Below the pieces are notes generated by a model that searched no databases, was not told the DNA's origin, and was given only the letters and a program-made list of their open reading frames with translations. Of a stretch of 64,000 nucleotides of DNA, positions 1 to 64,000 are shown piece by piece (positions within the stretch are counted from its first letter, which is position 1; every line of letters begins with the position of its first letter). This DNA is from Alteromonas sp. IB21 (lineage in GTDB: Bacteria; Pseudomonadota; Gammaproteobacteria; Enterobacterales; Alteromonadaceae): NCBI RefSeq assembly GCF_016405965.1, contig NZ_JAEFCD010000027.1:1-64000 (forward strand), read 5' to 3'. The position numbers and the translations under genes were made by a program.

Positions 1-2127
1 CTGTTCTTTGGCAGTGATTCGTTTTATCGCTTCTGAAAGCCCAGAATAACGTTTATCAACCTTCGCAACCATACTACTGAAAGTGTTGTTATCAGCTATG
101 ATTAAGCAACCGTCTTTTGAACGGGTTAACCCGGTGTAGACCAAGCCTCGATGAAAAAGGTTAGCGGCTTTTTCGCTATCAGGCTTCGGCAAAATCAGTA
201 CTACATGGTTAAATTCAGAGCCCTGGGATTTATGAATAGTCATTGCATATACGGTTTCAAACTGCGGAACTCTTGACAGTGATATGCTGCGAAGCACTTG
301 CTTTTGCTGCCCGTCACTCGCGTCGACGATTTGTTTGTCATCTGTACTTGGAACCTGGCCTTCATTTTTTGTATCTTGGTAAAACCAAGCATAAAGTTTA
401 CCCTTGCTATCTGGCCAAATTACGCCAACCTCACCGTTTGAAAGTCGCTGCGGATGATGATTTTTTACTATCATTATCGGCTGGCCCTGATAGAAGTGCC
501 CTTCTCGCCTCTTAATTTTGTGCTTAATGGCATCGAATACAAGACTGTTCAAACCTTCAACACCCATTACACCCTTTCGTACGGGTGTGAGCCATCGGAC
601 ATAATTCAGGCAACTAAGCGCGTCTTCAGCGCTTTTTGCATCAAATATTGGCGAGAAACTTTCTTTTGCAAGCTTCTGTAAATCTCGAGTATTTACTTGT
701 TGTTCTGGCAATAGGTGAACGCCAGCTTTCAAGCCCAACAGTGCATTTGACGTGATGTTTGTCTTTTCATCGCCACGACCATGTTCACCGATGGCGGCAA
801 TTGCTTCATTAGCATCGCCACGCTGAATAGCTGTCGCCACCTTGGCCACCTGCCCCTTGAAGCGCTGCGGTGCCTGAAGTGTCGCCACATAAGTCTTGGC
901 TTCCTCATTTACAGGCAACAAGGGGAGATGTGGGCAAAGCGTTGCAATACTCTGTCGCATTAAAGAAGGCACGCCCCCCATTGAAAGCGCGCCATCACGA
1001 GCACTTGCACTACTTGATATAGCATTATCGTCCATGTCAAAACCCACTGTTTCGTCACTAACGAGTTGTTCTAGCACATTGCCAAGCTCCACCGCAGGCA
1101 ACTGGTCGGCGTCGCCGATAAGATAAAGCCGTGCATGATCTGGCAATGCCCTAACGATGCGAGTCATTAACGCTAAATCGACCATACTTGCTTCGTCTAC
1201 AATGAGTACGTCAGCAGTCAATTGGTTATACTGGTTGTACTTTGTTGAAACGCCGAATTCGCGAAGCCCTAGCAATCTGTGCAGGGTTACGGCATCGGTA
1301 GGCACTTTATCAAGCGCACTATCGTCTACCTTCCCGCGAAGTCCTTCTATACTGCTTATAATAGACTCAGTCATGCGCTGCTGCGCTTTACCGGTAGGGG
1401 CTGCCAGTACAATTTTTAAGTTCTCATTACTTGCCTGGAGCGCGAGTAATAAGCGCAACACGGTATAGGTTTTCCCCGTTCCCGGCCCACCGTTTATGAC
1501 GCAAAAGCGCTGCATCAAACTTTTAGCAACGGCGATTTGCTGCCAGTCCTGATGTTCTATGGTTTGTATAGGGAATATAGCAGGCCAAAGCTGCTTAACT
1601 TTTTCGCTAGCGTCTTCAGTTAACGGCTCAAGCGCTGCCCGCTTTACAACGTTTCTCGCTACCTCTTGTTCAAACTCATAGTAGCGGCGGCTGTAAAGTT
1701 TGCCATTGTCATAGACGAACAACTGGGCAACCTGCTCGTTTTTAAGCGCACTTTTCACAATTTTAAGTAGAGGCGTTAATTCTGGTAACAGAAAGCCTGC
1801 TTTAAGCGCTTTTTCTTCTTCATGCCCGCTTGCATGAATTTCGTCTGATTGAAGTACGTCGCCAGATGGTTGCTCAGCAATATTACTTGCCGCCGAAGGT
1901 GCTACTTCTTTAAAAAGCGTAGTTCCCGCAACGTCTTTTAAATAAACACAGCTATGGCCATTTCGCTGCATGTACGATAGGTGTACCAATAAACCTGCCC
2001 ATATTAAAGCATCGCTTTCAGACAGCGGTTCTACAAAGCCAAACTCTTTTGCGACGAACTTATCGATGGCTTCAATGCCAAATAAGTTATCGAAAAACAA
2101 CGACACTGAATGTTGATTGTTATTCAT
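1..2127 (-). CDS. recD: RecD, exodeoxyribonuclease V alpha subunit (3' end outside window)
   Basis: RecD is the 5'-3' helicase subunit of RecBCD, which unwinds and resects double-strand breaks. The frame is open from an ATG at 2127 to the window edge (about 709 residues), so the C-terminus is missing. Visible motifs are the Walker A loop GGPGTGKT near residues 212-219, a Walker B-like LIVDEASMVD, the GDADQLPAVELG helicase motif, and a late TIHKSQGSEF motif followed by VYTGLTRSK, all typical of RecD superfamily 1 helicases. The start lies 8 bases after the recB stop, so it is the last gene of a recC-recB-recD operon. Identification is firm. Confidence 0.96.
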   Translation of the reverse strand, partial: MNNNQHSVSLFFDNLFGIEAIDKFVAKEFGFVEPLSESDALIWAGLLVHLSYMQRNGHSCVYLKDVAGTTLFKEVAPSAASNIAEQPSGDVLQSDEIHASGHEEEKALKAGFLLPELTPLLKIVKSALKNEQVAQLFVYDNGKLYSRRYYEFEQEVARNVVKRAALEPLTEDASEKVKQLWPAIFPIQTIEHQDWQQIAVAKSLMQRFCVINGGPGTGKTYTVLRLLLALQASNENLKIVLAAPTGKAQQRMTESIISSIEGLRGKVDDSALDKVPTDAVTLHRLLGLREFGVSTKYNQYNQLTADVLIVDEASMVDLALMTRIVRALPDHARLYLIGDADQLPAVELGNVLEQLVSDETVGFDMDDNAISSSASARDGALSMGGVPSLMRQSIATLCPHLPLLPVNEEAKTYVATLQAPQRFKGQVAKVATAIQRGDANEAIAAIGEHGRGDEKTNITSNALLGLKAGVHLLPEQQVNTRDLQKLAKESFSPIFDAKSAEDALSCLNYVRWLTPVRKGVMGVEGLNSLVFDAIKHKIKRREGHFYQGQPIMIVKNHHPQRLSNGEVGVIWPDSKGKLYAWFYQDTKNEGQVPSTDDKQIVDASDGQQKQVLRSISLSRVPQFETVYAMTIHKSQGSEFNHVVLILPKPDSEKAANLFHRGLVYTGLTRSKDGCLIIADNNTFSSMVAKVDKRYSGLSEAIKRITAKEQ

Positions 2128-2135
2128 TGCTTCTC

Positions 2136-5100
2136 CTATTCGTCGTCGAAAATAAACTGCTGCTGACCCGAAGGCTTTTGGCTTTCACTTGAAGAATTAG
2201 CATTCGTATCTTTTTGAAGTGGATCAGCCGAAACTGTTTCACTTAAAGGTGCCTCGGTTTCATCCCCATTATCTAGCGGGTCTGGAGGGGTGTGCGTAGT
2301 GCCTTTACTTGCGAAAATAGCGTCCAGTTGATGAAGCAAACTGGATGGAATATGGGTATAAAACACCCCTTCCCCTTGCTCGTTTTCTGGGTGCATGCCA
2401 CGTAAATAAAGGTAGTAGACGCCTCCAAAATGAGTATCGGGATCATAATCTGCCAATGTATTGCTCAAATAACGATGCAGTGCCAAGCAATAAATTAAAT
2501 ACTGCAGATCGTAAAGGTGATGCTGATTATTGTGAAACAGCGCTGAAGGCATGTAGCTTTCAAGGGTATCACCCAGCCAGGTTGACTTGTAATCGGCTAC
2601 AAAAAACTGACCGTCATGTTCAAAAATTAAATCGATAAATCCATGCATCATACCTTTAAGCTTAGCCGTTATGAGCTGGGGAGCCGGTTCAGCCTCACCG
2701 CCCAAGGTTTCCGCCACGCTTTGCCGATGGGTATTGAGCACTTCTCGAAGTAATGTCCACTGCGTGTCGTTCATTGGAAAGTAGAACTCTGCCTCGCGCA
2801 GAGTTTGTTCTAGCGTCAAATCGCTCAAACTCAATTGCATGTCAGGGTACAAAGGCGTTTGTAAAGCTTCATCAAGCCACTCGTAAAGAAAAGCGGTACG
2901 CTTTTCATCTAACCCAAAGCGATTAACTAACTCTTTGCCAGTTTCTTCCCAAACCGGCGCACTGAAATCACTATGCTCTAAAATATCGTGAAGTAAGTTA
3001 CCTGCACTTGCTCCTTTTTCTAGCGTAAAACGCAGGTCATTTCGAGTTACTGCACTTACTTCAACAAACGGATTGCGGTGTGAACTCACAGTCGCGTTAA
3101 GTATTTCACCATCAGCAGATAACGTATCGAGCGCGTACACTTCTTCATCACGGATGGTTTGAAGTACAGGGACACTTGGAAGGTTTTGGCTTGTGCCTTC
3201 GGCTATTTCAGTATTTTTCACTGGGCCACTGGTTGTTAAACGGCTCATGGCTGAAAACGAATAAAGCCGCCATTCCTCGCTTGCGGTGCCCGTAAATTGA
3301 AGTGCCGAAAGTTGAGGAATCATTTCATTTTGTTCAAAGCCTGAATACACTTCCACAAGCTCATCACCGTCTATATAGCTTGCATGAGATTCGTCCTCTT
3401 CGGCGACGCGGCGTAATACACTCGACCAGTCATTACCCAACCCATCTTCCCCACTCACGCCCAAGGCGCGGGCCAGCGCGCTTTTTTCGTTATTAGCCAG
3501 TAGAATTACCCCCATATAACAACGGTGTGCCGCTCGCGTCACCGCAACATAGGCAAGGCGCATGTCCTCTGCTTCGCTTTCACTTTGAACCCGAGATATG
3601 GCTTGCGCAGTTTGACCTAACTGCATTTGCAAATCTTGCTTGTCTTCATCGTAGTAGGTAAATATTTGAGACGTGGAATTACCATTTTTTGCCGCATCAC
3701 GATAGCCCGTTGCATAAGGAATGAACACGATGGGGTATTCAAGGCCCTTTGAGCCGTGCTGCGTGATTAAACGAATTAGCTGGCTGTCACTTTCAAGACG
3801 TAACGTAAGTTCTTCGTCACTTTCTGGCTTGTTAATTTGTTTATTTAGCCAGTCGAGTAGCTGTTCAGGTCGCTGATGTGTGGTGCTGGCTTTTTCCAGC
3901 ACTTCGGCAAGATGCTGATAGTTTGTAAGCGCGCGTTCCACGCTATCAGCATGAGGGACGTAGCTGTCTTGCATTAGGTGCAGAAGCACGCTCATACAGC
4001 CTTTCTGAAGCCACATGTCGCGCAAAGACAATACCTTGTCCATCGCTTTATCCCACATAGCATCATCTTCGTGGTAAAGCAGTTCAATTAGGGTCTGTGG
4101 GCTATAGCCCCAAAGCGGAGATGCTAAGCTAGAGGAAACGTTGCTGGTATCGTTCGCATTCCATATACCGTTAAGAAGCCTGAGAACATCTTTCGCTTCG
4201 GCACTAGCAAACAAATTGCTTCGATCGCTTAAATAAACGCAGGCTAACCCTTTTTGCTGTAGAACGTTTTTGATAGCGCCGGCTTCGGTCCTGTCTTTTA
4301 CTAGAATAGCGATATCTTGCGGCTTTACCGGTTTTGTTTCACCGTTGTCTAATTGAAATTGAGCCTCGTTTAGCAAGCGATAAATCTCTTGCGCAATCCA
4401 CTGGGCCATTTTACGACGCATGATGTTGGTATTTTCTTTCTCTTCCAAGCACATGCTCACGTAATTCATCGCGCTACGCTGCGCTGCAGGGTCTATCAAT
4501 GGGGTTTTAGCCGCTGCCGCTTTGGGCGTAAATTCAACGGGGTTATATTTGATGTCGAAGCCAAACACATCTGTGGGTGCATTCGATGCGACGGGTGCAC
4601 CATAAAATAACCGGTTATAGGCTTTTACCATCCCCTCTACCGAGCGCCAGTTGGTGTTCATTACCCAGCGATAGTCTGCTTGTCTGGCCGCCTTCAAGTA
4701 GGTGAAGATATCCCCTCCGCGAAAGCGATATATTGCCTGTTTAGGGTCGCCAATCATTAATAAAGCACTGACTCTTGCCGACGCGCTCCCCTCGTTATCG
4801 TTTGAAAGGTCTGTTTCCGTTTGTGAGGTCAAATTGCTCGATGCATTAGGATAAACCGCATCTAAAATGGCGTATTGCTTGGCATCGGTATCTTGGAACT
4901 CATCAATAAGCGCCACAGGAAATTTTTTTCGAAGTTCAGGGACAAGTGTATTGTTCGGCTTAACCACCTCATCGGCTAACATGCGAATAAGGTCGTCAAA
5001 ATCGATAACACCAAGTTGCTTTTTCTGTTTATCAACGCGCCCTTTAATGAACGCAATGGCTTCTATAACCAGCTTAAACACGGGTACTTTAGCCAGTGCA

Positions 5101-6134
5101 TTATCCTTTTCGCCGAATACTTTTTTCAATGCAGCCGCAAACTCTTTAATCGGCGTTAGTATTTCTTTTACCCCTGAAGAATTTTTCGCGTAGCGAGTGC
5201 CTTTAACAAATGCTTCTGCTTCAGGCGGGGGTAAGTAATATTGCCCGCTATCTGCGCATGAACGTAACCAGCTCTTTAATGCGGCTAATTCCTGCGGCCT
5301 TTCTTTCTTATGAGCAGGTGTTTTAATAAGCTGCTCAACTAACAACCCCTCATTATCTTCTACGCTTTGCGATAGCGTTTTTACGTAGGCTATAGAAGTA
5401 TGCGGCGATTCATCTAGCTGCCTTTGATAGGCAAGCTCAATATCCTGCTCGCTAAGCATTAATGGGGTCAGAGTACTTTTAATGCTGGCATTAAACTCTA
5501 GTAACAGCCTTTCAGGTGTATGCCACCCAGACTCTGCCAACAGCCTAAAATCGTCTTCGTCCTTGCTCACCTTTCGAATGTAATCTTCTGCCGCCTGAAG
5601 GTACAAGTCGCCCGTGTCATTACCTAAATTTAACGACATGGCAAAACCACTGTTAAACGCCAATTGGGTAATGACGTGCTGGCAGAAGCCGTGAATAGTG
5701 AAAACCGACGCTTCATCAAGTTCTAACTGTGCAGCTTTTAGCAAAGCCAGGCTTTCGTCGGTATTACAGCTAGTAAACAAATGCTGATAAACAGGGTCGC
5801 AGTTGCTGTCAATTTGATTGTCATTCTCTTTGGCTTGCTGCCAAATCAGTAACGCCTCTCTTAAGGTTTTGGCAATACGCCCTTTTATTTCTTCGGTGGC
5901 AGCTTTGGTGAACGTCATTACCAATATTTCTTTTACCGTCAGCTTTTTTTCTAACAGTAAACGTAAATATAACCGGGTAATGTTAAAGGTTTTACCCGTC
6001 CCTGCGCTGGCTTCTATTAGATGACGCCCTTTTAATGGCATTGCTACCACATCAAGCAGTTGCGCGTCATTGTTGGCCTCAAGCTGGGTTTGGGTTGCCA
6101 TATCGCTTTCAGAGGATGGGGTAATATTGCTCAT
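2136..6134 (-). CDS. recB: RecB, exodeoxyribonuclease V beta subunit
   Basis: RecB is the 3'-5' helicase and the only nuclease subunit of RecBCD. The 1332-residue protein starts with a UvrD-type helicase: Walker A ASAGTGKT near residues 42-49, Walker B ALIDEFQDTD, GDPKQAIYRFRGGD, motif V THQ-type QHGSKGLEYPIVF, and motif VI YVAVTRAAHR. The C-terminal nuclease domain shows GNLLHDILEHSDF, GFIDLIFEHDGQFFV and the catalytic ADYKS. The length is near the 1180-residue E. coli protein, somewhat longer, with an extra low-complexity acidic tail of about 60 residues. Its ATG overlaps the recC stop by 4 bases, implying translational coupling. Confidence 0.97.
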   Translation of the reverse strand: MSNITPSSESDMATQTQLEANNDAQLLDVVAMPLKGRHLIEASAGTGKTFNITRLYLRLLLEKKLTVKEILVMTFTKAATEEIKGRIAKTLREALLIWQQAKENDNQIDSNCDPVYQHLFTSCNTDESLALLKAAQLELDEASVFTIHGFCQHVITQLAFNSGFAMSLNLGNDTGDLYLQAAEDYIRKVSKDEDDFRLLAESGWHTPERLLLEFNASIKSTLTPLMLSEQDIELAYQRQLDESPHTSIAYVKTLSQSVEDNEGLLVEQLIKTPAHKKERPQELAALKSWLRSCADSGQYYLPPPEAEAFVKGTRYAKNSSGVKEILTPIKEFAAALKKVFGEKDNALAKVPVFKLVIEAIAFIKGRVDKQKKQLGVIDFDDLIRMLADEVVKPNNTLVPELRKKFPVALIDEFQDTDAKQYAILDAVYPNASSNLTSQTETDLSNDNEGSASARVSALLMIGDPKQAIYRFRGGDIFTYLKAARQADYRWVMNTNWRSVEGMVKAYNRLFYGAPVASNAPTDVFGFDIKYNPVEFTPKAAAAKTPLIDPAAQRSAMNYVSMCLEEKENTNIMRRKMAQWIAQEIYRLLNEAQFQLDNGETKPVKPQDIAILVKDRTEAGAIKNVLQQKGLACVYLSDRSNLFASAEAKDVLRLLNGIWNANDTSNVSSSLASPLWGYSPQTLIELLYHEDDAMWDKAMDKVLSLRDMWLQKGCMSVLLHLMQDSYVPHADSVERALTNYQHLAEVLEKASTTHQRPEQLLDWLNKQINKPESDEELTLRLESDSQLIRLITQHGSKGLEYPIVFIPYATGYRDAAKNGNSTSQIFTYYDEDKQDLQMQLGQTAQAISRVQSESEAEDMRLAYVAVTRAAHRCYMGVILLANNEKSALARALGVSGEDGLGNDWSSVLRRVAEEDESHASYIDGDELVEVYSGFEQNEMIPQLSALQFTGTASEEWRLYSFSAMSRLTTSGPVKNTEIAEGTSQNLPSVPVLQTIRDEEVYALDTLSADGEILNATVSSHRNPFVEVSAVTRNDLRFTLEKGASAGNLLHDILEHSDFSAPVWEETGKELVNRFGLDEKRTAFLYEWLDEALQTPLYPDMQLSLSDLTLEQTLREAEFYFPMNDTQWTLLREVLNTHRQSVAETLGGEAEPAPQLITAKLKGMMHGFIDLIFEHDGQFFVADYKSTWLGDTLESYMPSALFHNNQHHLYDLQYLIYCLALHRYLSNTLADYDPDTHFGGVYYLYLRGMHPENEQGEGVFYTHIPSSLLHQLDAIFASKGTTHTPPDPLDNGDETEAPLSETVSADPLQKDTNANSSSESQKPSGQQQFIFDDE

Positions 6135-9100
6135 AACTTCTCCTCTTGAGATGCGTTGTTCACCATGGCGAGTAGTAAAAAGGCACTTAAATGCGGCACA
6201 TCACTCCAATTGATGCCTTGAGGAAATAGCCAGTTAAGATAAGGGTTATTGCCCATGTCTGCGCTATACTGCCCGCTACTTTGCTGCCAATCGGTTAGCG
6301 CCCGTTGTAATTCTACCGTGTCGAAAAGCTCAGCGGCATGACCGACTATCTGTTTAACCTTTTCATCTTTTTCTTCGTTTGGCACATCATCTTTGTCTAC
6401 GAACGGACATATTTCGTCAATTGTAACTCGAAGCTGACTTAGAAGCGCCTTGTCAGCTTCGCTAAAACTTTCATCATTAAGCACAAGCGTGCGTAGAATT
6501 TCGTTAAACAGTAAAGGGTTTACGCTATCTACGATAGGTTTACTCTCAGAATTTCTCTTTCCGGGGATGATGCTGTCAAAAAGGCTTAGATACACGGGCG
6601 TTGGTGCAGTATAAATAGCCAAATAAAGCTGCTCGATAAATAATAGCAATTGCGCGGCGGTATCACGTTCAAACGCAGGAAACGTTTGTTTCTTCAGCGT
6701 AGTTTCCCCTTTTTCCCACGAGCATGAATAGATTTCTAGTGGATAACCGGTATAGCTAGTTTCTTCATTGCTACAAGAAAAGACCAACTGAGAGATGAAA
6801 AAGCCCAGCGCTCTGTGAGTGTCAACCTTTCCCGCACAGAGCTCTACTAATGCATCGCTACCTCTGAATGCCGCAGTGCTGAAGGTGATATATTTCCCTT
6901 TAAATTGTGCCTTTTTAGGGTCCGCATCGTGAGGGCCCATGGCTTGACTAAGCGCTAGTGCACCTTCTTTCCACATTTCCACTTCATCCATCGCCACAGG
7001 ATTATTGGGGATATCTCCTCTAAGGGATGCATACGTGATCACTTGTTCACTGTAAGTAAGTTCATTGGAGTCATGTTCACCAGATGCCACGCGCTCAGGC
7101 GATGAAAATATAGCGTCGAGCACCTGATAACGCAGCAATGCATTAGTTTCAAAAGGTTCGCTGTTTTCAAGCAGGGTAAATGATTGCGATAAATTCACGC
7201 CAAGCCTTTGTATGGAAAAATGCTCAAGCGGATCTTTAAATGCTCTGGCGATTTGCATATTCGACAAACGTAGCGCTTGTGTTGCAAGTGCATGGGGCGA
7301 CTGGCTAATATCAGCTGTCGCCGTATCAAGGGAGGTATCAACAACATCAGCGTTTTCATTCGTATCAGCCGCGTTAGCACCTAATTTGTTGTGCTGAAGC
7401 GCATCGGCTAGGCGAAGCCACCCCGTTTCATAACTGGGCAACGCCCCAGCAAAAACCGCTTCACTGAAGGGATGTAACGGCGCATGAACCGCGTATTTCT
7501 CTAGTGACAATGCATAGTTATTTTCAAGCATATCCATGAACTCGGCCAAAACGAGACTGGGCTGTCGTTCGCTGTTATTCGTTACATCGTTACCTTGATA
7601 GCTTAAATACAGGCTTTCCCGGGTTGAGATAATAGCTTCTAGGAATAAGTACCTGTCTTCCAATCGTCTAGAGCGATCGCCAACCCTGCGACCATCACTT
7701 GCCATTAAATCGAGCCCTAACGGGCTTGATTTACGAGGAAACTCACTGTCATTCAGGCCTAAAATACACACTTTTTTAAACGGTATGCTTCGCATTGGAA
7801 GCATCGAGCATACGGTAACCTGACCGGTCATAAAGTGGTTTCCGGCATCTGGAGATGAAAATCGATTGAGCAAAAGATCTCGAACCTGTCGCAAGGTTAA
7901 TTCGTGCTCATAGTTAGCTTCTTCACACCGGGCGGCTAGGTCTGCGGCGACTTTGGCGATGAGATCCCAGCTTTGCTGCTGATCTTTTGTAGGCATAAAG
8001 CAGGCGTCACGAAGCGCAATCAATGCTTTAGACCACTGTTCTGGCGTTCGGGGTTGGGTTAACTCTTGAGCAAATTTCCCCAGTAACGCCACCACTTCTA
8101 TGAGCTTACCTAACGTTAACGCGCTTTGCCCTTCCACATCGGGAATGGTAAGTAGTTCACTCACTATCATTTCACTATCTGGCGCAAGCATGCCCATAAG
8201 TAAACGGCGAATGCCCCACCACCAGCTATAGGTGTCGTCTAAATTTACGCCTTCTGACACCGCAGTTTTATGAGCGCTATTAAGGCCCCAATGAATGTGT
8301 GCCTGCTTCAACCAAACGACCATTTGCTCTATATCATCTTGAGACACGGAAAAGCGCTTTTGAACCGAGTCGAGCTGTAAGTAATCCAAAATATCCGATA
8401 CACCAAAGCGGCTATCAGGTAACTGTAGCAAGGCCATGAATGCTGCAATAAGGGGCTCTGCATCCATGGGGCTTCTGTCAGCAATAGTACAAGGAAGACG
8501 TACCTGCCCAGTACCGCCTAAAGATTTGGTACCCACACGGTGAAATACTGCATCAACAAACGGCGCGTAATTCTCAATCGCCGGGCACATCACCAGGATA
8601 TCAGAGGGTGTGCGATTTTTGTCTTGAGACAACCAGTGCAGCAAGTGGTCATGTAACACTTGAACTTCGCGCAGTGCAGAATGGGTGCACATTACGGTGA
8701 CACTGTCGTCTTTATCCTTTAATTGGCGAGTCAGCGGCTTGGGGTGAGCAGCCTGAAGAATATCATTGTGAATATAGTCGAGTAGGCCTCTGGAATGACA
8801 CTGTCCGCGTTCATCCTCTCCCTCACCTGCACTTTCGAAATCTGGCGAGTCGAATGCACTTATTTCAAACGTATCCAGCTCGGTGAGTAAGTTAAACAGT
8901 TCTCGGCCCTGCTTTCCTAAGTTGCCAAGCAGTGGGTTAGATTGGTCTTCTTCCATCCACTTTTTAAGCCCTTCTAAACGAAGCAGCTTGGCTTGCTCAC
9001 TACTACTTTTTGCTTCACCCCAATAGTTAACACTGGGGTTGAGGTGAAAGATATGTATATCGATGTGCTGGGCAAGGGCATCGAAAAACGCAATGAGTTG

Positions 9101-9760
9101 GGGCGCCATGGTGTTTATGGCAAAAACAATAACGCGCTTGGGCAAATGAGCAGGTACGTTACCCGCTTCTAGCGCTTCTAGCGTCATTTGATGTAAGCGT
9201 GCGGGATGCAAAGGCTGGTCTTTCGCTAAAATTCGCCAAATTTCACTTTGCCACACTTCCATATCGTCGAATACGGCTTGCTCGTTCTTTTCCCATTTAA
9301 ACAACCAATCTGGGCGGTACAGCAAGTATTGTTCATATACGTCGGCCAGTGCCGTAGCAAGCTGAAGGCGCTGAAGCCCCTGCTCCTGCTCACTACCTGC
9401 ACTCTGCCAGTATTTGTTAACCTGCTCGAATGCATCGCTATTCATTAGAGAGCTGTCTTGAAGAACATTATCTATACGCCACGTGAGTACTTCGCGGCGA
9501 TAAGGCGATTGCTTGGGTACCCTATCAGAGCCCAGCACAGTGCGTGCTGTATTCCACATAAAACGCACGGGCAGTGGGTAGTCGATGTTCATGGCTACGC
9601 CGTGTTCGTTAGCCATCTGCATGCTTACCCAATGTTGCATACCTGGGCTTTCAACCAGGATTGTTTCTGGGGTAAATACGCCCAAAGGCTGTTGACGTAA
9701 AAGCGTAGTAAGAAGAAAACTTAAGTGTTCTAATTTGTTTGAGGGATATAGCGCAAGCAA
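6131..9760 (-). CDS. recC: RecC, exodeoxyribonuclease V gamma subunit
   Basis: RecC is the Chi-recognition and scaffold subunit of RecBCD. The 1209-residue product opens with LALYPSNKLEHLSFLL, the RecC N-terminal pattern, and carries the helicase-like but degenerate core (for example LGLNDSEFPRKSSPLGLDLM) and FKDPLEHFSIQRLGV typical of the family. The start is a TTG at 9760; an AAAGGA ribosome binding site 8 bases upstream supports it and no ATG fits better. It is first in the recC-recB-recD operon. Unlike E. coli there is no ptrA protease gene between recC and recB; they overlap directly. Confidence 0.94.
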   Translation of the reverse strand: MLALYPSNKLEHLSFLLTTLLRQQPLGVFTPETILVESPGMQHWVSMQMANEHGVAMNIDYPLPVRFMWNTARTVLGSDRVPKQSPYRREVLTWRIDNVLQDSSLMNSDAFEQVNKYWQSAGSEQEQGLQRLQLATALADVYEQYLLYRPDWLFKWEKNEQAVFDDMEVWQSEIWRILAKDQPLHPARLHQMTLEALEAGNVPAHLPKRVIVFAINTMAPQLIAFFDALAQHIDIHIFHLNPSVNYWGEAKSSSEQAKLLRLEGLKKWMEEDQSNPLLGNLGKQGRELFNLLTELDTFEISAFDSPDFESAGEGEDERGQCHSRGLLDYIHNDILQAAHPKPLTRQLKDKDDSVTVMCTHSALREVQVLHDHLLHWLSQDKNRTPSDILVMCPAIENYAPFVDAVFHRVGTKSLGGTGQVRLPCTIADRSPMDAEPLIAAFMALLQLPDSRFGVSDILDYLQLDSVQKRFSVSQDDIEQMVVWLKQAHIHWGLNSAHKTAVSEGVNLDDTYSWWWGIRRLLMGMLAPDSEMIVSELLTIPDVEGQSALTLGKLIEVVALLGKFAQELTQPRTPEQWSKALIALRDACFMPTKDQQQSWDLIAKVAADLAARCEEANYEHELTLRQVRDLLLNRFSSPDAGNHFMTGQVTVCSMLPMRSIPFKKVCILGLNDSEFPRKSSPLGLDLMASDGRRVGDRSRRLEDRYLFLEAIISTRESLYLSYQGNDVTNNSERQPSLVLAEFMDMLENNYALSLEKYAVHAPLHPFSEAVFAGALPSYETGWLRLADALQHNKLGANAADTNENADVVDTSLDTATADISQSPHALATQALRLSNMQIARAFKDPLEHFSIQRLGVNLSQSFTLLENSEPFETNALLRYQVLDAIFSSPERVASGEHDSNELTYSEQVITYASLRGDIPNNPVAMDEVEMWKEGALALSQAMGPHDADPKKAQFKGKYITFSTAAFRGSDALVELCAGKVDTHRALGFFISQLVFSCSNEETSYTGYPLEIYSCSWEKGETTLKKQTFPAFERDTAAQLLLFIEQLYLAIYTAPTPVYLSLFDSIIPGKRNSESKPIVDSVNPLLFNEILRTLVLNDESFSEADKALLSQLRVTIDEICPFVDKDDVPNEEKDEKVKQIVGHAAELFDTVELQRALTDWQQSSGQYSADMGNNPYLNWLFPQGINWSDVPHLSAFLLLAMVNNASQEEKL

Positions 9761-9937
9761 TCGAAAAATCCTTTGTAGAACGTACTTTTAGATATCGTGT
9801 AAATACCGTGCACACATCGTCGTCGATATAATTTAGTGTATCGTATTAAACAAAGTAGTTAAGTTATTTCTCTAAAAATGAGATAAGCAAATACCTTGCG
9901 CGGATAAAAATTGCGGGGGATCGCTATAGAATCGCCA

Positions 9938-9992
9938 TGCTAGTGCTGTTCAATAAAGCTATGCGAGTGCTGTTCAATAACGCTATGCGAGT
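9938..9992. repeat. 24-bp imperfect tandem repeat, about 2.3 copies
   Basis: Two 24-base units differing at two positions sit head to tail at 9938-9961 and 9962-9985, followed by a 7-base partial copy. Each contains TGCTGTTCAATAA. The repeat lies in the 5' spacer upstream of recC and downstream of the candidate small RNA. No function is evident; it may be a slippage duplication. Confidence 0.8.
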
Positions 9993-10069
9993 AATCATGG
10001 CCTTCGAATGAGGTATTGAACTTGGTAAAGCAGACAAGAGAAAAAGCGTGGGTGCAGTGTTTTTCGAGC

Positions 10070-10116
10070 AAAAAAAAACCCACACAGACCTCAGGACACG
10101 AAAAATCTGTATGGGT
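10070..10116 (-). terminator. Rho-independent terminator of the candidate small RNA
   Basis: On the minus strand, ACCCATACAGA (10106-10116) pairs with TCTGTGTGGGT (10078-10088) with one G-U pair, and is followed at once by a run of nine T. It faces away from dut and no minus-strand protein gene lies upstream, which is the main reason to propose a non-coding transcript here. Confidence 0.85.
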
Positions 10117-10202
10117 AAGGTTTACGGTCTACTCAGTAACAACGTGAATAAGCGTTGCCTGGCACTCATTCACGTTAGCGCTACTGCGCAGCACTGTTAA
10201 CG
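10070..10202 (-). ncRNA. candidate sigma-54-dependent small RNA (unnamed)
   Basis: No protein gene fits here, yet the minus strand has a complete transcription unit: a -24/-12 promoter match at 10213-10228, a predicted start near 10202, and a Rho-independent terminator ending at 10070. The roughly 133-nt transcript would fold as three stem-loops: AGTGCT/AGCGCT near the 5' end, a perfect 9-bp stem AACGTGAAT/ATTCACGTT (10141-10149 with 10168-10176), and the terminator. Size and layout recall sigma-54-driven regulators such as GlmY or Qrr, but I cannot assign it to a known family. A nine-base overlap with the Qrr core (ACGTTGTTA) is too short to count as homology. Confidence 0.6.
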
Positions 10203-10212
10203 CTTTAGATTT

Positions 10213-10228
10213 TGCATGTTGAATGCCA
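10213..10228 (-). promoter_or_regulatory. sigma-54 (-24/-12) promoter match for the small RNA
   Basis: The minus strand reads TGGCATTCAACATGCA. Against the known consensus TGGCACGRNNNTTGCW the essential GG and GC dinucleotides are present at the exact 12-base spacing, and TGGCA is perfect. It would place the start near 10202. Confidence 0.6.
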
Positions 10229-10300
10229 ACTTTTAATTCATTAAATATCAGTTACTTAGCAAGTAAAAGCACGCTTCATTATCCGTTCGTGGTTTTAGCA

Positions 10301-10337
10301 TGGTGCAAGTGCACCACAAGCAAGCACGTTGTAGTGC
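10301..10337. promoter_or_regulatory. two GTGC/GCAC palindromes, possible activator (enhancer) sites
   Basis: TGGTGCAAGTGCACCA (10301-10316) is an inverted repeat with 7-base arms; a second, GCAC-N6-GTGC, lies at 10324-10337. They sit about 100-135 bases upstream of the predicted small-RNA start, the usual range for enhancer sites of sigma-54 activators. They also lie upstream of dut on the plus strand, so a role there cannot be excluded. Confidence 0.4.
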
Positions 10338-10455
10338 AACAATTACGAGAAAATGTACTCGCTCACAGTGATAATTAGCAGTTTCTCCACAAGCTCCGTT
10401 CAAGTACAATTTGCCCTTTATAATACGCAACAAAATTTCACGCTCAGGAGCAATA

Positions 10456-11115
10456 ATGTTAACCGCGCAACAACTCGCCACCATGCTTTCTCTTCAAGAT
10501 AAAATGAACGCTAAAGTAAACCCAAACTGGCTAAACGCAGGTTATGGCTACCTTCGTGCGGCAATGGTCGAGTCGGTAGAGGCTATTGAACATCACGGCT
10601 GGAAGTGGTGGAAGGCGCAGCATAAAGATTTGCCCCAGCTTCAAATGGAGTTGGTTGATATCTGGCATTTTGCATTAAGCGCCTGCATTATCGAATACAA
10701 AGGCAACATTGAAGAATCTGCGAAAAGTATTGCTTCTGAACTGGCAAGTGGCAACACCTTAGTTGCCTTTGACGGTAAAGACTACGAGGCGTCGAATCAG
10801 TCGCTCCTTGATAATTTAGAGTTGATGACTGGCCTATGTGCCGCAAAACGCTTTAGCGTTCCCCTATTTATGTTTATTGTGAGTCAATGCGAGATGTCGG
10901 CCGACGAGTTGTATCGTCAGTATGTTGGTAAAAATGTGCTTAACTTCTTCCGCCAAGATAATGGTTACAAAGAAGGTACTTACGTAAAAGTGTGGGAAGA
11001 CCGCGAAGATAACGAGCACTTGGTAGAAGTAATGGATGTACTTGACTTAACTAAGCCAGAGTTCAGCGACTTAGTGTATGAAGGTTTACGCGCTCGCTAT
11101 CCTTCTAAAGCCTAG
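10456..11115 (+). CDS. dimeric dUTP diphosphatase (all-alpha NTP-PPase)
   Basis: The enzyme hydrolyses dUTP to dUMP and pyrophosphate, keeping uracil out of DNA and feeding thymidylate synthesis. The 219-residue protein resembles the dimeric dUTPase family (PF08761) rather than the trimeric Dut: an ExxE segment VESVEAIEHHGWKWW and an ELVDIWHFALS metal-binding helix are visible. I chose the ATG at 10456, preceded by AGGAG at 5 bases, over an upstream ATG at 10411 that lacks a binding site. The gene stands alone and ends just before a bidirectional terminator. Confidence 0.88.
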   Translation: MLTAQQLATMLSLQDKMNAKVNPNWLNAGYGYLRAAMVESVEAIEHHGWKWWKAQHKDLPQLQMELVDIWHFALSACIIEYKGNIEESAKSIASELASGNTLVAFDGKDYEASNQSLLDNLELMTGLCAAKRFSVPLFMFIVSQCEMSADELYRQYVGKNVLNFFRQDNGYKEGTYVKVWEDREDNEHLVEVMDVLDLTKPEFSDLVYEGLRARYPSKA

Positions 11116-11206
11116 CTGCATTTGGTTCAACACGATAAATCGACGTTGATATAGCGAACAAAGAGTCGCAGTTTTAACGCGCGTAGCATTGAGTTAGGTG
11201 ATCTAG

Positions 11207-11235
11207 AAAAAAAGCTCTGTCGTTGACAGAGCTTT
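11207..11235. terminator. bidirectional terminator between dUTPase and acyl-CoA synthetase
   Basis: The stem AAAGCTCTGTC / GACAGAGCTTT with loop GTT is flanked on the left by seven A, giving a T run on the minus strand for the acyl-CoA synthetase; on the plus strand the T run is shorter, so it serves the dUTPase less strongly. Confidence 0.85.
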
Positions 11236-11274
11236 CCGATATTTATTTTAAAACAAATCGGCTATGAGGATGGT

Positions 11275-12948
11275 TTACGCGTCAACCCAAACCAGTTTAT
11301 CGCTGTAGCTACCTTGAATAATGCCTTCGAAACGCTCTTCTAACACATGACGCTTTACTTTTAGCGTTGGCGTTAGCAGGTCGTTTTCAATACTCCATTC
11401 ATTTTTCATCACCACCACACGATCCATAACCTGATGACTCTCTAGCTTGGCGTTGATGGCGTCGAAGGTTTTCTTGAGGCTTGCTTCAATACCCGATTTA
11501 TCTTTTTTCTGGGCCTCTTCGCTTAACACCAATAAAGCAACAGGCTGAGGTAAGTTTGTCCCTGTTACGCACACCTGTTCTACCATGGGATTTTCCATAA
11601 ACTTAGCCTCAATAGGCGCAGGCGTAACATACTTACCCTTAGCCGTTTTGAAAATATCTTTCAGACGGCCCGTAATCTTAACGTAGCCGTCGGCATCAAT
11701 AACGCCCTTGTCACCTGTGCGTAAATAACCATCTTCAGTAAAGACTTCGGCAGTTTTGTCAGGCTCAAGGTAATATTCCAACATATTGCATGGCGACTTA
11801 ACCTGAATTTCGCCTTCTTCAGAAGTACGTATATCTACACCGTCATACGGCTTACCGATACAACCTATTTTATCGTGGCGGAATGGAACGCTGCCTGTAC
11901 CATAAGCGCTGTTCTCGGTCATGCCCCACCCTTCAGAGATATAGATACCTATTTTGGCAAACCACTCTATCACTGCTGGTGCAAGTGGCGCCGACCCGCT
12001 AGCCCATAAACGGGCGTTGTTTATACCTAAGCCGTTACGGATTTTCTTAGCCACAATCTTATTTAAAATTGGAATCTTGAGTAGCGTATCAAGCTTCTTC
12101 TGCGGCATTTTAGCCAACACGCCCATTTGAAATTTCGTCCATAGGCGAGGAACAGAGATGAACAAGGTTGGCTGACAGTGGCCTACGTCACGCTGGAAAG
12201 TTGCCAAATCTTCCACAAAGTGGATTTTCCCACCGCTGTAGTAGCTAGAGAGTTCTACGAGCACTCGTTCAGTAATGTGTGCAAGCGGTAGATAGCTCAT
12301 GGTACGATCATCTTGATTAATACCCAGCTGATCTAGCGAGCGACGGGCTGCCCAACACGCAGTTTTGTAGCTGTGGACGACTCCTTTTGGCTGACCTGTG
12401 CTGCCCGACGTGTAGATAATCGTCATGATGTCGTCCATATCTTGAACCGGCGAATCATCAATAGGCGCGATATCCATAAATTCATCCCACTGCTGTTTAG
12501 TAGCGATATTGGGATATGGGAAAGCAACGGTTAAGTACTTGGCGGGAATAGAAGCGACCTGTTCAGCAGTATTGTCTAGTTTACCAACGAATAAGAGTTG
12601 AACGTCTGCGTGCTCTAACACGTATTGAACGGTATCAGGCCCAGCTGTCGAGAATATCGGAACAGAGATGTGACCGGCCATCATTATGCCAAGATCAGCG
12701 ACGAACCACTCGGCGCAATTCTTAGAAAAAATACCAATACGGCTGCCTGCGGGATAATTCATTTCACGAAGACGTGCTGCCACTTTTCGAGCCTGTTCAG
12801 CAACTTGCTTCCAAGTGAAATCGTGATATTCACCCTTTATTGGTTGAGTAAGAAATACGTCGTCCCCTCGGCTTTTTTCCCAGTGGTACAACATACTCAA
12901 TGGCGATGTAATTACTTCCGTAGTGTTTGCAGTCATGTCTAGCGGCAT
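11275..12948 (-). CDS. long-chain fatty acid--CoA ligase (AMP-forming)
   Basis: An ANL-superfamily enzyme that activates fatty acids with ATP to acyl-AMP and then acyl-CoA. The 557-residue protein has the AMP-binding P-loop IYTSGSTGQPKGVVHS near residues 176-191, the adenylate motif GWGMTENSAYGT, YLRTGDKGVIDADGYV, and the C-terminal hinge GRLKDIFKTAKGKYV. The GKYV-type tail and the domain order resemble FadD15/long-chain synthetases of the eukaryotic-like group rather than E. coli FadD. Monocistronic. The ATG at 12948 has only a weak GAGTGA upstream; an ATG four codons in has none better. Exact substrate length cannot be read from sequence. Confidence 0.9.
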   Translation of the reverse strand: MPLDMTANTTEVITSPLSMLYHWEKSRGDDVFLTQPIKGEYHDFTWKQVAEQARKVAARLREMNYPAGSRIGIFSKNCAEWFVADLGIMMAGHISVPIFSTAGPDTVQYVLEHADVQLLFVGKLDNTAEQVASIPAKYLTVAFPYPNIATKQQWDEFMDIAPIDDSPVQDMDDIMTIIYTSGSTGQPKGVVHSYKTACWAARRSLDQLGINQDDRTMSYLPLAHITERVLVELSSYYSGGKIHFVEDLATFQRDVGHCQPTLFISVPRLWTKFQMGVLAKMPQKKLDTLLKIPILNKIVAKKIRNGLGINNARLWASGSAPLAPAVIEWFAKIGIYISEGWGMTENSAYGTGSVPFRHDKIGCIGKPYDGVDIRTSEEGEIQVKSPCNMLEYYLEPDKTAEVFTEDGYLRTGDKGVIDADGYVKITGRLKDIFKTAKGKYVTPAPIEAKFMENPMVEQVCVTGTNLPQPVALLVLSEEAQKKDKSGIEASLKKTFDAINAKLESHQVMDRVVVMKNEWSIENDLLTPTLKVKRHVLEERFEGIIQGSYSDKLVWVDA

Positions 12949-13164
12949 AAGTCACTCATATGTTGTTATAATGTAGATCATTTTTACAATGATTTCACAG
13001 ACTTCTAATAAGCCTGATTTTTAATTGAAAAACAAGCTTTTTAAACAAGCGTTTACATTATTTGCGATGAATAACAATACTTTGAGCGCTGAATTTAGTT
13101 TCCTTATAGTTAAGGCTTTTTAATTTTTATGGGTAAACCAGTCAATAAACGAGAAATTTTTCAA

Positions 13165-16100
13165 TTACCATGACTTGAATAACAGCGGAACTATCTCCTC
13201 AGCCGTACATGGTTTCGCGTAAAAATAGCCTTGATGGAAAAAGCACGACTTAAGTTTCAATTCGTCTACCTGTGCTTTTGTTTCAACACCTTCGGCTATG
13301 CACGTCATCTTCAAATTACTGGCAAGTGTGATGGTGGTAGTCACCAATGCTTCGTTAGCGTTGCCAGGCGTCATTTCATTAACAAAGCTCTTGTCAATTT
13401 TTAGTACCGACAAAGGGTAGCGTTTTAAGTAACTAAGAGATGAATATCCAGTCCCAAAGTCATCTAGCGCTAATACAAAACCTTCGTTGACAAAACGCTG
13501 AATTTGCCTCAGCGCATTGTCGCTATCGTCCATCAATACGCCTTCTGTGATTTCAAAACGAAACGCTTCTTTTGGTAAACCAAACTCATTAAGCAGATTC
13601 AAAACGCCTGTCACATCGAACTCGGTTTTGAAATGCAAAGCCGACAGGTTAATTGAGACATATCCTTTAAAACCTTGTTTATACCATGCCGACAAGTCTT
13701 CAGCGGCTCTTCGCATCGCTCGCCGTGTGACTTCTATAATATATTTAAGTTCTTCTAGCACTGGAATGAATTGGTCTGGGTACAGAGGCTCATCGTCAAG
13801 CCTTCCCCGCAGCAATAGTTCTACGCCAGCAGTCGTGTTATTTCTGGCGTCAATGATGGGCTGATAGTGATTGAAGAAGCCGTCTTCTGAGAACGCGCGT
13901 TTTACCTTGTTTTCTAGCTGAAGCCGCATTTTTGCACGTTCATTCATATCGCTAGTGAAGTACGTAAATCCGCTAAGTGCATCTTTTTTAGCTGTATACA
14001 TCGCAACATCCGCTTGCTTTATAAGCTCAGCAGGCTCAGAGGCATCCTCTGGATAAAACGCCACACCAATGCTGCAAGACACGCGGAGTACTTCTTCTGC
14101 TAATGAAATTGGTGTTTCGACTGACTCGATAATTTGCGCAACGAATGGGCTTAAATCGTCGTGGTTATTCACTTCTTCAATTACGATGACAAATTCATCA
14201 CCACCTAGTCGTGCAACGGTACCTGACTCGGCCACAAGGTTTCTCATCCTATTTGCAACAATTCGTAATAGCTTGTCGCCATAATCGTGACCTAATGAAT
14301 CGTTAATTCCCTTAAATCGATCTAAGTCTACAAACATCACAGCAACACGGTGAGCATTGTGACGCGCCAGCCCAATGGCGTGCTCTAACCTATCTAAGAG
14401 GAGTGGCCGGTTTACCAAGCCTGTCAGGCTATCATAGGTCGCAATTTTTAAGAGTTTGCGCTCCGCATTTTTTTGCTCTGTGATGTCCGATATAACAATA
14501 AGATAGTGATCGGCATCATTGGTTTCACCACTCACCGCGGTAATATCGATAAGAACATCGTAACGTTTGCCGTCGGCGCCATCGATCGTGGCTTCATCTT
14601 TCCAAAAATCACCGCCCTGCATTTCTGGCAGTTTTCCAGAAAGGTACCTGTTCAAATTGGGATAGCGCAAGTAAAGTCTCGCTAGCTGCTTGGGTAAGGG
14701 TTCCTTACTGTTAAATCCAAACACCTGCTCAAACGCCGGGTTCGCTGCAACAAGGCGCTTATCTTTATCAAAGATTAAAACCCAATCACGGGTTTGCCTA
14801 AATGCGTCACTGAATAATGTCACTTGTTGCTGGGCTTTTTGCAATCGAACTAACTGACGCTGACGCGAAAACAAATAAGCGATAAATAGACCAACAATAA
14901 CTGAAGCGTATATCGTGTAAGCAAGCGGTGAGCGAAGTGGCGCGTAGGGCATAGAAAGGGTAACTTCGGCAGGTGTGACGTTGAAGTCAAAGCTTCCTGG
15001 TGTAGGTACAACAGAAAACACATAGTCGCCAGGCTTTATATTAGTGATAGTAACTTTTGCGTCTTCTGTAACCCCTTCTGTTACGGTTTGGTCTCCGTTA
15101 CGCAATTTATAGTAATACTTCACCTTTCCGACACCAGACATGGTAAGCGCGGAAAAGTGGATCGTTAACCCATAGTCTTCATAGCCTAGGTTAAAATGAT
15201 GTCCGTTTAAGTTCGTTAGTGGTTGAGGGAGTAGTCTGTTATCAACTGATACTTCCGTAATTGCGGTTTGTCTACTGAGCAAACTTCTTTTAGTTTCTAA
15301 ATTTTCTAACTGTGACGGTGAAAATACGACTGCGCCGCTCGTTGAGCCGTAGACGAGCCGACCATCATTTAATTTAAGAGACGCCCCTTGATTGAATTCA
15401 GACACGCTCAATTCACGTCCGTAAATGAAATTCTTTATTTGACTCGTCGAAGGGTCATACCTATGCAAGCCTTTGTGAGAACTAAACCATATTTTCCCAG
15501 ACTCATCTTTCTGAAGCCCATAAACAATATTGGAAAGTAAGATATTGCTGTCATTTAGATTGTAAAGCGGCTCAAAGGTGTCCGCATCTATCCCAATGAG
15601 GCCTACGCCGCTATAAGCAAGCCATAACACCCCCATATCATCAATCACCCAGGATCCAATTGAGCGGTCTCTGGCGCGCTGAAGCTCTGAGAACCGGTAA
15701 ACAAGTTCATGACTAGAGGTTTTAGGGTCGATTAGCCAAAGGCCGCCCTCTGTCGCAAGAAATAGCCTGTTGTCATGATAGGGAGACTCACCTAGAAAAC
15801 CGAATGAAAAGTTAATATCAAATACGCGGGGGTCGAGTTGTAAAGAGGAAATACGCTTTCGCTCAATGTCGTACTTTACAAAATCGGCGCTGCCAATAAA
15901 GTATAAATGACCATCGCTTGCTAGCGTTGCGCCTGGCGCATAGGCATCGAAAATAGAGGATTCTCCACCACTAACGATTTCCGGTCGCTGCGACTCGCCC
16001 GTTGCGGGGTCAAAGAGGCGAATGCCATCGTAGGTTTCAATTAAAAGCCTTCCGTCTGACAGTGGAATTATGCGATCGATAGCGCCCTCGCCCACAGACG

Positions 16101-17331
16101 CGAGCTCAGATTCTGAAAAAAGGTATTTGTTGAATTTTTTAGACGTTAAATCATAACGATTGAGCCCGTTTTCTGTCCCGAGCCAGAGTTCGTTAGGCTT
16201 TGTCTCTGCAAGGGCCCATATCACATGACTCGTAAGAACATCACCACTTCCCGTTCGCGTATTTTGTATCGAAAAAATATCCGCACTCTTGGTGCCAAAA
16301 TAAAGCGCTCCAGCGTAAACTGAGCTAAGCCAGAGGTTTCCAGACTCGTCATCCGCGATGGCTGAAATCTTTTTATTTGATATTTCGGTAGACCCATTAT
16401 GGGGCTCTAAAATATGTTCATACTGCCATCCGCTAGCGGTTTTACTTAACTCATAGAGCCCTCTATTGGTGCCCATCCAAAATTCGTCATCCTTGTGCTG
16501 CACCATGGTCCACACATTTCTATCGGATACAACTTGAGTAAACGCATCGTCTCTCTTGCCTTGTAACTGCGCTAAGAAACCTGCTTTCTCTGCAACAAAA
16601 ACGCCCTGCACGGTGGTAATCCAGACTCTTTCTTGGTTATCTAACATCAAAAATTTAGCGTTAGCATTGTCAAGATTTCTCGGCGTGTCTCCCAAATAGT
16701 TGAGTTCGTTCAGTGATTGAGATGGGTTGTTAACATCCTTAGTGTAAACACCAGATGTCGTGGCAATGAGAAGTGTATCGTCTATGGTAATCGCAGCGCG
16801 AATACTTTGATTATTATCTAAAAACGGGTCGGGAAGCCGCGCTATTGTCTCAAGCGTCTTAGTCTGGGTATTGAATCTTTGCACTTCTTCCGCAAGCGCA
16901 ATTATAAGTTGACTCTGGCTTTGCCAGTGAAAGGTTTCTGCGTGCTGAATAAAACCTTTTAGGTTGCGATAATCAGTAGGAACAATCTGCTCAATATTTT
17001 GCGTAGCCAAATCTAAGTAGAAAACGCCTCTACCATAAACGCTAAACCAGAGCGATTCTTTTCCTTGTAAAGCGAGCTTATAAATTGAGGCGTCCACCAT
17101 GGAGTTGTTAGGGCCCTCTACTCGTTTTGCCCGCACGCCATCCCAGCGAACTAGGCCGCCTTCGGTGGCTATCCAAACAAACCCGTCCTCGTTGATGACG
17201 ATGTCGTTTACAATGTCCTGAGGTAAACCGTTTTTTGTCGAAAGCGATTGAAAAACCGGGTTGGATAGTCGAGGTGACGCCACCGCTTGCCATCCCACAA
17301 TAAAAAGAAACAGATAAATGAAACTTCGCAT
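13165..17331 (-). CDS. two-component-propeller / PAS / GGDEF / EAL cyclic-di-GMP sensor
   Basis: A 1388-residue membrane sensor for cyclic-di-GMP turnover. It begins with a signal peptide (RSFIYLFLFIVGWQAVA), followed by about 750 residues of Reg_prop beta-propeller repeats (many VWIATEGGLVRW-like blades) and a Y_Y_Y-type domain, all expected in the periplasm. One membrane helix lies near residues 802-820, then a PAS domain, a GGDEF domain with intact GGDEF near residue 1040, and an EAL domain. The EAL signature reads ELL, but the catalytic Glu, NLS, EITEG, DDFGTGYSS, LKIDKSF and AEGVET elements are present, so phosphodiesterase activity is plausible. Both cyclase and esterase may be active. 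No partner gene is adjacent. Confidence 0.92.
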   Translation of the reverse strand: MRSFIYLFLFIVGWQAVASPRLSNPVFQSLSTKNGLPQDIVNDIVINEDGFVWIATEGGLVRWDGVRAKRVEGPNNSMVDASIYKLALQGKESLWFSVYGRGVFYLDLATQNIEQIVPTDYRNLKGFIQHAETFHWQSQSQLIIALAEEVQRFNTQTKTLETIARLPDPFLDNNQSIRAAITIDDTLLIATTSGVYTKDVNNPSQSLNELNYLGDTPRNLDNANAKFLMLDNQERVWITTVQGVFVAEKAGFLAQLQGKRDDAFTQVVSDRNVWTMVQHKDDEFWMGTNRGLYELSKTASGWQYEHILEPHNGSTEISNKKISAIADDESGNLWLSSVYAGALYFGTKSADIFSIQNTRTGSGDVLTSHVIWALAETKPNELWLGTENGLNRYDLTSKKFNKYLFSESELASVGEGAIDRIIPLSDGRLLIETYDGIRLFDPATGESQRPEIVSGGESSIFDAYAPGATLASDGHLYFIGSADFVKYDIERKRISSLQLDPRVFDINFSFGFLGESPYHDNRLFLATEGGLWLIDPKTSSHELVYRFSELQRARDRSIGSWVIDDMGVLWLAYSGVGLIGIDADTFEPLYNLNDSNILLSNIVYGLQKDESGKIWFSSHKGLHRYDPSTSQIKNFIYGRELSVSEFNQGASLKLNDGRLVYGSTSGAVVFSPSQLENLETKRSLLSRQTAITEVSVDNRLLPQPLTNLNGHHFNLGYEDYGLTIHFSALTMSGVGKVKYYYKLRNGDQTVTEGVTEDAKVTITNIKPGDYVFSVVPTPGSFDFNVTPAEVTLSMPYAPLRSPLAYTIYASVIVGLFIAYLFSRQRQLVRLQKAQQQVTLFSDAFRQTRDWVLIFDKDKRLVAANPAFEQVFGFNSKEPLPKQLARLYLRYPNLNRYLSGKLPEMQGGDFWKDEATIDGADGKRYDVLIDITAVSGETNDADHYLIVISDITEQKNAERKLLKIATYDSLTGLVNRPLLLDRLEHAIGLARHNAHRVAVMFVDLDRFKGINDSLGHDYGDKLLRIVANRMRNLVAESGTVARLGGDEFVIVIEEVNNHDDLSPFVAQIIESVETPISLAEEVLRVSCSIGVAFYPEDASEPAELIKQADVAMYTAKKDALSGFTYFTSDMNERAKMRLQLENKVKRAFSEDGFFNHYQPIIDARNNTTAGVELLLRGRLDDEPLYPDQFIPVLEELKYIIEVTRRAMRRAAEDLSAWYKQGFKGYVSINLSALHFKTEFDVTGVLNLLNEFGLPKEAFRFEITEGVLMDDSDNALRQIQRFVNEGFVLALDDFGTGYSSLSYLKRYPLSVLKIDKSFVNEMTPGNANEALVTTTITLASNLKMTCIAEGVETKAQVDELKLKSCFFHQGYFYAKPCTAEEIVPLLFKSW

Positions 17332-17534
17332 CGAATAAGAGTCGTTCGGTAAGATTTATTATTATTAACGCCAGTGTAACAGAATGTTTCGAGCATGGGC
17401 AGCGTCTGTTTACAGGTTTTTAAATCAACGCCATTAAGATATCACTTTGATTAGAAAGAACATTTATTTTCAAACTTAAATGAAAGGTTTTACCGCCACC
17501 TGCGATTAAGCACAATGTAAAAAACATAGAGCGA

Positions 17535-18920
17535 TTAATCTTGCTGTACGGGAATACGACCTACTGGAACCACTTGACGCCTAATACTGGGCTGAGGTGC
17601 TAGTCTATATAAATCACCATTTTGGCCCACATAATGTTTTGAAACACCGCTGTTTTTCGCAATGTTGGCGTGAGCCGCAAGATGAAGATGTTCGCCATGA
17701 ACGGGAATGGAAATTTTAGGTTTTACCCAGCGATACATAAGCTTGAGTTCTTCTTCACATGGGTGACCACTTGCATGAATAGGTAGGGGACTGTCTTCGC
17801 TATGGACGACAGTCACTCCTTTGGCTAGCAGTAATGTACTTAGCCGCTCAACGCTTTTCTCATTGCCAGGGATCACTATGGAAGAAAACAGCACCGTATC
17901 TCCCTTCTCGAGTTGAAGATGAGGATGATTATCTTTAGCTAACCTAGCAAGCGCTGTGTTCTTTTCGCCTTGGCTACCTGTAGCCACAGCAAGCACTTCA
18001 TGAGGTGGTAAATAGCCTAGATGTTGTGCATCTGCAATTGGCAAATCATCAGGCCAGATTCCCTGTTGCTTCGCGATGCCGTACATGTTCAATAGAGAGC
18101 GTCCATAAAGCCCCATGTAGCGTTGCGTTTTTTTAGCTACTCTCGCTAATGAAATAAGCCGCGCGATATTGCTGCCGAAGCACCCAACAATCACTCTGCC
18201 TTTAAGAGGTGAAATCGTACTAAGTAATCCGTCATAACAATTTCGCTCGGAAATCGAAAAGCCGGGTTTGGGCGCGTTAGTAGAGTCGCCAACCAAAGCA
18301 AGGATATCTTCATTCCCTAACTGCTTGTAGAGGTTCACATCAAACGGTAAACCGGTTATTGGGTTGGCATCAATTTTCCAATCAGCTGTATGTAAAACCG
18401 TACCTACTGGCGTGGAAATTTTCAAAGCAAAAGGCTCAGGAAGTGAATGCGTAATGGCGAGCCAATTTACCGTAAATGGCCCAATTTGACGGATATCTCC
18501 CGCGTCAACCTCGATAATTGGAATCCGATTCGCCAATTTACTTCTAGCGAGCTTTCGTCTGAGTACTTCAGCTGTAAAAGAGGTGGTATAAATTGGCGTT
18601 TGAAATCTTTCCCATAGATAAGGGATTGCACCTATATGATCCTCATGCGCATGGGTAATGACAATACCTGCTAATGAATCCTTCCGACTTGCAATAAAAG
18701 TCGGATCGGGTGCAACAACCCTGTGAGTAGTGCCCTCTGTAATATTTTCCCCATTATTACCTTTGCGTTTGTAACTAGGGATTAACGGTTCGTCAAAGGA
18801 AACACCGCAATCTACCATTAGCCACTGCCCATTGTGGCCATAGAGATTGAGATTCATGCCAATCTCTCCGGTCCCTCCTAAGGGAACAAACCACAAATCG
18901 GCAGCTGTAGGTTGCAACAA
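17535..18920 (-). CDS. RNase J-like metallo-beta-lactamase ribonuclease
   Basis: A metallo-beta-lactamase/beta-CASP nuclease of the RNase J type. The 461-residue protein has PLGGTGEIGMNL at the N-terminus, the metal motif HAHEDH at residues 90-95, a TADWKID segment, GDSTNA, and beta-CASP elements ending in HASGHPCEEELK and PVHGEHLHL. It is about 90 residues shorter than classical RNase J, lacking the C-terminal domain. Gammaproteobacteria rely mainly on RNase E, so the in vivo role is open: RNA processing or 5'-3' exonuclease trimming is inferred from the family. It stands alone between the large sensor gene and DUF2789. Confidence 0.85.
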   Translation of the reverse strand: MLQPTAADLWFVPLGGTGEIGMNLNLYGHNGQWLMVDCGVSFDEPLIPSYKRKGNNGENITEGTTHRVVAPDPTFIASRKDSLAGIVITHAHEDHIGAIPYLWERFQTPIYTTSFTAEVLRRKLARSKLANRIPIIEVDAGDIRQIGPFTVNWLAITHSLPEPFALKISTPVGTVLHTADWKIDANPITGLPFDVNLYKQLGNEDILALVGDSTNAPKPGFSISERNCYDGLLSTISPLKGRVIVGCFGSNIARLISLARVAKKTQRYMGLYGRSLLNMYGIAKQQGIWPDDLPIADAQHLGYLPPHEVLAVATGSQGEKNTALARLAKDNHPHLQLEKGDTVLFSSIVIPGNEKSVERLSTLLLAKGVTVVHSEDSPLPIHASGHPCEEELKLMYRWVKPKISIPVHGEHLHLAAHANIAKNSGVSKHYVGQNGDLYRLAPQPSIRRQVVPVGRIPVQQD

Positions 18921-18986
18921 GTTAAGACTACCTTTAATTAGAATTTAATGACCTAGCGCGGGGGATAACAAATACCAATGGTAAGG

Positions 18987-19220
18987 TTACTCGTGAAGTT
19001 CTGCGTTGAGTTGGTCAATGACTTCAGCCCACGCTGCATCTTCAATAATCGCGTCTTTCAGAAACGCAGATTGACTTTCGTTCCAATAAGGTGCTTCGTG
19101 AAGATGCTGACGCTTATTAAGTCCTCGGTGCGTTTCAAAAAATTCAGCGATTTCTTCATCTGAACTTCCCAAACCAAGTTGGCTAAACAGGCTATTCATT
19201 GTGGGTTGCTGAGTAAACAT
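18987..19220 (-). CDS. DUF2789 family small protein
   Basis: A 77-residue acidic protein matching the DUF2789 family (pattern MNSLFSQLGLGSSDEEIAEF, then a tryptophan-containing NESQSAFLKDAI). The family has no known function. The ATG at 19220 has AGGAG 5 bases upstream. It lies downstream of the DUF2750 gene on the same strand with about 60 bases between and may share its transcript. No signal peptide or membrane segment. Confidence 0.8.
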   Translation of the reverse strand: MFTQQPTMNSLFSQLGLGSSDEEIAEFFETHRGLNKRQHLHEAPYWNESQSAFLKDAIIEDAAWAEVIDQLNAELHE

Positions 19221-19279
19221 AATAACTCCTAGTATTTCTATAAGTTGTTTACCTACACATTCGCCCTTGAGATCACAGC

Positions 19280-19630
19280 TTACAAATACTCTGCAAAATC
19301 CTCAGGCGTGATGACCTCTCCTTCCTCTGCAGGAACAGGACACACGATGACCACAAGCTCGTCTTGGGTCATACCGGGTACCCACTTAGTTAAGAATTCT
19401 TGCGTGGTTAATTCCATCGCCTCACAGTGAGCCCAGTCCTCGGTCGCCCATAACAGCGCAAGCTCGGATTCAGGCCAAATTGGTACGCCATCTTCTTCAT
19501 CCGTGGTCAGCATAACGCATCCATGCTCATCTTTAAGAATGAATAATCGTTGTTCGGCTTTTATAATCGCTAAGCTTGCGTCTAGACGCTGAGCAGCACT
19601 TTTTTCTAATAGCGGGTGTAGATTTGACAT
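19280..19630 (-). CDS. DUF2750 family protein
   Basis: A 116-residue, strongly acidic soluble protein. The segment LFILKDEHGCVMLTTDEEDG, followed by VPIWPESELA and the late TPEDFAEYL, fits the DUF2750 family, whose role is unknown. Upstream is the hdfR-like gene, downstream the DUF2789 gene, all on the minus strand with short gaps. A toxin-antitoxin role was considered and not supported. Confidence 0.78.
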   Translation of the reverse strand: MSNLHPLLEKSAAQRLDASLAIIKAEQRLFILKDEHGCVMLTTDEEDGVPIWPESELALLWATEDWAHCEAMELTTQEFLTKWVPGMTQDELVVIVCPVPAEEGEVITPEDFAEYL

Positions 19631-19697
19631 AATATTCTCGTTTATTTTGGGGCTATTGCACTATTTTATGAATGCAACATCATAGTCTCAGCAACGG

Positions 19698-20528
19698 TTA
19701 ATACGCGGCCGATACGCTGTCTATTATTTCTGCTAGACCTACTCTTCTTACTTGTTTCATGCTGTGGACGTATACTTTCAGCGATACGTTTTCCAGTACT
19801 TCGATTTTCGTCAGCTTTACATTTTCAGGTAACTGGGTTCCAACATTCGTGGGTAATACAGCAACACCACCTTCGCTTTGAAGATTGTTTAGCGCTAAGT
19901 TCAAGGAGTTTGTTCTTAATTTAGCATCTCGTAATTGTGGGTAAGCCGTAAGTAGCCAGTCTCTTGCTTTGGCTCCCCAATCAATGGCAACAAAATCGGC
20001 CGCGTCTATCGTTTCCGCACCGTCTCCCACTCTATATAGAGCAAGTTCATGCTCGAGCAATACGGTGCTATTCACTTCTTCTGACTTTAACGGTTCGGTA
20101 GAAAACGACATATCGGTAACTCGCTCGTGCATTTGACGGGACAAGGTATCCAGGGTAAGCACCTCTGCCTTAACCGACCAATCTGGAAATGCGTTATGCA
20201 AATGACTTAACATTTGTGGCAACAATAGCTCACTAGCTAATTGCGTGGCGCCACATACAACGTATTCAGACGACTGAATTTGTAGTTCCTGCTTAGCCTC
20301 GTTTAACGTCGCGCACAGTTGTTTGGCATAAGGCAGAAGCTTCTCTCCAGACTGAGTAAGCTGAATGCTGTTTCTTTGCCTAATGAACAGCGTAGTGTGG
20401 AAATATTCTTCAAGGAGCTTTATACGTGCACTGACAGCAGATTGGGTGAGGTAAAGATTTTCTGCAGCTTTACCAAAGTGACGTGTTTTGGCCACCTCTA
20501 TAAAGGTGGTAAGAAAGCGTATATCCAT
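19698..20528 (-). CDS. hdfR: LysR-family regulator, HdfR-like
   Basis: A 276-residue LysR-type regulator with an N-terminal winged helix-turn-helix (residues 1-60). The stretch TRHFGKAAENLYLTQSAVSA is close to E. coli HdfR, a repressor of the flagellar master operon flhDC and activator of glutamate synthase. Synteny supports this: as in E. coli, it faces maoP, although here a small gene (20655-20822) lies between them. Alteromonadales regulate flagella differently, so the target set may differ. The effector domain (about residues 90-270) has no recognisable ligand residues. Confidence 0.82.
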   Translation of the reverse strand: MDIRFLTTFIEVAKTRHFGKAAENLYLTQSAVSARIKLLEEYFHTTLFIRQRNSIQLTQSGEKLLPYAKQLCATLNEAKQELQIQSSEYVVCGATQLASELLLPQMLSHLHNAFPDWSVKAEVLTLDTLSRQMHERVTDMSFSTEPLKSEEVNSTVLLEHELALYRVGDGAETIDAADFVAIDWGAKARDWLLTAYPQLRDAKLRTNSLNLALNNLQSEGGVAVLPTNVGTQLPENVKLTKIEVLENVSLKVYVHSMKQVRRVGLAEIIDSVSAAY

Positions 20529-20654
20529 GCTTGTTGTACAACCGAATCAAAGTATGTCTAAGTTGACATAGATGATACGGCAAGTAAACACAAAAGCACA
20601 GAAGCGCACCGTTAGAAACGGTACGCTTAATCAAATTTTCACCAACGCGTAGAA

Positions 20655-20822
20655 TTAATATTCTTCTTGGTGCAGACGACGCTGTTTATCACGACGTTGT
20701 AGGTCACGCTTTTGTTTCACTTTCACGCTGCTTTGACGCTTGGCGTTAGTTTTCTTTGCGTAAGAACCTTCGTCTTCTACCGAGTCCCATTCTTCACGCT
20801 GGTAACGATAGTCTTTGCTCAT
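20655..20822 (-). CDS. small basic hypothetical protein (55 aa)
   Basis: An open frame of 55 codons, MSKDYRYQREEWDSVEDEG at the start and then an Arg/Lys/Gln-rich tail (KRQSSVKVKQKRD, then LQRRDKQRRLHQEEY). The acidic head and very basic tail suggest an RNA- or DNA-contacting peptide, but no family is recognised. A GAGAAA element lies 5 bases before the ATG. Codon use looks like that of its neighbours and the frame ends cleanly, so I judge it real. Confidence 0.65.
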   Translation of the reverse strand: MSKDYRYQREEWDSVEDEGSYAKKTNAKRQSSVKVKQKRDLQRRDKQRRLHQEEY

Positions 20823-21217
20823 TGCTTTCTCTAAGTTGTTAACACACCTTAATTATTAACGTAAGCGTAAAAATGAAAAACGAAAATTTATCATCGTAGC
20901 GATAAGAAATTTTGATGATAAAACAGGGGAGTTTCTGAAAATATAATGTAGCGCAAGCCTCTGGATAGAGCGGTAGTCTCCGCATACCTAACAAGAAAAA
21001 TATGAACGGCATTTATCATATTTTTCAATAATATATATCCAATGCGTAATATCGTAATAATGAACAGACGTTAATATTTTACTAAATTCATGTGAAATTT
21101 TTTTTGAGTTTTCATTCCGTTAAAAATTTTTTGTTGATAAGAAAAAAAACTTTTGTTTTATCTTACTTTTTAATTGTCATAAAAGAGCGCTGAACAGACT
21201 ATTACGTTGGGTACATT
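20823..21217. other. AT-rich spacer between the small basic gene and maoP
   Basis: No gene is seen in these 395 bases. They are very AT-rich except for a short GC-richer island at about 20950-20990 containing a GCGG-N6-CCGC stem. In E. coli the MaoP target maoS lies beside maoP; a site of that kind would be expected here, but I cannot identify it. Promoters for the divergent genes must lie in this region. Confidence 0.6.
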
Positions 21218-21574
21218 ATGAAAAGTTTAGCTATTAGACCATCAGCAAAACCTTACATTGACCGTTTGAAGTTTCCCTATGGATTTCGTAAGTCCGGTGA
21301 TTTCAGCATTTCGGAAGCAGATCTTCTCACCACATACGGTAAAACCCTACTGGGACTTGAAAGTGGCGAACTTAAGCCAGAAAGTGACGATGAAGCGCAT
21401 TTTGTTGATTTTATCGGTGGAAAGGTTGAAGCGAGCAACAATGTAGAGAAGGCGTGGGCAAAGTACGTCAAACTCGCCAGAGGCAAAAAACACTTTTATA
21501 CATTGCACAGTAGCGCAAGTAACCAGTCGGATTATGACGATGACTATTCAGACGACGAATTCGACGTTGCGTAA
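21218..21574 (+). CDS. maoP: MaoP (YifE), Ori macrodomain organiser
   Basis: A 118-residue protein of the MaoP/YifE family (formerly DUF413). In E. coli MaoP acts with the site maoS to keep the Ori macrodomain distinct and to shield it from Ter factors. The family pattern is clear: FPYGFRKSGDFSISEADLL, then EAHFVDFIGG and EKAWAKYVKLARGKKHFYTL, ending in an acidic Asp-rich tail. Placement opposite hdfR repeats the E. coli arrangement. A strong terminator follows at 21611. Confidence 0.9.
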   Translation: MKSLAIRPSAKPYIDRLKFPYGFRKSGDFSISEADLLTTYGKTLLGLESGELKPESDDEAHFVDFIGGKVEASNNVEKAWAKYVKLARGKKHFYTLHSSASNQSDYDDDYSDDEFDVA

Positions 21575-21610
21575 ATATTTCGACCTTGCCTCAATTTAAC
21601 GATGAATACC

Positions 21611-21637
21611 AAAGCTCGCCATGGCGAGCTTTTTTGT
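21611..21637 (+). terminator. terminator of maoP
   Basis: The stem AAAGCTCGCC/GGCGAGCTTT with a two-base loop is followed by a run of T, 37 bases after the maoP stop. Confidence 0.88.
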
Positions 21638-21785
21638 TTGGCCTTGAAATGATCTCAATCAAGTTATGGAAAGAACAAAATTGAGAAACGTTAAGGATTG
21701 TCTACACTTAGACTATAGAGGAGCAAAATGCCCTAATTTGGTTGCATTGCTCTTACAAACCAGCCCAAGCAAAGGAGGCGCAACG

Positions 21786-22532
21786 ATGGTTATTAGCTCG
21801 AAACAGCTTACTCACTTTTCTATTCATGCACTTGATGACAAAGTGGGCGGCATTCGCGACATCCTTTTTGATGACGAAACCTTCACCGTTCGCTATCTCG
21901 TTGCGGACACTAACACGTGGTTACCTCTAAGCCGAAAAGTAGTGATATCCCCTATTTCGGTAAAACAACTAGCCTGTGAAGATGAGACAGTTCATATCAA
22001 CATGACTGTCGATACACTCAAGAATAGCCCTTCCATAGATGAGCACAAACCTGTTTCCCGGGAGTATGAAGAGAACCTTTTTAAGTATTTTGGCTACGGT
22101 TATTACTGGATAGGCCCAGGAGCTTGGGGCGAATTCGCCCATCCAGACGAATTGGTTGAACTGCAGCAGGCTGAGGAGTCCGATACCGTTCATCCTCAAA
22201 AAACGTCGAATCACTTACGCGCGGTGGGAGAAGTTGGCGGCTATGAAGTCGCTACAACATCTGACAATGTAGGTCATATCAGCAATTTTATTATTGATAC
22301 GCGTAGTTGGAAAATTGTGATGCTGGTTGTTGATACGAACAACTGGCTGCCGGGTGGGAAGCATTTAGCGTTATTGCCTAGCGACATCAAAAACATCGAT
22401 TGGGCAGCTCATCACGTTAGCGTGAGTCTCAGTCAAGACGAGCTAATGAATCGACCCGAAGTAGATGATGATAAAATCTCTGAAGAAGGCTACATATCAA
22501 CACTATGCAACAGTCTTAATGGCGATACTTAA
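21786..22532 (+). CDS. PRC-barrel domain protein (two barrels)
   Basis: A 248-residue soluble protein made of two PRC-barrel modules: one near residues 5-75 (HALDDKVGGIRDILFDDETF, then TVRYLVADTNTWLP), the second near 140-215 (VGGYEVATTSDNVGHISNF, then VMLVVDTNNWLPGG). PRC barrels occur in photosystem H subunits, RimM and stress proteins and act as adaptor or binding modules; the ligand here is unknown. I chose the ATG at 21786 because AAGGAGG lies 7 bases upstream; the frame is open further upstream but without a binding site. A strong terminator follows. Confidence 0.82.
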   Translation: MVISSKQLTHFSIHALDDKVGGIRDILFDDETFTVRYLVADTNTWLPLSRKVVISPISVKQLACEDETVHINMTVDTLKNSPSIDEHKPVSREYEENLFKYFGYGYYWIGPGAWGEFAHPDELVELQQAEESDTVHPQKTSNHLRAVGEVGGYEVATTSDNVGHISNFIIDTRSWKIVMLVVDTNNWLPGGKHLALLPSDIKNIDWAAHHVSVSLSQDELMNRPEVDDDKISEEGYISTLCNSLNGDT

Positions 22533-22555
22533 GGAAAGCCAAATGCCTTCCTCTT

Positions 22556-22587
22556 ACAATGTCCGTTTTTAAACGGACATTGTTTTT
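22556..22587 (+). terminator. terminator after the PRC-barrel gene
   Basis: Perfect 13-bp arms ACAATGTCCGTTT / AAACGGACATTGT with a two-base loop, then a T run. It lies between convergent genes and may also stop the ArsR transcript. Confidence 0.9.
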
Positions 22588-22615
22588 ACCGGTTTGCTGA
22601 CAATGTCTTAACTCA

Positions 22616-22924
22616 CTAGCAAAAAAACTCGTACATCAACGCGATCAAACGCTTAACCCGTTCATCTGCTAAACGATAAAAAATAGTTTGCCCATCTCTA
22701 CGTGTGGCCACCATTTTTGACTCTCGCAGTAAAGCAAGATGTTGTGATATGACAGGCTGAGATACATCGACAACGTCTAGAAGCTCAGTGACCGACTTTT
22801 CTTCTTCCAACAAAGAGCAAAGCACCATAAGACGCGTTTTGTTCGCAAATTGTTTTAGAAAGATTTCGGCTTCTGCAGCATGTTCCATTATTTCATTTGA
22901 ACTTATTACCATATCCTCGGACAT
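22616..22924 (-). CDS. ArsR-family repressor of SqrR/BigR type (persulfide sensor)
   Basis: A 102-residue winged-helix ArsR repressor with recognition segment VSQPVISQHLALLRESKMVA. Cys36 (in MVLC) and Cys102 (the last residue) are 66 residues apart, the same spacing as the two sensing cysteines of SqrR and BigR, which form a polysulfide bridge on exposure to reactive sulfur and release DNA. The divergent neighbour is a rhodanese, as in BigR-type loci. I start at the ATG at 22924, with AGGGAG 5 bases upstream, rather than the GTG two codons earlier. Arsenic or zinc motifs (for example ELCVCDL) are absent. Confidence 0.85.
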   Translation of the reverse strand: MSEDMVISSNEIMEHAAEAEIFLKQFANKTRLMVLCSLLEEEKSVTELLDVVDVSQPVISQHLALLRESKMVATRRDGQTIFYRLADERVKRLIALMYEFFC

Positions 22925-22970
22925 AAGCACTCCCTTTTTAATAAAATACCCGCGTTAATTTACCCCTTTA

Positions 22971-22986
22971 TTATACTAAAGTATAA
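22971..22986. promoter_or_regulatory. palindromic operator candidate for the ArsR regulator
   Basis: TTATACTAAAGTATAA is an inverted repeat with 7-base arms, 46 bases upstream of the arsR-like start and 132 bases upstream of the rhodanese. Its form and position suit an ArsR-family dimer site that controls both divergent genes. Confidence 0.55.
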
Positions 22987-23118
22987 GACAAATTGCTGAT
23001 TAGCTATTTTATGCGATGAGTTTCAGTCAATACGCTTATTCTGCTATCCTAAAATACGAATATTAACGTTAACCTATAAAACTTGCGTTGTTCACCAGCC
23101 TATCTTTAAGGAAGCCAA

Positions 23119-23469
23119 ATGCTCATTGACATTAAGACTCGCTTAGAAAATATCGACGTTAACGTTAGAACCGTTACGGCAGAACAGGCTTTTAATGAGT
23201 TAGAAAACAATGGGGGCACATTAATTGATGTTAGGGAAACCGCGGAGGTAAAAGATCAACCCGTTCGTTCTGCGTTACACATTCCCCGCGGCGTTCTCGA
23301 AATGAAGGCCATTGAGCAATTTAAAGATGCATCCACGCCCCTTTATATACACTGTGCCTCAGGCGTTCGCGCAAAGCTTGCAGCAGAACAACTAACTAAA
23401 ATGGGTTACGAAAATATATCTGTCGTAACGTGTCCAGTGCCCACAATCAATCAAGCTAGTGATAAATGA
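23119..23469 (+). CDS. rhodanese-like sulfurtransferase
   Basis: A 116-residue single-domain rhodanese that moves sulfane sulfur from a persulfide donor. The active-site loop CASGVRA follows YIH, with the catalytic Cys near residue 79, and GTLIDVRETAEVKDQPVRSA matches the upstream rhodanese motif. There is no signal peptide, so it should be cytoplasmic. AAGGAA lies 6 bases before the ATG. Divergent from the persulfide-sensor-type ArsR gene, which suggests induction by reactive sulfur species. Confidence 0.9.
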   Translation: MLIDIKTRLENIDVNVRTVTAEQAFNELENNGGTLIDVRETAEVKDQPVRSALHIPRGVLEMKAIEQFKDASTPLYIHCASGVRAKLAAEQLTKMGYENISVVTCPVPTINQASDK

Positions 23470-23523
23470 CTCGTTAATCCCTTATGTGATATAACAGCCC
23501 GAAATAGAGTAAAAGGCCTATAC

Positions 23524-24447
23524 ATGCTGAAATCCACATTAGAGCAGTGGCGAATGTTCAAAGCCGTTGTCGACGCAGGCGGTTTTAATCAGGCTGCCGT
23601 AGAAGTGCATAAAAGTCAGTCAAGTGTTCATCATGCTGTACAGAAATTAGAGAGCGCTATTGGGGTTAGGCTATTTGAAAATATTGGACGAAAAGTACAG
23701 CTCTCTCCACAAGGCGAGTTAATGTATCGTCGCGCTACTTTTTTACTGGATGAAGCACACAAGCTGGAGGCGGTAGCAAGCAGTCTTCAGGCTGGAACAG
23801 AAACCACATTACGCATCGCTGTGGATATTATATTTCCATCCGCACTGCTATATAACGTTCTTGGAAAAGTGTCCAACGAATATCCCTTGCTGCGTATAGA
23901 ATTAGAGGAAACCGTACTAAGCGGCGCGAATTCCCTATTAAGCAGTGGGAGAGTAGATCTTGGCATATCGCCGTTCGTTCTTCCAAATGGTTTTAGTGAA
24001 GACCTTTGCGAGATTGAGTTTGTAGCCGTGGCTCACGCCCGCCATCCTTTACATCAGTTGGGAAGAACACTGACATTAGAGGATTTAAAAGCTCACCGCC
24101 AGATCGTGGTTCGGGATTCTTCTACAGAACGTAAAGCTGACGTTGGCTGGTTAGGAGCAGAGCAGCGATGGACTGTCAGTCACATAAGGACATCAGTAGA
24201 TATCATTGCGCAGGGTCTAGGGTTTGCTTGGCTGCCTATTGCTATTATCAAAGACAAGCTCGAGGATGGTACATTAGTCCCCCTCCCGCTGGACAACAAT
24301 GCTGCATTAAGAAAAGCTCTGCTTTACTTGTCTTTTGAAGATGGTGACACACTCGGCCCTGCGGCTCGCGCGTTCATAGGGGAATTGAGATATCAAACGA
24401 TGAACCTACCGACCTCAGATCTGATTTTGGATAGTTGTGAAAATTAG
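23524..24447 (+). CDS. LysR-family transcriptional regulator
   Basis: A 307-residue LysR-type regulator. The N-terminal helix-turn-helix (AGGFNQAAVEVHKSQSSVHH, residues about 19-38) is followed by a periplasmic-binding-protein-like effector domain from about residue 92. The gene starts 54 bases after the rhodanese stop on the same strand and could be co-transcribed. Its target and ligand are not evident; the downstream decayed exoD gene points the other way. Confidence 0.9.
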   Translation: MLKSTLEQWRMFKAVVDAGGFNQAAVEVHKSQSSVHHAVQKLESAIGVRLFENIGRKVQLSPQGELMYRRATFLLDEAHKLEAVASSLQAGTETTLRIAVDIIFPSALLYNVLGKVSNEYPLLRIELEETVLSGANSLLSSGRVDLGISPFVLPNGFSEDLCEIEFVAVAHARHPLHQLGRTLTLEDLKAHRQIVVRDSSTERKADVGWLGAEQRWTVSHIRTSVDIIAQGLGFAWLPIAIIKDKLEDGTLVPLPLDNNAALRKALLYLSFEDGDTLGPAARAFIGELRYQTMNLPTSDLILDSCEN

Positions 24448-24456
24448 ACGTCTAGA

Positions 24457-25033
24457 CTAACTCATTACAGCGCTAAGTTGTTCGAAACCCAATACAAAAC
24501 CAAGCAGTGAAATAGACACGCTAATTAAAGCCACTGCCCCATCGTCCGTTCATGCCTATTACCATAATCAAAACGGCAAACGCGGGAATTAAGCCCATGA
24601 ACGGGATCAGTTCCAATGGCATCATCACGGCACCGCACACCATGCAATTTAGCGCGATTAATGAGCGAAAAAGCGTCTGACGCACAAAGAAGCAGCGAGG
24701 AACTAAGAACCTGTCAATACGAACCGCGTAAGGTTTGACCTTGTCGACTATCTACCTAAGCTGATCAGCGTCGCATTTCAAGTCCATGACTTTAACTGGA
24801 AGCCATTGATGACGTTGACCGAGTAAAATTTGCAAAGAAATAAGTAAAATTGTCACACCTGCCACGGATGGCCCCCCTAGAACTGCACCTATAGATGTGC
24901 AGGCGATAAAAGAAGGCAAGGCAAGCATTGGACCAAAGCCTCACTTTTCTAAAACACGCCAAAAATGAGCGAGGTGAAAGACACTTTGTTGAGCGCTTGA
25001 CTGCATTCTTCCAAGCAGCTCATATAACGTCAT
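24457..25033 (-). pseudogene. exoD: exoD-like exopolysaccharide synthesis gene, inactivated
   Basis: Read on the minus strand from an ATG at 25033, the frame gives MTLYELLGRM, then FHLAHFWRVLEK-stop-GFGP, PSVAGVTILLISLQILLGQR and PLELIPFMGLIPAFAVLIMV, the ExoD family (PF06055) in correct order. It is broken by TGA at 24941-24943, where family members have Arg before GFG (CGA to TGA fits), by TAG at 24752-24754, and by a one-base frameshift near 24545 after which DGAVALISVSISLLGFVLGF restores the expected C-terminus, ending at 24457. ExoD is a membrane protein linked to exopolysaccharide production in rhizobia. Three lesions argue against sequencing error. Confidence 0.8.
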
Positions 25034-25524
25034 TGATCTTTCAGCTGTTTTTCCTAATATTTTCAAATCCTTTGATTCCACTTTACCTGTGAACTGGTAT
25101 GCTATCTGACGAATTCCTCGCTGAAAATCTAATATAAAGCGCATTTTTGAGACAAAGCACTCCATATTGCGAACAATGATTAGGTATATGCTGTGCGAAA
25201 AATGTGCCATTGGATGCCTTACATCACTATTGCGCGCATAGGAATGTTTTTTGCAAATTTACTTTTTATGAAACGTTTTGCTTACAACAAAAATTAAAAA
25301 TAAAGGAATCGCGTCAAACGCTACTATTCGACAAACGCTATTGAGTTTGAACGGGTCGTTACGTCTGCCTAGCCAACATTCCTTGTTGTACAGAATTGAC
25401 ACATGCGGTGGTCGAGCTTTCGATAGCAGAATTCGAAACGCTACGATGACTGAACAACGAAAACCATAATATTGATTAAATTCCAAGTTTTACGAATTAG
25501 GAATAGAAAGAGAGGGACATCCAC
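25034..25524. other. intergenic region upstream of the signalling operon
   Basis: I see no convincing gene in these 491 bases; short open frames on both strands lack binding sites and family patterns. TTGACA at 25396-25401 followed by a 17-18 base spacer and TCGATA is a possible sigma-70 promoter for the operon starting at 25525. Confidence 0.5.
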
Positions 25525-26856
25525 GTGCTAACTGTACTTTTAGTTGATGACGACGCTGAATTCACAGAAGTTGCCTGTACCATTATTGAATTTTTGGGGC
25601 ATGAAGTACTTACTGCCGGAACATTAGAAGAAGCGCGAGATTGGTTGAAGAAAGAAACTTTTGATCACGTTTTACTAGATTTTATGCTGCCTGATGGCAG
25701 TGGTGCCCATCTATTTAATGAACTTGACGCACTTCCTAAGCGTCCACGGGTTACATTGATCACCGGTCACCCTTCTGTAAAAAGCGTTATAAAGGGCCTG
25801 TGTGGTCCAACCGTTGATTACCTCGTAAAACCCATTCAACGGGAAGAAATTGAAGCGGTTTTAAGCCAGAAAAAGAAAAATAAAGAGCCCGAAGAAGCAA
25901 AGATAGAAAAACACTTTGACTTGCTTATCGGCGAGTCTCCGGTGATGAAGGACCTATACAAACTTATTGCACGCGTCAGTAAAACAAGTGCAAATGTTAT
26001 GTTGCTTGGTGAAAGTGGCGTGGGTAAAGAAGTGGTCGCTGCAGCAATCCATCGCGCCTCAGAAAGCGAAGGCCCCTATATCGCTACAAACTGCGGCGCC
26101 TTTTCTAAAGAATTAATTGGAAGCGAATTGTTTGGTCATGAAAAAGGCGCATTCACTGGCGCTGTAGGTAGGAAAGAAGGTGTATTCGAACAGGCCGAGG
26201 GCGGCACACTTTTCTTAGACGAAATCACAGAAATGCCAATTGATATGCAGCCTAACTTACTTCGCGTGTTGGAAAACAAGGTAGTACTTCGCGTTGGCGG
26301 AACCAAATCGATTCCTGTTAATTGTCGTGTTGTTTCGGCTACAAACCGCACTATGGAAGAAATTGCACAGAGTAAGGTACTTCGAGAGGATATTTATTTT
26401 AGGCTGGCCGTCTTTCCTATCACTATTCCGCCCCTGCGAGAACGCAAACAGGATATACCGCTACTTGCAAAAACCTTCATCGCTGAATTTAACAAAGATA
26501 ATGGATCAATTTATCAATGGGAAGATAGCCAATTGGAAACATTACAGGCCTACGACTGGCCGGGTAACGTTCGTGAATTAAGACATTTTGTGCACCGTGC
26601 TGCCATCATGAGCGACCCAGAAAAAAGTGAAATTGAGCTTCCTAAAACCATTGAATCACCTTTTGCGCAAAAGCAAAGTACGACCCCTGCGCTCCAAGCA
26701 GGTAGAACCATAGAAGACGTTGAGAAAGAACTCATTTACGCCACATTGGAAAAAGTGAACGGCAATAAAACTACCGCCGCTGAAATGCTGGGGATTAGTA
26801 CTAAAACGCTTTATAACCGTCTTCATGCCTATGGTGACCTGAGTAAAGACGAATAA
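25525..26856 (+). CDS. NtrC-family sigma-54-dependent response regulator
   Basis: A 443-residue transcription activator for RpoN polymerase. Order: receiver domain (residues 1-115, phosphoacceptor Asp52, VDDD acidic pocket, Lys102), AAA+ ATPase (Walker A GESGVGKE at 162-169, the sigma-54 contact loop GAFTGA at 208-213, Walker B GTLFLDEI), and a C-terminal Fis-type helix-turn-helix (TAAEMLGISTKTLYNRL). The start is GTG, placed by the receiver domain onset and an AGAGAGGG element upstream. First gene of a five-gene operon with kinases and receivers. Sigma-54 type promoters lie in front of the gene groups at 31354 and 34450, which are therefore likely targets. Confidence 0.95.
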   Translation: MLTVLLVDDDAEFTEVACTIIEFLGHEVLTAGTLEEARDWLKKETFDHVLLDFMLPDGSGAHLFNELDALPKRPRVTLITGHPSVKSVIKGLCGPTVDYLVKPIQREEIEAVLSQKKKNKEPEEAKIEKHFDLLIGESPVMKDLYKLIARVSKTSANVMLLGESGVGKEVVAAAIHRASESEGPYIATNCGAFSKELIGSELFGHEKGAFTGAVGRKEGVFEQAEGGTLFLDEITEMPIDMQPNLLRVLENKVVLRVGGTKSIPVNCRVVSATNRTMEEIAQSKVLREDIYFRLAVFPITIPPLRERKQDIPLLAKTFIAEFNKDNGSIYQWEDSQLETLQAYDWPGNVRELRHFVHRAAIMSDPEKSEIELPKTIESPFAQKQSTTPALQAGRTIEDVEKELIYATLEKVNGNKTTAAEMLGISTKTLYNRLHAYGDLSKDE

Positions 26857-26870
26857 ATGAGGTATTCGGT

Positions 26871-27095
26871 ATGACTAGCGAAGAATTTTCGAAGCTCAGT
26901 GTTTTCGTACACGATGCACGCAAGCCGCTTAACAGGATTTCAATGCAAGCTGAACTTGTAAAAATGGCTTTAAATGGAGACGTCGCACCTGAAAAGGCGA
27001 TCGCGGCGTTAGACAAGATAATTAGCAGTGCGAAAGACTGCAGTCACACCCTTACTGAAATGACCTCAGAATTGGGTGGCAACATTGCGGATTAG
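26871..27095 (+). CDS. orphan H-box (histidine-kinase DHp-like) mini-protein
   Basis: A 74-residue protein that aligns over nearly its whole length with the dimerisation/phosphoacceptor domain of histidine kinases: SVFVHDARKPLNRISMQAEL matches the H-box pattern (F..xHExRxPLxxI), placing a candidate phosphoacceptor at His14, and AALDKIISSAKDCSHTLTEM fits the second helix of the hairpin. It has no ATP-binding domain, membrane segment or signal peptide. It starts 14 bases after the sigma-54 activator and ends 4 bases before the CHASE3 kinase, so it belongs to the operon. It could be a phosphotransfer intermediate, or a dimerisation decoy that blocks kinases. The function is inference; the family is not one I know by name. 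Confidence 0.75.
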   Translation: MTSEEFSKLSVFVHDARKPLNRISMQAELVKMALNGDVAPEKAIAALDKIISSAKDCSHTLTEMTSELGGNIAD

Positions 27096-27099
27096 TTAA

Positions 27100-28614
27100 A
27101 TGATTTCTAAAGTGCTGTCTTCTGTTTACAGTTGGATCATTATCGTTGTTTTTGTCATCGCTGTGATAACAGCTAATTCATTTTATGTGGTAAGTACGCT
27201 AAACGACCTTTCAGCTCTTGAAGCAAGACTCTTCAACACCAACCGCGTTATCAATGCGGTAAACAGGCTGCACATTGCCGTGCTCAGAATTGAGTCTGGT
27301 CAACGAGGTTTCATGCTCACTGAAGATGATAAGTACCTTGCCGACTACACAGAGACATTGGGGGTTATTAGTGAGGTCATGGATGAGGTAGAGGTAAGTT
27401 CATTTTCATCCGACATCCAAGAGCAAACCAATAGAATGGAGCAGCTGCTTGAATTAACAAAAACCAAGGTCAACGAGGTTATTGAAGTTGTTGAACTTAT
27501 AAAAGCAGGAAGAGAACAAGAAGCAATTGAGCTCGTAAATAGTGATAAAGGAATTATGCTATATAAGCGCTTTGAAACGCTCTTTAGTGAAATCGATAGT
27601 TCAGAAAGGAACATGCAGGGCAAGCACTTGGCCAACTTGATGAGCCTGAGACGCGACTCAGTGAATACATTAATCATTTCATCTGTCACTACCCTGCTTC
27701 TCATTATCGCCGTATTTCTACTGCTGAAAATCAACTCGCGGGAACATGAAAAATACCAAGCTGGTCTTGAGTCTGTGAATGAAGAGTTAGAATCGAAGAT
27801 TGCCGATCGAACCCAAGAATTAAGTGTTTATTCCGAGGAACTTGCAAGAAGTAACAGAGAATTGGAAGACTTTGCTTTTGTCGCTTCCCATGATTTACAA
27901 GAACCTCTGAGAAAAATCCGTGCGTTCGGAAACAGGTTAGAGTCGGGCTACAACGATGTCATAGACGAACGAGGTAAAGATTACCTTGCACGCATGCTCA
28001 ATGCAGCAGAGCGAATGTCAATGTTAATATCAGATCTTCTGGCGTTTTCGCGCGTATCAACCCGTGGCAAAGAGTTTGATGAAGTTGATCTCGGACGTGC
28101 TATCAATAGCGTTGTTGGCGATTTAGAAATAGCCATTGACGAAAAATCAGCAAAAATAAATGTGAGTGATATGCCGATCATTCGAGGCGACAAGTCGCAA
28201 CTTGAACAGCTATTTTTAAACCTTATTTCGAATGCTTTGAAATTTCAAACTAAAGGCGTTACGCCTATTGTTTCAATAAATGCAACCGTCGCGCTACCAG
28301 AGGATGTAAAAGATATCCTTATTGCCGAAGAGCACGAATGGATAAAAATCACGGTATCCGATAACGGTATTGGATTTGAGCAATCGTTCGCCGAAAAAAT
28401 ATTCGCACCTTTCCAACGCTTACACGGTAGAAGTGAGTATAAAGGAACCGGGATAGGTCTAGCTGTTTGCCGCCGTATTGTTGAACGCCACAACGGTCAG
28501 ATTAGCGCAACGAGCAAGCTTGGCGAAGGTGCAACATTCTCGATAATACTGCCGAAAGACAGTGACCCTTTTGGTACTAACAACAATAACGGAGAGACGA
28601 CCAATGACGCGTAA
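27100..28614 (+). CDS. CHASE3-domain sensor histidine kinase
   Basis: A 504-residue membrane kinase. Membrane helix 1 (residues about 12-34), a periplasmic CHASE3 sensor domain (about 35-185, with IESGQRGFMLTEDDKYLADY), membrane helix 2 (about 190-210), a coiled coil, then a DHp domain with SHDLQEPLRKI (His264) and a HATPase domain (NLISNALKFQT, DNGIGFEQ, GTGIGLAVCRRIVERH). The H-box variant SHDLQEPL is the type found in phytochrome-like and CHASE3 kinases, often paired with single-domain receivers like the next gene. It overlaps that gene by 11 bases. The CHASE3 ligand is unknown. Confidence 0.94.
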   Translation: MISKVLSSVYSWIIIVVFVIAVITANSFYVVSTLNDLSALEARLFNTNRVINAVNRLHIAVLRIESGQRGFMLTEDDKYLADYTETLGVISEVMDEVEVSSFSSDIQEQTNRMEQLLELTKTKVNEVIEVVELIKAGREQEAIELVNSDKGIMLYKRFETLFSEIDSSERNMQGKHLANLMSLRRDSVNTLIISSVTTLLLIIAVFLLLKINSREHEKYQAGLESVNEELESKIADRTQELSVYSEELARSNRELEDFAFVASHDLQEPLRKIRAFGNRLESGYNDVIDERGKDYLARMLNAAERMSMLISDLLAFSRVSTRGKEFDEVDLGRAINSVVGDLEIAIDEKSAKINVSDMPIIRGDKSQLEQLFLNLISNALKFQTKGVTPIVSINATVALPEDVKDILIAEEHEWIKITVSDNGIGFEQSFAEKIFAPFQRLHGRSEYKGTGIGLAVCRRIVERHNGQISATSKLGEGATFSIILPKDSDPFGTNNNNGETTNDA

Positions 28615-29056
28615 ACAGTCCCAACCTATTAATATACTTATGGCCGACGACGACGAAGACGATCGTTTGCTTACGGTTGATGCACTTAAAGAAAGTCGAG
28701 TTTTAAATAATCTATTCTGCGTTGAAGACGGTGTTGAACTCTTAGAATTTTTGCGTCATGAGGGAAAATACTCAGACCCTGCTTCTGCGCCCCGCCCTAG
28801 TCTTATTTTGTTAGATTTAAATATGCCTAGAAAAGACGGTAGAGAAGCACTTCAAGAACTCAAAAACGATCCAAAGCTGAGAAGTATTCCTGTTGTTATT
28901 TTAACAACGTCTAAGGAAGAAGAAGATATGCTTCGAGGGTACGATTTGGGGTGTGCATCTTACATAACCAAGCCGGTTAATTTTGAGGGTTTGGTTGAAT
29001 TAATGCGCGCGCTCGGACGCTATTGGATAGAATTCGTTGAGTTGCCACACGAGTAG
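28604..29056 (+). CDS. single-domain response regulator (Rcp1-like)
   Basis: A 150-residue receiver domain with no output domain. The acidic pocket ADDDEDD, phosphoacceptor Asp71 (LILLDLNMPRKDG), the TTSKEEEDM switch region and the KPVNFEGL lysine are all present. The sequence type is that of Rcp1, the receiver partner of cyanobacterial phytochrome kinases. The ATG at 28604 has GGAGAGA upstream; a longer frame without a binding site was discarded. It overlaps the kinase gene by 11 bases. It probably carries phosphate between the kinases or binds an unlinked target. Confidence 0.93.
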   Translation: MTRKQSQPINILMADDDEDDRLLTVDALKESRVLNNLFCVEDGVELLEFLRHEGKYSDPASAPRPSLILLDLNMPRKDGREALQELKNDPKLRSIPVVILTTSKEEEDMLRGYDLGCASYITKPVNFEGLVELMRALGRYWIEFVELPHE

Positions 29057-29068
29057 TCGGGGAACTAG

Positions 29069-31165
29069 ATGACAGAGGTAATTAAAATTCTATTAGTCGA
29101 GGATGATGAAGACGATTACTTCTTAACCTCTGATTATCTACAACAATGTGAGTCACCTTCGTTTGAATTAACGTGGGTGACCAACAGCTTGGATGCAATA
29201 GAAGCACTTAAATCAGATAGTTTTGACCTATGCTTACTCGACTATCTATTGGGTGCAGAGAACGCTATCGACGTTTTAGGCGTCTTAAAATCAAATCAAT
29301 TTAGCCTGCCAGTAGTTATTTTGACGGGCCAATCTGATGCAACGGTAGATGAAATGGTCATGCGTGCTGGCGCCGCGGACTATTTACAAAAATCTGAAAT
29401 TGAGTCTCCACGATTCATGCGCACCATTCGCTATGCGATGGTACGCCGTGACATAGAAAACGAGCGGCTTGAGCGTAATAAAGTTGAGCAAAAAAACAAA
29501 GCGAAAGACAAATTTCTTGCGCATTTAGGGCATGAATTACGTACCCCACTGACCTCTATTCTTGGATACACAGAACTTCTTATTGATGATGCCCGTAACA
29601 GTCCTTTCCAACAAGAACTGTCAATTATTCATTCAAATGGTAAGCATTTGTTGAGTTTACTTAATGACCTTCTTGATATGTCACGTATCATGGCAGAGAA
29701 ACTCGAACTGAATATTCAAGACGTTAACTTATCGGCGTTTCTAACCGATATCCATTCACTCATGCGGTTGAATGCAAAAGATAAAGGCTTAAGCCTTAAC
29801 GTTGTGTCCACTACAAAAATCCCTGAATTCATTAAGACAGACCCTACTCGTCTACGCCAAGTGCTGCTTAATCTTATATCAAACGCGGTAAAATTTACCG
29901 ACAAAGGTAGCATTACCCTAACGATTTCACTTGAAGAGCCTTCGCCAGCGTCTACACGCGAGCCGCTTTTACGGTTCTCTGTTGATGACACTGGGATTGG
30001 TATGCCACCAGATAAGCTCAAAAACATTTTTCAGCCTTTTGAACAAATTGAAGATGTTATGCGAGCTAACCACGGCGGCGCAGGCTTAGGGCTGGCAATA
30101 TGCAAAGAATTAGTCACTAAGCTGGGTGGTAATATCTCGGTTTCATCTCGCCTCGGTCAAGGGAGTACCTTTACTTTCGATATCGGTCCTGGCGACATTT
30201 CGTCACAACTGCGAGTTGAACTTCAGCTTGGACAAATACAACCTGTTGAATCAAGCAGTCTTAATCTCTGTGTCACTGGAAGAGTATTGATTGTCGACGA
30301 TTTAAGAGAAATACGCAGGCTTACCGGCCATTTGGTGAGTCAGTCACAGGCAGATATTAGCTATGCTGAAAATGGCGTAAAAGCGCTAGAGGCGGTTTTG
30401 GAAGCAGATGAGCACAACCAACCTTTTGACCTGGTGCTAATGGATATCCACATGCCTGTTATGAATGGTATTGAGGCACTCCATGCAATACGTCGCCATG
30501 GTAAAAAGATCCCTGTTATTGCAGTAACAGCCGCGAGTCGGAAGGGACTGAGAGAATCTTTAATTCGAGAAGGTTTTAATGATGTTATTGGAAAGCCTAT
30601 CGACCGGTTTGCACTTGCTAACTTACTCTCACAATATTTGCCACCGGGCAATCATGTTACGTTTACAAACGTAGAAGCTCAGGTTGCTGACATGCCGCTC
30701 GACAAGCCATTTGCACCGGAAAAACATGAACCGTATGCGGCAAAAAATAAACAAGAACACAATGAAAAATCGCCTAGCCCCATAACAACAACCAATAATG
30801 AAAAAGCTGATGAAAAGGTAGTAAAAAATAAGCGAATCCTTGTGGTTGAAGATGATGAAGATGCGGCAGAACTGCTACAGCTGTTTCTTTCGCACTTGGG
30901 TCACACAGTCACAACAGAGTACAGTGGTGCAGATGCGCTGAAAACCGCGCAAGAGCAGCGCTTTGACCACATACTTATGGATTTAACATTGCCCGATTAC
31001 AACGGGTATGACCTTGCAACAGAGCTTAAGAAAAAACTTCCTGACGCATCGCTGACGATAGTAAGCGGACATGAAGCTGACACTGAAAGCATGGAATCGA
31101 TTGGTATAGATAGCGCGCTTCTTAAACCCGTGTCTAAAGATGATTTAGAGTCCATCTTAGGCTGA
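29069..31165 (+). CDS. hybrid histidine kinase, REC-HisKA-HATPase-REC-REC
   Basis: A 698-residue soluble hybrid kinase. Order: N-terminal receiver (Asp58 in LCLLDYLLG), HisKA with GHELRTPLTSILGY (His155), HATPase (NLISNAVKFTDKG, DDTGIGM, GAGLGLAICKEL), receiver 2 (Asp459 in LVLMDIHMPVMNG), a polar linker of about 60 residues, and receiver 3 (Asp638 in HILMDLTLPDYNG). It has no membrane segment, so input must arrive through the first receiver, perhaps from the upstream kinase and single-domain receiver. No Hpt domain is fused, leaving room for a separate phosphotransfer protein. Last gene of the operon; a terminator follows at 31206. Confidence 0.95.
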   Translation: MTEVIKILLVEDDEDDYFLTSDYLQQCESPSFELTWVTNSLDAIEALKSDSFDLCLLDYLLGAENAIDVLGVLKSNQFSLPVVILTGQSDATVDEMVMRAGAADYLQKSEIESPRFMRTIRYAMVRRDIENERLERNKVEQKNKAKDKFLAHLGHELRTPLTSILGYTELLIDDARNSPFQQELSIIHSNGKHLLSLLNDLLDMSRIMAEKLELNIQDVNLSAFLTDIHSLMRLNAKDKGLSLNVVSTTKIPEFIKTDPTRLRQVLLNLISNAVKFTDKGSITLTISLEEPSPASTREPLLRFSVDDTGIGMPPDKLKNIFQPFEQIEDVMRANHGGAGLGLAICKELVTKLGGNISVSSRLGQGSTFTFDIGPGDISSQLRVELQLGQIQPVESSSLNLCVTGRVLIVDDLREIRRLTGHLVSQSQADISYAENGVKALEAVLEADEHNQPFDLVLMDIHMPVMNGIEALHAIRRHGKKIPVIAVTAASRKGLRESLIREGFNDVIGKPIDRFALANLLSQYLPPGNHVTFTNVEAQVADMPLDKPFAPEKHEPYAAKNKQEHNEKSPSPITTTNNEKADEKVVKNKRILVVEDDEDAAELLQLFLSHLGHTVTTEYSGADALKTAQEQRFDHILMDLTLPDYNGYDLATELKKKLPDASLTIVSGHEADTESMESIGIDSALLKPVSKDDLESILG

Positions 31166-31205
31166 ATAAATTAACCAAATTTAAACACTGCGAAAATATT
31201 ACAAG

Positions 31206-31244
31206 GGTTTGTAACCTTACTGAGTGAGACTTGCAAACCTTTTT
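31206..31244 (+). terminator. terminator of the signalling operon
   Basis: GGTTTGTAA (31206-31214) pairs with TTGCAAACC (31231-31239) with one G-U pair and is followed by TTTTT, 40 bases after the hybrid kinase stop. Confidence 0.75.
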
Positions 31245-31300
31245 CTCTCTGCCTCCTCTTAAAATCAACATTATCTTTTACTTTCAATATTTTATAGTAT

Positions 31301-31316
31301 TGGTATAGGCGTTGCA
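31301..31316 (+). promoter_or_regulatory. sigma-54 (-24/-12) promoter for the yqjD-like gene group
   Basis: TGGTATAGGCGTTGCA carries GG and GC at exact 12-base spacing and a perfect TTGCA; predicted start near 31327, giving a leader of about 27 bases that holds AAGGAG. It follows directly on an operon that encodes a sigma-54 activator. Confidence 0.65.
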
Positions 31317-31353
31317 CCCATTATACTGAACCCAAGATATTAAGGAGAGTATT

Positions 31354-31683
31354 ATGGCTACACAAGCATCAGCAAAATCGCAAACGGTAAAACCTACCAC
31401 AGCAAACGGCGTGACTGAGCCAAGCCACCCAGTGACGGACCAACTGAAGGATTCTCTTCATGCATCGGTAGATAAATTAGCAGACAGTGCAGGTATTGCA
31501 GAAGAGAACATTCGCAAAACAGCGTCATCGTCTGCAGAGAGTATGTCTGAAAGAAAACGTTTAGCAGAACAAAAATGGCAAGCGTCGAAGGTGCGTAATT
31601 ATGCGATAGAAAACCCACTTGCGACTGCGGGTATCGCGTTCGCTGCTGGTATGTTAGTGACTTCACTGCTACGCAAGAAGTAA
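31354..31683 (+). CDS. YqjD/ElaB-like DUF883 membrane-anchored protein
   Basis: A 109-residue protein: a hydrophilic, helical Lys/Ser/Ala-rich body and a single C-terminal membrane helix (NPLATAGIAFAAGMLVTSLL) ending in RKK. This is the plan of the ElaB/YqjD/DUF883 family, whose E. coli members anchor in the inner membrane, bind ribosomes and accumulate in stationary phase. AAGGAG precedes the ATG. It leads a group whose order (YqjD-like, two-helix YqjE-like, small YqjK-like) recalls the E. coli yqjDEK cluster. Confidence 0.83.
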   Translation: MATQASAKSQTVKPTTANGVTEPSHPVTDQLKDSLHASVDKLADSAGIAEENIRKTASSSAESMSERKRLAEQKWQASKVRNYAIENPLATAGIAFAAGMLVTSLLRKK

Positions 31684-31687
31684 TTTA

Positions 31688-32200
31688 ATGGAAGCCCCTG
31701 ATTTTCACAAAGCACAATTCGCTCTGTGCAAAGAAAATCCGTTTCGCCTGACGCCCCCTGGGGCTCAGGCGAGCGCTCACAACTATCATCCGAAAACCGA
31801 TGAAACAGAAGGTAAAACTGCCACTGAACAGCAATACCCTGACCCAGCTTTTTCAGACATAATTTCAGCGTTTAAAGAAGCATTTTCTCAGCGAAAAGCA
31901 CAAGGTTTTGCGTTCCTAGAATTAACCAATAGCGAACTCATGCTGATTAAGAAAAGCTTTTTCGTTACGGTTTTTGCCTGTCTGGCGGCATTTGCGGTAG
32001 GCACAGTGTGCTGGTTGATTTTAAACATCGCCATTGGCGCTTTCTTGCACAACATTGGCCTGCATTATGTTGTTGTTCCTCTCGTGCTTCTCGTGCTTAA
32101 CAGTGTTGCCGCCTTCGGTTTATTTAAACTTGCTCAGAATGCATTTAACTACTTAAGCTTTAAACGGCTTATTCAAACGTGGCATAAGGTTATTGGGTAG
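31688..32200 (+). CDS. two-helix membrane protein, YqjE/holin-like
   Basis: A 170-residue protein with a polar N-terminal half and two membrane helices, roughly residues 97-117 (FFVTVFACLAAFAVGTVCWL) and 127-150 (VVVPLVLLVLNSVAAFGLF), followed by a basic tail. Position after a YqjD-like gene and the two-helix plan suggest the YqjE (holin superfamily III-like) family; sequence similarity alone is not decisive. It starts 4 bases after the previous stop. Confidence 0.7.
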   Translation: MEAPDFHKAQFALCKENPFRLTPPGAQASAHNYHPKTDETEGKTATEQQYPDPAFSDIISAFKEAFSQRKAQGFAFLELTNSELMLIKKSFFVTVFACLAAFAVGTVCWLILNIAIGAFLHNIGLHYVVVPLVLLVLNSVAAFGLFKLAQNAFNYLSFKRLIQTWHKVIG

Positions 32201-32244
32201 CTTAATGGCGCCTACATGGTTTGTTAATACGTCAGGTAATATCC

Positions 32245-32502
32245 ATGAATATTTTTCTTAAAGCAAACATACAAGATATTGCTCAAAAAGAGCATGCTTA
32301 CTTTTCTCAAAAACATCACGCAGACGTTGCACTTACTCAAGCAAAAAGGCAATGTAAGTTATTGATGGGCAAACCCGAGGTCCTTTTGGGTATTTCAGCT
32401 GTTGGCGCCTATAAGGGCGCAGTAGATGCCAAGCCTAAGGCTAAGCGCAATCAAGCTATGATGGCGTTGGGCCGAACGGCGTTGATGTCATTATTCCAAT
32501 GA
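32245..32502 (+). CDS. small hypothetical protein, YqjK-like position
   Basis: An 85-residue basic protein (MNIFLKANIQDIAQKEHAYF at the start; a weakly hydrophobic VLLGISAVGAYKGAV centre; a Lys/Arg-rich tail). No family is clear; it holds the place of YqjK in the yqjDEK-type order. I prefer the ATG at 32245 to an in-frame start at 32221, because AGGT lies about 8 bases before it; both are weak. Confidence 0.6.
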   Translation: MNIFLKANIQDIAQKEHAYFSQKHHADVALTQAKRQCKLLMGKPEVLLGISAVGAYKGAVDAKPKAKRNQAMMALGRTALMSLFQ

Positions 32503-32527
32503 TCACAATACCTAAGGAGTATGTGAG

Positions 32528-33106
32528 ATGGGCAGTACAATTATAAAGAAAAAATTAAAGACTACATTGGCCTTAATTGGGGCTACTTTTGCTTTGGCAT
32601 TAACAGGTTGTTCATCTTCTCCCATTGCAGCACCTACTCCCTATAAATCGGCAAGTTCGAAAGCCGCATATGGTTATTCCAGCGAAAAGCTTTCTGATAA
32701 CGAGATTAAAGTCCTCTTTAAAGCAACGGATAAAACCCCAGCAGATCTCGTTCAGCAATATGCGCTATACCGCGCCGCCGAAATTGCAAAATCCCAGGGG
32801 TTCTCTCACCTCGCTATTGTAAAAACCAGTGTCGATAAAAAGCCTGTAATGGCAAGAGAGATAATGGCGAATAACGAACAACCCGTAGCTTTTCAGACCG
32901 ATAAACAGTGTACGATGTCGGGCTGTGACGAAGTAGCGCAGCCAATGGCGGTACCCTCCACTAACGATGTTGTTAAAACGCAAATAAACGATATCTACTT
33001 CACTATAGATGTGAAGATATCTAACGATTTGAACGCTTTGGGTAAAAACGCTTTCACCGTCGAAGAGGTGTTGTCGGAACCTTTGGCGTCTAAAAAGCAG
33101 AATTAG
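32528..33106 (+). CDS. lipoprotein, CC0125/CC1285-like
   Basis: A 192-residue secreted lipoprotein with signal peptide and lipobox LTGC (Cys near residue 28). The mature part has AYGYSSEKLSDNEIKVLFKA, then LVQQYALYRAAEIAKSQGFSH, the pattern of the CC0125/CC1285 lipoprotein family of unknown function. A MSGC segment mid-chain supplies a second and third cysteine. AAGGAG precedes the ATG. Ser follows the lipid Cys, so outer-membrane sorting is expected. Confidence 0.8.
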   Translation: MGSTIIKKKLKTTLALIGATFALALTGCSSSPIAAPTPYKSASSKAAYGYSSEKLSDNEIKVLFKATDKTPADLVQQYALYRAAEIAKSQGFSHLAIVKTSVDKKPVMAREIMANNEQPVAFQTDKQCTMSGCDEVAQPMAVPSTNDVVKTQINDIYFTIDVKISNDLNALGKNAFTVEEVLSEPLASKKQN

Positions 33107-33514
33107 ACCAGATACGATATCTGTGCCTTGGCATTGTGACGGCGACACTGTGTTTTTCCCGTCTCTCTGCCAAGTTTATAAAATATTATTCCTATTTACT
33201 CTATTTCGCGCCGCGCCGTCTACTTCTCTCCCGCTTTTTTTTGTCTCACTACTACTAAGCTCGATTCCTCTAACGAGTAAAGAACAGCGCGTGCCTAGAA
33301 AGTACTGATTCAAAGTCACCTTATTTCTAATATTTTTATATTTTTCATTGTTTTAATGCGTAGTTAATCTTCTATTAATGCTGTGCGAAAGTCTTCGTCA
33401 TCTAAAATATCTATCCTTAGTCTCATGAACTGCAAAGCAGATTTATACGCCTCTATCACATTAATGATACAGGTACAGCAAAACTTTATTTTGCATATGA
33501 CTAAGGAGTCAGCG
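33107..33514. other. intergenic region before the SnoaL-like lipoprotein
   Basis: No gene is supported in these 408 bases; the short plus-strand frame at 33123-33308 lacks a binding site and is rich in Leu/Ser/Phe in the manner of chance reading. A small CAGATA-CGA-TATCTG palindrome sits at 33109-33123. No clear promoter was identified. Confidence 0.5.
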
Positions 33515-34156
33515 ATGAAAAACCTAAACACAGTAATTACAAAGACAGCGGTTGCAGCGGCTACAGTGTTGTTCGTTTCAGGGTGTAGTGCTGTCGCTAA
33601 ACCACAGTTAGACCAAGCCGCTTCTACTACACCGGTATTAAAAGCAAACGCATTAGATAACGCGCTGCTTTACTCTGATAGGTGCATCACGGAAAGAGAG
33701 GTGGTGTCAGCGCAAAGGAAATGGGGCGACGGTATAGTCAGAATTGGCGCTGTATTTAGTAATGATGGCGATTATTCTGCCGAGGCTGCCGATTTTATAC
33801 AGGCGATGTACGGCTACGATTTAAGTAGTGTGTTGTTCAAACCAACCCTGGCTGCTAATGACCAATTCCGCTCAAGCTTTGATGCAGCGCTTTCTTACTT
33901 CGTTGGCGGCAATGATGCCTATGAAGAAGATAAAGGCTTCGCGATTAAACCTTATACGAACGTTAAATTCGATAACGTTGGTATTATAAATAACAGCTGT
34001 CGTATGGCAGTGGCGATGGGTAACTACTTTTTTACCGACATACAGGGCGGAGAAACGAAAGTCGAGTACACGTTTGCCTATGTAAAAGACAGTGACGGTG
34101 ATCTTCGAATTGTGGCCCATCAATCATCCTTACCCTACAACCCCAATGGCAATTAA
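33515..34156 (+). CDS. lipoprotein with SnoaL-like/cystatin-fold domain
   Basis: A 213-residue lipoprotein: signal peptide with lipobox VSGC (Cys near residue 23), then a domain with AQRKWGDGIVRIGAVFSNDG, SYFVGGNDAYEEDKGFAIKP, RMAVAMGNYFFTD and DSDGDLRIVAHQSSLPY. This resembles a group of marine bacterial proteins with a SnoaL/CaMKII-association-like fold, sometimes mislabelled phosphoribosyl-AMP cyclohydrolase; nothing supports that enzymatic name. The ATG at 33515 has AAGGAG 6 bases upstream. Function unknown. Confidence 0.72.
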   Translation: MKNLNTVITKTAVAAATVLFVSGCSAVAKPQLDQAASTTPVLKANALDNALLYSDRCITEREVVSAQRKWGDGIVRIGAVFSNDGDYSAEAADFIQAMYGYDLSSVLFKPTLAANDQFRSSFDAALSYFVGGNDAYEEDKGFAIKPYTNVKFDNVGIINNSCRMAVAMGNYFFTDIQGGETKVEYTFAYVKDSDGDLRIVAHQSSLPYNPNGN

Positions 34157-34160
34157 ATAA

Positions 34161-34238
34161 GCTTTGCCCCTGAGTATTTACATACTGTGGGGGTCCCTTC
34201 CCTTTCTTTAGGCAAAGCGGTTTTGACCAAAACCGCTT
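34161..34238 (+). promoter_or_regulatory. overlapping, mutually exclusive hairpins
   Basis: GCTTTGCC (34161-34168) can pair with GGCAAAGC (34211-34218), while AAGCGGTTTT (34215-34224) can pair with AAAACCGCTT (34229-34238). The two stems share AAGC, so they compete. Placed just after the lipoprotein stop, this could be a terminator-like 3' end or a switchable element; no long T run follows. Confidence 0.45.
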
Positions 34239-34390
34239 AGTTACTCTGCCGACATGCCTTAGTATTGGGTCTTACAGGCATGTAAAATATGCATTTCGTT
34301 GTGTAATCGTGACCTTGAATAAGCGTTTGTTGCTGACTATAAAAAGTCGAAAAACCTACATTTTCATTAAATATCATTAACTTAAAAACC

Positions 34391-34406
34391 CGGCACGAAG
34401 CTAGCA
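34391..34406 (+). promoter_or_regulatory. sigma-54 (-24/-12) promoter for the DUF1328 gene
   Basis: CGGCACGAAGCTAGCA matches TGGCACGRNNNTTGCW at all but two positions, with GG and GC at exact spacing. The predicted start, about 34417, lies 33 bases before the DUF1328 ATG. Confidence 0.65.
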
Positions 34407-34449
34407 TTAGTTATTGTGTAAGTAACGGAAGCAAAACGAGGACTTAGTT

Positions 34450-34626
34450 ATGTTAGGTTGGGCAATTACATTTTTTATTATCGCCATTATCGCAGCAGTT
34501 TTTGGTTTTGGAGGCATCGCAGGTGCAGCAACGGGGATAGCACAGTTTCTATTTTTCGTGTTTATCGCATTGCTAGTAATCTCACTAATCGCTAACGCGC
34601 TACGTGGCAAAGCACCAAGAGCCTAG
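34450..34626 (+). CDS. DUF1328 (YtjA-like) small membrane protein
   Basis: A 58-residue, two-helix inner membrane protein: [20 protein letters not shown] and then [33 protein letters not shown]. This is the DUF1328/YtjA family, common in proteobacteria, often stress-induced, function unknown. A sigma-54 type promoter lies upstream and a small lipoprotein gene follows after 38 bases, likely in the same transcript. Confidence 0.9.
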
Positions 34627-34664
34627 AAGTAACAAGCATTTTAATAGGAAAAAGGAGTAAGGAT

Positions 34665-34859
34665 ATGTTTTCATTTAAAAATCTTTCTAAAGTATTAGTA
34701 GCATCAGCATTTGCACTATCACTAGCCGCGTGTGGCGATGGTGAAGCAGAAGACGCGGGTGAAGAGCTTGACGAGATGGTTACCGATGCTGGTAACGCCG
34801 TTGAAGACGCTTGCGAAGATGTGAAAGAAGGCGTAGAAGCCGAAGATAAAGATTGCTAA
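34665..34859 (+). CDS. small acidic lipoprotein
   Basis: A 64-residue lipoprotein: signal peptide with lipobox LAAC (Cys at residue 23), then about 40 strongly acidic residues rich in Glu and Asp with two further cysteines (EDACEDVK and the C-terminal KDC). It resembles entericidin-type mini-lipoproteins in size but is acidic, not basic. AAAGGAG lies upstream. A strong bidirectional terminator follows. Confidence 0.8.
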   Translation: MFSFKNLSKVLVASAFALSLAACGDGEAEDAGEELDEMVTDAGNAVEDACEDVKEGVEAEDKDC

Positions 34860-34870
34860 TAGCATCTTCA

Positions 34871-34904
34871 AAAAAAGGGTCAGACATTGTCTGACCCTTT
34901 TTCG
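34871..34904. terminator. bidirectional terminator
   Basis: GGGTCAGAC / GTCTGACCC with loop ATT, flanked by A and T runs. It serves the acidic lipoprotein on plus and the DUF349 operon on minus. Confidence 0.92.
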
Positions 34905-34921
34905 TTTGCTTTGAAAGCAAG

Positions 34922-35140
34922 CTAGGAAACTTCTTCGCCACCTAAGTCTCTGGCTAGGTCGTCAAGCGTCGATAGCGTCGAGTCAAACTCACCAAGTATA
35001 TAACGATACTTAACACTAACGTGATGGTCAGACTTTCCGAATTTAACCTTCAATCCATCTGCATCAAGGTGCTTCACGGTGTTCAAAAACCGATATGCAG
35101 ACATTTCTGTTTCAAATTCGAATTCAACAGCATTTTCCAT
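34922..35140 (-). CDS. hypothetical protein (72 aa)
   Basis: A 72-residue acidic protein (MENAVEFEFETEMSAYRFL at the start). No family recognised. Alternating beta/alpha pattern with a hydrophobic KVKFGKSDHHVSVKYRYI strand pair. Its ATG abuts the stop codon of the DUF349 gene (TAAATG), so it is the last member of a four-gene, translationally coupled operon. Confidence 0.72.
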   Translation of the reverse strand: MENAVEFEFETEMSAYRFLNTVKHLDADGLKVKFGKSDHHVSVKYRYILGEFDSTLSTLDDLARDLGGEEVS

Positions 35141-38062
35141 TTAAGCCACCACCTCAGGGTGCGCGTCAACAACAGCAATAACACGTTGCGTTAAAGGATT
35201 GTCTTTAACCTCTAACACATCATATGACAGCCAATCAGCTAAAATTTCAGATGCCGTGGCAGCCTCTCCTTGCTCTAGTTTTGCAGTCATCATCTGTAAC
35301 TGAACGCTTGATCTTATTGATGTATCAGCATCTGGACTTGGCATATTAGATGCCACTTCCAAGGCAACTGTTAACCACCGTCTATCGTGCTGCAAGCGAA
35401 TATGGCCGTCAGACTGACTGAGAAATGCAGACCAGCGCTTACCTAACCGTTCAATTAGCATTTCCTTGTCTTCAGTTCCCTCTCCTACGCTGATCTCAAG
35501 CAGTGAAATAAGTGCTTGTGCTCTGTCTCGTTGAGCTTGACTCTGTGCACGTTCTGCCTGCGCTTCGCGCTTGCTTTCAAGCATATCTAATTTTCGCTCA
35601 ACTTTGCTACGCTGTGGCTTGGGCAGTTCTGTAAGCTGTTCTCGAACGCAGCCCATTGACTCGTTGAAAGAAGCGTCGTCGCTGTTTATATCAATATTTT
35701 CGATATTAGAAAGTAGTGAATCTACCTTCTCGTTTGCAACATTATTCTGCAATTTTCTTTCCGCTTTCAAGCGTTCGAAAACTACATCATTTGCCGCTTT
35801 AAATTCCGACCAAAGTTTACTCTCTTCCCGCTTGCCCGCATGACCAACTTGCTTCCATCGGTTTTGTAGACTCTGAGCTTCGTCTGCTGCAACAGTTACA
35901 TAGTCGTGATTTGCGAGTTGCTGAGCTTGCGATACTAAATCTCGCTTCTGAGCTTGGTTATCATTCTGCCAAGCTTGAATCTTAGTTTGGATGGGAGCAG
36001 AAACCGCTTTCCACTCGCGCTTTAGCTGCTCGTAAGTATCTCGTTCAACCTGGCCAGCAGCGTGCCATTGCTTTGCTGCTCTGTCGAAAATTTTAACTAA
36101 CTCCGCTTCCGATAAGCTTGGATCTATCGATTTTACAGAAGCTATGATAGCTACGCGTTTTTCTAGAGCTTGTTGCCGCTGCTCATCAAGTTTTGCATAG
36201 TGCTCACGACAAGGCTCGAAGGCTTTTTCTAGCGCATCGTCAAACTGCTTCTGCAAATCGTCGTCGCTACCCTCCGTTGTGCTGCTATTCGTCGTTGTTG
36301 TTAATGACAACCACTGCTTGCGAAGGTATTTGATCGCTTCGCTTCGCGCTTTTATATCGTCTGCATCTGTTGACGCTAACGTTAGAGCTTCCTCTACAAG
36401 CGCAGGCTTGCGAGGTGCAGCGAGATAACTCTGCCACCCCTCAAGACGAGATACCTCTTCAGCAGTTTTGTCGAAGCGCTTTTCGACTTGCTCTTTCGCA
36501 GAATCAGGCATCTCATTGTAGTTATTTTCGAGCTTTTGAAATTTCGATATCGCGACGCGAAACTTTCCTTGACCAATAAGGTTATCGATAACGCTTATTT
36601 GTCTTCTAACATTTTTGATTTGCTCATTTTGTTTTGTTTTTTGCGCCCTCTCCTTAGCACTGACACTATTAATCAATGCCTTGTAACGCCCTGACAGCGC
36701 TTTAGGAATAGCGTCAATCTCACTACTTAGCTTTTTATAATCTTCGCGCGCTTCAGTAAATGCGGCCTGAAGAGTATCAAGGGTGACTTCTTCATGCGAC
36801 TTTTCATCATCTTGTGCGCTTGGCTCCACTGGGTTAGCGCCTGTTTGAGCGCTCTGCCCCTTCACAGCGCTAAGTGTTGCTATTTTGGTAGCAATATCTT
36901 CAAGCATTTGCAGTTTAATCAGGAGCTTTTGCCCATAGTGTTGCTGCATTGAGAAACGATCAAGCTTATCGTTTAACTCGTTTACTGCTTTTGTTATTTC
37001 TTTTAGGCGCTTCTCGCTTGATTTTTCATTTCCCAAACGAGCTAACTGCTCAAGCGTAGCTTCTACGCCGCGCACACTCTCGTTTACTGTTGCTACATCG
37101 GCAAGTGTCGCCTCACAAAGACGATTATCGTAAAGCCACGAAACTTGCTCGATAGCGTGGGTCAATTGTTGTTCACACAATGCTTGAGTATTGGCAAGCT
37201 GAGTAGCTAACTGCTTTTCTTCCCACCTTGGGCGAATACGCGATAAGTAGCGGTCTACTTGCTCTGAAATCCTTTCTCGCTTTTCTTTATACTCAGTGTG
37301 TTCTTCCTGCGTGAGAAGGTCAATTTGGCCAAATAACCCAGAAAGCTCACTGTCGAATTCTCGCCGTTTTTGCTCGACAATCTCTACGTCCGGCTTATCA
37401 AGTAGCGCTTGGTATTTTGATAAGATTAAGGTTAGCTGCTTTTTAAGCTCCACTGGGCGCTGCTGCGCTTCTTTTATTGCGTCTATACGGGCGTTGATTT
37501 TGGACAACAAATCATCATCCGACACTTTTTTTGCCAGTTTTTGCAAATCGGATATCGTTGAGTAAGCGCTAATGAGCTGTGATTGTAAACTGGCACTAGC
37601 CCCTTCTAAAAAGACGTAGTGTGTAAATGAAGGTTTATTGACCTTGTCTATTAATGCCTTGGCTAGGGTATCGTCACGTAAAAGCGCAGCGTCTTTCTCG
37701 AGCATTTTGGGTAGAAGTTGTATGACGAACTCAGGACTCGCCGTTTCTTTTAAAAACGACAACTTTTCTTCACAAGAAAGGGAAAGGTCCCCCTCATTTA
37801 AAAGCGCTGAATTAACTTTCTGCTCTGCGACCTTTTTTACTCGAGACAGCTTCGCAATTTGCGACATTTTAAGCCATAACACGAAACTATTAAGCTTCTC
37901 CAGAGCTAATAAACTTACATTAGGATCCTCGTCATTGAAGGCGAGTTCGTGAAGAATTGTTTTTTCTTGTGCCTTATCTGGAGAGAGATTTTCAATTGCC
38001 TGCATTCTTTTTTCAGGCTTCGGGCTTTGGTGCGAAGGCGTAAATATACGACTAAATATCAT
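35141..38062 (-). CDS. DUF349 repeat coiled-coil protein
   Basis: A 973-residue, highly charged, largely helical protein with several DUF349-type repeats, recognised by segments such as LKREWKAVSAPIQTKI, RWKQVGHAGKREESKLWSEF and the spacing of Trp and Phe residues in helical pairs. There is no signal peptide or membrane segment. DUF349 proteins occur in many marine gammaproteobacteria and Bacteroidetes; function is unknown. Its start overlaps the upstream DUF1315 gene by 11 bases. Similarity to SMC-type coiled coils is of composition only. Confidence 0.85.
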   Translation of the reverse strand: MIFSRIFTPSHQSPKPEKRMQAIENLSPDKAQEKTILHELAFNDEDPNVSLLALEKLNSFVLWLKMSQIAKLSRVKKVAEQKVNSALLNEGDLSLSCEEKLSFLKETASPEFVIQLLPKMLEKDAALLRDDTLAKALIDKVNKPSFTHYVFLEGASASLQSQLISAYSTISDLQKLAKKVSDDDLLSKINARIDAIKEAQQRPVELKKQLTLILSKYQALLDKPDVEIVEQKRREFDSELSGLFGQIDLLTQEEHTEYKEKRERISEQVDRYLSRIRPRWEEKQLATQLANTQALCEQQLTHAIEQVSWLYDNRLCEATLADVATVNESVRGVEATLEQLARLGNEKSSEKRLKEITKAVNELNDKLDRFSMQQHYGQKLLIKLQMLEDIATKIATLSAVKGQSAQTGANPVEPSAQDDEKSHEEVTLDTLQAAFTEAREDYKKLSSEIDAIPKALSGRYKALINSVSAKERAQKTKQNEQIKNVRRQISVIDNLIGQGKFRVAISKFQKLENNYNEMPDSAKEQVEKRFDKTAEEVSRLEGWQSYLAAPRKPALVEEALTLASTDADDIKARSEAIKYLRKQWLSLTTTTNSSTTEGSDDDLQKQFDDALEKAFEPCREHYAKLDEQRQQALEKRVAIIASVKSIDPSLSEAELVKIFDRAAKQWHAAGQVERDTYEQLKREWKAVSAPIQTKIQAWQNDNQAQKRDLVSQAQQLANHDYVTVAADEAQSLQNRWKQVGHAGKREESKLWSEFKAANDVVFERLKAERKLQNNVANEKVDSLLSNIENIDINSDDASFNESMGCVREQLTELPKPQRSKVERKLDMLESKREAQAERAQSQAQRDRAQALISLLEISVGEGTEDKEMLIERLGKRWSAFLSQSDGHIRLQHDRRWLTVALEVASNMPSPDADTSIRSSVQLQMMTAKLEQGEAATASEILADWLSYDVLEVKDNPLTQRVIAVVDAHPEVVA

Positions 38063-38345
38063 CCTGTTTGAACCGCGCTATTGTATTTTTATCATCCTGC
38101 TCACTACGTAATGAGCGTTTAAAATCGGCTTTGCTTTTGTGAACAATTTCGCCGTTCTCGCCTACAGTCATATGTTCTGAGGACTTTTCAATTTTGGCTT
38201 GGTAAAGCATAACGGCCTGCATCGAGCTTTCTTTTTGCTCATTATTCAAAGGTGTGCCGTCAGGCCATTTACCGGTTTCAACTGCTTGGCGAAGACGCTC
38301 ATAAATCTCTGGCGTCATACTGGCTAATAATGCTTCAATATTCAT
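38052..38345 (-). CDS. yeaC: DUF1315 family protein (YeaC-like)
   Basis: A 97-residue protein closely following E. coli YeaC: MTPEIYERLRQAVETGKWPD, then EQKESSMQAVMLYQAKIEKS and the HMTVGENGEIVHKSK segment. Function unknown. It abuts the zinc-ribbon gene (stop and start adjacent) and overlaps the DUF349 gene by 11 bases. In E. coli yeaC lies near gapA-yeaD, which are also in this window but about 16 kb away. Confidence 0.88.
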   Translation of the reverse strand: MNIEALLASMTPEIYERLRQAVETGKWPDGTPLNNEQKESSMQAVMLYQAKIEKSSEHMTVGENGEIVHKSKADFKRSLRSEQDDKNTIARFKQDDI

Positions 38346-38672
38346 TTAGGAAAAACGCTTGATGTAAACAATTCGCGCACGATTGACTAAGTACCAGACA
38401 AAGCCAACTACTGCGCCCAAAATAGCTAAATTATGTTGCAAATCACCCGGGCGGGTGCCGCCCCAATACATGAACCCAAAGCTTGCAACAAATATCAGCA
38501 TAGCAAGGAGAGACTGGTTCTGGATACTCGCCAACTTCTTAAATCTTTGTAAGCTTTGTTTGCGCTCTATATCTTCTGAGGTCGCGTCACCGATTTTAAA
38601 ATCGCAATGAGGACACGTCTGCGCCTTGTCGGACGTTTTCTTATTGCATGAAGGACAGTCAACTAATGCCAT
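38346..38672 (-). CDS. zinc-ribbon membrane protein
   Basis: A 108-residue protein with an N-terminal zinc ribbon (CPSCNKKTSDKAQTCPHC, four cysteines in two CxxC pairs) and two membrane helices (about residues 53-70 and 80-97). First gene of the coupled operon zinc ribbon-yeaC-DUF349-72 aa. Zinc-ribbon/two-helix proteins of this kind are common and uncharacterised; a scaffold role is only a guess. Confidence 0.82.
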   Translation of the reverse strand: MALVDCPSCNKKTSDKAQTCPHCDFKIGDATSEDIERKQSLQRFKKLASIQNQSLLAMLIFVASFGFMYWGGTRPGDLQHNLAILGAVVGFVWYLVNRARIVYIKRFS

Positions 38673-38810
38673 ATGTTGCTCCTATGATTGAGTGCGAAAT
38701 GAGAATACCCATGCTATTTGCACAAGTATTTTTACGCGGACGGGTATCATACTTAAGTTAAGCACAACAATGAAGTCGATTGTGAGGATAAAACCTGACA
38801 TCTCGAAACA

Positions 38811-38857
38811 AAAAATGCGCGGGGTGTATACTTTTAAAAAAAGTACACCGGCGCGCA
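38811..38857 (-). terminator. terminator of the AGCS symporter gene
   Basis: On the minus strand a long imperfect stem of about 16 pairs (GCGCG and GGTGTACTTTT against AAAAGT, ACACC and CGCGC) ends in ATTTTTT, downstream of the symporter stop. Confidence 0.8.
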
Positions 38858-38930
38858 ATTTTACTCACTTGTTTTCTGTATAAACGTTAGACAACAGCGT
38901 CTTTTAAGACGCCTTATAAATCCGTGGTTT

Positions 38931-40589
38931 CTACTTTTTGTGGCGAGACCAATAGTCGTTTACGGTCTCCTTCATCTCTTTACAAAGCAGCATGATCCCA
39001 AACAGGTTAGGCAAGGTCATAACCACAATAGCCACGGCAGACAGTGCCCAAACTAATGTGGTGTCGGAGAACGCAGCCCAAACAAAACCGGCAACGTAAA
39101 TTACTCGATACGGCATAACAGAACGCGGCCCCAAAAGGTAAGTCATGGCGCGGTCACCGTAGTAAGACCAGGCAATAGCAGTTGAGAACGCAAACAGCAT
39201 AAGGCCAATTGACACGATATATTGACCGAAGTCGCCAAAAAAGCCTCGTGTAAATGCAATCGTCGTTAGCGCTGCAGAGTGAACCAGTGACTTTCCTCTG
39301 ATTTCTAAATTCTCTTTAACTGGCTTACCGTCCACAATTTTGAGGGTACCGGTAAACAAGTCTTCACTACCGACAGAATACTTCACGTCTTCCGCAATTG
39401 AACGAGCGTTAAGAAGCGTAAAGCCATCGCTTACCGCAGTGCCGTTAACAACCGTAATCGACCCTGTATAAGGTTCAACAACGTTACCTTCAATCTCGTT
39501 TAGGTAGCCATATAATTTATCGACATCAGCTTGGTTGGTATCGTCGTATTTTCCTGCCACAAAATACATATCGGAACGGTCGAACACGTTTTCGTGCTTT
39601 TCTTTCCACACACCTGAAGAGAGGATTACCAAACCCGTCACGGTACAGATTAAAATGGTATCGATGAAAGGTTCCAGCAAAGACACCATACCCTCTGAAG
39701 CGGGCTCTTTCGTTTTTGCCGCAGCGTGGGCGATAGGTGCAGAGCCCTGACCTGCCTCGTTTGAAAACAGACCACGGTTAACACCACGGTTAAACGCGTA
39801 GGCTAATGACGCGCCCAAGAAACCACCTGCGGCGGCTGAACCGGTAAAGGCATCGCCAATGACAGCGGCGAACGAGGGGCCAATGTTTTCGAGATTCGCG
39901 AAAATAACCGCAAGTGCACCAATGAGGTAAATAACCGCCATTACAGGAACAACGCGCGCGGTGAAAGCCGCAATCCGCTGGATACCACCAAGAATAACCA
40001 AGGCAAGAAGAATTCCTAGTACACTTCCTACTACCCATGGCTCGAAACCGAAGGTGGCTTCAATACTTTGCGCAATACCGTTACTTTGAGGAAGGTTACC
40101 TGTACCGAACGAGCTAACAACCGTTGCAATTGCAAAGGCTACGGCTAGCCATTTCATGTTTAGGCGACGGTCCATATAATACATTGGGCCACCAGCCATA
40201 GTCCCATCTTCGGTTTTAACACGGTATTTATGCGAAAGGGTAACTTCAACGAATTTAGTTGTCATACCTAAAAAGGCTGTGACCCACATCCAAAATAGCG
40301 CTGCCGGACCACCGAGAAAGATTGCAAATGCAACACCTGAGATGTTACCTGTACCTACCGTGCCAGACAGTGCGGTGGTGAGTGCACGAAAATGGGTGGT
40401 ATCGCCTGGGTCGCTTTCTTTATCAAACTTGCCGGTTACAACCTGCCAAGCGTGCTTAAAAAAACGAATCTGTGGAAACTTAAGATAAATCGTAAAGAAA
40501 AGACCTACGCCTAATAATACATAAGGAAACCAAAACGCGCCCCCTAAGAATCCATCGAGCATAGTTAGAAAACCATATAACCCTTCCAA
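38931..40589 (-). CDS. sodium:alanine/glycine symporter, AGCS family
   Basis: A polytopic inner membrane carrier that takes up alanine or glycine with sodium. Family signatures are clear: [50 protein letters not shown] and [20 protein letters not shown]. At 552 residues it is about 70-100 residues longer than usual; the excess is a hydrophilic insert at about residues 325-430 (39300-39610) between two membrane segments, with a DGF/NG-rich beta pattern. Its neighbours do not suggest a particular substrate. Confidence 0.92.
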
Positions 40590-40639
40590 CGTTATTCCCC
40601 TTTTTTATTATGTTTAATTGTTGTTTTATTTTAATAATT

Positions 40640-40669
40640 AAAAGGCCTCTTTTTGTCGAGGCCTTTTTT
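40640..40669 (-). terminator. terminator of the M14 carboxypeptidase gene
   Basis: AAAAGGCCTC pairs with GAGGCCTTTT around an 8-base loop, with T on both sides. It follows the carboxypeptidase stop on the minus strand and lies just upstream of the symporter start. Confidence 0.85.
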
Positions 40670-40697
40670 GCGGAAGCTTTTGCTTCCTATTTGTATT

Positions 40698-41837
40698 TTA
40701 TTGGTCTGATGCTTTTAGTTTTTTAACAACCGCATTTACGCCAATAAGCAAATCTTCACCTAGTTGACGGCTGCGCTGTACCGACCATCCATAAATATCA
40801 TCTGGCACATTAGCGTTATCTTTGAATGGCATTTCAACCGTGTACGCCATACATTTAAACTTCTCGCCGACAGCATTAGAGGCAACTGTTAAGTTCGCCT
40901 TGCCCGGCTCGTCTTTGTCGTAACCAAATTCATCCTGAAACTCAGGCGTTGCATTTAATAGCGCATCTTTAAACGTGTTTTCAAGCATTTTAATAGTATC
41001 ATTGTAGCTTGGGTTGCCTTCACTTCCTGCCACAAAGTTGTACGGCAATGCCTCATCACCGTGCAAATCAAGATACATGTCTACACCAATTTCGCTCATT
41101 GCGTTAAGTACGTAAAGTACTTCTGGGCTTTTTTCTTTCGATGGTGTCGCCCACTCGCGATTAAGATTGGTGCCTACAGCGTTGGTACGAAGGTGGCCTC
41201 GAGCACTGCCGTCCGGATTCATGTTTGGTACAATGTAAAACACAGCGTTATCAAGCAACTGTCGCGCCAAACCATCTTGCTCGTCAAGTAAACGATATAT
41301 AATGCCTTCTGCGCACCACTCGGCCATCGTTTCGCCAGGGTGTTGGCGGGCTGTTATCCATACCTTTTTCTTCTCTGGCGTTTCTTCACCGATTACCAGC
41401 AACGACATATCACGGCCATCTAGGGTAAGGCCTAAGAATTTGTGCTCACACAACAATGACATTTGCGCATCGTGCACAAGATCGAGATGGCGTTCATAGC
41501 TGTACGGAATGAAATACGCAAAATAAACGCTAGGCTGTTCTAACGTTAGTGAAAACGTAAGGTTGTCGCCGTCAAATTCGCTAGGAATGCGAAACCAAGT
41601 TTGACGGTCGTAAGACGCCAAAACGTTATATTCCCTCCAACCTTCTGGATACGCTGACTTTGCCAAGTTACCAATGGTCATGGTGTGCGTTACAAAGGTT
41701 TCGCCCACTAAACGAAAATGGAACCACTGAGCAAATTCAGATTGGTTATCGTTGGGAATGGTTAGACGAATATCGTCAGGTGATTGTGCGCTAACTACTT
41801 CAATGTTACCGCTGTCGAATTGACTGGAAATATGCAT
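40698..41837 (-). CDS. M14-family zinc carboxypeptidase (cytosolic type)
   Basis: A 379-residue metallocarboxypeptidase. The N-terminal 120 residues form the beta domain typical of cytosolic carboxypeptidases (CCP-like); the catalytic part has the zinc motif HPGE (His and Glu), NMNPDGSARGHLRTNAVGTN with NREW, the third zinc ligand in LDLHGDE, and the catalytic Glu in YTVEMPFKDN. No signal peptide is seen, so it is expected in the cytoplasm. The natural peptide substrate is unknown; the eukaryotic relatives remove glutamate from tubulin. Confidence 0.9.
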   Translation of the reverse strand: MHISSQFDSGNIEVVSAQSPDDIRLTIPNDNQSEFAQWFHFRLVGETFVTHTMTIGNLAKSAYPEGWREYNVLASYDRQTWFRIPSEFDGDNLTFSLTLEQPSVYFAYFIPYSYERHLDLVHDAQMSLLCEHKFLGLTLDGRDMSLLVIGEETPEKKKVWITARQHPGETMAEWCAEGIIYRLLDEQDGLARQLLDNAVFYIVPNMNPDGSARGHLRTNAVGTNLNREWATPSKEKSPEVLYVLNAMSEIGVDMYLDLHGDEALPYNFVAGSEGNPSYNDTIKMLENTFKDALLNATPEFQDEFGYDKDEPGKANLTVASNAVGEKFKCMAYTVEMPFKDNANVPDDIYGWSVQRSRQLGEDLLIGVNAVVKKLKASDQ

Positions 41838-41950
41838 AGACTGTCGTTTTCCTCGTTATTTGAGCGCTAATTTAGCATAGACGTAAACACAAATTCCACG
41901 CACTCAGCGGGTTTTGTACGGTGGAAAGTATACTAAATGTTTACACCATC

Positions 41951-41979
41951 AAAAAACCGACCACTTAGGTCGGTTTTTT
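41951..41979 (-). terminator. terminator of the long GAPDH gene
   Basis: AAAAAACCGACC / GGTCGGTTTTTT with loop ACTTA, a strong symmetric terminator following the GAPDH-like gene on the minus strand. Confidence 0.9.
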
Positions 41980-42027
41980 AATCAGATAAAAGCGAACTTT
42001 TTAAACGTTAGCTTATAACACTATCGA

Positions 42028-43473
42028 TTATAACGGTAACGTTGGGAAGCTTAGCCCTGCCATATCGCGAACCACGCGCAACACCTGACAGCTATAACCA
42101 AACTCGTTGTCATACCAAACGTACAGCGTTAATCGATTGTCAGCAGCGATGGTTGCCTGAGAATCCACCACCGACGCAGCGCGAGAGCCAACAAGGTCTG
42201 TAGATACAATCTCTTTACTCGCGGTATAGTCAATTTGATGCTGGAGCTTTGAGAACAATGCGGTATCGCGCAAGAACTCATTAACTGCAATACGATCTAC
42301 CGACGTTTTAAGGTTCAAGTTCAAAATCGCTAACGATACGTTTGGCGTAGGTACGCGGATAGCATTACCGGTAAGTTTACCCGCCAATTTTGGATACGCC
42401 TTGGCTACTGCTTTTGCCGCACCTGTTTCGGTAATTACCATATTAAGCGGTGCACTTCGTCCACGGCGGTCGCCTTTGTGGTAATTATCGATGAGGTTTT
42501 GGTCGTTGGTATATGAGTGAACCGTTTCAACGTGACCATTTTCGATACCGTATTCTTCATCTAGCGCTTTAAGCACGGGTGTAATGGCATTGGTCGTACA
42601 GCTAGCAGCAGAAACAATAGTATCTTCCGGTGTTACTTCTTCGTCGTTCACACCGTGTACGATGTTTTTAATGTCGCCTTTGCCCGGCGCAGTAAGAATG
42701 GCTTTAGCTGCGCCTTTCGCTTTCAAGTGAAGACCAAGACCATCGCGATCACGCCAGATTCCTGTGTTGTCAACAATGATGGCGTTATCTATACCATATT
42801 GGGTGTAATCCACTTCATCTGGGCTGTTGGCGTATATCACTTGGATGTACGAGCCGTTCGCTTTAAGCGCATTGCGTTCATGGTCAACCGTAATGCTGCC
42901 GTTGAAAGGGCCATGTACTGAATCGCGGCGTAGCAGACTTGCACGCTTTTCTAAGTCGCCATCTCGTCCGCCTCGCACCACAATCGCTCGTAGACGCAAT
43001 TTGTTATTTTTCCCCTGACGCTCTATGAGCAAGCGCGCAAGTAAGCGACCAATACGACCAAAACCATAAAGTACAACGTCTTGAGGTTTCTGGTCGTCCT
43101 CTTTGTTGGCAACGTCGTTTAGTTTTTCGTTGAGGTAGGCCGTAAGGTCACTGTTGTCAACCGCAGAACCGAAATGAAAATCGAAGGCTAATTTTCCGAT
43201 GTCGATTTGAGCCGGCGCCAGCTTCATATTGCTTAGCGCTTCTAAAATGGGGAAACTCTCCCGTAGGCGTAACTTAATACCTTCGTGCAGTCGCACTTTG
43301 CGATGCGCTTTGATAACGTCTATCGCACTGGCGTTTAATAATGAACGTCCGTAAACTGAAATTTCAACTGCCTTATTGCGGTAAAGCTTACCAATAAGGG
43401 GCAACATCATTTCTGCGTATTCCTGACGCTCTTGCCAGCTGCTTTGTAATTCCTGCTCAAACTGTTGATTCAT
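42028..43473 (-). CDS. atypical long glyceraldehyde-3-phosphate dehydrogenase
   Basis: A 481-residue GAPDH homologue with an N-terminal extension of about 130 residues that is not part of the normal enzyme. The Rossmann motif GFGRIGR is at residues 137-143, the catalytic Cys292 in SAASCTTN, and RVPTPNVS near residue 390. Where NAD-linked GapA has ND after the second strand, this protein has VVRGGRD, so cofactor preference may differ (NADP possible). Such long forms are known in Pseudomonas, Vibrio and Shewanella and are often thought gluconeogenic. Classical gapA is also in the window at 54005. Confidence 0.85.
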   Translation of the reverse strand: MNQQFEQELQSSWQERQEYAEMMLPLIGKLYRNKAVEISVYGRSLLNASAIDVIKAHRKVRLHEGIKLRLRESFPILEALSNMKLAPAQIDIGKLAFDFHFGSAVDNSDLTAYLNEKLNDVANKEDDQKPQDVVLYGFGRIGRLLARLLIERQGKNNKLRLRAIVVRGGRDGDLEKRASLLRRDSVHGPFNGSITVDHERNALKANGSYIQVIYANSPDEVDYTQYGIDNAIIVDNTGIWRDRDGLGLHLKAKGAAKAILTAPGKGDIKNIVHGVNDEEVTPEDTIVSAASCTTNAITPVLKALDEEYGIENGHVETVHSYTNDQNLIDNYHKGDRRGRSAPLNMVITETGAAKAVAKAYPKLAGKLTGNAIRVPTPNVSLAILNLNLKTSVDRIAVNEFLRDTALFSKLQHQIDYTASKEIVSTDLVGSRAASVVDSQATIAADNRLTLYVWYDNEFGYSCQVLRVVRDMAGLSFPTLPL

Positions 43474-43690
43474 GCTTCTGCCTTCATCGAAATTAAATTA
43501 ACGGTGTTGTCGTTGATGTCTAGTTGGTTGCCATAATATTTAGCGTTTAGACATTCGACAATTCTTAATTACGCGTCAGCTTTTTATTATTTTTAGGGTA
43601 CACTAGGTGAGTTTTCGTCTGACGGTGACGAGCAGTATCTTAAATAAACAAGCAAGGAAGGCCAAATTGTTGATAAGTTTCAAAACCACC

Positions 43691-44551
43691 ATGAAAACTC
43701 GTACAACGAAGAATTTGTTTAGTAAGTTTCCAACAAAAATGCGACTTTCAGCCATGGGGCTAGTTTCACTGTTCGCTCTAAGTGGCTGTGGCGATCTCTT
43801 CGAACCCACCATCAGTGAAATATGCGAATCGCACAGCGAAATTTGTTTAGACTTAAGTTTAGACGCACGTTGTCGCGCCGAGCGTGCAGAAATTATTCGG
43901 CTGCGTTACTACAACCAAGATTCAAAAGATGACGCTTATAAATACCCTCTTCTTTTAAATTTTGAAGAATACTTAACGTGTGTCGAGGAAGTTCAACACA
44001 TCGAGCACATAAAGCGCAAAGGAAAAGAAGCCACCCGGCTTAAGGGTGTGATCACCGCTCAACGTGAAATTCAACGACTTAGCAGAGAAACTAAAAACTC
44101 TTTAGACCCTTACCTTTCTTACTATCATTGGACTCGCTTCAACGATAAAGACGCTTTTCACCGCTTTGAGCGCTACGCGGCGAGTAATCGAGTTACCGAT
44201 CCTGCTTTGTTGGTATCGCTTGCCTCAGTTCAGATAAAAACCGATTTGAAGCGCACCACAGAAACCCTACATCGCGCGTTAAGCTTATATACCGACAGTG
44301 ATGATATCGATGTAAGTGTTTTTTATTCACTCGCCTCTGTAGGCATGGATTTAGAGAATTATCGCCGTGCGTATGTTTGGTACGGCGTCGCTGAAGCCTT
44401 CGATGAAAGACTCGATGAAACCCAGCGCATTCAGTTAGGACAACAATACGCGCTTCCCACGCAAATCCTGGATGCTATCATTGATGAAGTAGTCAGCAAC
44501 CTTAAAAGCGCAACGTTCGATGCGGACGCGCTTAAGCTAGATAAGCTCTGA
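43691..44551 (+). CDS. DUF2989 family lipoprotein
   Basis: A lipoprotein of the DUF2989 family: lipobox LSGC, then SEICESHSEICLDLSLDARC, RAEIIRLRYYNQ, PYLSYYHWTRFNDKDAFHRF and a helical TPR-like C-terminal region. Function unknown. The start is uncertain: I give the ATG at 43691 (lipid Cys at residue 33), while the ATG at 43739 would leave a compact 16-residue signal peptide, and a GTG at 43607 begins a longer frame. None has a strong binding site. Confidence 0.82.
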   Translation: MKTRTTKNLFSKFPTKMRLSAMGLVSLFALSGCGDLFEPTISEICESHSEICLDLSLDARCRAERAEIIRLRYYNQDSKDDAYKYPLLLNFEEYLTCVEEVQHIEHIKRKGKEATRLKGVITAQREIQRLSRETKNSLDPYLSYYHWTRFNDKDAFHRFERYAASNRVTDPALLVSLASVQIKTDLKRTTETLHRALSLYTDSDDIDVSVFYSLASVGMDLENYRRAYVWYGVAEAFDERLDETQRIQLGQQYALPTQILDAIIDEVVSNLKSATFDADALKLDKL

Positions 44552-44591
44552 TTTTTGAAACTTAGTTACACAATTTTATCGGGAAATAATT

Positions 44592-44624
44592 AAAAAAACC
44601 GCTATTTATAGGCGGTTTTTTTTG
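44592..44624. terminator. bidirectional terminator between DUF2989 gene and msrB
   Basis: AAAAAAACCGC / GCGGTTTTTTTT around TATTTATAG, between convergent genes. Confidence 0.88.
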
Positions 44625-44711
44625 AATTTACAATTGAAGGCAGGGCGCAAGGTTAATTTTTAATCAGATGTTTACCTTAACCATCTCTCACTTCATTGTG
44701 AGACCGTAATA

Positions 44712-45140
44712 TCAGCCTCTTACTTTGACGTTGTCTTCGCCTTTAAATGTCATAGAAATAGAGTTTACACAATAGCGCTGGCCCGTTGGTGCAGGACCAT
44801 CAGGAAACACGTGCCCTAAGTGGGAGCCACACTGCTTACAGAAAATCTCAACCCTTCGCATACCGTGAGTTAAATCTTCTCTGTAATCCACATTGCCATC
44901 ATCGAGCTGTTTATAAAAAGATGGCCAACCACAACCGGCATCGAATTTTGTATCTGAGGGAAATAAGGGCGCTTCACAGCATTTACATAAATACAAACCG
45001 TCTCGCTGTTCATCTAGCAAGACCCCCGTGAACGGCCGCTCGGTGCCTGCTTCACGGCACACATAGTATTCCTGTTCACTTAAATCTGCTTTCCAATCTT
45101 TTTCTGTTTTGGATACACCTTCATTGTTATCTGTCGACAT
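44712..45140 (-). CDS. msrB: peptide methionine-R-sulfoxide reductase MsrB
   Basis: Reduces the R form of methionine sulfoxide in proteins. The 142-residue enzyme has zinc-binding CxxC pairs (CKCC and FCKQCGSHLGHVF), GCGWPSF, and the catalytic Cys in RYCVNS. No signal peptide, so it is cytoplasmic. It stands alone with a terminator on either side. Confidence 0.95.
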   Translation of the reverse strand: MSTDNNEGVSKTEKDWKADLSEQEYYVCREAGTERPFTGVLLDEQRDGLYLCKCCEAPLFPSDTKFDAGCGWPSFYKQLDDGNVDYREDLTHGMRRVEIFCKQCGSHLGHVFPDGPAPTGQRYCVNSISMTFKGEDNVKVRG

Positions 45141-45157
45141 AACTTACCTCTTAAAAC

Positions 45158-45193
45158 AAAAAAGGCGTATCTGATAACAAATACACCTTTTTC
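45158..45193 (-). terminator. terminator of gnd
   Basis: On the minus strand AAAAAGGTGTAT pairs with ATACGCCTTTTT (one G-U) and runs into TTTTTT, between the gnd stop and msrB. Confidence 0.82.
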
Positions 45194-45255
45194 CTATAAA
45201 CGTTCGCTCACTGAATAGTATAGACTCAAGGAGCGATAACGATGAATGTTAGCAA

Positions 45256-46809
45256 CTATCTTTTGATAGCAGTTTGCGGCCTTGCAGGATCACTCCACTC
45301 AATGTGGTACTTCTTACCTGCTGGTTTATCAACACGCTGATAAGTGTGCGCGCCGAAATAATCACGCTGGCCTTGCAACAGGTTAGCAGGTAATACCGCT
45401 GTGCGATAAGAGTCGTAATAACTTAATGCTGACATCATTGCCGGACAAGGAACCCCTGCAAGGGTTGCCTGGGCGATAGATTCTCGCCAATCTGCTTGGA
45501 ATTGGGTGATTTGCTCAGAAAAGAAAGGGTCCATCAGCAAATTAGCAAGGTCTTCGTTATTTTCGTAAGCTTTTGAAATCGACTGCAAGAATACGGCGCG
45601 AATAATACAACCTGCACGCCAAATTTTAGCAATTTCGCCAAACTCTAGTGTCCAACCGTGTTCTTTACCCGCCATTGCCATCAGCTGAAAACCTTGGGCG
45701 TACGCACAAATTTTCGAGCAGTAAAGCGCTTGCTCTAACTTATTGACGATAGACATCTTTTCATCGTCGCTGAACGTTTTCGCATCTGGGCCAGTGAGCA
45801 CTTTACTTGCTGCCACACGCTCGTCTTTCAAGCTGGAGATACTACGCGCGAATACCGCTGATGTAATGGTCTGAGCTGGGCTACCTACCTGCAATGCACT
45901 TACGGCAGTCCACAGGCCCGTTCCTTTCTGGCCTGCTCTATCTAAAATGACATCAACAAGTGGTTGATTGGTCTCTGGGTCCATTTGCTCTAGTACTTCG
46001 GCACTGATTTCCATCAGATAGCTATTAAGCTTGCCCTGGTTCCACTTGCGAAAAACTTCTGCAATTTCAGTAGGCGCCATGTGAAGCGCCTCGCGCATAA
46101 CATGGTAGGTTTCGCAAATAAGTTGCATGTCGGCGTATTCTATACCGTTGTGCACCATTTTCACGTAGTGACCAGCCCCAACGGGACCTATGTAAGTCGC
46201 GCACGGTTCGCCTTCAAGCACAGGCTTACCTGGCGTGTGACTTTCTAACGGTTTACCGGTTTCTGGATCAACCTTTGCCGCAATAGCTTTAAGCACGGGC
46301 TCGATACGAGTCCATGCGTAAGGGTTACCTGACGGCATTAATGACGGCCCAAAACGCGCACCGACTTCCCCACCAGACACGGCGGTAGAGAAGAAAATAA
46401 ACTTCCCTTTATACTGCTCTTCACGGGCTACAGAGTCAGTCCACAAGCTGTTACCCGTATCGACAACGATATCGTCAGCATGAATACCCGCATCAATCAG
46501 ATGGTTACATACATGGTCAACGGGGTCGCCGGCTGGCACAGAGATGATAATTAGATGAGGGGCTTTCAATTTGCTCAAAAGCTCGGTATACGAACTGCAG
46601 CCTTCTACACGAGGCTCAGTATTTTCGGCTCGCTCGCTTTCGTCTTTCGCTAATATAGACTCAACTTTGTTTTGGTCTAAATCGAAACACGCGACGCGAT
46701 AGCCATGGTCTGCCAGGTTCATGGTCAGGTTACTACCCATCACCCCTAAACCGATAAAACCAATATCACACGACTTGTCTTCGTGCGAATTACCACCTTT
46801 CTTTTGCAT
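45256..46809 (-). CDS. gnd: 6-phosphogluconate dehydrogenase, decarboxylating
   Basis: Oxidises 6-phosphogluconate to ribulose-5-phosphate and CO2 with NADP, the last oxidative pentose phosphate step. The 517-residue protein has the dinucleotide motif GFIGLGVMGSN, SGGEVGARFGPSLMPSG at the substrate site, and KMVHNGIEYADMQLI with the catalytic Lys. It is longer than the 468-residue E. coli enzyme, by insertions and a longer C-terminus. I start at the ATG at 46809, with GAGGG 8 bases upstream, not at an ATG 11 codons earlier. It shares its substrate with edd in the Entner-Doudoroff operon in the same window. Confidence 0.95.
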   Translation of the reverse strand: MQKKGGNSHEDKSCDIGFIGLGVMGSNLTMNLADHGYRVACFDLDQNKVESILAKDESERAENTEPRVEGCSSYTELLSKLKAPHLIIISVPAGDPVDHVCNHLIDAGIHADDIVVDTGNSLWTDSVAREEQYKGKFIFFSTAVSGGEVGARFGPSLMPSGNPYAWTRIEPVLKAIAAKVDPETGKPLESHTPGKPVLEGEPCATYIGPVGAGHYVKMVHNGIEYADMQLICETYHVMREALHMAPTEIAEVFRKWNQGKLNSYLMEISAEVLEQMDPETNQPLVDVILDRAGQKGTGLWTAVSALQVGSPAQTITSAVFARSISSLKDERVAASKVLTGPDAKTFSDDEKMSIVNKLEQALYCSKICAYAQGFQLMAMAGKEHGWTLEFGEIAKIWRAGCIIRAVFLQSISKAYENNEDLANLLMDPFFSEQITQFQADWRESIAQATLAGVPCPAMMSALSYYDSYRTAVLPANLLQGQRDYFGAHTYQRVDKPAGKKYHIEWSDPARPQTAIKR

Positions 46810-46893
46810 AGGAACACCCTCACATTTCAGATGGCTGCGCATGATACCACCTGAAAGAATAATGAACAGTCAAACATCGTTTTTTCGTTAGCA

Positions 46894-46912
46894 CTGGTGT
46901 AAATATCACCAG
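46894..46912. promoter_or_regulatory. palindrome upstream of gnd
   Basis: CTGGTGTAAATATCACCAG, an inverted repeat with 6-base arms about 85 bases before the gnd start. It could be an operator for a dimeric regulator; it does not match HexR. Confidence 0.35.
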
Positions 46913-47091
46913 CAGTAAACATAAGCAGGTATTTAAGGCTAATCGGTCGGAATTTTTAACCCTGAGTTTCAGCTCGTCATCCTATGCTGTATGAAATACA
47001 AACAAAGGTAAAGTCTTAGTCGCTTCTCACGTTTTAACGCATAGGGAAAAAGTTGGTCTTACCTGTACATCAACGGAGCATAACATGGGCG

Positions 47092-49179
47092 TTACCCGGT
47101 AAACTGGGCAAAACTAAACAGCGTGAGTGATTTACTGGCTTGTAAAAACACTTTTTGAATGCATATTGACGGCTGTTCTTCCAAAGAGCTGTATCTGGTA
47201 TCCAGATGCATAGTCCATCCGCCTTTAGGAAGCACAGACGGTAAATGGAAGCGCACGTCATTTTCACTGGCATTAACGCATAAAAACCAATGTTCTGGTT
47301 TTTGTTGACCTACTGCACACCCCTTTATTTCAACGCCAAAGGCCTTGTTGTGATGCGCGTTCCAGTCTTCTGACGCTTTGTCTGAACCATCGGGTTTGTA
47401 CCAATTTATTTCTTTTACATTGCGCGACAAGGTAAAAGCATCATCATGAAGCTTTAACTCACTTAGCAAGGAAGACGATTGACGCAGGCGAATAACGTAT
47501 TGACAAAAACTCAGGAAGTCCTGCTTGCGTTTATTCATTTCCCAATTTAGCCAGCTTATCGAATTATCTTGGCAGTAAGCATTGTTGTTTCCGTTTTGGG
47601 TACGACTTAGCTCATCACCACCAAGAATATGAGGCGTACCTTGTGAAAAAATCAAGGTCGCGAAGAGATTTCGCTTCTGGCGCTCTCGCATGGTGATAAT
47701 GGATTCGTCGTTGGTTTCACCTTCTACACCATAGTTAGCGGAAAGGTTATGACCATGACCATCTCTGTTATCTTCCAAGTTATCTAGATTGTGACGCTCG
47801 GCGTAAGTCACCATATCGTGTAGGGTAAACCCATCGTGGTAGGTTACGTTATTCACCGATGTACTGATATGTCGATGGCCTTTGTGAAATATATCCCGTG
47901 AGCCCATTAAGCGGGTAGCAAAGTCCGCGGTAACGCCATCGTCTCCACGCCAGAAGGCGCGCACCGTATCGCGGTATTTATCATTCACCTCCAACCACGG
48001 AGACGGGAAGTTACCCACTTGGTAGCCTCCAGGCCCAATATCCCAGGGTTCGGCAAGCAATACTTTCTCTTTTAAGACAGTATCGCTATTAATGGCTCTC
48101 AATAGCCCAGATTTTTTACTATATTCTTGTGGCTCTCTTCCCAAGCATACTGCTAAATCGAAACGAAAGCCGTCAACGCCAATTACGGATACCCAGTGGC
48201 GCATGGCATCTAAAATAAGTCCCATCATAAATGGCTGCGCGGTATTTACCGTGTTACCGCAGCCTGAGTGGTTGGAATAAACCAATTCTCCGTTTTTCGT
48301 TTGCTCTAATAAGTACGCTTGGTAAGGGCAAAACCCCTTATAAGAAAGAATAGGACCGCCATTGCCTGCCTCTGCTGTATGGTTAAATACCACATCAACA
48401 ATGACCTCAAGTCCGGCTGTATGATAAGCATCAACCATAGACTTCAGTTCAGCAAGCGCGTCTGACACACCGTAGCGTGGTTCAGGCGCAAAGAAGTTAA
48501 CCGGGTTGTATCCCCAATAATTAGTTAAGCCTTTCTCTGTTATAAATGGTTCAGGCATGAATGAGCACAACGGCATAAATTGCACCGTGGTTATGCCTAA
48601 TGCTTTGAGATGCTTGATGACACTCGGATGGGCAGCACCGATGAATTTGCCACGATGTTCTTTAGGTACATCGGGGTGGAGTTTTGTGAGCCCTTTAATA
48701 TGTGCTTCGTAAACTACTCGCTTGTGTTTCGGGATAACAGGCGCGCTAACATGACTGGGCGCATAGTCATTTTGATCAATTACTATGCACTTGGGGATCA
48801 TAAACTGAGAGTCATGTTTGTATTGCCTAGCGTCCCATTTTATTGCGCGACTAATTTTCTTGGCATAAGGGTCGATCAGCAGTTTGTCGGTGGGTACTGC
48901 ATGCAACCCTCCCTCACCGCGTTCTACGCGATAACCATAGTATTGTCCTGCGCTAACGCCGCTAAAGTAGCCATGCCAGACATCACCGGTTTTCTCAGGC
49001 AAAGGATGCTCACTCACCGCCTCTTCTGTGTCACTATTGAAAAAACACAGCACGACCGCCTTCGCATCGGGCGCGTATACGGCAAAATTACACCCATCTT
49101 GTGTAACTGTTGCGCCAAGTGGATATGCCTTCCCCATTCCACTTTCTACAATTAGTGCGGTGTCTCGAATTTCGTTCAC
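47092..49179 (-). CDS. glgX: glycogen debranching enzyme GlgX
   Basis: A GH13 isoamylase-type enzyme that cuts alpha-1,6 branches of phosphorylase-trimmed glycogen. The 695-residue protein has an N-terminal CBM48 domain (GCNFAVYAPDAKAVVLCFF), VVFNHTAE (GH13 region I), the nucleophile region DGFRFDLAVCLGR, the acid AEPWDIGPGGYQVGNFP, and region IV NVTYHDGFTLHDM. Second in a run of three glucan genes after glgB (47 bases apart). Confidence 0.95.
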   Translation of the reverse strand: MNEIRDTALIVESGMGKAYPLGATVTQDGCNFAVYAPDAKAVVLCFFNSDTEEAVSEHPLPEKTGDVWHGYFSGVSAGQYYGYRVERGEGGLHAVPTDKLLIDPYAKKISRAIKWDARQYKHDSQFMIPKCIVIDQNDYAPSHVSAPVIPKHKRVVYEAHIKGLTKLHPDVPKEHRGKFIGAAHPSVIKHLKALGITTVQFMPLCSFMPEPFITEKGLTNYWGYNPVNFFAPEPRYGVSDALAELKSMVDAYHTAGLEVIVDVVFNHTAEAGNGGPILSYKGFCPYQAYLLEQTKNGELVYSNHSGCGNTVNTAQPFMMGLILDAMRHWVSVIGVDGFRFDLAVCLGREPQEYSKKSGLLRAINSDTVLKEKVLLAEPWDIGPGGYQVGNFPSPWLEVNDKYRDTVRAFWRGDDGVTADFATRLMGSRDIFHKGHRHISTSVNNVTYHDGFTLHDMVTYAERHNLDNLEDNRDGHGHNLSANYGVEGETNDESIITMRERQKRNLFATLIFSQGTPHILGGDELSRTQNGNNNAYCQDNSISWLNWEMNKRKQDFLSFCQYVIRLRQSSSLLSELKLHDDAFTLSRNVKEINWYKPDGSDKASEDWNAHHNKAFGVEIKGCAVGQQKPEHWFLCVNASENDVRFHLPSVLPKGGWTMHLDTRYSSLEEQPSICIQKVFLQASKSLTLFSFAQFTG

Positions 49180-49226
49180 TTCGTTCTCAATTTATCTCTT
49201 CACTAGGGCGTGTCGCCCTAGTCGGA

Positions 49227-51410
49227 TTAATCCACATTGGCAACATAAAATACTGTGGCTAGCGGCGGTAACGTGATTTCTGCAGAGTGTGTACGCTCAT
49301 TCCAAGGTATGGTTTGCGTATTTACAGTAGAAGCAACGTCGTAGTCACTACCCCAATATGCACCATCATCTGTATTTAATGCTAGCGTCAGCGTGCACGC
49401 ATCATCTACGCCTATTCTGAAGTTCTGACGAGGCACAGGCGTAAAATTAGATACCACATATACTTTTTGCCTCGCATCTTTTGACATACGAACAAATGAA
49501 ACTACGCTTTGGTCTGCATTATTGTGGTCCAACCAAGCAAAGCCCCCTGGTTCGTGGTCTTGCTCGTAAAGCGCTGGCGTAGACGTATAGAGGTGGTTGA
49601 GCGCCTTATAAAGCGCTTGAATGCCTTTGTGCTTTTCGTAATCGAGCAAGTGCCAGTCTAAACTACTGTCATGGTTCCATTCTCGTGCCTGCGCAAGCTC
49701 GTTCCCCATAAAGTTAAGCTTCTTGCCGGGGTGGCCGTACATAAAGCCCGCGTAACAACGCAGGTTAGCGGCTTGCTGCCATTCATCGCCAGGCATTTTA
49801 TGCAGCATGCTGCCTTTGCCGTGTACCACTTCATCGTGCGAAATCGGCAGCACAAAGTTTTCGTCAAACGCGTAAACCATGCTAAAGGTAATATCGCCAT
49901 GGTGATAGTTGCGATAGGCGGGGTCTTTAGCGATGTAGTGCAATGAGTCGTGCATCCACCCCATGTTCCACTTAAAGCCAAAGCCCAAACCACCATCAAA
50001 TACTGGACGAGAAACCTTGGGAAACGACGTTGATTCTTCGGCAATAGTCATGGCGTCAGGGAAGTGCTTGTACACTTCTTCATTCATCCATTTCAGTAAG
50101 CTGATGGCTTCGTAATTTTCGTTGCCACCATCCACATTCGGGATCCACTCTCCGTCATTGCGTGAATAGTCGAGATAAAGCATGGATGCCACTGCATCAA
50201 CCCTGAGTCCGTCAACGTGAAATTTGTCTAGCCAAAACAATGCGTTTGCAACTAAAAATTGACGAACTGTGTCTTTGCCGAAATCGTAAATACAAGAATT
50301 CCAATCCGGATGCCAACCTTTTCTCGGATCTTCATATTCATAAACACAAGAACCATCAAATCGCGCCAAGCCATGGCCGTCTTCTGGGAAATGCGCAGGT
50401 ACCCAGTCGATAATTACGCCTATACCTGCTTGGTGGGCCTTATCAACAAAGTATTTAAATTCATCTGGGTTTCCAAATCTACTCGTTGGTGCGAACATTC
50501 CCACGGGCTGATAGCCCCACGAACCGTCGAAAGGAAACTCGGAAATAGGCAGCAGTTCAACGTGAGTGTAACCCATATCGCTGACGTAGCTTATTAAGTC
50601 ATCGGCAAGCGCTTTGTAAGTAAGGTAGCGCGCATCAGTATCAATACCCGGGCGCTTCCAAGAGCCAAGGTGCACTTCATAAATGCTCATTGGGCTGTTG
50701 TACTTGTTCCCCTTTCGCTTTTCCATCCATGCACTATCATTCCACTCATAGTTATTGTGGTTGTAAATTTTCGAAGCATGAGAAGGATACTGCTCTGCAC
50801 TGAAGCCAAGTGGATCAGCCTTGTGCGGTAGATCGTGGCCGTGTGCATCTTTAATGTGATACTTGTAGCGCTCTCCCTCTGCGAGTTCTGGCACAAACAG
50901 TACCCAGTATCCCATAGAGGTCTTTTCCATAGGATGCGTGCGCCCATCCCACTGATTGAAATCGCCAATGAGCGACACCGTACTCGCATTGGGCGCGAAA
51001 ACGCAGAACCTGACACCTTTTACCGAATCGCCTTGTGATGAAGTGAGTGTTAAAAGTTGCGCGCCCGCTTGCTCGTACAAATTTGAAGGCTTGCTATCGA
51101 TGTAGTGTACCGCATGGTACGCCTGCTCGGAGAATTGATAAGGGTCGATATAGCCCTTATCGTCATTTAAGCCTTCGGCGATAACACGATAAATTTCACC
51201 CTGATATTCTTTAGGTAATGGTGTTTCAAAAAGACCATTGTTGGAGGTCGCGGTTACATTTGCTAGCGCTGTATTCTCCCATTTAATCGTTATTTGACTG
51301 GCATTGGGGTGCCAAACGCGAAGTATCGATTCTTGTTTATTGGTAATTACACCTAAATGGGAAAACGGCTGTGAACATAATACCTGTTCAAACTGCTGCG
51401 CTAATTGCAT
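49227..51410 (-). CDS. glgB: 1,4-alpha-glucan branching enzyme GlgB
   Basis: Makes alpha-1,6 branches in glycogen. The 727-residue enzyme carries two N-terminal CBM48-like domains, then GH13 motifs: DWVPAHF, the nucleophile in DGLRVDAVASMLYLDY, the acid TIAEESTS, and PISHDEVVHGKGS. AGGAG lies before the ATG at 51410. A terminator-like hairpin ends only 14 bases upstream of the start codon, so control at the leader is likely. Synthesis genes glgC and glgA are not in the window. Confidence 0.96.
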   Translation of the reverse strand: MQLAQQFEQVLCSQPFSHLGVITNKQESILRVWHPNASQITIKWENTALANVTATSNNGLFETPLPKEYQGEIYRVIAEGLNDDKGYIDPYQFSEQAYHAVHYIDSKPSNLYEQAGAQLLTLTSSQGDSVKGVRFCVFAPNASTVSLIGDFNQWDGRTHPMEKTSMGYWVLFVPELAEGERYKYHIKDAHGHDLPHKADPLGFSAEQYPSHASKIYNHNNYEWNDSAWMEKRKGNKYNSPMSIYEVHLGSWKRPGIDTDARYLTYKALADDLISYVSDMGYTHVELLPISEFPFDGSWGYQPVGMFAPTSRFGNPDEFKYFVDKAHQAGIGVIIDWVPAHFPEDGHGLARFDGSCVYEYEDPRKGWHPDWNSCIYDFGKDTVRQFLVANALFWLDKFHVDGLRVDAVASMLYLDYSRNDGEWIPNVDGGNENYEAISLLKWMNEEVYKHFPDAMTIAEESTSFPKVSRPVFDGGLGFGFKWNMGWMHDSLHYIAKDPAYRNYHHGDITFSMVYAFDENFVLPISHDEVVHGKGSMLHKMPGDEWQQAANLRCYAGFMYGHPGKKLNFMGNELAQAREWNHDSSLDWHLLDYEKHKGIQALYKALNHLYTSTPALYEQDHEPGGFAWLDHNNADQSVVSFVRMSKDARQKVYVVSNFTPVPRQNFRIGVDDACTLTLALNTDDGAYWGSDYDVASTVNTQTIPWNERTHSAEITLPPLATVFYVANVD

Positions 51411-51424
51411 TCGCTACTCCTAGT

Positions 51425-51485
51425 AAAAACCCGCATGGCAGCGGGTTGAATTGTGAGCTTAAATGCGTTGACCACATTTAAGCTC
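51425..51485 (-). promoter_or_regulatory. tandem hairpin leader of glgB, attenuator-like
   Basis: On the minus strand a perfect 11-bp stem, GAGCTTAAATG / CATTTAAGCTC (51475-51485 with 51455-51465), is followed by AACCCGC / GCGGGTT and TTTTT ending at 51425. That second hairpin has terminator form and lies 14 bases before the glgB ATG, overlapping the leader rather than preceding a promoter. It may end malQ transcription, or attenuate glgB. Confidence 0.55.
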
Positions 51486-51568
51486 TGTCTAGTACCGTAC
51501 TGATACTCTATCTTACTCGTTTAAGTTACCCAAGCAACATACTATTACCCTTTATTCGATAATAGTAA

Positions 51569-53767
51569 TTAACCTTGACTTGCTTGCTTTCTGGCGAGAG
51601 TAAGTTTAGACGCTAACTCATTTATATCATGTCTATCGAACATCGACTCGATATTCTCGGTTAGCTTTCTTCGCCAGTTCGGATACTCGTCAAATGTGCC
51701 CGGAATATTTACCGGCTTATCCATTTCTAACCAGTCTTCTAACTGAAGGCTTAACAGAGCACTTGAACCACCAGCCATGTGTACCTGCATACCGTTATTC
51801 AATTCACGATTCATCCCTGTATAGTTAACATCGTGACCCACGTTGTCGCCAATTGAGCCGTGGCCGTGCAAAGTATCTAAAATCGCCTGTTTGTTTTCGT
51901 GACGATCCGCATAAAGCGTTTGTAGAATTTCTTCTGTTGGATATAGCCCTATCTCTTTGCCTAACTCTAAATCTAGACAGTGCCAGTAACCAATCAGCGT
52001 CGGCATATCGTGAGTAGTCAATGTTGACATAGACTGAACAGGATAATGGCTAGGTGAGAAGAAACCACCGTCTTCGGCTTGTTCGAAGAAAAATACGCGG
52101 TATGAGTACACGCCATTATCGGCAAGCTTACTGCGAATTTCTTCTGGTACAGTACCCAAGTCTTCACCAATAACCAGGCTTTGATTACGGTGACTTTCTA
52201 GCGCTAAAATACCAAGCAAATCATCTACAGGGTAATAAACGTAACCACCATCTTTTGCATTATCACCTTTCACTACCCACCATAAACGCAGCAACGCCAT
52301 AACGTGATCGATGCGCAGTGAACCCGACGACGCCATGTTAGACGCAAACAAGTCAATAATAGGTTGATAACCCTGTTCATACAACTTACGAGGGTCCATA
52401 GGCGGCAACCCCCAGTTCTGGCCTAGTGGGCCTAAGATATCCGGTGGAGCACCTACGCTTGCGCCCGTGCAGTATAGGTCTTTGTTACCCCAAATTTCTG
52501 CACTGCCTTCGCTCACCCCTACCGCTAGGTCGCGATAAAGACCAATAGTCATACCCGCATCTGTAGCTTTACTACTTGCAAGTTCAAGCTGCTGCGCCGC
52601 AATCCACTGCAAGAACAAGTAGAATTTAACGTCTTGTTCGTTAGCGCGCTTAAACTTGGCAACGGCTGGGTTGTGATAGTCTTTATATTCTTGTGGAAAT
52701 ACCGGCCACCCCCAGCTGTCTTTACCTTCAGCTTTTAGGTGCGATTGCAAGGCATCGTACACTGCCAACATATCTAAGCTTTCACCGCCCGCTTCCACAA
52801 ACGCTTTAAACGCTTTATTTTGTTTGGTGTTTTTACGAAGGTATTTGGCATCATAGGCATCAAATACCGCTTTAAGGGCGGCCAATTTCACATGAGCTAC
52901 CGCTTCATAGTCTACATGTTCTACATTACGTGCATGTTCCAAGGTAGCTTTAAACTCATCACTGCTTACTACCGCTTGTACTGATGCATCCTCGAAGCCA
53001 TCAATGGCTGTCACATCGATATACAAATAATTAAGCCAGCGACGTGAGCTTGGTCCATAAGGCGAGCACGCATTAGGGTTTGCAGGGTAAAGCGCGTGAA
53101 TAGGATTAAGCCCGATAAAGTCTGCGCCCACACCAGCGGCTTTTTCAATAAGCAGAGCTAAATCAGAAAAGTCACCAATTCCCCAGTTCTTTTCACTGCG
53201 AACGCAGTAAAGCTGAACGCTTAAGCCCCATATTTTTTTACCTTCTCTGATCTCTTTCGGTGTATAGCACGCTTCTGGTGCCACAATTAAGCGAGAACGC
53301 GCAAACTCATCGTCGTCAGCGCTTAAGGCTACATCGTGGTACCCAAGAGGTAAATCCAAAGGTAGGGTTAACACGTATTCATGAAACTCGACATCGTCGA
53401 TATGCGCCATTGTCGTCATTTCTTGGTCGACTGGAGTAAATTGGTGAGTGAGCACGTCACCATTTTCACAGGTAACCGTTAGCGTGTGGTCATCGTTTAC
53501 TAACTCGATAGGCAAACGAACTGCTAGGTTGATTTCTTGGGTATTGCGAACTACTTGAACAGGATTTAACGGCGACAACCATACCGACTTTATATCTTGT
53601 GTAATTTGCGACTGAATTTTTTCGTCACTGCTGGTGTCATAGCCAAGTGTGTTGAGCAGTTTTGCTTTACTTGATTCTGCGATGGTTGCTGGTTTTCCCC
53701 ATGCGTCGACGTATTGGGTTTCTATTCCCCGCATTTCAACCAGTTGTTGCAGAAGTTGTTGTGTCAT
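51569..53767 (-). CDS. malQ: 4-alpha-glucanotransferase (amylomaltase) MalQ
   Basis: Transfers glucan segments between maltodextrins with release of glucose. The 732-residue GH77 enzyme shows PYGPSSRRWLNYLYIDV, the nucleophile region LRIDHVMALLRLWWV, the acid IGEDLGTVPEEI, and TTHDMPTLIGYW. Length agrees with E. coli MalQ (694). AGGAAT lies before the ATG. It is upstream of glgB in the same direction, 158 bases apart, separated by the hairpin leader. Divergent from gapA. Confidence 0.96.
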   Translation of the reverse strand: MTQQLLQQLVEMRGIETQYVDAWGKPATIAESSKAKLLNTLGYDTSSDEKIQSQITQDIKSVWLSPLNPVQVVRNTQEINLAVRLPIELVNDDHTLTVTCENGDVLTHQFTPVDQEMTTMAHIDDVEFHEYVLTLPLDLPLGYHDVALSADDDEFARSRLIVAPEACYTPKEIREGKKIWGLSVQLYCVRSEKNWGIGDFSDLALLIEKAAGVGADFIGLNPIHALYPANPNACSPYGPSSRRWLNYLYIDVTAIDGFEDASVQAVVSSDEFKATLEHARNVEHVDYEAVAHVKLAALKAVFDAYDAKYLRKNTKQNKAFKAFVEAGGESLDMLAVYDALQSHLKAEGKDSWGWPVFPQEYKDYHNPAVAKFKRANEQDVKFYLFLQWIAAQQLELASSKATDAGMTIGLYRDLAVGVSEGSAEIWGNKDLYCTGASVGAPPDILGPLGQNWGLPPMDPRKLYEQGYQPIIDLFASNMASSGSLRIDHVMALLRLWWVVKGDNAKDGGYVYYPVDDLLGILALESHRNQSLVIGEDLGTVPEEIRSKLADNGVYSYRVFFFEQAEDGGFFSPSHYPVQSMSTLTTHDMPTLIGYWHCLDLELGKEIGLYPTEEILQTLYADRHENKQAILDTLHGHGSIGDNVGHDVNYTGMNRELNNGMQVHMAGGSSALLSLQLEDWLEMDKPVNIPGTFDEYPNWRRKLTENIESMFDRHDINELASKLTLARKQASQG

Positions 53768-53992
53768 GGTGTGTCATTCCTGTTATTCGGTGAAAAACGC
53801 ACTCGCCAGAGGTTTAAAGGTGCGTCTGCAAACAAATTTTTAACATTATTCTAGAAACAAAGGCTTCGCGATATGTGAATACGATTGCAATAGCGCTAAT
53901 TCGTAATTTTGCAACACTTTTGCTTTTTATTTTGCTAATTATGGCATTTTGATCCATACTTTACGTAATTTATTTTCATTTTATTTAAATAA

Positions 53993-55000
<1,008 letters not shown>

Positions 55001-55055
55001 TTAATAAAATTTAGATCAAATAGTTAAACTATTTGCTTTAAAGTTGAGTTAATCT

Positions 55056-55090
55056 AAAGGTGTAAACACTGCGTTTGCACCTTTTTTGTT
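55056..55090 (+). terminator. terminator of gapA
   Basis: AAAGGTGTAAAC pairs with GTTTGCACCTTT with one mismatch around ACTGC, followed by TTTTTT, 56 bases after the gapA stop. Confidence 0.75.
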
Positions 55091-55223
55091 TTAAGTGGTC
55101 TTAGTCATTACTAAAACTTAACAAAAGCGATACTTGGGTTATTTGCTATTTAGTTTTAATTCGCCCAAGAGCTTTCCTGTCGCTTTTTCTTTACCTGTTT
55201 CTTTATTCGTCCAAGGAGGGCTT

Positions 55224-56075
55224 ATGCCACCCGTTAGTTCAGTCACTGTTAGCGAGTCTAATGGCCTCACCTTTTTAGATGTGGATAACGCTTTCGCCAC
55301 AGCGCGTATAAGTTTATTTGGTGGCCATATTTTGTCTTTTGTTCCTAAAAGCGATAACAAAGAGCGGCTATGGGTAAGCCCACACGCTTATCTAAATGGA
55401 GAGCGTCCAATTCGCGGTGGAATACCTGTTTGTTGGCCATGGTTTAGCGACGACCACGGGAGGGAAAAAGGTTCCCTGCCCTCTCACGGCTTTTTAAGAA
55501 CCCAAGTGTGGAAACTAATTCATTCAGAAGATACAGAAAGCGGAACAACGATTACGCTTTCGCCAAGCTTTACCCGAGCTGAAGGGTTTGAAAACGATTG
55601 TAACGTGACCATGGTAATTACAGTTGGTGAGACGATGGACGTCGCGCTAACTACAGAAAATACGGGGGTTGTACCATTCGAATTTAACTGTGCGCTACAT
55701 ACATATTTCCACGTTGATCACATTCAACATACCAAAATAACTGGAATTGAAGGTCAATATAAAGACAAACTTGACGACTGGGGACTTAAGACGACACCGA
55801 GTCCTTACACTATCACAGGCGAAACGGATCGCATTCATGTTGCGCCGATTAAAACAGCAGAAATTGAAGTCGAAGGCAACACGTTTACGGAAGTGGTATC
55901 CGACGGCAATGACTCTTTGGTAGTGTGGAACCCGTGGTTAGGCGCCGCGTCTATTTCAGACATGGACCCATTTGGCTATAAGCATATGTTGTGCGTAGAA
56001 ACATCGCTAACTCAGGGAAAGACACTGTCCCCCGGTGCTAGCCACACACTGAAACAATCTATTGTTCCGAAGTAA
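55224..56075 (+). CDS. yeaD: D-hexose-6-phosphate mutarotase (YeaD-like)
   Basis: Interconverts the alpha and beta anomers of glucose-6-phosphate and related hexose phosphates. The 283-residue galactose-mutarotase-fold protein has RISLFGGHILSFVPK, RPIRGGIPVCWPWFSDD, SHGFLRTQVWKL with an active-site His, ALHTYFHVDHI, and VVWNPWLGAASISDM with CVET. I chose the ATG at 55224, with AAGGAGG 4 bases before it; the frame is open upstream to 55134. Its work feeds the beta form to G6PDH, encoded nearby. Confidence 0.92.
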   Translation: MPPVSSVTVSESNGLTFLDVDNAFATARISLFGGHILSFVPKSDNKERLWVSPHAYLNGERPIRGGIPVCWPWFSDDHGREKGSLPSHGFLRTQVWKLIHSEDTESGTTITLSPSFTRAEGFENDCNVTMVITVGETMDVALTTENTGVVPFEFNCALHTYFHVDHIQHTKITGIEGQYKDKLDDWGLKTTPSPYTITGETDRIHVAPIKTAEIEVEGNTFTEVVSDGNDSLVVWNPWLGAASISDMDPFGYKHMLCVETSLTQGKTLSPGASHTLKQSIVPK

Positions 56076-56150
56076 ATTATTTGAAGTGCAAGCGCAATTT
56101 CGCTGACACTTCGGAAGGTAGACAGTCGCAGTTCACGATCAAGAGATATA

Positions 56151-56178
56151 AAAAAACCTGCCAATGAGCAGGTTTTTT
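56151..56178. terminator. bidirectional terminator between yeaD and eda
   Basis: AAAAAACCTGC / GCAGGTTTTTT around a 6-base loop, between convergent genes; it ends the Entner-Doudoroff operon on minus. Confidence 0.9.
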
Positions 56179-56197
56179 CATTTAAAGGTTCAGCAAA

Positions 56198-56842
56198 TTA
56201 CTGTTTAGCACCCGCAACAGCTTCTTTTGCTAGCTGCGTAATACGCGCCCAGTCACCTGATTCAATTGCGTCGTCAGGGGCAAGCCACGAACCACCTACA
56301 CATTTAACGTTGTTAAGCGCTAAATAGTCATTGTAGTTGTTTGGACCAATGCCACCCGTTGGGCAAAACGTCACATCAGGGAAAGGACCACTGATTGACT
56401 TAATGGCTTTAACGCCACCTGAAGCCTCTGCTGGGAAGAATTTCATGTGGGTATAACCCGCATCTTTACCCTTCATCAAATCAGAAGTTGAAGAGATACC
56501 AGGGATAAGTGGAATTTCTGAATCCATACCCGCTTTTAGCAAATCAGCCGTCATACCTGGGCTAATTGCGAACTTAGCGCCCGCTTCAACTACCGCTTTA
56601 AGCTGTTGGGCGTTAGTCACGGTTCCAGCACCAATTAGCGAGTCAGGCACTTCTTGTGCAATTCGCTTAATCACGTCAATAGCAGCAGGGGTACGTAGCG
56701 TTACTTCTAGTACTTTAATACCACCTTCCATCAGCGCTTTTGCCAGAGGAACCGCTTTTTCTACGTCATTGATTACCAAAACAGGTACAACTGGACCGGC
56801 CGCAAAAATTTCCTCTGGAGAGTATTTCCATTTCGTTGTCAT
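56198..56842 (-). CDS. eda: KDPG aldolase Eda
   Basis: Cleaves 2-keto-3-deoxy-6-phosphogluconate to pyruvate and glyceraldehyde-3-phosphate. The 214-residue class I aldolase shows the Glu in [16 protein letters not shown], and the Schiff-base Lys in THMKFFPAE, with [12 protein letters not shown] binding phosphate. It begins 3 bases after the glk stop and is the last gene of the operon. Confidence 0.96.
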
Positions 56843-56845
56843 AAT

Positions 56846-57799
56846 TTAGCTCGCTGTATTTTGATTCAGATATGCAGCCGCACCCAATAAACCATGATCA
56901 GGTTCTGCAATTAAATAGGTGGGAATGTCTTTCACGTAGTGCTTCATTTGCCCTTTCGCTTCAAAACGCGCTCTAAAATCGCTATTTTGAATAAATTCAG
57001 GGAAACGGTTAGCAATGCCACCACCAATGAAGATGCCGCCCGTGGTTGCCATGTTAAGTGCTAAATTACCCGCAAAGCTTCCCATAATTCGGCAGAATTG
57101 GGTAAGCGTCGCTTCAGCAATTTTACAGGTACCGTTCAGCGCAGCGTCAGTGATTTGAGCCGGCTCGGTAAATACAACTGGTGCTGATGCGTGGTTTGCT
57201 AGCGCGGTGTAAATATTATGCAGGCCGCGTCCAGACATTACTTCTTCAGCAGAAGCACGTCCTAAGGTAGATTGAAGGTGACGCCATACGACAACATCGG
57301 TTTCATCTACCGGTGCAAAGTCTACGTGACCACCTTCTCCGTCTAGCGTCTGCCAACCGGTTGAGGTCATCGTGATATGTTCAACACCTAATCCCGTACC
57401 TGGCCCAAAAACAGCGATGTTGCCATTTTCTTTCGCTGTGCCTTCACCAATTTGCACCACTTGCTCTTCGCCTAATACAGGCAATGAGTGCGCTACGGCA
57501 GTGAAGTCGTTAATAACGAACAACGCATCTAGTTTAAGCTGCGAGCGAAGCGCATTTTGCGAAAATGCCCAGCTGTGATTCGTCATCTCGACTTGATCGC
57601 CCAATACTGGACATGCAATAGCAATACAGCCCTGCGAAAAGCTGTATTCCGGCATGTCGCTAAAGTATTGTGCAATAGCAAGGTCAATGCTGGCAAAATC
57701 ATTACACATGTATTTCTTGATGTCGGCCACACCTGATTCGGTTACCCTTGCAACGCGAATATTCGTACCGCCAACATCAGCCACAAACTTCTGGCTCAT
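56846..57799 (-). CDS. glk: glucokinase
   Basis: Phosphorylates glucose to glucose-6-phosphate with ATP. The 317-residue protein has ADVGGTNIRVA (phosphate loop), FGPGTGLGVEHI and EGGHVDFAP. I start at the ATG at 57799, whose AGGAG lies 8 bases upstream within edd; the ATG overlaps the edd stop (TAATG), so translation is coupled. A longer frame starting at 57832 would run inside edd. Placement in the Entner-Doudoroff operon means free glucose is trapped by the pathway that will use it. Confidence 0.94.
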   Translation of the reverse strand: MSQKFVADVGGTNIRVARVTESGVADIKKYMCNDFASIDLAIAQYFSDMPEYSFSQGCIAIACPVLGDQVEMTNHSWAFSQNALRSQLKLDALFVINDFTAVAHSLPVLGEEQVVQIGEGTAKENGNIAVFGPGTGLGVEHITMTSTGWQTLDGEGGHVDFAPVDETDVVVWRHLQSTLGRASAEEVMSGRGLHNIYTALANHASAPVVFTEPAQITDAALNGTCKIAEATLTQFCRIMGSFAGNLALNMATTGGIFIGGGIANRFPEFIQNSDFRARFEAKGQMKHYVKDIPTYLIAEPDHGLLGAAAYLNQNTAS

Positions 57800-59625
57800 T
57801 ATGCTTGCTCCTGCGTGTAAAACAGTGAACATGCACCCTCTTCTGCACCTGTCAGAATAGCGCGCATACCCGCAAACATTTCACGTCCCATTCCAACGTG
57901 ATGCTTAGCTAAGTTCGCTGGCGCTGCTTCACGTGCAGCCAGTGTTTCATCATCCACATGCAGTGTTAGTGCACCAGTTTGTGTGTTTAGCTCGATAATG
58001 TCGCCCTCTTGCACTTTAGCAAGTAGACCGCCTTTATAAGCTTCTGGAGTCACGTGGATAGCTGCAGGAACTTTACCTGATGCACCAGACATACGACCGT
58101 CAGTAACTAGCGCCACTTTAAAGCCGCGATCTTGAAGCACACCAAGAGGTGGCGTTAAGCGGTGAAGTTCTGGCATACCAATCGCAGAAGGACCTTGGAA
58201 GCGAACAACTACAATGCAGTCTTTGTCTAGCTTGCCAGACTTAAACGCGTCATCCAGTTCAAACTGGTCTTCAAACACAACCGCTGGCGCTTTGATATTA
58301 CAGTGAGGCGTGCGAAGCGCTGAGGTTTTGATAACGCCACGACCAAGATTGCCGTCAAGTACACTCAAACCACCATCTGGCTTAAACGGAGCGTCAACAG
58401 TTGCTAGCACTTCTTTATCAAGGGATTCAGTTGGGCCATCTCGCCATTCTAATTCGCCGTCTTTAAGCACAGGCTCTTTAGTGTAGAAGTCTAAGCCTTC
58501 ACCACAAATAGTCTTAACGTCGTTATGTAGTAGACCCGCATCAAGCAGCTGTCTAATTAGCAATGACATACCACCTGCTGCAACAAAGTGGTTAATGTCA
58601 GCTGAGCCATTCGGGTAAATGCGAGTAAGAAGAGGCACAGCATTAGAGATATCTGAGAAGTCGTCCCAATTTACGATGTAACCTGCAGCGCGAGCTACCG
58701 CAATAAGGTGCATGGTGTGGTTAGTAGAACCACCCGTAGCAAGAAGACCTACAAGGCCGTTCACAATGGCTTTTGCATCTACAATGTGACCAATTGGCGT
58801 ATAGTTGTCGCCAAGGTCAGTTAGGCGTGTCGCTTGGACCGCAGCCGCTTTAGTTAACGCGTCGCGCAAAGGTGTGCCTGGATTAACAAACGACGAACCC
58901 GGAAGGTGCAAGCCCATCATTTCAACCACTAGCTGATTCGAGTTTGCCGTTCCATAGAACGTACAGGTACCAGCAGAGTGGTAAGATTGAGATTCAGCTT
59001 CAAGCAACGCGTCACGCCCTACTTTACCTTCGGCAAATTCTTGACGAACGCGGGCCTTTTCTTTGTTTGGAAGACCCGATGGCATTGGACCGGCTGGCAC
59101 AAAAACGGTTGGCAAATGACCGAACGTTAGTGCGCCCATTAGTAGCCCGGGAACGATTTTGTCGCAGATACCTAGCATCAATGCGCTATCGAACATATTG
59201 TGAGAAAGCGCAATGGCAGCCCCCTGAGCAATGTTATCACGGCTCATTAGGCTTAAGTCCATGCCAGACTGGCCTTGTGTAACACCATCACACATAGCAG
59301 GTACGCCACCTGCGAACTGGGCTACACTGCCTACTTCTTTCACTGCTTCTTTAATTAACGCAGGATAAGTCTCGTAAGGCTGGTGCGCTGAAAGCATATC
59401 GTTATACGCAGACACAATAGCCACGTTGGCTTTAGTCATTGAACGAAGGTCAGATTTTTCGCTTGTTCCACATGCTGCAAAGCCGTGAGCAAGGTTACCG
59501 CATGACAACACACCACGGTGTGGTCCTTGACGTCGTGCACTCTCAATTTTTTCTAGATACGCCTTACGCGTTTCTTTACTACGCTCGATAATTCGTTGCG
59601 TAACTTCAGCAATTTTTGGATTCAT
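57799..59625 (-). CDS. edd: 6-phosphogluconate dehydratase Edd
   Basis: The [4Fe-4S] dehydratase that makes KDPG from 6-phosphogluconate, the committing step of the Entner-Doudoroff path. The 608-residue protein carries [20 protein letters not shown], the iron-sulfur cysteines ([21 protein letters not shown]), and [25 protein letters not shown] lies before the ATG. Third in zwf-pgl-edd-glk-eda. Confidence 0.97.
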
Positions 59626-59634
59626 GTTTGTCTC

Positions 59635-60327
59635 CTATGGCGCCCACATCAAAGTAACCGGCGCACGGTTAACTACGGCGGTGATGGGCTTTTGCGCTTC
59701 GGTGGCATTTTCAATAGCGTCAAGTAAGACTTGTTTTTTCTTCTCGCCTGTTAAATGCAAAAAGATATTACGGCTATTGAGTAACGCAGGTAGCGTTAAT
59801 GAAATACGTTGATGAGGTGCTGTTGTAGGTTGAACAGCGATACAGGTTCTGCCGCTGCTCATATCTAAGCCGTCAAGTACTTGCTCAGAGCAAGGGAAAA
59901 GCGATGCAGTGTGACCGTCTTCCCCCATGCCAAGAATCAATGCATCAAAAGGTTGCGACATGCTAGCCAAATTTGACTCTGCAGCATTTACGCCTTCGTT
60001 TGCATCATCAGCATCGCTTTTCAATTCGATAAAACGAGCTGCTGCGGCTTTATTTTGAATTAGATTATTTTTGACTAGGCTGGTGTTGCTGGCCTCGTGG
60101 CCCTCTTCAACCCAGCGCTCGTCAGCAAGGGTGATATCAACCTTATCCCACTCAAGTTCGGTTTCACTTAGTTGTTTGAAAAGCGCCAGAGGCGTGCGAC
60201 CACCACTCACTACAAGCGATGCGCGACCACGAGTTTTAATACCTGTTTTTAAGATACTGACTAAGTCTTGCGCAAATGCGTCAGTCAATGCATCAGGTGT
60301 TTCGAATGATAGAGTTGTTAACGCCAT
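59635..60327 (-). CDS. pgl: 6-phosphogluconolactonase
   Basis: Hydrolyses 6-phosphogluconolactone, the product of Zwf. The 230-residue protein has VSGGRTPLALFKQL, DITLADERWVEEGHEASN, LILGMGEDGHTASLFP and ISLTLPALLNSRNIFLHLTG, the DevB/Pgl type. I start at the ATG at 60327, one base after the zwf stop; the longer frame from 60381 would begin inside zwf. Confidence 0.95.
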   Translation of the reverse strand: MALTTLSFETPDALTDAFAQDLVSILKTGIKTRGRASLVVSGGRTPLALFKQLSETELEWDKVDITLADERWVEEGHEASNTSLVKNNLIQNKAAAARFIELKSDADDANEGVNAAESNLASMSQPFDALILGMGEDGHTASLFPCSEQVLDGLDMSSGRTCIAVQPTTAPHQRISLTLPALLNSRNIFLHLTGEKKKQVLLDAIENATEAQKPITAVVNRAPVTLMWAP

Positions 60328-60328
60328 A

Positions 60329-61822
60329 TTACTTTTTCTTCCCTGTTTTGCTTTCGTACCAGCTGCGATTTTCGCGAGCAAGAAGACCTATAGAGTCTAC
60401 CGGCCCCCATGTACCTGCTTGATACGGTTCTGGTGGCTCACTCGATTGCTTCCACGCTTCAAGAATTGAGTCTACCCATGTCCAGGCTTGTTCAATTTCG
60501 TCACGACGAACGAATAGCGCCTGATTACCCAACATAACTTCAAGAAGGAGTTTTTCGTATGCATCAGGAATACGCTCATCGGCAAACGCTTCAGAGAAAC
60601 TTAGGTTTAACTTGGATTTTTGTAGATCCATAGAGCCTGAGCTGGTTAAGCCAGGTACTTTATTCATTACGGTGATTTCTACCCCTTCGTCTGGCTGTAG
60701 ACGAATAACCAGCTTGTTTGGCGGAAGATTCTTGAAGCTGTCACCGAATAAGTTGTGCGGCTGACGCTTGAAGTAAATAACAACTTCACTCACCTTAGTC
60801 GGCATACGCTTACCTGTGCGCAGGTAAAATGGCACGCCGGCCCAACGCCAGTTGTCAATTTCAGCTTTTATTGCAATAAAGGTTTCAGTTTTACTCTGTG
60901 TATTGGCACCTTCTTCTTCAAGGTAACCAGGTACTTCTTCACCTTTAACAAAACCTGATGTGTATTGTCCGCGAACTGTACTTTCGTTAATGTTAAACGA
61001 ATTAATTGGGCGCAATGCCTTAAGGACTTTGAGCTTTTCATCACGGATGCTGTCGGCATCAAGGGTTGTAGGCGGCTCCATCGCAACCAAACTTAGAATT
61101 TGTAGCAAGTGGTTTTGCACCATGTCTCGCATTTGACCAGCGTCGTCAAAGTAACCCCAACGCCCTTCAATACCTACTGACTCGGCAACCGATATCTGTA
61201 CGTGATCGATACAGTTGTGATCCCAGTTGGTCGCAAATATTGAATTTGCAAATCGCAATGCAACAAGGTTAAGTACAGTTTCTTTACCTAAATAATGGTC
61301 TATGCGATAGATTTGCTTTTCATCGAAATATTCAGCTACCTGTTCATTGATAACTTTCGATGACGCCAAATCGTGACCAATTGGCTTTTCTAAAACAACG
61401 CGAACGCTAGAGTCGATAATTTTACAGCTGTGCAAACCGCGACAAATATCGCCATAAATTGAAGGAGGTGTAGCTAAATAGCACACCATTGTACGAGATG
61501 AGTCTACGTGATCGTCAAGAACGCAGTAGCTTCCAACGTCTTTCATGTCTACACACGCATAGTGTAAACGCGCCTTTAGCTTTTCCCATGTAGCTTCACA
61601 TAAGTTCTTGTCACCGAACTTAACTAAGTTGGCATGAACCTCATCGATGTAAGCTTCTAACGACATTTCTTGACGCGCCACACCCACAATAGTGGTATCT
61701 GGGTGGATCAGATTGGCTTTTTCTAATTGATATAGCGAAGGCAAAAGCTTGCGTCGTGAAAGATCACCCAGTGTACCAAAAAGTACAAAATCACAGGGTT
61801 CGTAGGAATTATCCAATACCAT
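60329..61822 (-). CDS. zwf: glucose-6-phosphate 1-dehydrogenase Zwf
   Basis: Oxidises glucose-6-phosphate with NADP, the entry to both the pentose phosphate and Entner-Doudoroff routes. The 497-residue enzyme has the N-terminal FVLFGTLGDLSRRKLLPSLY cofactor motif, RIDHYLGKETVLNL with the catalytic His region, and FYLRTGKRMPTK. First gene of the operon. A near-perfect HexR palindrome lies 91 bases upstream of its start. Confidence 0.97.
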   Translation of the reverse strand: MVLDNSYEPCDFVLFGTLGDLSRRKLLPSLYQLEKANLIHPDTTIVGVARQEMSLEAYIDEVHANLVKFGDKNLCEATWEKLKARLHYACVDMKDVGSYCVLDDHVDSSRTMVCYLATPPSIYGDICRGLHSCKIIDSSVRVVLEKPIGHDLASSKVINEQVAEYFDEKQIYRIDHYLGKETVLNLVALRFANSIFATNWDHNCIDHVQISVAESVGIEGRWGYFDDAGQMRDMVQNHLLQILSLVAMEPPTTLDADSIRDEKLKVLKALRPINSFNINESTVRGQYTSGFVKGEEVPGYLEEEGANTQSKTETFIAIKAEIDNWRWAGVPFYLRTGKRMPTKVSEVVIYFKRQPHNLFGDSFKNLPPNKLVIRLQPDEGVEITVMNKVPGLTSSGSMDLQKSKLNLSFSEAFADERIPDAYEKLLLEVMLGNQALFVRRDEIEQAWTWVDSILEAWKQSSEPPEPYQAGTWGPVDSIGLLARENRSWYESKTGKKK

Positions 61823-61912
61823 ATTCGTCGACCTTTTAAATGAGTGTGTGCGATGTATTGCATGGTTGTTTACAATACTATCGACATTAATTACTGCATA
61901 GTTAACACCAAA

Positions 61913-61927
61913 TGTAGTAAAATTACA
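61913..61927. promoter_or_regulatory. HexR operator between zwf and hexR
   Basis: TGTAGTAAAATTACA fits the HexR palindrome TGTARTWWWATTACA known from Shewanella and other gammaproteobacteria at every position. It lies between the divergent zwf operon and hexR and should let KDPG-sensitive HexR control both. Confidence 0.8.
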
Positions 61928-62105
61928 ACTTCAACCAACTACCGGATCTGAAACTTTGCTGTTTCCCTCAGTTTACCCCGATTTAACCCGATCTAATCAA
62001 TAAAAAATGTCAAAAAATTACATTTTTCTTGTCACTGACGTCACAATGGGTACTATTACGCATGTACTTTACAAATCCATGCACCATTAAATTGCTATAG
62101 TCTGT

Positions 62106-62957
62106 ATGAACATTTTAGAAAAAATCACTCAAAATAAAGCTGCATTCAGTAAATCCGAGAAAAAGGTAGCCGAGGTTATACTTGCTAACCCGCAAACAGC
62201 TATTCATTCGAGTATAGCAACCCTTGCTAAAATGTCGGATGTGAGCGAACCAACGGTTAACCGCTTCTGCCGACGTCTTGATACAAAAGGTTTCCCTGAT
62301 TTCAAATTACATTTGGCTCAGAGCCTTGCTAACGGTACGCCTTATGTAAATCGTCACGTCGATGAGAACGATAGCCCTGACGAATACACCAATAAAATTT
62401 TTGAATCGACCATGGCGTCTTTAGAAGTGGCAAGACAATCTGTTGACGTGAATGTGGTAAATCGCGTTGTAGATCTGCTTACACAGGCACAAAAGATTTC
62501 TTTCTTCGGCCTTGGCGCTTCGGCATCTGTTGCTCATGACGCGCTTAACAAATTTTTTCGCTTTAATGTGCCGGTTGTCTATTTTGAAGACATCCTCATG
62601 CAACGCATGAGTTGTATGAATTGTTCAGACGGCGATGTTGTTGTTTTGATAAGTCATACCGGACGAACAAAAAGCTTAGTTGAGATTGCCCAAATTGCAC
62701 GCATGAACGATGCAACCGTGGTAGGCATTACTTCTGCAGATAGCCCACTGGCTCAAGAATGTAGCTATGTATTATCACTTGAAGTACCAGAAGATACCGA
62801 CATGTACATGCCTATGGCATCTCGTATTGCGCAGTTAACCTTGATTGATGTACTTGCAACAGGCTTTACGCTGCGCCGAGGCAATAAGTTTAGAGAGAAT
62901 TTAAAGCGGGTTAAAGACACATTGCGCGGCTCGCGCTTTGAGAAGCGAAACGACTAA
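62106..62957 (+). CDS. hexR: HexR, RpiR-family regulator of hexose metabolism
   Basis: A 283-residue RpiR regulator: an N-terminal helix-turn-helix (SVS-type LAKMSDVSEPTVNRFCRRLD, about residues 40-60) and a SIS sugar-phosphate domain (about 120-250, with FFGLGASASVAHDALNKF and ISHTGRTKSLVEIA). In gammaproteobacteria HexR binds KDPG and controls Entner-Doudoroff and central carbon genes; its place beside the zwf operon and the two operators in the window support this name. Ends before a terminator at 63246. Confidence 0.95.
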   Translation: MNILEKITQNKAAFSKSEKKVAEVILANPQTAIHSSIATLAKMSDVSEPTVNRFCRRLDTKGFPDFKLHLAQSLANGTPYVNRHVDENDSPDEYTNKIFESTMASLEVARQSVDVNVVNRVVDLLTQAQKISFFGLGASASVAHDALNKFFRFNVPVVYFEDILMQRMSCMNCSDGDVVVLISHTGRTKSLVEIAQIARMNDATVVGITSADSPLAQECSYVLSLEVPEDTDMYMPMASRIAQLTLIDVLATGFTLRRGNKFRENLKRVKDTLRGSRFEKRND

Positions 62958-63245
62958 ACTACTAATAATTCAATCGAGCGGTAAATTAGTCCTCAATGCG
63001 GCCTCAATGAGCCATCCGCAAAGTGCACTTTGGCACTGCTCAAAAAGCCACTGACGATGTGTAGCAACACACCGGTTTATTCGGTCAATTTGCTATATCG
63101 TTAATGGCGTCCTACCCTACTTAACAGCGTCTTTTTATTTCTACACTACGTGAATTAAATACGTGAATTAAAAATGTGATTGGAGAATAAGATTTGCTCT
63201 TTGCTTTCGCGTTGTAAATTTTGTTCAGAATTCAAAAAAACACCG

Positions 63246-63275
63246 CAACTGGTCGAGCCAGTTGGCAGTTTTTCT
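63246..63275 (+). terminator. terminator, probably of hexR
   Basis: CAACTGG / CCAGTTG around TCGAG, followed by GCAG and a T-rich run. It lies about 290 bases after the hexR stop, so the hexR message would have a long 3' end. Confidence 0.6.
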
Positions 63276-63314
63276 TTCTTTCATTCACATTTTTGTCAAA
63301 TTAAACTACTATTC

Positions 63315-63329
63315 TGTAATAAAATTACG
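63315..63329. promoter_or_regulatory. HexR operator upstream of pyruvate kinase
   Basis: TGTAATAAAATTACG fits the HexR palindrome at 14 of 15 positions, 82 bases before the pyruvate kinase ATG. Pyruvate kinase is a known HexR target in related genera. Confidence 0.75.
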
Positions 63330-63410
63330 TAAAGCGATTACAGGTAGCGGGGATCACCCGATACCAATCACTCTTTGTCATTTCTAACTTAGAAACAGCG
63401 ACGGAATCTC

Positions 63411-64000
63411 ATGACTAGAAGAACAAAAATTCTTGCCACACTTGGTCCTTCAACAGACACCCTAGAAAAAATTCAAGCGTTAATCGCGGCAGGTGCAAAC
63501 ACTGTGCGAATGAATTTCTCTCACGGTCAGGCTGAGGATCATATTGAACGAGCAAAGCGCGTTCGCCAGGCAGCGCAAAACCTTGGAAAATACGTCGCCA
63601 TTTTGGGCGATCTTCAAGGCCCTAAAATTCGCGTAGCCCGCTTTTCAGAAGGTCCTGTTCAACTAGCGGTGGGTGCAACCTTTATTCTTGACGCAGAACT
63701 AGGTAGAGATGAAGGCAACGCCGAGCAAGTGGGCATTGATTATAAAGCCCTACCCGACGATGTATCTGCTGGCGATATTTTGCTTCTAGACGATGGACGC
63801 ATTCAGCTTAAAGTGACCGGTGTTGAAGGGCGTAAAGTTATTACTGAAGTAACCGTTGGTGGCAAACTTTCCAACAACAAAGGAATTAACCGCCAAGGTG
63901 GTGGTCTGTCTGCTGATGCCTTAACTGAGAAAGACAAAGAAGACATTAAGACGGCGGCTAAAATTGGCGTTGACTACCTTGCGGTATCTTTCCCGCGCAG
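63411..64000 (+). CDS. pykA: pyruvate kinase (3' end outside window)
   Basis: Converts phosphoenolpyruvate and ADP to pyruvate and ATP. The first 196 residues are present: [34 protein letters not shown] with the substrate-binding Arg and Asn, [15 protein letters not shown] and [15 protein letters not shown], ending at DYLAVSFPR at the window edge. The sequence type ([13 protein letters not shown]) is that of PykA rather than PykF, though this is a judgement from memory. A HexR site lies upstream. Confidence 0.93.

Follow-up and report, generated by a model that had tools for sequence, protein, structure and literature searches.

A conserved candidate sigma-54 small RNA beside recC in Alteromonas, with putative NtrC-type control sites and glnA as its leading but unproven target

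What is the conserved unit that lies between a dUTPase gene and recC in Alteromonas, and which response might it serve? The window analyzed here is a stretch of 64,000 nucleotides from Alteromonas sp. IB21 (contig NZ_JAEFCD010000027.1, positions 1 to 64,000). A first-pass annotation had proposed a sigma-54-dependent, non-coding transcription unit on the minus strand; to our knowledge, few sigma-54 small RNAs are known. The candidate feature is confirmed as real. On balance, we cautiously favor the reading that it is an NtrC- and sigma-54-dependent small RNA of the Ntr response that acts in trans through its terminator loop, with glnA as the leading target; it is probably produced under nitrogen limitation. 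The NtrC-type and IHF-like sites, the tie to nitrate leaders and the complementarity to glnA described below go beyond that annotation. The unit itself comprises the following elements.

10213 to 10228, minus strand: sigma-54 -24/-12 promoter TGGCATTCAACATGCA, from sequence match and conservation
10070 to 10202, minus strand: 133-nt small RNA, from the predicted start C10202/G10201 to the end of nine T
10070 to 10078, minus strand: run of nine T, read in the sequence

The promoter is present as proposed, with TGGCAY kept in 30 of 30 aligned copies and TGC at -12 in 27 of 30. A -24/-12 match alone is at chance level, since at least one occurs in 34 of 100 shuffles of the window; it is conservation that raises the small RNA above chance. 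The start is placed by promoter spacing, and the 133-nt unit with its nine-T terminator was confirmed. Folding of a 136-nt piece containing the unit gave -57.7 kcal/mol against a shuffled mean of -33.5 kcal/mol, a difference well outside random expectation (z -6.46; none of 200 shuffles did as well). Single-base insertions and deletions between aligned copies, together with an ATG that is not conserved (both judged by eye in the alignments), argue against a coding function, as the annotation had held. The unit thus has a conserved -24/-12 element at the right distance, and it is non-coding, structured and equipped with its own terminator; assignment to the sigma-54 small RNAs is very likely right on these sequence features, from which we infer that the unit is transcribed.

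No Rfam family (4227 models) reached its gathering score, either in the window or in the 13 related loci searched; the weak best match of the small RNA was the bglG antiterminator leader (E 0.075; 23.6 bits where 80 are required). NrsZ, CrcZ, Qrr and GlmY are intergenic sigma-54 small RNAs with intrinsic terminators, as here, and the Alteromonas RNA differs in having no Rfam match at gathering score. GlnZ of E. coli and Salmonella is described, in the accessible part of its literature, as cut from the 3' end of the glnA mRNA and as a repressor of sucA, whereas the Alteromonas RNA has its own promoter and lacks the GlnZ seed given there. Within the genus, Alteromonas macleodii carries the small RNAs Aln1a-c, which the available text of PMC5864184 presents as CsrB-like with many A(N)GGA motifs; the RNA studied here is instead a single unit whose 133 nt contain no GGA, hence no CsrA-type motif and none of the repeated GGA in loops that mark a sponge of the CsrB/Aln1 type. 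The same text reports 127 chromosomal small RNAs found by start-site mapping in A. macleodii Te101, and the present RNA may be among them, unnamed. No matching sigma-54 or nitrogen-related small RNA of Alteromonas was found in the open-licence literature, searched mostly at the level of titles and abstracts, and as far as searched the RNA is undescribed.

Conservation of promoter, stems and terminator across Alteromonas, which the annotation had named as a check, was found. The small RNA was recovered by blastn from 33 of 36 genomes of the genus and from none of 24 genomes belonging to the order's other families. From 30 copies (three weak blastn matches without the locus, in G004, G015 and G030, were left out) a covariance model was built, which detects it in 55 of 59 genus genomes, all but G012, G026, G253 and G267, and which gives matches in 21 of the 196 family genomes sampled. 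An exact pattern search in named genomes led mostly to Alteromonas, Salinimonas, Aestuariibacter and Marisediminitalea; 7 of 49 stretches bore names of unrelated groups (Kluyvera, an actinobacterium, a Verrucomicrobiaceae bacterium, an alphaproteobacterium, a 'Proteobacteria bacterium', Kibdelosporangium and a Gemmatimonadetes bacterium) and were taken as chance. Conservation is 0.86 within the small RNA and 0.45 in the stretch past its terminator, against a background of 0.47.

The position is kept as well. Both neighbors in the window are named by Pfam, the dUTPase being the dimeric dUTPase_2 (PF08761), and dUTPase and recC flank the small RNA in 30 of 30 aligned copies, even at the 12 of 30 loci where RecC identity is only 54 to 62%. 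Genus g36 (L049, L050 and L051) has, beside the small RNA, what we take to be a trimeric-type dUTPase where the window has dUTPase_2, an apparent non-homologous replacement. Separately, a 24-bp tandem repeat (2.3 copies, 93% matches) lies between the terminator and recC at window positions 9937-9992. The copy in G015 (L177) is diverged; it keeps the terminator loop, has lost the GCCAGGCAAC loop and has a degenerate -12 element, and no ANTAR domain was found in that genome.

The annotation had counted three stem-loops. A structured unit stands, as the folding energy indicates; the number does not, as RNAalifold resolves the alignment into one long interrupted hairpin and a terminator hairpin, with two loops that scarcely vary.

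10129 to 10191, minus strand: long conserved hairpin of 24 pairs in two helices, with compensatory changes in 20 of the 24
10152 to 10165, minus strand: near-invariant apical segment GTGCCAGGCAACGC of the long hairpin, within which GCCAGGCAAC is invariant in 30 of 30 copies
10078 to 10116, minus strand: terminator hairpin, with compensatory changes in 8 of 16 pairs and 7 pairs that never vary
10089 to 10105, minus strand: terminator loop TTTTTCGTGTCCTGAGG, the proposed seed, within which TTTTCGTGTCCTGAG is invariant in 30 of 30 copies

Covarying pairs had been named as the evidence that would support these stems, and compensatory changes are seen in 28 of 40 pairs (121 cells), whereas slid controls reach 7 to 12 pairs and 8 to 26 cells. 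The alignment was made without fitting to the structure, but the structure was in turn predicted from it. The core of the apical segment, CCAGGCAA, has a predicted unpaired probability of 0.98 to 1. That of the terminator-loop core, CGUGUCCU, is 0.76 to 1, the adjoining AGG being paired in the stem. An invariant, mostly unpaired loop of this kind is what would be expected of the conserved accessible seed of a small RNA that base-pairs in trans.

With which transcript might such a seed pair? The terminator loop is complementary to Shine-Dalgarno sequences extended by CAC. In the window's genome, the start of glnA reads CCTGGAGGACACGATG; it was met through a promoter search and not through the seed search. 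Against UCGUGUCCU, this start offers nine unbroken pairs and three more past an internal loop, the latter possible if the hairpin opens. Pairing of the loop with the glnA site AGGACACGA would cover the ribosome-binding site and extend as far as the A of the start codon. Among 706 gene starts, which represent stretches of the window's genome and of G029 with a glnA start from one genome only, glnA ranks first for loop pairing (-18.6 kcal/mol, the runner-up reaching -16.2 kcal/mol), and of 1000 shuffled loops 2 pair with glnA as well as the native loop does. No glnA was present in the 39 stretches of G029 examined, and searches for glnA in viral contigs and a plasmid search gave nothing useful. 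Cofolding of the small RNA with the glnA leader gained only -3.8 kcal/mol and did not form the loop pairing, by a method that cannot represent pairing of an apical loop with another strand. On complementarity in this one genome, glnA is the leading but unproven target candidate, and the loop match suggests but does not prove that the small RNA tunes nitrogen use. In the archaeon Methanosarcina mazei, the nitrogen-linked small RNA sRNA154 acts on glnA mRNAs, according to the accessible text of PMC9170634.

Alternatively, the RNA may belong to the Ntr response and have a target other than glnA, either other mRNAs or a protein bound via the invariant loops, a reading that we consider unlikely yet deserving of serious weight. 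The second invariant loop, GCCAGGCAAC, is without an assigned partner, and other gene starts carry AGGACAC. The pattern AGGACACN{3,9}ATG matched 72 places in three genomes compared with 81 for the reversed pattern (23, 23 and 26 per genome versus 26, 25 and 30), so that AGGACAC is not enriched before ATG; this search was blind to glnA because it required at least three bases before ATG and glnA has one. A gene presumably encoding a TonB-receptor-like protein has the motif in two of the three genomes, and astD is the one gene family with AGGACAC at its start in all three. As a conserved target astD was rejected, since among the 52 of 59 genus genomes that could be parsed only 22 have the motif there (22 of 48 with the small RNA, 0 of 4 without). 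In species closely related to that of the window, astD starts (L242, L230, L188 and others) often carry AGGACAC, placed after the stop codon of the gene before. No gene was found that keeps an AGGACAC start throughout the genus. Against a different mRNA target stands the first rank of glnA among the 706 starts, together with its membership in the same promoter class; against a protein partner stands the lack of GGA, which leaves no motif of the CsrA type.

The case for Ntr-type control of the RNA rests on the region upstream of its promoter, where two further elements were recognized.

10301 to 10316, minus strand: putative activator palindrome TGGTGCACTTGCACCA, NtrC-box half-sites in inverted order
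10246 to 10258, minus strand: IHF-like site TAAGTAACTGATA, agreeing at 12 of 13 positions with the reverse of the IHF consensus WATCAANNNNTTR

The palindrome, TGGTGC-N3/4-GCACCA, is found in 25 of 30 copies, mostly at -88 to -91 from TGGCA. In 28 of 30 copies the IHF-like site agrees with 12 or more of the 13 positions, and in 27 of 30 it lies at -30/-31; 13% of shuffles reach 12 or more. A search of the window's genome for GGTGCA at the same distance from a sigma-54 promoter gave 10 matches, and the reversed-pattern control gave 0; 7 of the 10 fall inside long open frames, and the other 3 are the promoters of the small RNA, the nitrate operon and glnA. The glnA gene of this genome has GCACCATTGTGGTGC upstream and is followed by one short gene and then by ntrB- and ntrC-type genes, recognized by histidine-kinase and NtrC-type domains. 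Outside genus g36, every related element (10 of 10) has a similar half-site array, and 4 of these contain an exact GCACN7GTGC. Within g36, the -24 element reads TGGTA in 2 of 3 copies, the palindrome was found in none of the 3, and one copy (L051) has GTGTCCAG in its loop. Because of the conserved half-sites, the IHF-like site, the three promoters found together and the ntrB- and ntrC-type genes behind glnA, NtrC is the likeliest activator, although the inverted order of the half-sites leaves room for doubt.

This doubt gives some footing to the idea that the RNA is a sigma-54 small RNA under a different enhancer-binding protein, for example of the LuxO or GlrR type, which we nevertheless regard as quite improbable. 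The palindrome TGGTGCANNTGCACCA departs from the canonical NtrC dyad: an exact GCACN7GTGC occurs in 0 of 30 copies and the looser GC[AT][CT]N7GTGC in 15 of 30, and the perfect form TGGTGCNNNTGCACCA has no second copy in the genome of the window. Its half-sites, however, equal those of the E. coli NtrC box TGCACCAnnnTGGTGCA (TGCACCA/TGGTGCA) as given in the accessible text of PMC8743547, and the arrays at related elements and at the genome's own glnA also speak for NtrC.

If NtrC is the activator, its phosphorylated form would bind the palindrome some 110 bp ahead of the start, and DNA bent by IHF would help it activate the sigma-54 polymerase. The 133-nt transcript would stop at its own terminator as a free-standing small RNA, whose terminator loop UCGUGUCCUG would base-pair in trans. 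Placed over the ribosome-binding site of glnA, the loop would block translation of glutamine synthetase from an mRNA that itself arises at an NtrC-type promoter, and repression of glnA by the small RNA would then act as an incoherent feed-forward brake.

A sigma-54 leader and attenuator of recC would be another way to read a terminated unit in this position, the small RNA being upstream of recC in 30 of 30 copies and its best, weak Rfam match being an antiterminator leader. We judge this very improbable and disfavor it: the spacer to recC is unconserved, with conservation past the terminator no higher than background, the gap to recC varies in length between copies, and related elements elsewhere precede other genes.

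Those related elements bear on where the proposed Ntr-response small RNA came from. Outside the genus, the covariance model has 13 matches in the family, 3 upstream of recC (genus g36) and 10 elsewhere. Seven of these 10 have a sigma-54-type promoter and are followed by genes that we take to encode a nitrate-binding protein (5) or a nitrate-type MFS transporter (1), or by moaA (1), the last named by Pfam. The terminator-loop core GUGUCCUG is common to the small RNA and to all 7 of these nitrate or moaA leaders, which the model picked up in four genera besides Alteromonas; the leaders' own core reads GTGTCCTG in 7 of 7 and TCGTGTCCTG in 4. In these leaders a hairpin with a hexaloop, GGC[AnnGnn]GCC, also overlaps the terminator, as it does in leaders controlled by NasR or NasT in the accessible parts of PMC7496416 and PMC12830290. 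G4 of this ANTAR hexaloop is kept in 10 of 10 leaders with nitrate or moaA genes, the window's own included. That leader (L092, L093) has a sigma-54 promoter, the hexaloop GGC[AACGAA]GCC overlapping its terminator and a different terminator loop, and is consistent with NasR-type antitermination; the nitrate leader of G029 likewise has the hexaloop and a different terminator loop.

Four leaders lack local nrt genes. In genus g34, the order in G116 and G150 is presumably a hydrolase and an acetyltransferase, then the leader, three nrt genes and an amidohydrolase (Pfam). The nrt genes between leader and amidohydrolase are gone in G218 and G274; G177 is also without them and has other genes upstream, and the nrt-less leader of G236 is known from a shorter stretch only. 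In all 4, hexaloop G4 is lost and the GTGTCCTG terminator loop is kept; because the species are related, this may represent one event. Comparison of the nrt-less g34 loci L320, L323 and L324 with L321 and L325 shows that leader, sigma-54 promoter and terminator loop persist. In G005, the leader of a nitrate transporter (L326:4821, G005:C75) has the terminator loop UUGUGUCCU, by eye fully complementary to AAAGGACACAATG, the Shine-Dalgarno and start region of the gene behind it.

NalA and the NasT- or NasR-controlled leaders of Pseudomonas nirBD and Klebsiella nasF are, in the available text of PMC12830290, sigma-54/NtrC-controlled leaders that end at a terminator. The relatives of the small RNA in other Alteromonadaceae resemble them, preceding nitrate genes and carrying the ANTAR hexaloop. 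The Alteromonas small RNA differs in that no nitrate or nitrite gene lies directly downstream (recC does in 30 of 30), and the ANTAR two-hairpin motif, with a C:G-closed hexaloop, A1 and G4, is absent from it as read in the alignment. Its probable origin is either common descent with the terminator of nitrate-assimilation leaders or acquisition of the loop from such a terminator. EutX is a free-standing RNA related to ANTAR leaders. So is Rli55 in the available text of PMC8079631, although the ANTAR motif is absent from the Alteromonas RNA. A decoy that sequesters a nitrate-responsive ANTAR antiterminator (NasR/NasT), as Rli55 does for EutV, might be suspected from the ANTAR-type nitrate leaders that the small RNA's model also finds, but we reject it as extremely improbable: NasR prefers paired hexaloops with C:G closure and A1/G4 (accessible part of PMC7496416), which the small RNA lacks, and the RNA does not co-occur with an ANTAR regulator, being kept in 10 of 13 genus genomes without a detected ANTAR domain, among which the G015 copy is diverged and G005 holds an ANTAR-type leader, so that in G005 the ANTAR gene may be missing because the assembly is incomplete.

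The kinship with nitrate leaders admits a bolder version of the preferred account, possible but doubtful: a single nitrogen-starvation seed, with the core GUGUCCUG, that has two carriers in Alteromonadaceae, the nitrate leader with its terminator loop and the free-standing RNA, and that silences glnA. The terminated product of the nitrate leader would double as a small RNA, and the free-standing RNA would have taken over or split off this role. A precedent is the SreA riboswitch of Listeria, a terminated leader with a second role in trans, in which it pairs with another mRNA (accessible text of PMC8079631); SreA is a SAM riboswitch, whereas the Alteromonas RNA has a free-standing form and probable Ntr-type control. 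Should this bolder version hold, aborted transcripts of nitrate genes would signal 'nitrogen-starved, no nitrate' to glutamine synthetase. If the preferred account is right, the family would offer a testable case of an attenuator leader becoming a free regulatory RNA through its terminator loop, and a marine heterotroph would have a brake that acts on glnA directly, after transcription.
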